Virus record (IMG/VR): IMGVR_UViG_3300022842_000703
Location: 1 to 22,727 of that record
DNA length: 22,727 nucleotides
Direction: 5' to 3' (one strand)
Source: a virus
In this document: piece after piece, positions 1-22,727 of the stretch
Position numbering within the stretch: position 1 is the first letter of the stretch
Layout of the letters: each line of letters opens with the position of its first letter
Notes under the pieces: generated by a model
Told to the model about the DNA's origin: nothing
Seen by the model: the letters and a program-made list of their open reading frames with translations, nothing else
The model's database searches: none
Position numbers and translations under genes: made by a program

Positions 1-2963
1 CGCCCGAGGAAAACCAAGCCTCCCCCGAGCTAGAGGACATTCGCAGGAACACGATTACCGACGTAGCTGACCGCAGAACAGTAGGCGAACGGATCATGGC
101 CGCTCGCGAAGAGCATTTAACGGACATGCGTAAACGGGCAATAATGAATTGGGCCGACAACTTGCGTGGAGTTGCCTTCAAAATGGACGAGCAGTCTGGC
201 GCGGGATCAGCCGACACCGTGGACGCTACAGTAAATCCATTTATACAGATGCACATCTCGCGCAAGGCTCGACCAATTGCGAAACTGTGGCTGACGACAG
301 GTCAATCGCGCATGACTCCAGACGGCGACATTGAAGCGATACCGGGTTCATTAGGGTTGAAGCAAATTTACGCCATTGCCAGAGATCCGAAAAAGAACGG
401 CTCGAAAAGCAAAAAGTTTGCAAAAGAGATGCAGATCAATGCCGAGTTGTATATCGCGGCTTTAAGCGCAGAAGAATTGCTGGCTCAAGGCAGAGAGAAG
501 AACTTCGGCATCGACCGAGACGCTTTCCAAAAAGCACTTGCAGAAGGGCAAGACGTGACCGAAATGGATTTCTTTAGCCAAGAACTCGCTGAACAGCGGA
601 TAAAAACCATAAAGGAATTTGCGGAGAAATACCCAGTGCTAAAAGAAGTGCAGCGGGAACACGCTAAATGGAGCAAGGCATTACTCGATTTCGGTGACGC
701 AAATGGTCTTGTTAATGCAGAAAGCCGAACAGAGTTTGAACGCGACTTTTACACTCCAATGTACCGCGTCGATGAGGCCGCTCAAGTAGCCGATGCGATC
801 AGGGGGCCTGATGGCGGGCTAAAGAACCCCAAGGAGGCGAAGAAGATCATTAGACGCCTAAAGGGTGGGACAGGTCGAGTAGCCGTCTTGGAGAATCAGA
901 TCAAGGGCATGAACGCTACGATTGAGCAGTCTTACATCAACATGGCAAAACGCACGGCGGTTCGCTATTTTGGAGGCAATGCGTCTGTGATGGTAAGGGC
1001 GAAACATACCCCAAAGCCATACAAGACCAGCAAAGGCGAATTGATAGAGGCACTTGCCACACAACGTTTTTACGACTTACAGAAAACCAATGAGTTGCCA
1101 CCAAAGGTTAAAGGCGATCTAGCGGCGTTTATTCGACTCGCTAAGAGCAAGGCAGCAGCTGGGCAGTTTGATCTAATCGGCATGACAAATGAGAAAGAGC
1201 TGGACAGAAGCGTAACCTTATTTCGGATGCAGCGGCCAATGGGTGACAACATTATGGTCGTGATGGAGGATGGAAAGCCCCAGTATTGGGAAATCAAAGA
1301 TCCAATGTTCATGGAGTCCGTTAATGCAATGGGCCCCGACGTATGGAAACATGCTGATAACTTCTTCATTCTGTGGTTTGCTATTAAGCCTAAGAACCTG
1401 CTCACCCGCATGATTACCTCGACTCCAAGCTTTGTGGGGCGGAACTCATTCCGCGACACCATAGCGGCATGGGCAGCAAGCAAGGAGCTTAAAATACCAG
1501 GACTTTCCGCAGTCATTGGAGCCAAGAAGATACTAATGACCAAAGACGGGTTTATGGACAACTTAGGGTTTTCGGGGCTAGGGGATGAAGGTTACGACAT
1601 GTGGAAGGGAAACCCGATGATTCCGAAAAATGCACGAAATGACTTTATGAAGCTGAGCAAGAATGAAAGGCGCGGTTTCCTCGGTAGCGTCATCAACACT
1701 CCTGCAAAGTGGGCAAAAGCCTACATGAAAGCGGTTGAGATGAGCGAAATGATGAATCGCGCAGGACTTGCAAGCGCAGTCATAGATGCTGGCGGATCAA
1801 ATATGATGGGGGCTTACCGTGGCTTAGACCTTACAAACTTTAGTTCTCACGGTGGATATGGGCCAGCACGTTTAATCATGCACACCGTCCCATTCCTTAA
1901 TGCTCGTATCCAAGGTCAGTATTTCCTCGCTAGGAACGCGGCGATGTTGGTGAGACCAAACCATAAGGAGCAAGGTAAGGCGTTCAGAAATAGCATGTTG
2001 ATGCTTACATTCGCAACTCTCGCACTCGCAGCGGTCAACTGGCGCGATGAGCGGTATTGGGCGTGTCCACAATGGGAGCGTGATATGTATTACCTATTCT
2101 TCTTCGACGACGACAGCCCAAACCCGAGCTTCCGTATGCCCAAGCCTTTTGAAATCGGCGCGATTGCTTCGACTATCCCAGAATGGATCGTTGGATCAAT
2201 TGGAGGCAAGCTAAGTGGTGCCGAGGGCAAGGATGCGATCACACGCTTACTTTCTCAGACTCTCGCAATGAACCCCGGCGTGTATTTGACGGCGGGTTAT
2301 GAGCAAGTCGCAAACGTGAACTTGTTTACGGGAATGCCAATTGAGAATATTGGTGATCAATTTGAGACCAACCCGGAAGACCGATACGACGAATATACCC
2401 CCGAAATGTTCAAGACCGCAGCCAAGGCGATGCCAGACAGTTTCCCCGAATGGTCACGCAGCCCTAAGCGCCTAGAACATATGTGGCGGGCGACGCTTGG
2501 CTCAGTGGGCATGTATGTTGCCAATTCCACTGATATGCTTTGGCGCAGGGCTAGCGGCTCACCAGCGCGGCCTAAACGTCAATGGCGCGACCAGGAGTGG
2601 GTGGGTGGTGCCATTAGATCGTTCTTTCCTTCCAGCACTCCAAAGCCGGATAAACATGTCAGTGAATTTTACGAACTACTCAAAATTACGGATGGCTTAT
2701 CGTCGCGGGCACAGTATTACCGAGAGCAGGGTCAGCCTGAGAAGGCGCGTAAGATTGAGCAGGATAACCGCGACGCTTTGCGGATGCTTCCCCTGCTGGA
2801 GTCCACGAAGACGCAAATAAGCCAGATTACGAAGCAGAAGAATGCAATCATCGGGAATCCAGTGATGTCACCCGAGGCCAAAAGGCGTCAAGTTGACATT
2901 CTGACCAACAAAAGGAATCAACTTGCCAAGCGGACGTATGACATATTCCAGCGGCCAAGGTAA
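1..2963 (+). CDS. Large LPD38-type phage protein, 5' end missing (probable internal/ejected virion protein)
   Basis: The frame is open from the first base of the window, so the gene is truncated at its 5' end. The first internal Met codon is at 96, giving 955 residues from there. The layout resembles the LPD38 ('large polyvalent protein-associated domain 38') C-terminal region of giant phage proteins: an R-N-S-F-R-D motif, a long helical stretch, then a PFLNARIQGQ motif near residue 600. A short hydrophobic segment follows (about 634-649), then an N-W-R-D-E-R-Y motif and a proline-rich C-terminal region with P-K-P-F-E. In such proteins the LPD38 region usually trails enzymatic domains; those would lie upstream of this window. 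Proteins of this kind near portal genes are thought to be packaged or ejected with DNA, which is inference here. The last 150 residues are charged and helical. The family call is from remembered sequence pattern, not a search. Confidence 0.7.
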   Translation, partial: PEENQASPELEDIRRNTITDVADRRTVGERIMAAREEHLTDMRKRAIMNWADNLRGVAFKMDEQSGAGSADTVDATVNPFIQMHISRKARPIAKLWLTTGQSRMTPDGDIEAIPGSLGLKQIYAIARDPKKNGSKSKKFAKEMQINAELYIAALSAEELLAQGREKNFGIDRDAFQKALAEGQDVTEMDFFSQELAEQRIKTIKEFAEKYPVLKEVQREHAKWSKALLDFGDANGLVNAESRTEFERDFYTPMYRVDEAAQVADAIRGPDGGLKNPKEAKKIIRRLKGGTGRVAVLENQIKGMNATIEQSYINMAKRTAVRYFGGNASVMVRAKHTPKPYKTSKGELIEALATQRFYDLQKTNELPPKVKGDLAAFIRLAKSKAAAGQFDLIGMTNEKELDRSVTLFRMQRPMGDNIMVVMEDGKPQYWEIKDPMFMESVNAMGPDVWKHADNFFILWFAIKPKNLLTRMITSTPSFVGRNSFRDTIAAWAASKELKIPGLSAVIGAKKILMTKDGFMDNLGFSGLGDEGYDMWKGNPMIPKNARNDFMKLSKNERRGFLGSVINTPAKWAKAYMKAVEMSEMMNRAGLASAVIDAGGSNMMGAYRGLDLTNFSSHGGYGPARLIMHTVPFLNARIQGQYFLARNAAMLVRPNHKEQGKAFRNSMLMLTFATLALAAVNWRDERYWACPQWERDMYYLFFFDDDSPNPSFRMPKPFEIGAIASTIPEWIVGSIGGKLSGAEGKDAITRLLSQTLAMNPGVYLTAGYEQVANVNLFTGMPIENIGDQFETNPEDRYDEYTPEMFKTAAKAMPDSFPEWSRSPKRLEHMWRATLGSVGMYVANSTDMLWRRASGSPARPKRQWRDQEWVGGAIRSFFPSSTPKPDKHVSEFYELLKITDGLSSRAQYYREQGQPEKARKIEQDNRDALRMLPLLESTKTQISQITKQKNAIIGNPVMSPEAKRRQVDILTNKRNQLAKRTYDIFQRPR

Positions 2964-3009
2964 ATTTAGTGCTTGCGGCTTAGCTCAGGGGCGTTTTACC
3001 ATATTACGT

Positions 3010-3612
3010 ATGGGAATGTACACAAAAATGGGAATTCAAGTTGATCTACGTAAGGATACACCAAAAGATGTAATCGAAACACTAAACGCCTTGGTTAGTG
3101 GTAAAGATCCGTCTTTGTTATTGACGGATAAGCCTAAACGATGGGGATATATGTTCACTAATGGTAGCCTTGTCTCGCTGGGAAATGCAGGAGTTCAATT
3201 GAGCCTACTTGCGGCAGGAGAGATAAAAAACTATAATAATGAGATCGAAGCGTTTTTTGAGTGGATAATGCCATACGTGGACGGCATGGAAGGTGACTTT
3301 ATTGGATATACTCGATACGAGGATAGCGATACGACTATTTCGGTGCTCTTAAAGGACGTGCCAGAAACGCCTAAGCCTGACAGTTTGGGAATACGGGCAT
3401 CAATCCCGTTGGAAACGATCCTAAGTGCAATTGAGGCTCTTGCGTTAGGGATAGAATTTGGAAGAGAAGTTTTATCCACACACGATTGTGCGCTAGGTCG
3501 AACAATATGGCGAAACCGAGTTGCAGCAGAAATGATGGAAGCCGATATTGAGCAAATGCTTCAAGCGCACAAGGCACTTCGCAGTATTTCCGAGGACTCT
3601 AAGCAGCTTTAA
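3010..3612 (+). CDS. 'MGMYT'-family small protein fused to a C-terminal helical module
   Basis: The start is set at 3010 because the product then begins M-G-M-Y-T, the typical opening of a widespread uncharacterised bacterial family. That family continues with a D-T-P-K-D-V-I stretch, N-Y-N-N-E-I-E-A-F-F-E-W-I-M-P-Y and G-Y-T-R-Y-E-D, all visible here in the first ~125 residues. An in-frame ATG at 2923 would overlap the preceding gene by 41 bases and add an unrelated tail, so I reject it. The last ~70 residues form a different, helical module containing H-D-C-A-L-G-R-T and a helix rich in Met and Glu; it may be a phage-specific domain. There is no known function for either half. The gene sits between the LPD38 protein and the portal and looks more A/T-rich than its neighbours, which suggests an acquired accessory gene. 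The upstream sequence lacks a Shine-Dalgarno site. Confidence 0.75.
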   Translation: MGMYTKMGIQVDLRKDTPKDVIETLNALVSGKDPSLLLTDKPKRWGYMFTNGSLVSLGNAGVQLSLLAAGEIKNYNNEIEAFFEWIMPYVDGMEGDFIGYTRYEDSDTTISVLLKDVPETPKPDSLGIRASIPLETILSAIEALALGIEFGREVLSTHDCALGRTIWRNRVAAEMMEADIEQMLQAHKALRSISEDSKQL

Positions 3613-3628
3613 GGCGCATGTCTCACCG

Positions 3629-3638
3629 ATTGCAACCG
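3629..3638 (+). promoter_or_regulatory. Promoter-like motif ATTGCAACCG, copy A (before portal)
   Basis: First of four copies of a conserved intergenic motif. It ends 30 bases before the portal start codon and lies in the short gap after 3612. It is embedded in a direct repeat, ACCGATTG at 3625-3632 and again at 3635-3642, ten bases (about one helical turn) apart. GTGAAAG follows 11 bases downstream, as it does 13 bases downstream in copy C. TTGCAA matches the sigma-70 -35 box at only four of six positions and no good -10 box follows, so a phage-encoded or phage-modified polymerase is plausible. Confidence 0.5.
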
Positions 3639-3668
3639 ATTGAAGAGCAGTGAAAGCATACTCAAGGT

Positions 3669-5834
3669 ATGTGGCCTACAAAGCTCATGCCAGAAAGTAA
3701 CCTTAGACTGACCCGCGACGAAGAGCAGGAGTTGATTACGTATATTGATCAACGCCTAACTTCTCTTGAAGCCCAAAACCGTGACCGCATTGATGCGGAT
3801 AAGCGCAGTTTGCGTTCCTACGAGCGCGACAAGAGCGACCGCGCAGGTGAAGCTATCTACGCACGGTCAAATTACAATATTCCGTTAATTTCACTGGTAG
3901 TAGACCATTTCTCCAGCCGATCAGAAGAAGAAATTACAGGTTCAAGCCCATTTTTTAATATGCGGCCAAAAGGCGAGACGACTCCGGACGAGTCTATGGC
4001 TGTGTCGCGTTTCTTGCGTGACAGCCTAGACGGCGATGGTAAGCTACGTCACGGACTGAACGAGAACTTTCAAGAGATATTTACGCAGCGAGCCGTCATT
4101 CACAAGGCAATCCACAAAGAGGAAGTAGACGAATGGGAGGAATACGACCGTATCGCGCTATTTGACAAGCTGGTAAAAGATTTTGTAATTGATGAAAACG
4201 GCGAGTATCTACTCTACGGGGAAATCGAATGGGAACAAGACATCGACTTAGACGCCGAGGGGGGAGAGACGGGCATTTATCGCCCCGTCAAGGTGCCCAC
4301 GGTCAAGCTACCTCAAGAAGCCATCGACTTTGAGCCCGGCGACCCAGCCTTTGCTGAGATGCCCTATGAGTGGGGAAAGCTCGATAAACCGATCAAGCGC
4401 ACAGCAGTCCTTGAAAAAGGAGCACGTTCAATCATGGTGGATAGCGACAAGTTTCTTGCCCCCATGAACGCCAAAAGTTTGGACGATGCCGATTTTATAG
4501 CTGAAGTCTATGAACGCTCAAACGACTGGGTGGCAAATTCATGGCTAAAGGCTCCCGGTCGCGAACCGTGGAGAGACGCCAAAACGATCTTTGAAAACGG
4601 CGACAGGCAAAAGAAACTCGACGCCGAGGACGAGCGTACCACCGAAACGGACGAGGAAGACGCCGAACTCGGGTTTGACGACACGAACCCGACACACCGG
4701 ATTCACGAAATTTGGATTACTCGATCAATGAAAAAGGGCAAAAAGCCGATTCGCTTCATGGTTCGCTACTGCAAGGATGAGCAACGCCTGATTTATTACG
4801 AATATGCGAGTTCAATGCTTCCGCGCCCTACAATGCGGCATCCCTATTCTTCGATTGCGCTTAAACCAAAGGCAAACAAATGGTGGGGAATGTCTTTAGT
4901 TGAAAGCCTAGAGCAAGACCAAGAGCAAATTGACCGAAACATGAACCGCTGGATCTACCGCAATATCATTGCGACAAATCCTATCATTAAATACGACTCC
5001 GAAAAGACGGTTGAGCAAAAGGAGTTTTCAGACATTAAACCTTTCGAGATATTGACCCCTATCGCGGGCGCATCAATGGCCGAGATCATGGAGGCCTTTG
5101 TGTTCCCACAAGCGGAGATGAACACAAAAGACATCATCGACCGGGTTATCTTCTTCGTTCAGCTATGGCTTGGTATTTCTAATCTCGCACAAGGGGACAG
5201 TTCACAAATGCCAGCCAACCCGACTGCTTTTGGGCAAGATATGATGCTTCGAGAGGCTGGCAAGATCAGCAAGCGGTGGAGCCGTCGCATTGTCCACGGA
5301 CTTGAGCAGCACATTGAGAAGCTTGCCTACATCGCTCTTGATACTATGGAAGATAAAGTTTCCTTCATCTATTCAGACGGAAATCAGGATATTGTCGATT
5401 ATCTGGAACGTCAACAGGTCGAAAGCATGAATCTAGCGATTGAGCTTATCATTACGAAGGATTCAACTCAAATGACCATCGAGGCCAACCGGCTATCGGA
5501 AGAGTTGGTGTTGAAATATGCTGAGTTTGATCCGTTGACACGCATTCAAATCAGACCGCTTTACAAGAAAAACCTTATGTCACTAGGCTACGAGGACGTT
5601 GAAGACCTTCTCCCTGTCCCTGAGCCTGCCGAAATTACCGCATGGTATGAACAGCAGCAGGAGATGGCGAAACGCGAGGAAGAGCTTGCCGACGCAGAGC
5701 TTGAAGCGATTAAAGCAGACTCCACCGTAAAAAGGCAGCAGAAGGCTGACAGCGCACCCAAGCCTAAGAATGAGGCCAGTCAGCGTAAAAAGGCACCTCA
5801 AACACAATCACCAGCCAGCGGGCCACGCGGGTAA
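3669..5834 (+). CDS. Portal protein
   Basis: Predicted portal, the dodecameric ring at the capsid vertex through which DNA is packaged and ejected. At 721 residues it is in the size range of podovirus-type portals (N4, P22 and relatives). The N-terminal half is acidic and helical. The core contains K-W-W-G-M-S-L-V-E-S-L-E-Q-D-Q-E-Q-I-D-R-N, the typical 'G-x-S, then Q...N' helix that ends the portal wing region. It is followed by N-P-I-I-K-Y and a long helical stem and crown segment. The C-terminus (about 660-721) is a charged, Ala/Glu/Lys-rich coiled coil with a basic Pro/Gln tail. The context agrees: scaffold and major capsid genes follow on the same strand. An alternative start at 3687 (M-P-E-S-N) would remove six residues; neither start has a well-spaced Shine-Dalgarno sequence. 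Promoter motif copy A lies just upstream. Confidence 0.85.
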   Translation: MWPTKLMPESNLRLTRDEEQELITYIDQRLTSLEAQNRDRIDADKRSLRSYERDKSDRAGEAIYARSNYNIPLISLVVDHFSSRSEEEITGSSPFFNMRPKGETTPDESMAVSRFLRDSLDGDGKLRHGLNENFQEIFTQRAVIHKAIHKEEVDEWEEYDRIALFDKLVKDFVIDENGEYLLYGEIEWEQDIDLDAEGGETGIYRPVKVPTVKLPQEAIDFEPGDPAFAEMPYEWGKLDKPIKRTAVLEKGARSIMVDSDKFLAPMNAKSLDDADFIAEVYERSNDWVANSWLKAPGREPWRDAKTIFENGDRQKKLDAEDERTTETDEEDAELGFDDTNPTHRIHEIWITRSMKKGKKPIRFMVRYCKDEQRLIYYEYASSMLPRPTMRHPYSSIALKPKANKWWGMSLVESLEQDQEQIDRNMNRWIYRNIIATNPIIKYDSEKTVEQKEFSDIKPFEILTPIAGASMAEIMEAFVFPQAEMNTKDIIDRVIFFVQLWLGISNLAQGDSSQMPANPTAFGQDMMLREAGKISKRWSRRIVHGLEQHIEKLAYIALDTMEDKVSFIYSDGNQDIVDYLERQQVESMNLAIELIITKDSTQMTIEANRLSEELVLKYAEFDPLTRIQIRPLYKKNLMSLGYEDVEDLLPVPEPAEITAWYEQQQEMAKREEELADAELEAIKADSTVKRQQKADSAPKPKNEASQRKKAPQTQSPASGPRG

Positions 5835-5840
5835 ACACTT

Positions 5841-6173
5841 ATGAGCACAAATGAAAACGACACCGCACACCTCCGCCTGTATAACGGCACTCACGAAAAG
5901 TCACCGTCTGAGCGCAAGAACCGCTTAGGAGCACTAGAGCATGAATCTGGCTTTGAGCATCTTTGCACTGAGTTCGCCTATCAACTTCACGTAGGCTTTG
6001 AACAAAAGATACTCGACCCCAAGACCAGCAGCCAAGAACGGGAGGTTTTAGTCAAAGCGAGAGCACTTGCTTGTGAAAAATTACACCCTAACCGGCTAAT
6101 ATCGTCAGGAGTGAAACGCGCAGAGTCAGCAATGAAGCGGCTTGAGCGCGAATCCCCGAAAAAGGCCGTTTAA
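5841..6173 (+). CDS. Small charged helical protein of unknown function
   Basis: A 110-residue hydrophilic protein starting six bases after the portal stop, so probably co-transcribed with it. It is rich in Glu, Lys and Arg with long predicted helices (residues 25-60 and 60-105) and a basic C-terminus. It has no signal peptide, membrane segment or recognisable motif. It might be a minor head or packaging accessory protein by position, but I recognise no family. Its stop codon TAA (6171-6173) overlaps the first base of promoter-like motif copy B. Confidence 0.75.
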   Translation: MSTNENDTAHLRLYNGTHEKSPSERKNRLGALEHESGFEHLCTEFAYQLHVGFEQKILDPKTSSQEREVLVKARALACEKLHPNRLISSGVKRAESAMKRLERESPKKAV

Positions 6174-6182
6174 TTGCAACCG
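6173..6182 (+). promoter_or_regulatory. Promoter-like motif ATTGCAACCG, copy B
   Basis: Exact second copy of the intergenic motif, 79 bases before the 6262 start. It lies in the 17-base loop of a short inverted repeat, GGCCGT at 6164-6169 and ACGGCC at 6187-6192. TAAACT, 18 bases after TTGCAA, is a weak -10-like hexamer. The 88-base gap to the next gene holds no ORF and ends in an A/T-rich leader. Confidence 0.5.
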
Positions 6183-6261
6183 CTGGACGGCCCCCCTTAA
6201 ACTCATGTAGAACTTAGGACGAACAGTTAATCACACACTAATCCACTACATATAAAATATC

Positions 6262-6771
6262 ATGTCTACAGCATCCAATCCCTCTCCTGCCAAGAAATAC
6301 AAGAACGGTGTATCCGGTTTTGTCTCCTGGGCTTATAATAACCTCAAGGGCATCATGCGCTTTGCTACTAATCAGGAAGCAGCCCTCGGCGTAGTCGAAG
6401 ATTGCGCAGTCGATCCAAAGCAGTCTCGCGGCATCATCCCGGCATTCACGTTTACAGATGGCGAAGACGGCACCGCAACTATCGCCATTCAAGGTGTTGA
6501 TGCTGGTGGTATCGCAGTTGCAAAGCAAATCGTAGTGGACGTATGGTTTGCCGCTACCTCTGGAGCTGCCCCTGCCGACTTGGGTAATGTAAGCGCATCG
6601 ACTGGAACCATTCTTGGTGAGCCGACTACTGACGCCTATATCCGTGTTATTTCCGACGCCGCTGGCTCGATTGTGCTGGCATTTGACAGAACAACGGACG
6701 GCAACGTATTTGCACACGCCTCAATCGCGCCAACCCTTGTCATTGGATCAGTCGCCGTTACTGGAAACTAA
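6262..6771 (+). CDS. Putative virion structural protein, beta-rich
   Basis: A 169-residue protein with alternating hydrophobic and polar residues suggesting a beta sandwich, including T-A-T-I-A-I-Q-G-V-D-A and a glycine/serine/threonine-rich C-terminal half. It has no signal peptide. Such proteins in phage late operons are often head-decoration or tail-adaptor proteins, but I recognise no family. The start has no Shine-Dalgarno sequence; it follows an A/T-rich leader. It is the first gene after promoter-like motif copy B and probably leads a transcription unit that includes the next two small genes. Confidence 0.7.
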   Translation: MSTASNPSPAKKYKNGVSGFVSWAYNNLKGIMRFATNQEAALGVVEDCAVDPKQSRGIIPAFTFTDGEDGTATIAIQGVDAGGIAVAKQIVVDVWFAATSGAAPADLGNVSASTGTILGEPTTDAYIRVISDAAGSIVLAFDRTTDGNVFAHASIAPTLVIGSVAVTGN

Positions 6772-6785
6772 TTCGACCGTTTCAG

Positions 6786-6799
6786 TCTCTCTCTCTCTC
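6786..6799 (+). repeat. (TC)7 dinucleotide tract
   Basis: Seven uninterrupted TC units in the 58-base gap before the 6830 gene. A run of this length can change by slippage, and it lies upstream of a start codon, so it could alter leader length or mRNA structure. It is outside coding sequence, so slippage would not shift a reading frame. Confidence 0.8.
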
Positions 6800-6829
6800 C
6801 CACACTAACCCAAAAGGAACACCTGCACC

Positions 6830-7138
6830 ATGGCCTCAGCTACAATTCAAAACGCCACAGAAACAAGCGGGAGCGCAACGCTTATTGCCGCTCGAAACCG
6901 CACACGTAAATGGATCATGGTGCAGGCCGACGCTGACAACGGCGTGTCTATTGCCATTGGGTTCAGTAAAGACGTTGCCTTTGCCGCCGATGATGCCGAC
7001 GCAGGCATTGTGCTGGTAGCAGGGGCGCACATTATAATTGATCAAATGGGAAGCTTGAACGCTAACCAAATCTCGATTTACGGTGTTCATGCAGGGTCAA
7101 ACGGGGAAGATCCACTTGTTCGCGTCATTGAACTTTAA
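6830..7138 (+). CDS. Small beta-rich putative virion protein
   Basis: A 102-residue protein with a strong beta pattern and many Ala, Asp and Ile residues, ending in a short V-I-E-L tail. It has no signal, membrane segment or catalytic motif. Its size and composition fit a small decoration or fibre-accessory protein, but no family is recognised. It is one of few genes here with a Shine-Dalgarno-like site (AAAAGGA, about 11 bases before the ATG). The start codon of the next tiny ORF lies two bases after its stop. Confidence 0.7.
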   Translation: MASATIQNATETSGSATLIAARNRTRKWIMVQADADNGVSIAIGFSKDVAFAADDADAGIVLVAGAHIIIDQMGSLNANQISIYGVHAGSNGEDPLVRVIEL

Positions 7139-7140
7139 GG

Positions 7141-7305
7141 ATGAGCACTTACCGCGTTCCCCTTACCTTGATTGTCACGATAAATGAAAATGCCCCCCCG
7201 ACTATTACTATAGACGCAGGGCAAATGCTTGATGATGAATCGGGGGAACTAATTTTATCAGAAAACTCAGAACCCATAGAAATCACCAAGCATGAAACTC
7301 ATTAA
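7141..7305 (+). CDS. Tiny 54-residue ORF, unknown function
   Basis: It opens with M-S-T-Y-R-V-P-L-T-L and ends E-I-T-K-H-E-T-H before TAA at 7303-7305. It starts two bases after the preceding stop and overlaps the next gene's start by 14 bases, a spacing typical of co-translated phage genes. The product is acidic (D-D-E-S-G-E) with short beta-like segments. It contains a run of seven C residues (7193-7199) that could be prone to slippage. No homologue is recognised; position and tight packing are the main support. Confidence 0.55.
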   Translation: MSTYRVPLTLIVTINENAPPTITIDAGQMLDDESGELILSENSEPIEITKHETH

Positions 7306-9625
7306 CTTCTCCTACCTTTTTTTAGCGGCGAGCCTATTTATAACAGGTTGCCAAATTCCTAATTCGGGCGAACTCGAAATCGGCGATGCATTCGGAAACG
7401 AAACGCAAACTCGCGGGTATGGCGCAAAAATAAGCGCACTCCCAACCAGCGACGGCACAATCGCCGATACGGACGATTTGCTTATTAACGACTACTCCGA
7501 GAGTCGAACCGAGTCAATTGATGCGAGTCAGCTTAAAACTTACTTTCAGACGGGCTTAGATGCCTCAGTCCTTGACCTGACCGACGATTACACTTGGACA
7601 GGTGCCAGTGACTTCAGCGGCTCTACGGTAACGCTACCAGCTACTGTCAGCGGTGGCCTTACCTCGTTTGAGGTAGCGGGTGCGGCAGCTACCGTGCAGT
7701 CCGATGTCGATACAAATGAGAGTGACGCTGATGCCGCCATAGCGCTCAAGGCTAACACAGCCGACACCTACACTCAGACAGCCGCCGATGCAGCGATTGC
7801 CACCTCAATTAGTAATCTGCTCAGCGGCGATCCTGTGTTTGCGGGGAACGTAGGTTTTGATGATACGCCAGAGTTTTCAGCGGGTTTAGAAGCCACTTTT
7901 CTTGAGTTTTCTGGAGGGTCTGACGCTACCATTACCCGCTCCGCAGCTGGGGTGATCGCCGTCGAGGGCGTCGATGTCTTGACGACATCCACAGGATACA
8001 CCCAGACAGCCGCCGATGCCGCGTTTGAGGTAGCGGGAGCAGCAGCTACCGTGCAGTCTGACGTAGATCAAAATGAGTCGGACGCCGAAGCCGCCTTTTT
8101 AACCAGTTCGTTTAGCCAGCGCGGCATTCGCTCAGTGGGCTCCACTCATGCGCTTGAGATGCCGGCGCGTGATTTTGCCTTAGATAATCACTCCGTTCGT
8201 GGGGTGTTCAAGCGTCCGACAACTGACACCGTCCTTTGGACTAATCAACAGCAAGACACTATCGCGACATCGGCATGGAGAAAATCAGGTGGCGCAGGCA
8301 GTATCAGTTCTGCGGGCGCAACTGGCTTTACGGCATCCGGCGCCGTCACCGCCACCACTGGCAACCTCGCGCCTGATGTGGTGGTTGGACAGACGATTCG
8401 ATTTTCTTTTAACGTGGATGTGGCGGCGTCAATTTCAAATATCCGTGCCAGATATTACAGTGGCGGGTTTATCACAATGTCTAACGAAGTTACGAGTGGT
8501 TTTGTTGATGGCGCAAACACTATTGATCTAGTTGCCACTGTTGCCCGGACGTCGTCGTGGGAAATCCAAATTACGCTGACAGATGATTGCGTGGTCTCTG
8601 TCACCTCGACAAATGTTCTCCGCGAGCCGTTGGGATCGCGTTTGATCTGGCAGCAAGACGGCAAGCTTAAGCTACAATTTGGGAATCTGACCGATTGGGC
8701 GACCTTAGAGTGGGTGAGTGATGCGTCGGCGTCCGTGGCGGTCGGTGATTACGCAGAAATTATCGCTTCAATCAACCGTGACGACGACGAGTTGATTTTT
8801 TTCGTAAACGGTCTGCACATGCAGGACAGCGGAGCAGCCAATGAATATCATGACATTTCAGCGGCGAGCGCGCAAACGCTGACGACCAAAAACACTTGGC
8901 TGTTATTCTCGGACGGCAGCACGCACTACGCAGGCTCAGCCGTGGAGGCATTTTGCTTTGACGCAGGGGCAATTCTGGCCTCCGTGGTCGCTGAGCGTTT
9001 CGCTGACCCCACCCTTTGGCTCGACTCGACGGCAACCTCCGAAACAATCGGCATTTGGGATTGGTCAGTCGGCTTTGATAGCTGGACAGAGGTGCGGCTG
9101 ACAGGGCTAGCGGGGCAGACCATCGGCGGTGAGGGTGATTGGCTCAAACTCACTCCCAGCGTTGATAACAATAACCACGAAATGACGCTTAATCCCATAG
9201 GCACGGTATCGCCGAGTGGAACGTATATGAAGCTTAAATTTAAGGTGTATATCCCATCTGGACAGGCTCAGAATATAAACCAAATCCGTGCCAGGTTCTT
9301 CAATCTAGCAGGCACGGCGGGGCAAGTGGTTGCCACTCGAACACCGACAAAAGATCAAATTATGTCCTATGAAATTGATTTTGTGACCACCGAAGAAGCA
9401 GGCAAATTTTACCTCTATGTTTTCAAAGACAGCACTGAATCTTACACGGGCGACGCCACCTCGCATCTATACGTAAAAGACGTCGAGCTCTATAAAAATG
9501 GCCTTGATCGCGCGGTGGACTTGAGAGCCTCCGGGCTCACCAAGCCTGACCGAATCGGATCGGATGATGGCGATTATGTCACCGCATCTGGCATCACTGA
9601 TACTGACCCCCTGACGATCAACTAA
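7292..9625 (+). CDS. Tail-fibre-like protein with an N-terminal lipoprotein signal
   Basis: 777 residues. Residues 1-20 form a lipoprotein signal: K at 2, a hydrophobic core, then the lipobox I-T-G-C with Cys20. From about residue 45 the sequence is tail-fibre-like: K-I-S-A-L-P-T-S-D-G followed by D-D-L-L-I-N-D and S-Q-L-K-T-Y-F, the common opening of phage fibre proteins. Two collagen-like-length, Ala/Asp-rich repeats follow: Y-T-Q-T-A-A-D-A-A at about 160 and 236, and F-E-V-A-G-A-A-A-T-V-Q-S-D-V-D at about 126 and 245. The C-terminal ~450 residues look like jelly-roll and LamG/concanavalin-like binding folds, with a V-N-G-L-H segment and two paired N-Q-I-R-A-R-F/Y strands. No Met codon occurs between the signal and the fibre region, so the signal is not an artefact of a long start. 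Receptor binding or surface display is inferred. Confidence 0.7.
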   Translation: MKLINFSYLFLAASLFITGCQIPNSGELEIGDAFGNETQTRGYGAKISALPTSDGTIADTDDLLINDYSESRTESIDASQLKTYFQTGLDASVLDLTDDYTWTGASDFSGSTVTLPATVSGGLTSFEVAGAAATVQSDVDTNESDADAAIALKANTADTYTQTAADAAIATSISNLLSGDPVFAGNVGFDDTPEFSAGLEATFLEFSGGSDATITRSAAGVIAVEGVDVLTTSTGYTQTAADAAFEVAGAAATVQSDVDQNESDAEAAFLTSSFSQRGIRSVGSTHALEMPARDFALDNHSVRGVFKRPTTDTVLWTNQQQDTIATSAWRKSGGAGSISSAGATGFTASGAVTATTGNLAPDVVVGQTIRFSFNVDVAASISNIRARYYSGGFITMSNEVTSGFVDGANTIDLVATVARTSSWEIQITLTDDCVVSVTSTNVLREPLGSRLIWQQDGKLKLQFGNLTDWATLEWVSDASASVAVGDYAEIIASINRDDDELIFFVNGLHMQDSGAANEYHDISAASAQTLTTKNTWLLFSDGSTHYAGSAVEAFCFDAGAILASVVAERFADPTLWLDSTATSETIGIWDWSVGFDSWTEVRLTGLAGQTIGGEGDWLKLTPSVDNNNHEMTLNPIGTVSPSGTYMKLKFKVYIPSGQAQNINQIRARFFNLAGTAGQVVATRTPTKDQIMSYEIDFVTTEEAGKFYLYVFKDSTESYTGDATSHLYVKDVELYKNGLDRAVDLRASGLTKPDRIGSDDGDYVTASGITDTDPLTIN
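7666..7738 (+). repeat. Direct coding repeat, copy 1 of fibre shaft unit
   Basis: This segment recurs at 8023-8095, 357 bases (119 codons) downstream, and encodes F-E-V-A-G-A-A-A-T-V-Q-S-D-V-D plus N-E-S-D-A. Most differences are synonymous, so the repeat is maintained as protein. A second, shorter unit (7769-7791 and 7997-8019) encodes Y-T-Q-T-A-A-D-A. Confidence 0.8.
8023..8095 (+). repeat. Direct coding repeat, copy 2 of fibre shaft unit
   Basis: Second copy of the unit at 7666-7738, in the same reading frame. The pair frames the region between the fibre N-terminus and the globular C-terminal domains. It could seed recombination that lengthens or shortens the fibre shaft. Confidence 0.8.
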
Positions 9626-10467
9626 TGCACAATCTACTGCTACTATTTATCCTCGCCGCCTCAGCCCTCTCGGCAGGCGTGCCGATCCGCTCGCATCCGC
9701 CGAAGGACTATCAGGTCTACCTGATGCTCGGGCAAAGCCTGATCCAGTCAGGTGCTTTCTCTGGCGACTCGGCTGCGATCAATGGTCGTGAGTTTGACGA
9801 TCAGACGTTGTCCTTCTGGCAATCGCGCCCTGACAGCGGCAAGAAGCATGAGCGCACTCTCCGATATGCCCTCAACTATGGCGGTGATGAGAGCACGGGT
9901 TTCGATTCCGCGTTCGCTCGCGAAATGTATGCCCAAGGTGAGCGTAATATCGTCATCATTCGCTATGCAGTCGGCGGGCATTCAATCGTCTGTTGGGTTC
10001 CTTCAGGAGATCGCCTTGAGCCGATACCAGGAGGCGGGCAGATTGATCGTGTTGATTTAGCTAAAGCTTTTTTTGCCGACCGTCTCTCCTGGCTCACTCG
10101 CAGGGGGGATACCTATACCCTACGAGGCATGGTGATGTGGCAGGGGTCTAGTGATCGTGGCACCGCCGATCTATACAACAATTACGAAGCGCACCTTGAT
10201 TTCGTTAAGGCCGATTACCGGGCTATTTATCCAAACTTAAAGTGGCTGCAAGTGGTCTCCCCCGATTGGGATGCAGCGGCAGGCGTGCTCGTAGTGCAGG
10301 GCGCACAGATCGACTCCTCTGCGGGTGACGCGGATGCGGCATATGTCCTGAGCGATCCCGCACTAGGCGTCACTGTATCCTACTCAGACGGGACTCATCC
10401 GCTCTCCGCTGATACCGAGCGCGTCGGCGTTCAAGCGGCGCGAAAATTATCCGCACTCGGATGGTAA
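9625..10467 (+). CDS. Secreted SASA-type (sialate O-acetylesterase-like) SGNH esterase
   Basis: 280 residues with an N-terminal signal peptide (L-L-L-L-F-I-L-A-A-S-A-L-S-A, likely cleavage after about residue 17). The SASA/SGNH motifs are in order. Y-L-M-L-G-Q-S carries the nucleophile Ser38; family members normally read G-Q-S-N. W-Q-G-S-S-D at 172-177 stands in place of W-Q-G-E-S-D, with Ser for Glu. Y-S-D-G-T-H-P carries Asp255 and His258 of the catalytic dyad. Enzymes of this family remove O-acetyl groups from sugars. The start codon overlaps the fibre stop (TAATG), so translation is coupled to it. A role in deacetylating host surface polysaccharide, in entry or at release, is inference. 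The family is common in Planctomycetota, Verrucomicrobiota and Bacteroidota. Confidence 0.75.
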   Translation: MHNLLLLFILAASALSAGVPIRSHPPKDYQVYLMLGQSLIQSGAFSGDSAAINGREFDDQTLSFWQSRPDSGKKHERTLRYALNYGGDESTGFDSAFAREMYAQGERNIVIIRYAVGGHSIVCWVPSGDRLEPIPGGGQIDRVDLAKAFFADRLSWLTRRGDTYTLRGMVMWQGSSDRGTADLYNNYEAHLDFVKADYRAIYPNLKWLQVVSPDWDAAAGVLVVQGAQIDSSAGDADAAYVLSDPALGVTVSYSDGTHPLSADTERVGVQAARKLSALGW

Positions 10468-10497
10468 CATATCAAATCAAATCCACCGAACATATTT

Positions 10498-10737
10498 ATG
10501 CCGCCACTAAAAGACTCCTCACCGTTTTGGAAAGCCTTTTTTGCTGTCCTTATGGTTCTGCAAATGCTCATCGCCGCACTCGTTGGCGTGATGTGGAACG
10601 ACACGAGAGAAAGCCGCGATACGTCGAGGGCTAATGCTCTGTGGGTCATGACAATCAAGCCAATCGTAGCCGACAATGCTCGGCTAGTTCGCAAGCATGA
10701 ACTAGAACTCGGAATTATCGCGGCCACGGAAGAATAA
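10498..10737 (+). CDS. Small single-TM membrane protein (spanin- or holin-like)
   Basis: 79 residues with one transmembrane helix (about residues 11-32, from W-K-A-F-F to V-G-V-M-W) after a short N-terminus containing Lys5 and Lys12. A ~45-residue hydrophilic helical tail rich in Arg, Asp and Glu follows. This topology, N-terminus inside and tail outside, fits an inner-membrane spanin subunit or a small holin/antiholin. The next gene encodes a lipoprotein, as in two-component spanins. The call rests on topology and neighbours only; no family motif is recognised. The start follows an A/T-rich leader without a Shine-Dalgarno site. Confidence 0.65.
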   Translation: MPPLKDSSPFWKAFFAVLMVLQMLIAALVGVMWNDTRESRDTSRANALWVMTIKPIVADNARLVRKHELELGIIAATEE

Positions 10738-10744
10738 ATTTACT

Positions 10745-11380
10745 ATGAATAAAAAAACCATAATCCCCGCACTACTCGCAGTCTTAGCACTGTGTTTCAC
10801 TCCCGCATGTTCGACACTACCGAACGGCGATTCGACCGAAGGAACCGCGTTTAACTTGAACACGCAAAAGCTTGTTGTCCAGGTGGCGACCCTTGAATAC
10901 ATTGGCGACGACGCGGATAAGGCCGCTCGCGTGCGAGAGATTGTAGGCGACCTGATGAGTCTTGACCTGCAAGGCGTCACCGCGCCGATTCCCCTCATTG
11001 TCGAATTGGCAGAGGGCGAAATCAACTGGAATAAGCTCACGCCAATCGAAGAGTTGATTGTCAGGGAATTGATACGCACCGCCGAAGACGCGCTGATGCG
11101 AAAGCTTGATGAGATTAATCTAGGGCTGACCGACTCCGAGCAGGCCGCAGTTACCCGAATGGGCATTAGTCAGTTACTCAACTGGATCGATGATGCCGCG
11201 CTAATGCAACTCATGGGCACCCGCGCCGAGAATGGCCGGCTAGAGCTCAACGCAGCACCGCCCTCCGAATTACTTGGGCTAGGCACTACCGAGGCCACCA
11301 TACTGAGTAAAGTGCTAACCTCATTCCTTTTCGCGTGGATACGCAATGACGGAGAAATCGACGGCGAATTAAACCTCTAA
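10745..11380 (+). CDS. Lipoprotein, possible outer-membrane spanin partner
   Basis: 211 residues. The N-terminus has Lys residues, a hydrophobic core, then F-T-P-A-C-S-T with the likely lipidated Cys22. The -3 and -2 residues (Thr, Pro) are not ideal for a lipobox. Ser at +2 favours outer-membrane sorting. The mature protein is acidic and helical, with repeated Leu/Ile heptads (about 45-120) and a hydrophobic C-terminal helix (L-L-G-L... F-L-F-A-W-I). It begins seven bases after the stop of the single-TM protein. It is longer than typical o-spanins, so the spanin reading is tentative; it could instead be a superinfection-exclusion or envelope-modifying lipoprotein. Confidence 0.6.
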   Translation: MNKKTIIPALLAVLALCFTPACSTLPNGDSTEGTAFNLNTQKLVVQVATLEYIGDDADKAARVREIVGDLMSLDLQGVTAPIPLIVELAEGEINWNKLTPIEELIVRELIRTAEDALMRKLDEINLGLTDSEQAAVTRMGISQLLNWIDDAALMQLMGTRAENGRLELNAAPPSELLGLGTTEATILSKVLTSFLFAWIRNDGEIDGELNL

Positions 11381-11412
11381 CTAAACCCTCTAATGGACGC
11401 TCGCGAAATATA

Positions 11413-12147
11413 ATGAAACACTTCCGCAAATCAGACTCTCGCCTCCACCGAGGCCGTAAGCTTGATGTATCGCTTGCTCAAGATCCGCGCAACAGAGACT
11501 TTCGCATGGGTAGCGTCTTGTCGGCTCCGGTCGGCGAGCTGAAGTCAAAACGATGGGAGTGTAAGCCCAGACTCGATCAAGGGGCTGAAGGCGAATGCGT
11601 GGGCTTTGGTGCCGCTCATTGGTTTGCGTGTGCTCCACTAGAGCAGTCAGTCAGCAAAACACTGGCACGGCTGTTCTACGACGGAGCGCAGGATCACGAC
11701 CAATGGCCGGGAAGCAACTACGAGGGCACAAGCGTGACCGGCTTGATGCGATTTCTTACAAAGATCGGCGTAATCGGCGAATACCGCTGGATATTCAATT
11801 TTGAAGAGTTGATTCAAACGCTCTCCCTTAAAGGAGCCGTGATTGTCGGAGCCGAGTGGCGTGAAGGCTGTTTTGAGCCAGATTTCTACGGCGTTATACG
11901 ATTCATTGGCCGCAAAAAGGGCGGGCACTGCCTCTGCGCCGACGAGGTTGATTTTGAAAAGAAGCGTATTGGATTTGTTCAGTCATGGGGTCGAAGCCAC
12001 GGAGTTGACGGAAGAGTCTATATGAGCTTTGACGATGTTAATCAATTGATGCTTACGCGTCCCTCGATCGCATTCCCTACCGAGCAGTCACTCGGGAAAT
12101 ACGAGTCTAAACCAAAAGTACGCCGATGGTGGCAAATTTGGAAGTGA
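11413..12147 (+). CDS. Papain-like (C1-type) cysteine peptidase
   Basis: 244 residues with no signal peptide. Visible papain-fold signatures: L-D-Q-G-A-E-G-E-C with oxyanion Gln56 and nucleophile Cys62 at the canonical six-residue spacing; N-Y-E-G-T-S-V-T-G at 102-110; K-G-G-H-C with catalytic His172; and V-Q-S-W-G-R-S-H-G ending the active site. The third catalytic residue is normally Asn in N-S-W-G; here it is Gln190. This peptidase is a recurring phage type of unknown substrate. It is about 30 bases after the lipoprotein gene and precedes a DUF1353 gene, so a role in lysis, wall or surface-layer degradation or particle maturation is possible. The C-terminus is basic and Trp-rich. Confidence 0.75.
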   Translation: MKHFRKSDSRLHRGRKLDVSLAQDPRNRDFRMGSVLSAPVGELKSKRWECKPRLDQGAEGECVGFGAAHWFACAPLEQSVSKTLARLFYDGAQDHDQWPGSNYEGTSVTGLMRFLTKIGVIGEYRWIFNFEELIQTLSLKGAVIVGAEWREGCFEPDFYGVIRFIGRKKGGHCLCADEVDFEKKRIGFVQSWGRSHGVDGRVYMSFDDVNQLMLTRPSIAFPTEQSLGKYESKPKVRRWWQIWK

Positions 12148-12151
12148 TGAA

Positions 12152-12262
12152 ATGCGTGGAGCAAAAGACAGTAACCCGGGCTATCATCGCCGACTTGCGT
12201 GGTATCATTTCCGCAAATGGCTCTTTCCTAATTCAAAAATCCCAATCCCTGAAGACAAATGA
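12152..12262 (+). CDS. Tiny basic 36-residue ORF (alternative frame possible)
   Basis: It lies between the peptidase and DUF1353 genes. The product starts M-R-G-A-K-D-S-N, contains R-R-L-A-W-Y-H-F-R-K-W-L-F-P, and ends P-E-D-K. Its stop overlaps the next gene's start (ATGA), a common coupling arrangement. A competing ORF in another frame, 12147-12278 (43 residues), starts on the peptidase stop (TGATG). The Trp/Tyr/Phe- and Arg-rich composition makes the 36-residue frame the more protein-like of the two. Evidence is modest. Confidence 0.4.
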   Translation: MRGAKDSNPGYHRRLAWYHFRKWLFPNSKIPIPEDK

Positions 12263-12678
12263 GCACATCATTTTATAAAGCAGAGCCCGAGGCAGGTGGA
12301 TTTCTTACCGATCTATTTCTCAAGGCGCACGACGTACCTATCAAAGAACGCCCTTACGAACTACTCCGGCCACTACGATATTACTCCAAGATACTTGGTG
12401 AAGTGATTGAGGCGCCCCAAGGCTACCGGACGGACTTTGCTAGCGTGCCCCGTATGTTTTGGCGATTAATCCCTCCCTTTGGCCGCTACCAGCGTGCAGC
12501 GGTCATCCACGACTATCTGTGCGAGTTATCAGGCTCAACGGGGATCAGCAGCAAAACAGCCGCAAAGATTTTCCATGAGGCTATGCTTATTGCAGGCGTA
12601 AACCGCGCAAAAGCGAGTGCGATGTATTACATGGTCGCATGGTTCGGCCCACGATTTAAAGCCACTTCGGTTTCCTAG
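12259..12678 (+). CDS. DUF1353 family protein
   Basis: 139 residues. The DUF1353 signature is clear: E-A-P-Q-G-Y-R-T-D-F-A-S-V-P-R, then L-I-P-P-F-G-R-Y-Q-R-A-A-V-I-H-D-Y-L-C, with an additional helix pair carrying K-A-A-K-I-F-H-E-A-M. The conserved Asp, His and Asp residues are the likely active or metal site, but the biochemical role of the family is unknown. It occurs widely in tailed phages. The gene closes a run of co-oriented membrane and peptidase genes. Its last codons fall inside a large inverted repeat (12661-12738), so its 3' end may be part of a terminator or RNA structure. Confidence 0.85.
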   Translation: MSTSFYKAEPEAGGFLTDLFLKAHDVPIKERPYELLRPLRYYSKILGEVIEAPQGYRTDFASVPRMFWRLIPPFGRYQRAAVIHDYLCELSGSTGISSKTAAKIFHEAMLIAGVNRAKASAMYYMVAWFGPRFKATSVS

Positions 12679-12738
12679 CTATTAAGATGCTAGTAGGAGT
12701 TTGTTGATAATTCCCTCCTTCATAGCCACCGAAGTGGC
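12661..12738 (+). terminator. Three-stem inverted-repeat element at end of DUF1353 gene
   Basis: An 11-bp perfect inverted repeat (12661-12671 with 12728-12738, GCCACTTCGGT and its complement) encloses 56 bases. Inside are two shorter stems: CTAGC 12675-12679 with GCTAG 12689-12693, and AGGAG 12695-12699 with CTCCT 12715-12719. Together they could form a three-way junction. There is no U-run after the outer stem, so this is not a classical intrinsic terminator. It might be a factor-aided terminator, an RNA-processing site or mRNA-stabilising structure, placed 11 bases before promoter motif C. Confidence 0.55.
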
Positions 12739-12749
12739 CTAATTCGTGA

Positions 12750-12759
12750 ATTGCAACCG
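12750..12759 (+). promoter_or_regulatory. Promoter-like motif ATTGCAACCG, copy C (before scaffold/capsid)
   Basis: Exact copy of the intergenic motif, 38 bases before the scaffold start codon and 11 bases after the inverted-repeat element. It is followed 13 bases later by GTGAAAG, shared with copy A. It probably drives scaffold and major capsid expression, with the transcript ending at the terminator at 15586-15623. Confidence 0.5.
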
Positions 12760-12797
12760 CTTTATTTCTTACGTGAAAGTGTGCAAAGCTGTTCTTC

Positions 12798-13985
12798 ATG
12801 GTAGAAGAAGCAATAATTGAAAAACCTCCCGTTGAATCTGAAAAGGCTCAACTCGACAATAAACCAACTGAGTTTGATCCAAATATCAGCGAGACGCAGA
12901 CTCCCGAAACGGAGGCAGCAGCGACTTACCTGAAAGAACAGGGTGTTGATTTAACTAACGACGATGTTCAAGAGGCGATACTGGAAGGTATTAGTTCTGA
13001 CGACTTGGTTGCTAAGTTCGGGAAAGCTCCCGAAGTAATCTCTGACGCCAAAAAGGAAGAGGAGGAATCTGCCGCCGCCGCCGAAGCCGAAGCAAAGAAA
13101 GCCAAAGAAACCGAAGAAGATGAAGATGAGGAGCCAAGCTTAAAGCCTGGCGACAAAGTGCGTAAGACCGTCGAGGACGAAGAAGAAGCCGCCGTTTACG
13201 CGCTACAACGAGCCATGGCGAAGCGTGAAGGCCGCAAGGTATCTTTCATGGAAGCGGCTAGGGCTTACGATTCCACCCAGCCAAAGGCTGATGTTGATAA
13301 AAAAGGCGACCCCGTAGAGGACGAGACCACTACCCAGTTCAAAACTAGCATTTCTGAGGTTGATCAAAAGATTACCGACGTTCGCGCCAAGATAAAGACT
13401 GCTCGCGACGATGCCGAGTTTGACGAAGCCTTTGATCTCCAAGAAGCACTCTCAGACCTCAAGGTTGAGAAAATGCGCCTGTCCGATAAAGCGGAAGCCT
13501 ACGAATCAAACAAGTTGGCGACTACCGAAGCTGAATACAACGACGGCGTGACAGCCAGCTCAGGGAAAGTCTCAGAGAAATACCCCGCTTTAGGTAAGTC
13601 CGATTCTTTGGCTAACCTCGCGTTTAAGGCGTTCATTAACAGCAAAGACCCGAACGACCCAATTTTCAATAACACTGACTGGCCTGAAAGCCTTTCAGAT
13701 GAGTTTGCCGAACTACACCCCGAAGTTAGTCAAAGTCCTGCCCCTAAAAGCACGGACGATCAGCCCAAGGTGGATAAGCAAACAAAAACAGCACAGCCGA
13801 AAGTCCGTCGCGAATCGCGAGCGGCTATGCTGGACGGCGGCGCGGGAGGATCTGAATCCCCTGCAACGACCGATGAGGGCAGTAAACCCCCGACCATGGA
13901 TGAAGCCCTGGCCGCTTACGAAGAAGTAACCAAGGATATGACTCTCGGTCAACGAGAAGCATTTGACCGGACACTTTACGGCTAA
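12798..13985 (+). CDS. Scaffolding protein (capsid assembly)
   Basis: 395 residues, highly acidic and helical, immediately upstream of the major capsid gene, which is the usual place of a scaffold. An extended N-terminus is followed by an Ala/Glu/Lys-rich coiled-coil segment (about 80-115, with E-E-E-E-S-A-A-A-A). A second helical region (about 180-240) carries I-S-E-V-D-Q-K-I-T-D-V-R-A-K. A basic, Pro/Lys-rich linker (315-345) and a short C-terminal helix follow; scaffold C-termini commonly bind the coat protein. No protease motif is seen, so internal maturation is not indicated. The call is from composition and location rather than a sequence signature. The start has no Shine-Dalgarno sequence. 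Confidence 0.75.
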   Translation: MVEEAIIEKPPVESEKAQLDNKPTEFDPNISETQTPETEAAATYLKEQGVDLTNDDVQEAILEGISSDDLVAKFGKAPEVISDAKKEEEESAAAAEAEAKKAKETEEDEDEEPSLKPGDKVRKTVEDEEEAAVYALQRAMAKREGRKVSFMEAARAYDSTQPKADVDKKGDPVEDETTTQFKTSISEVDQKITDVRAKIKTARDDAEFDEAFDLQEALSDLKVEKMRLSDKAEAYESNKLATTEAEYNDGVTASSGKVSEKYPALGKSDSLANLAFKAFINSKDPNDPIFNNTDWPESLSDEFAELHPEVSQSPAPKSTDDQPKVDKQTKTAQPKVRRESRAAMLDGGAGGSESPATTDEGSKPPTMDEALAAYEEVTKDMTLGQREAFDRTLYG

Positions 13986-14056
13986 GCAGCCAGTAGCCGA
14001 TTTCACCGCGAAGGGATCTCCACCAACTATAACAAAATTCAAAGAAATCACATATT

Positions 14057-15562
14057 ATGGCACCTTCAGTACAAATTGATGGACGCACACTACTCAGTGC
14101 GGCAGTGGCTAATGATGCGAATTTCCAGCAAAAGTTTTGGTCTAAAAAGATCAAAGTGGATGCTCGTAATCGCAATCCATTCAGCCTTTTCATGGGCCCA
14201 GAGAAATCTGGCTCGCCCATTTGCGAAAAGACCGACCTCAAAGCAGCCGGTGGCGACACCGTAACCTTTACCACTACTGCCGACATCGGTGGCCGTGGTC
14301 GTTTCGGTGAGCAATCGCTCAAAGATCATGTCAACGAGTTCGAGTTCGGCACCTACCAGCTACAAGTTGGTAAGCGTCAATTCGCAATCGGTTGGCAGCA
14401 CCTCCTCAAGTATCTCAAGATGCGCGGAAACGACATGACGCCCGAGCAACTTGCCGATACCCTCAGCACTCGCTGGTGGGCATCTATGGAGCGCGACGAC
14501 ATCATGCACGTCTTGCTTCGTATCGCTTACTTCGAGACCTCAAACCGTAACATTATCCGTGCTCAAGGCCGTGCAACGCAAGCTGAACTTACCTTGGCCG
14601 ATACGTTGTCAACGTTCGAGATCGAGCAAGCACAAGCCCGGATGCAAGCGCAAGGAGCTACACCAATGCAGGTTCGCAAGGATCAGTACACCGGTGCAAG
14701 CATCCCTCGCTACCTTGTGTTTACCCCTGCAAAGGGCGGCTACACTCTGGACGATGATCCTAAGTGGCGCGAAGTCGTGTCTCGTGGCGGTGCTCGCGGC
14801 GTCCAAAACCCCTTCTTCACTGGAGAAATGGTTCCATGGCGCAACATGCTGGTTTACTCCTGCGAAGTTATTGACGACACTAGCGATGGTCGCCGTCAGA
14901 ACGTGCTTGAGCCAATCGCATACTTGGGTAAGCCAATCGCTGACGAGAATGAACTCACTATCACAGGTGGCGGAACCAAGAATCCAACTGGAGCGAAGAC
15001 CAATGTAGCCTTGCATGACTACTTTGCCAACTTCCCCGGTTACTTCTGGAACGTTCGTGAAGGCGAAACTGCTCCGACTGACACAAACACATACTGGGCA
15101 ATCCTGTATAACACCCTTGATGGAACCTACGAAGGCATCAGCTACGACGCTGCAGCCATCGACGGCAACACCATCGACGGTGACGGATCTGGCACAGTGA
15201 CCCGCGAAGTAACAAGCATCTTGGGAACAAGCCATGCTCTTTACAGCAACGTTCACAACACTGCTACGGGTGATGTCCTCATCATCCCTTGCACAGTCAA
15301 CGGTGTGCCGCTTATGCGCTCACTGGTATTGGGTGCTGACGCGCTTAATATCGGCAAGGGTGCTTTCGATGCTGAACGTATCGAAATGAACGATGGGTTT
15401 ACTCCTGTCGGCAACCCTTCTGACGCGACTGATAAGGCTCGCGGCATCCATGGTATCCGTGGCTACCAGTCCCCTCGCGACACAGATGGTCGTGCAAATG
15501 GCTTCTTGGTCATTGAGCACGCCTACGACTTGCCTGGTGTGACTCTGGTCGATATGTCGTAG
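14057..15562 (+). CDS. Major capsid protein (HK97-fold, N4 gp56/phage_capsid_3-like)
   Basis: 501 residues. The segment G-G-D-T-V-T-F...G-R-G-R-F-G-E-Q-S-L (about 65-90), followed by a beta strand and V-G-K-R-Q-F-A-I-G-W, matches the start of the phage_capsid_3/N4-gp56 coat family. The long helix after it (M-T-P-E-Q-L-A-D-T-L) and a D-D-D-P-K-W-R-E-V-V region are also typical. Residues about 310-400 form a Gly/Thr/Asp-rich beta insertion, possibly surface-exposed. The C-terminus ends in a beta strand (L-V-I-E-H-A-Y-D-L-P-G-V-T-L). Codon use is strongly biased towards C-ending codons, as expected for a highly made protein, and the gene is followed by a strong terminator. Confidence 0.85.
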   Translation: MAPSVQIDGRTLLSAAVANDANFQQKFWSKKIKVDARNRNPFSLFMGPEKSGSPICEKTDLKAAGGDTVTFTTTADIGGRGRFGEQSLKDHVNEFEFGTYQLQVGKRQFAIGWQHLLKYLKMRGNDMTPEQLADTLSTRWWASMERDDIMHVLLRIAYFETSNRNIIRAQGRATQAELTLADTLSTFEIEQAQARMQAQGATPMQVRKDQYTGASIPRYLVFTPAKGGYTLDDDPKWREVVSRGGARGVQNPFFTGEMVPWRNMLVYSCEVIDDTSDGRRQNVLEPIAYLGKPIADENELTITGGGTKNPTGAKTNVALHDYFANFPGYFWNVREGETAPTDTNTYWAILYNTLDGTYEGISYDAAAIDGNTIDGDGSGTVTREVTSILGTSHALYSNVHNTATGDVLIIPCTVNGVPLMRSLVLGADALNIGKGAFDAERIEMNDGFTPVGNPSDATDKARGIHGIRGYQSPRDTDGRANGFLVIEHAYDLPGVTLVDMS

Positions 15563-15585
15563 TTGGTCTTGAACCGCTGATTTAC

Positions 15586-15623
15586 AGCCCCTCCTGGCTC
15601 CCATTTCCGGGAGGGGCTTTTTT
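15586..15623 (+). terminator. Intrinsic terminator after major capsid gene
   Basis: A 12-bp stem (15586-15597 with 15607-15618, including one G-U pair) encloses a 9-base loop, and a run of T residues follows at 15618-15623. This is a textbook Rho-independent terminator 23 bases after the capsid stop codon. It would limit read-through into the downstream tail genes and favour coat-protein abundance. No promoter motif copy is seen in the 46 bases between it and the 15670 gene, so those genes probably depend on read-through or an unrecognised promoter. Confidence 0.9.
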
Positions 15624-15669
15624 CATAACAGACATCACGAATACGAACAAACGAACCTTACCAATTTAT

Positions 15670-16410
15670 ATGAAAATCTTACTCCGCACAAATGGCTATT
15701 CGGCCAATCGACCAACCTTAAAAGTCCTCTCCGGACGTAGAAAAAACATGTTGCTACGACGAGTCGGGAGAAACTACGAAATAGAGGTTGTCGCCGATAC
15801 GATTGAAGAGTTGAACAAGGAAGTCGGAGACGCTGTGCTGGCTTGCTCGAAAGCAGCAATCTCGATTGTGCCGATTATCGAAGAGATGGTTGAGCCTAAG
15901 AAAGAGATACCCGAGTGGGAAGCCCCTGCTCTCTCTGAGTTAGACGAGGCGGGCTTACGCGGGCTTTGCGACAAGCTAGGCATCTCGCACAACCTTCGGC
16001 ACGCAGAGAACGGCTTACGCGACATGCTGGGAGCTTACTATTTAGGGCAAATTGACTTTTTCTGGACATTTAAAGTTGAAGGAAAAAGACCGCCTCCGAT
16101 TCCAGCGGAGTTCATTGAAGCCCAAAAGCAAGCCGCAACCGAAAAGCGGGAAGAAATCGAATTGCAAGTGAATGCAGACGCGGCCACGCAAGCACCTCCT
16201 TCTGCCGACAATCCGCTTGAAATGGATACCGATGGCATTGTTGCCTACATCGATAGCTTCGGAGAGGATGGAACCGCTCTCATCGAATCGGTTTATAAGC
16301 ATATCGGCGGCAAAAAACTCGACGCCCGTCGCAGCCTCCCAAACCTCCGCAAGATGGCCTTAAAATCAATCAAGACCAAGCAGGCGAAAATTAAACCCTC
16401 TCAAGTATAA
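15670..16410 (+). CDS. HeH/SAP-like domain protein of the head-tail region
   Basis: 246 residues. The N-terminal ~75 residues are a basic beta/alpha segment (K-I-L-L-R-T-N-G...). Residues about 88-120 (L-S-E-L-D-E-A-G-L-R-G-L-C-D-K-L-G-I, ending L-R-D-M-L) have the helix-extended-loop-helix pattern of HeH/SAP-type nucleic-acid-binding modules. A linker with Q-A-P-P-S-A-D follows, then a second helical block (about 180-235, D-G-I-V-A-Y-I-D-S-F). The C-terminal tail is Lys-rich. A small protein with such a module directly after the coat gene suggests head completion or DNA-end binding, which is inference. It lies six bases before the connector gene and ends in a basic tail. Confidence 0.65.
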   Translation: MKILLRTNGYSANRPTLKVLSGRRKNMLLRRVGRNYEIEVVADTIEELNKEVGDAVLACSKAAISIVPIIEEMVEPKKEIPEWEAPALSELDEAGLRGLCDKLGISHNLRHAENGLRDMLGAYYLGQIDFFWTFKVEGKRPPPIPAEFIEAQKQAATEKREEIELQVNADAATQAPPSADNPLEMDTDGIVAYIDSFGEDGTALIESVYKHIGGKKLDARRSLPNLRKMALKSIKTKQAKIKPSQV

Positions 16411-16416
16411 CAAACC

Positions 16417-17463
16417 ATGGCACGAACCGTAGCAGATATTGAAAAACGCCTAGCCAGAATGCTTGGCGTAACAGGCACCAACCCTGTAAGTGGCCTCGCA
16501 GACGGTGAAGCCGAAGACTTGCGCGATCTTGTGCAGGAAACGTTGACCAAGTGCTTTATTCCGGTAGACGGAAGCCGACCTAAATGGTCAGAGCAAAAGC
16601 TGGCATTAACCTTTCGCGCTCCAGTCACGGCCAGTATTGGCGTTACCAACGGTTCGACGGCAGTAACGGGAGTTCCCAGCAGCGTAATTACGGGGGAACG
16701 TGTTATAATCGGGAATACGCTCTACACCTTTGCGGGCAACGACAAATTGCTCTCTGAGTGGGCGGACGCAACTGGTACCGTGTCAGCTACCTTTTATCAG
16801 GTGTGCAAGCCCATTCCCGTGAATGTCAGCGGGATTGAGGCTCCCGTGAACTGCTTAGAGCACGGGCCGCTCTCCCCGCTGATGGACGAAGAACAAGAAT
16901 TACTCCTTCGATCCTACTATCAGAATGACTTCTACCCGCTTTCACGCGCCTATCACTCGATCACCAATTCAAGGCGTTACCGTTCCGACCCGAAGGGCTA
17001 CGACATTGGCGATCCATGGTTCTACTACATCGATAGTGCTGCGGTTGATGGTTCCGTGTACCCTACGCCGGTCACGCCTTCAGGAGCCCTTCAAGTCGAA
17101 TCTGGCGACGATAATATCGAAATTGACGGACTCACCTACAGCGGCCCATTGCCTGCGCACTTTATTAGTCAGCGCATGTATCTTTACCCGTTCCCAGATG
17201 AAGCCGTCACAGTTGAGTATCGCGGTACGATCAATCCGCGCATCGTGGACGATACTACCGCAATCCACCTTCCAGCCGACGTAATGGACGCCTGCTTTAT
17301 GCCGATGGCGCGATATGCGGTAGCAACGCACTTCCCGAACTACCCCGGCGACAATGTGGCGTTGCTACGCAGTAACTCGCAAGACGCAATAGCACTCCTC
17401 AAAACCCTTGGACGGCCTCAACGTCGCCGATCAGGGCCACTTAGTCCCGCTCAAGGCTGGTAA
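16417..17463 (+). CDS. Probable head-tail connector (tail tubular A-like)
   Basis: 348 residues. The region from about residue 250 reads I-S-Q-R-M-Y-L-Y-P-F-P-D-E-A-V-T-V-E-Y, then D-D-T-T-A-I-H-L-P-A-D-V-M-D-A-C and a closing helix. This 'L-Y-P-x-P, beta strand, L-P helix' pattern is seen in podovirus connector/tail tubular A-type proteins that sit below the portal. The N-terminus is helical (A-R-T-V-A-D-I-E-K-R-L), with a Gly/Thr-rich beta insertion at about 65-110. Its position after coat and HeH-like genes agrees. The C-terminus is basic (R-R-R-S-G). No signal peptide is present. The family call is from pattern, not a search. Confidence 0.65.
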   Translation: MARTVADIEKRLARMLGVTGTNPVSGLADGEAEDLRDLVQETLTKCFIPVDGSRPKWSEQKLALTFRAPVTASIGVTNGSTAVTGVPSSVITGERVIIGNTLYTFAGNDKLLSEWADATGTVSATFYQVCKPIPVNVSGIEAPVNCLEHGPLSPLMDEEQELLLRSYYQNDFYPLSRAYHSITNSRRYRSDPKGYDIGDPWFYYIDSAAVDGSVYPTPVTPSGALQVESGDDNIEIDGLTYSGPLPAHFISQRMYLYPFPDEAVTVEYRGTINPRIVDDTTAIHLPADVMDACFMPMARYAVATHFPNYPGDNVALLRSNSQDAIALLKTLGRPQRRRSGPLSPAQGW

Positions 17464-17472
17464 TTGATTATT

Positions 17473-19254
17473 ATGGCACTCTCAAGATACGGACAAGCCG
17501 ATAAGATTTACGATGATGGAACGGGGCTACTGTCTTCCGTCGTACGTCGCTACAAGGTTGACGGGCAACATACGACCGTGGCTCAACTGCCGACAGCGGT
17601 GGTTCTTGGTTACGAGACCCCCGACGAGGAACATAGCGACTGCCTACTTGCGCACCAATCTGTAAAAACAAGAGAAGGGGCTGATGCTCAAGAAAGCATA
17701 TTGACGCGGGTTTACGTTCAAATCCCCGCCGACGCGGCCACACTTGTCCAGATGGGCAATGACCTTGTGACTTACAGCGAAAACGGGCTGAAGATGGTCG
17801 AGCAGCGGTTCTTCGGCAAACGGACGCACGCGCTCGCAGGAACCGTTGGCACGACCGCTGGAGGGTCAGGCGACATAAACACTTTGATTCTATCCAGTAA
17901 TGGATTCGCCGAACGAGGCAAGGTCTTAGCGATCGTTGTTAAGCGATGGGCAGAGGCAGGCATCCTGAACCGCAGTGAGGACTTAGTGGGAAGTCAAAAG
18001 GCAATCACCCTGCAAACTATCGGAGCTGATCCGAGCACGCCAGCTGGAGGCTACTCGCTGGCTAGAAAGTCCGAAGGTAACTATCAAGGGTTTCAAACCA
18101 ACGATTTCACCTTTCTTAAAAACAACGTTCGACTTTCTGTCTCCGAAGATCTAGTCGGCAGTCAAAAAGCACAAACTCAGCAATGGTTTAATCCATCATC
18201 GCCCAAAACTCTTTTCGGCTATTCGCTTGCTAGGACGCAGACAAGTGACTTTGATGGCATTGAAACGTCAAGCTACACGTTTCTAAAGCCAAGCGTGCTA
18301 AGTCGCAACATCAGCACACAAAATAACGGCAAACTTATTATTGAAACCGTAGAAGCGTTTAACGAGAATCCAACCGCTACCACAGCAGGAGCTGTTCAAA
18401 TTGGAAATCAACTTTCTGACGTTGAAGGAATTCAAACACGCCGTTTTACATTTGCCAAGGGCGAGGGTCAAATTCGTTCATCGACACAGCCAGGGCGCGT
18501 TCCAGGGACAACAGAAGTTACGGTAGTTTCAATTGGAACTAAAGTTATTCCTACTGGATCTGTAATTGCCGAAAGCGAAACGGAAAGCGACGGTTACATA
18601 ACTCATTCTGTAACAGCGGTTCAGGGGACAATTGCAGGAATCAAAAGAACTTACCAAGATGTTGCAGATGTAGATGTCCCTGGAACCGTTGAATGCTCTA
18701 CAGAGTCTTTTTCATTTCCTACATCTAAAGATTCGACTTCTGGGACAATTGCAATTACGCAAGTAGTTCCGCCAAGCCGTAAAAAAATAACAGCAACCGT
18801 TACAATTGAAGTTGGGCCGGACGCACTAGGCACAATTGATCCAGCTTTTGATATATCTCAAATTTCTTGTTCCGTTTCGTCGGTTAAAACTAATGCCAGC
18901 GTAAACAACGGAACTGGCGGAACATTCTGGCGAGGCGTGTGGCATCCAGGTTGGAGCCAGAATTTAGACGCTTCTGCCAGAATCCAAACTTACCCTGGGT
19001 GCTATTTGACGGTGACATCTTCTTCGGGGGCAATTTTATATCAATCGTTTAGTGCGCCAACAAATGAAACCGCTGGCGAAGGCGTGCGTATTGACACTGG
19101 GAATTCCGCTCAAACAACAACTTGCACTGGATCTGGATCAACTACCCTTGAAAACTACGTAGAAACTGGCCTTATTTCTCGCAATTCTCGTCCTATTTTA
19201 GTTTTAACGGACGGAACTACTTACTATGAAACAATAACTTGGAGCGTTAGTTAA
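17473..19254 (+). CDS. Repeat-bearing virion/tail protein of unknown family
   Basis: 593 residues from ATG 17473. An in-frame TTG at 17464, seven bases after an AAGG, would add three residues and cannot be excluded. The N-terminal ~165 residues form one domain. It is followed by at least four degenerate repeats of about 55 residues. The first two open with S-E-D-L-V-G-S-Q-K-A (residues 168 and 224) and carry G-Y-S-L-A-R and F/Y-T-F-L-K. Later copies are more divergent (G-I-Q-T-R-R-F-T-F-A-K). The C-terminal ~200 residues are Ser/Thr-rich beta with paired cysteines. From about 18300 the sequence is more A/T-rich than upstream. A tail-shaft or fibre-base protein is plausible; no family is recognised. 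Confidence 0.65.
   Translation: MALSRYGQADKIYDDGTGLLSSVVRRYKVDGQHTTVAQLPTAVVLGYETPDEEHSDCLLAHQSVKTREGADAQESILTRVYVQIPADAATLVQMGNDLVTYSENGLKMVEQRFFGKRTHALAGTVGTTAGGSGDINTLILSSNGFAERGKVLAIVVKRWAEAGILNRSEDLVGSQKAITLQTIGADPSTPAGGYSLARKSEGNYQGFQTNDFTFLKNNVRLSVSEDLVGSQKAQTQQWFNPSSPKTLFGYSLARTQTSDFDGIETSSYTFLKPSVLSRNISTQNNGKLIIETVEAFNENPTATTAGAVQIGNQLSDVEGIQTRRFTFAKGEGQIRSSTQPGRVPGTTEVTVVSIGTKVIPTGSVIAESETESDGYITHSVTAVQGTIAGIKRTYQDVADVDVPGTVECSTESFSFPTSKDSTSGTIAITQVVPPSRKKITATVTIEVGPDALGTIDPAFDISQISCSVSSVKTNASVNNGTGGTFWRGVWHPGWSQNLDASARIQTYPGCYLTVTSSSGAILYQSFSAPTNETAGEGVRIDTGNSAQTTTCTGSGSTTLENYVETGLISRNSRPILVLTDGTTYYETITWSVS
17974..18310 (+). repeat. Tandem ~56-residue protein repeats
   Basis: Two clear units begin at 17974 and 18142 (168 bases apart); both encode S-E-D-L-V-G-S-Q-K-A and later G-Y-S-L-A-R. 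At DNA level they differ at many synonymous positions, so the duplication is old and kept by protein function. Weaker units follow to about 18640. Confidence 0.65.
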
Positions 19255-19532
19255 TGGACACTGAATTTGAACAAGACCAAGAATCGCGAAATAACTCAAT
19301 TGAATTCCGCCGTGATGCTGACAATTTCTATAAATGGAAAAATAACCAAAATGATCGCTCGGCAACTCCCATGGAACCAGAAAGCAAAACCGTTCATAGT
19401 CCAATGGCAGTTTTAACCGATGGAGGAACTAGCATTCAGGGAAGCACGGGAAAGCTAGCTGTAATTTTGTGCGTTAATGGTGTTCCGTTTAACGCCAGCA
19501 TTTCTGGCACACTTCAAGATAAAATAACATAA
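19254..19532 (+). CDS. Small unknown protein, translationally coupled
   Basis: 92 residues. The start overlaps the previous stop (TAATG), and its own stop overlaps the next start in the same way, so the three genes are likely co-translated. The first 45 residues are very hydrophilic (D, E, N, R, K). The rest is a short Gly/Thr/Val-rich beta segment (S-T-G-K-L-A-V-I-L-C-V-N-G-V-P). GGAG lies nine bases before the ATG, one of few Shine-Dalgarno sites in the window. No homologue is recognised. Confidence 0.7.
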   Translation: MDTEFEQDQESRNNSIEFRRDADNFYKWKNNQNDRSATPMEPESKTVHSPMAVLTDGGTSIQGSTGKLAVILCVNGVPFNASISGTLQDKIT

Positions 19533-20266
19533 TGCCAGAAGCAATTCCATTTATGGCACTCGGCGTAGGCAACGGGTTTCCTTTTATACCTGAAAGGGTT
19601 AATGTTGAAAATTTTGATTACTGGATAACGCTAGGCGGCACTCAGAAAGGGAGCACTCCAACACCACTTGAAATTGCAACTTCGCACATAAATGCCGTTA
19701 AATTTTACTGGAGCCTTTATCGCGCAAACTTTACCCTGAGCGCAACCAGCCCATCTTATAGCGCTACCCTTAGCAGTGCTTTATTAAAAAAATTGGGGCT
19801 TACCGATATGCCAACGCCAGTTCAACGAGCTTGTGCCCCTCGTCTTGAGTTTGAAGAATTTGTTATAGATCCACCATTTACGTTTGTTGCATTAGGACAG
19901 AGTGTAATTGGCCCCGTTGAAATGTATAATGGGGTTACTACTGACAACAACAATTTTGTTGGATTTGGAATCAAAACTTTTATGCGTTTAGAAGCTTCTG
20001 GACGCAGGCCTGAATCTAAGGTTACGCTTCATTCTTACAAATATGCTACACCCATAAACACTTCTGATCAAATTGTAGACGTTCAATATGCCACTTTTCA
20101 AGGTTTTCCCGTTGTGTCGTATGCTAGCGCAAAAAAAAGATCAAACGCAGGTTCCCTTTCTGCCAATGCTTTAGCCTTTACCGCTTCGGCGGTAGATGGC
20201 AACATCAACGAAGAAACCGTCGCAACAATGGGCAGCTTTGAATTTTACACTTATCCAAATACTTAA
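19532..20266 (+). CDS. Putative virion protein of unknown function
   Basis: 244 residues, starting on the previous stop codon (TAATG). The sequence is mixed alpha/beta with many aromatic residues (F-D-Y-W-I-T-L-G-G, N-A-V-K-F-Y-W-S-L-Y), a P-R-L-E-F-E-E-F-V-I-D-P-P-F-T-F segment and a Ser/Ala-rich C-terminus. It has no signal peptide or catalytic motif. The gene is more A/T-rich than the flanking structural genes and contains an A8 run at 20131-20138. By position it is probably a tail or neck component. Confidence 0.65.
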   Translation: MPEAIPFMALGVGNGFPFIPERVNVENFDYWITLGGTQKGSTPTPLEIATSHINAVKFYWSLYRANFTLSATSPSYSATLSSALLKKLGLTDMPTPVQRACAPRLEFEEFVIDPPFTFVALGQSVIGPVEMYNGVTTDNNNFVGFGIKTFMRLEASGRRPESKVTLHSYKYATPINTSDQIVDVQYATFQGFPVVSYASAKKRSNAGSLSANALAFTASAVDGNINEETVATMGSFEFYTYPNT

Positions 20267-20278
20267 CCCACCCACACC

Positions 20279-21349
20279 ATGAGCATAATTAACAGCACAC
20301 TTTCCCTTTCGCAATCGCCATCAGGCTTACGGATAAACGCAAACGCGCTTCGAGCTGCCGAAGGTAAGGGCTTCAATAGCACAATTGTATCAGTAGGATC
20401 GTCCGACGAAACAATCACGCTCGGCGATATTGTGACCCCGCAACAAATCGCAGTCTCGCTCCTATCAGGCTCGCCGGTGCTGGTGGGTCTCGACGGCTCC
20501 ACGTATCCATTTTACCTAAGCGCAGCAGGAGCTAGTGCCTTATTTCCCCTCGCAGTGACCAGAGAGGTCAGTGCTATTGTGGCGGAGGCTGATAGCGGAG
20601 CTTCACTATCCTCTAAATACTTTGTCCTGACCGACCGCGCTGGCACGGTATGGGTATGGCTCGACACGGGAGAGTTTGCCACTGTCACCCTGACGATGGA
20701 CACACAGCCTAGCGACGGAGACACCCTCACTATTGGCACGCGCACCTATACGTGGGAAAGCACGCTCTCAAATGTAAATGGCAACATTTGGATCGGTGCT
20801 GATTTGGCCGCAGCAAAACTCAACCTTGGCTACGCCATAGCAGACTCGGGCGGAACACCTGGCACAGACTATGCCGCCGCCATGACTGCCAATACTGAAG
20901 TCAGTCTCGCCGCGTTTGCTTCAGACGACGCAATCTTTACCGCTCTCGCCGCAGGCACTGCCGCCAATGCCTTCGCCTCTACGGAGACCTTTACCGCAGG
21001 CACCAACGTGTTCAGCGGCACTACCATGTCAGGCGGACTCGCAGCCTCAGCCGCCCCCGCAGGCTCGCCCAATCGCAAGCTGCAAGTCAACATCCTACCA
21101 AATGCCACCGCAGCCGCCGTCGCCACCGCCCTGCAAGTCGCGCTTGATGGCGATGCCGAATTTATAGCCAGCGTATCAGACGCTACCGTCACCGTGACCG
21201 ATGCCCACACCGGCACGCGCACCGACGCTGCGGACGGCGATACCGGGTGGGGTAGCATCACGACCACCCAGCAAGGAGCGGCCAGCCCCGTAATTCACCT
21301 GAAAAGTGAGTCCGACAGCGAAGTGCTAGTAGCAGTCGCTCCGCAATAA
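20279..21349 (+). CDS. Beta-rich virion/fibre protein with phage 'TIG-x-R-T-Y-T' domain
   Basis: 356 residues, Ala/Thr/Ser/Gly-rich, without signal peptide. Residues about 145-300 include D-T-L-T-I-G-T-R-T-Y-T-W followed by I-W-I-G-A-D-L-A-A-A-K-L-N-L and an Ala-rich helix/strand series. This resembles the module found in many phage virion proteins (D-T-V-T-I-G-x-x-T-Y-T-F, then an Ala/Leu-rich helix) that may assemble as oligomers. The N-terminal 140 residues form a separate beta domain (S-G-S-P-V-L-V-G-L-D-G-S-T-Y-P-F). GC content returns to higher values here than in the preceding two genes. Role in tail or decoration is inferred. Confidence 0.65.
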   Translation: MSIINSTLSLSQSPSGLRINANALRAAEGKGFNSTIVSVGSSDETITLGDIVTPQQIAVSLLSGSPVLVGLDGSTYPFYLSAAGASALFPLAVTREVSAIVAEADSGASLSSKYFVLTDRAGTVWVWLDTGEFATVTLTMDTQPSDGDTLTIGTRTYTWESTLSNVNGNIWIGADLAAAKLNLGYAIADSGGTPGTDYAAAMTANTEVSLAAFASDDAIFTALAAGTAANAFASTETFTAGTNVFSGTTMSGGLAASAAPAGSPNRKLQVNILPNATAAAVATALQVALDGDAEFIASVSDATVTVTDAHTGTRTDAADGDTGWGSITTTQQGAASPVIHLKSESDSEVLVAVAPQ

Positions 21350-21354
21350 AGTGA

Positions 21355-21364
21355 ATTGCAACTG
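21355..21364 (+). promoter_or_regulatory. Promoter-like motif ATTGCAACTG, copy D
   Basis: Fourth copy of the intergenic motif, with one substitution (C to T at position 9), 40 bases before the start at 21405. A small hairpin, AGCGT (21371-21375) with ACGCT (21384-21388) around an A-rich 8-base loop, follows. Copies C and D share the base context GTGAATTGCAAC. Confidence 0.45.
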
Positions 21365-21404
21365 TTTGTCAGCGTCGAAAAAAACGCTTTAGATTCTCTT
21401 TATT

Positions 21405-22727
21405 ATGCTAAGGCACCTACCGACTCGCGACCTCAAGGGGATAAACACCAATCTGGACACGACCGATAGAAGTCAGTCCTTCTTTAGTTCCGTGGAGAAC
21501 TTAGTGCCTTGGCCAAGCGGCGCATTTTCCGCGATGGTCTGGACGGGCGCCACTGGAGAAGCTGGCAGAGGCTCCGAAATAGTGCGTGCCGACTGTAAAG
21601 CAAAGATCGACACGGCCTTAACCGCAGAAAGCTCAACAAAGGCTCACCTTGTCTTAATCTCACTGACAGCCGGGAACGATCACGATTTGCTCTGTGTCTG
21701 GTCAAAGCAGCACGCCAAGCCGTTGATGCTATTCCCCGTCTTGAAATCATGGGAGGGTGAACTATTGGCCGACTCAAGTTACCAATGCCCTGGCCCATTA
21801 GCAGGAGCGGAGCCTAACACTGTGACTCTACTGGCATCCGACCTTGATCCGACCCTGCTTTGCTACGCTTCCCGTATTTCTGACTTCATCGTCATCGGCA
21901 ACGGGACGGAAGCCAACCTTGAATACACGCCGGCCACTCAAGGTATTGCAGCATTTGCCCCAGTATCCCCCGCGTTCGGTGATTACGCGCAAGTAGCATT
22001 CCCCCCCTGCAAGCATTTCGTGATGGGGCAAAACCGTGAAATCTACGGTACGGGCAACGTTACCAATAAACTTCGGGTATGGGCTACCAATAAGCCTGGA
22101 GCTCAATTCCCCGTATTTAAAGGACTGGAAAACGAAACTACCACCTTCACGGACATAACCCTTGTGGGCGCGACAAAGATCAACGCACTATCGATGTGGA
22201 ATAACTACATTACAGCGCATACGGATACGGGTTCCGTCAATCTATTCGGAGTCAACTCAGCATCCGACACGTCAGGCTTCAAAACCGATCAGCGACCCGC
22301 GGCATGTTCCGCAGGCGCATCGACACCCGATTGCGTAGAAGACGCGCAAGGGCAAGGAGCCTACTTCCTTGGGAGCGATAACCAACTTTACTACGATCAA
22401 TCAATCCGAGGTGGGCCGTTTAATAAGTATGCCGATGCTCGGTTGGATTCACCCTTGGCGCAATATGGCGACTGGGCGCAACACATGGCACCCTATAGCG
22501 ATGGAGACTTCCGGAGTGTCATCTACGACCGAGAGCGCGGCCTAGTCTATATTTTCGCAAAACACGACGCGACAGACTGGGGAACGGCGATGTGGTGCTA
22601 CAATGAGCAGAACAAAGGCGTGACAGGCCCTGTGACGGGCGTTTGCCCTGATCTGGTAACATCAGTCACGCTTGCCCCTAATCGCATCACTACGCTCTTA
22701 GCTATGACCGTGGACGGCGTGATCCAC
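21405..22727 (+). CDS. Beta-propeller-like tail protein (P22 gp10-like), 3' end missing
   Basis: Open from ATG 21405 to the last base, 441 codons in this window, so the gene is truncated at the edge. The start (M-L-R-H-L-P-T-R-D-L-K-G-I-N) and N-L-V-P-W-P-S-G resemble the opening of phage tail/neck propeller proteins. Repeated W/Y-containing beta blades follow, including N-Y-I-T-A-H-T-D-T-G-S-V-N-L-F and a block with T-P-D-C-V-E-D and Y-F-L-G-S-D-N-Q-L-Y. In P22 the comparable protein (gp10) stabilises packaged DNA at the neck. The assignment is from pattern and needs a structure-based comparison. It is the first gene after promoter-like motif D, so it likely begins another late transcript. 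Confidence 0.65.
   Translation, partial: MLRHLPTRDLKGINTNLDTTDRSQSFFSSVENLVPWPSGAFSAMVWTGATGEAGRGSEIVRADCKAKIDTALTAESSTKAHLVLISLTAGNDHDLLCVWSKQHAKPLMLFPVLKSWEGELLADSSYQCPGPLAGAEPNTVTLLASDLDPTLLCYASRISDFIVIGNGTEANLEYTPATQGIAAFAPVSPAFGDYAQVAFPPCKHFVMGQNREIYGTGNVTNKLRVWATNKPGAQFPVFKGLENETTTFTDITLVGATKINALSMWNNYITAHTDTGSVNLFGVNSASDTSGFKTDQRPAACSAGASTPDCVEDAQGQGAYFLGSDNQLYYDQSIRGGPFNKYADARLDSPLAQYGDWAQHMAPYSDGDFRSVIYDRERGLVYIFAKHDATDWGTAMWCYNEQNKGVTGPVTGVCPDLVTSVTLAPNRITTLLAMTVDGVIH

Follow-up and report, generated by a model that had tools for sequence, protein, structure and literature searches.

In tailed phages, fibres and the lipoproteins of the host envelope are usually treated as separate protein classes, and the locus described here raises the question of why a gene of the fibre type should begin with a lipoprotein signal. 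The gene lies on a linear tailed-phage fragment from an environmental metagenome, and the whole viral record was analysed (hereafter the window, 22,727 bases). Along its plus strand, the end of a gene for a very large polyvalent protein is followed by the portal gene (phrog_1216), small genes, the fibre-type gene (7292–9625), a gene for a SASA-type esterase (9625–10467), and genes for a protein with a single transmembrane (TM) segment, a lipoprotein, a papain-like peptidase (phrog_16701) and a DUF1353 protein, then by a probable scaffold gene, the major capsid protein gene (phrog_334) and presumed tail genes. With the portal upstream and the capsid downstream, the fibre-type gene sits in the structural/late operon, at the fibre locus. 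Relatives of the capsid and portal proteins were found only in L004, a further contig from this virus (99.9% over 6,903 bases); it stops at window position 6903, short of the fibre-type gene, so that this second assembly gives no confirmation of it. The first open reading frame (ORF; window 1–2963) corresponds to the C-terminal part of the polyvalent protein, which extends further upstream in L004 (L004:2–6475), has at least 2157 aa and includes a DNA-methyltransferase-like NPPF motif.

The fibre-type gene (plus strand, like all features below) encodes 777 aa from an ATG start, and its residues 1–20, MKLINFSYLFLAASLFITGC (7292–7351), read as a Sec/SPII lipoprotein signal. Lys2 is followed by a 17-residue uncharged stretch, the mean hydropathy of the h-region is 2.08, and the lipobox I17-T18-G19-C20 (7340–7351) ends in a predicted lipidated Cys20, with Gln at +2. 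This signal was scored with a PROSITE-type lipoprotein rule combined with a hydropathy of at least 1.5. Among the 21 window genes, the fibre-type gene alone satisfies rule and hydropathy together; they are also satisfied by two of the 877 ATG ORFs of at least 200 aa in the fetched loci, and by random N-termini of the window's composition at a frequency of 2.75e-5. The ORF shows the marks of a bacterial lipoprotein signal (positively charged n-region, uncharged h-region, lipobox [LVI][ASTVI][GAS]C, Cys at 15–35). A second rule is matched by 17 of 3753 ORFs, with no further long fibre-type ORF among them. The lipoprotein signal and I-T-G-C lipobox claimed in the first-pass annotation are thus upheld.

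The position of the start codon points the same way. An in-frame TAG at 7277 lies four codons 5' of the ATG, and no second in-frame ATG or GTG occurs before the fibre motif; the next Met is residue 290, as expected from the earlier statement that no downstream Met precedes the fibre domain, and a standard start bypassing the signal is therefore implausible. An alternative start skipping the signal also seems unlikely, as the lone TTG, codon 63, falls inside the motif. Core (4-base) Shine-Dalgarno sequences precede only two of the 21 window genes, so that finding none before 7292 is usual in this virus and uninformative. Together with the count in another virus of the comparison set, L006 (1 of 18 ORFs), this scarcity gives a hint of a host lineage in which initiation proceeds without Shine-Dalgarno sequences. 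A 54-aa ORF just upstream (7141–7305) overlaps the fibre start by 14 nt, so that the two may be translationally coupled within the late operon.

The fibre identity of the protein, plausible in our view, is drawn from gene position, from a short motif, from repeats in frame and, with less certainty, from a beta-rich C-terminus. The phage-type fibre N-terminal motif, KISALPTSDGTIADTDDLLI (residues 46–65, 7427–7486), was recognized by pattern, its profile match (i-E 0.07) being not significant by itself. A DNA pattern with the same spacing (KISALP...IADTDDLLI) matched six places in viral_contigs, and all six ORFs begin M-A-[DN]-K with the motif directly after, from residue 4–5. Since the six were selected by this pattern and the profile match falls short of significance, homology is not demonstrated, and the ‘typical fibre N-terminus’ proposed earlier stands as a likeness at the level of the motif. 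One of the six proteins has relatives in phages of Pelagibacter and Methylophilales, found among genes whose annotation reads hypothetical or S-layer-like protein. In the present protein, the signal and a 25-residue linker running from Cys20 to the motif, QIPNSGELEIGDAFGNETQTRGYGA (7352–7426), which has no counterpart in the six viral proteins, are placed before the motif. Accordingly, among the possibilities offered in the first-pass annotation (a decoy or exclusion lipoprotein, a host-surface adhesin or a fibre acquired by fusion), an N-terminal fusion fits the evidence, the lipoprotein signal at a fibre-type locus being itself supported. The protein therein differs from what is expected of a tail fibre, which assembles in the cytoplasm and has no export signal.

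The coding repeats noted previously were recovered as two in-frame direct repeat pairs within 7662–8095, one of 77 nt at 7662/8019 (FEVAGAAATVQSDVDxNESDAxAA; 7662–7738 and 8019–8095) and one of 31 nt at 7769/7997 (YTQTAADAA; 7769–7799 and 7997–8027); they were not found in the other loci compared. Beyond them, a beta-rich C-terminal region (8111–9622) may hold binding domains. Its single-sequence structure model (residues 274–777) is beta-rich and poor (mean pLDDT 41, pTM 0.32), and its weak best matches are to a CBM22 tandem (E 3.2e-3, TM 0.15–0.22), which is suggestive only, and to phage tail proteins. A second single-sequence model is likewise poor (mean pLDDT 34.7). Homology between the two presumed jelly-roll segments is not significant, and no family match for the protein was obtained in Pfam, PHROG, NCBIfam or PDB. 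We infer a fibre ancestry for the 777-aa protein.

Searches for relatives returned little. Against phages, tblastn with the protein gave nothing informative, nor did searches with its N-terminal and repeat parts singly, it being understood that the BLAST low-complexity filter may mask the repeat part. In viral_contigs, the only match was a short one, around DLTDDYTWTG, to a collar-fibre-like protein in L002/L003, and genome_contigs yielded none. A pattern of the form MK...lipobox...KISxL[PT] had 22 matches in viral_contigs, none of which was a fibre once translated. Relatives carrying the same fusion of signal and fibre were found neither in phages nor in viral_contigs or genome_contigs, and the portions of the open-access literature consulted mention no tailed-phage fibre bearing such a signal, an absence that is weak evidence.

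The first-pass annotation had not mentioned the exported esterase that adjoins the fibre-type gene. Its start codon begins on the final base of the fibre stop codon, and its 280-aa product (9625–10467) matches the SASA (sialate O-acetylesterase-type, SGNH) hydrolases, PF03629, over residues 30–200 (E 1.8e-7; 31.5 bits versus a gathering score of 24.8), with GQS and DGTH motifs visible by eye. A Sec signal peptide, MHNLLLLFILAASALSA (9625–9675), was likewise read by eye. No esterase relatives were found in phages, plasmids, viral_contigs or PDB sequences. Separate export signals on two overlapping genes are hard to call chance, and are the best evidence that the signal of the fibre-type protein is genuine; we consider it probable that the fibre-type protein is exported. 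A competing view is that of an ordinary virion fibre, whose signal would be bypassed, masked or inefficient, or whose start would be non-standard, the protein assembling on the tail. The canonical fibre locus beside structural genes agrees with it, as do the in-frame TTG, ATT, ATA and ATC codons and the lack of another clear receptor-binding gene in the fragment, although host binding could fall to other tail proteins and the contig is incomplete. Given an intact signal with a good lipobox, the lack of any ATG or GTG before the motif, the placing of the TTG codon within it, and the independent second signal next door, which argues for true export, we judge this view unlikely.

At the fibre–esterase pair, no signal for a promoter or terminator exceeded chance. 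The lack of a promoter signal, together with the overlapping genes, makes expression of both from the late operon likely. This bears on another origin, in which a host-derived surface pair (a secreted esterase together with a lipoprotein that is an adhesin or binds glycans) was captured as a moron or lysogenic-conversion cassette. In its favour, bacteria that degrade polysaccharides commonly have SASA esterases with signal peptides, the GC content of the esterase gene (0.562) is above the window mean (0.507), and integrases lie beside the downstream cassette in L006 and in another virus compared, L009. We nevertheless hold such a capture to be very doubtful: the fibre-type protein has no match in genome_contigs and carries a fibre-like motif and repeats, the overlaps embed the pair in the late operon with no promoter or terminator exceeding chance, and the fragment is devoid of an integrase.

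The pair is directly 5' of a conserved cassette, a late-operon position also absent from the earlier annotation. The cassette comprises a 79-aa single-TM protein, possibly holin- or spanin-like (10498–10737), a second lipoprotein-like protein of 211 aa with a 31% homologue in L006 (10745–11380), the papain-like peptidase (phrog_16701; 11413–12147), which marks the cassette as common to L006, L008 and L009, and the DUF1353 protein, assigned by family match to phrog_1158 (12259–12678). The lipobox of the second lipoprotein, TPAC, fails the strict lipoprotein rule, and its homologues have GC; no match was found for it in Pfam, PHROG or NCBIfam, and it may be the peptidase's partner in lysis or at the envelope. 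A lipoprotein gene stands directly 5' of the peptidase gene in the window and in the three viruses closest to it, in L006 (9234–10001), in L009 (9289–9927) and in L008 (from 9098). An apparent fusion of the two in L008 (9098–10681, a 527-aa ORF) was set aside as a probable frameshift, because the lipoprotein C-terminus runs on in another frame (9498–9986).

When the peptidase was used as a query, 80 viral loci were retrieved. In L006 and L009, the order is that of a fibre-type gene, then TM protein, lipoprotein, peptidase, DUF1353 protein and integrase, with a few small genes in between, and from this synteny the locus would be one of host recognition. The fibre-type genes of these two viruses (763 aa, MADYNWW..., and 785 aa, MAKSAVSS..., respectively) have no signal, so that export, as in the window, deviates from the fibre design that is usual in this position; nearly all further long genes lying upstream in the set also lack a signal, scattered hydrophobic N-termini excepted. 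The L009 fibre (6096–8453) contains an internal GDSL/SGNH esterase domain and the window encodes a separate secreted enzyme, so that an esterase accompanies the adsorption gene in both viruses. The fibre-type gene of L006 (5184–7475) encodes BspA-type leucine-rich repeats (LRR_5, E 4e-59). Between the window (11406–12691) and L006 (9995–11276), the peptidase and DUF1353 genes form a block of 95% DNA identity; as L006, an integrase-carrying virus, is otherwise unrelated, horizontal exchange is implied.

Such neighbours invite the explanation that the lipoprotein and esterase form a group with the TM protein, lipoprotein and peptidase as an exported aid to lysis. The esterase would de-O-acetylate peptidoglycan or capsule and the lipoprotein would bind a wall or surface glycan, which would ease lysis and release. 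These genes immediately adjoin the pair on the same strand, with short gaps; the peptidase was seen by eye near lysis-type genes elsewhere (GH25-like in L011, CHAP-like in L060); and lysis enzymes of phages carrying Sec signals are known (PMC6116005). However, the fibre motif, the repeats and the position at this locus indicate receptor binding instead, and the cassette occurs in L006 and L009 without an exported fibre, so that we find a role limited to lysis quite unlikely.

The reading we prefer, to which we assign a probability of roughly 40%, is that a lipid-anchored fibre-type binder and a secreted esterase act on the envelope of the infected cell, where they mask or remove the receptor; the phage would place them there instead of on its virion, or in addition. 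Expressed from the late operon just 5' of the apparently lysis-associated cassette, the fibre-type protein would leave via Sec, be lipidated at Cys20 and become anchored in the host envelope, probably the outer membrane, and would late in infection be displayed on this membrane or held under it. The co-translated SASA-type O-acetylesterase would be released into the periplasm or the medium. The anchored fibre domains would then occupy the receptor glycan on the infected cell and the esterase would strip its acetyl groups; progeny would be spared from re-adsorbing to dying cells and debris, and superinfection would be excluded. Lipidation, surface location, ligand and function are all predicted here from sequence. 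Retention of the fibre-type protein in the periplasm would preclude masking of surface receptors, and late expression fits the protection of progeny better than a classic early exclusion. The case against receptor masking also includes the single sequence available, C-terminal domains with no family match and poor structure models.

A more specific form of this proposal, which we regard as rather unlikely, is a binder-plus-destroyer pair, in which a former receptor-binding fibre, now lipid-anchored, works late in infection with an exported receptor-destroying esterase. Its logic may be comparable, with the same reserve, to that of some animal viruses with their enzymes for attachment and receptor destruction; no description of such a pair in tailed phages was found in the portions of the open-access literature consulted. 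If true, a fibre with an export signal and an exported glycan esterase would directly connect the adsorption machinery with the exclusion of superinfection or the protection of progeny; fibre genes of metagenomic phages would then need checking for signal peptides before they are labelled as virion proteins.

Several known systems offer partial likenesses. The esterase resembles the SASA (PF03629) carbohydrate esterases, scoring above the Pfam cut-off, and differs from them in being phage-encoded and overlapping the gene of a fibre-type lipoprotein. According to PMC6199706, phage targets of diversity-generating retroelements (DGRs) are without signal peptides, and a DGR-diversified surface lipoprotein of Legionella is cited there. 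The latter shares with the present protein the display, as a lipoprotein, of a kind of binding protein otherwise found on phage tails, whereas neither a DGR nor a C-type lectin was identified here. The L009 fibre occupies the same locus 5' of the TM–lipoprotein–peptidase–DUF1353 cassette, with an esterase tied to the adsorption gene; it has no signal, however, and bears its esterase in the same chain instead of as a separate exported SASA protein. Finally, T5-like phages encode a receptor-blocking lipoprotein, Llp, beside the receptor-binding gene (PMC4728585). As in T5/BF23-like phages, a phage-encoded protein with a lipoprotein signal would here lie at a putative host-recognition locus and would be expected to act on the envelope of infected cells and on their debris; unlike Llp, it has 777 aa, is of the fibre type with repeats and has an exported esterase as its partner. 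The likeness would be one of effect, T5-like phages doing the masking part.
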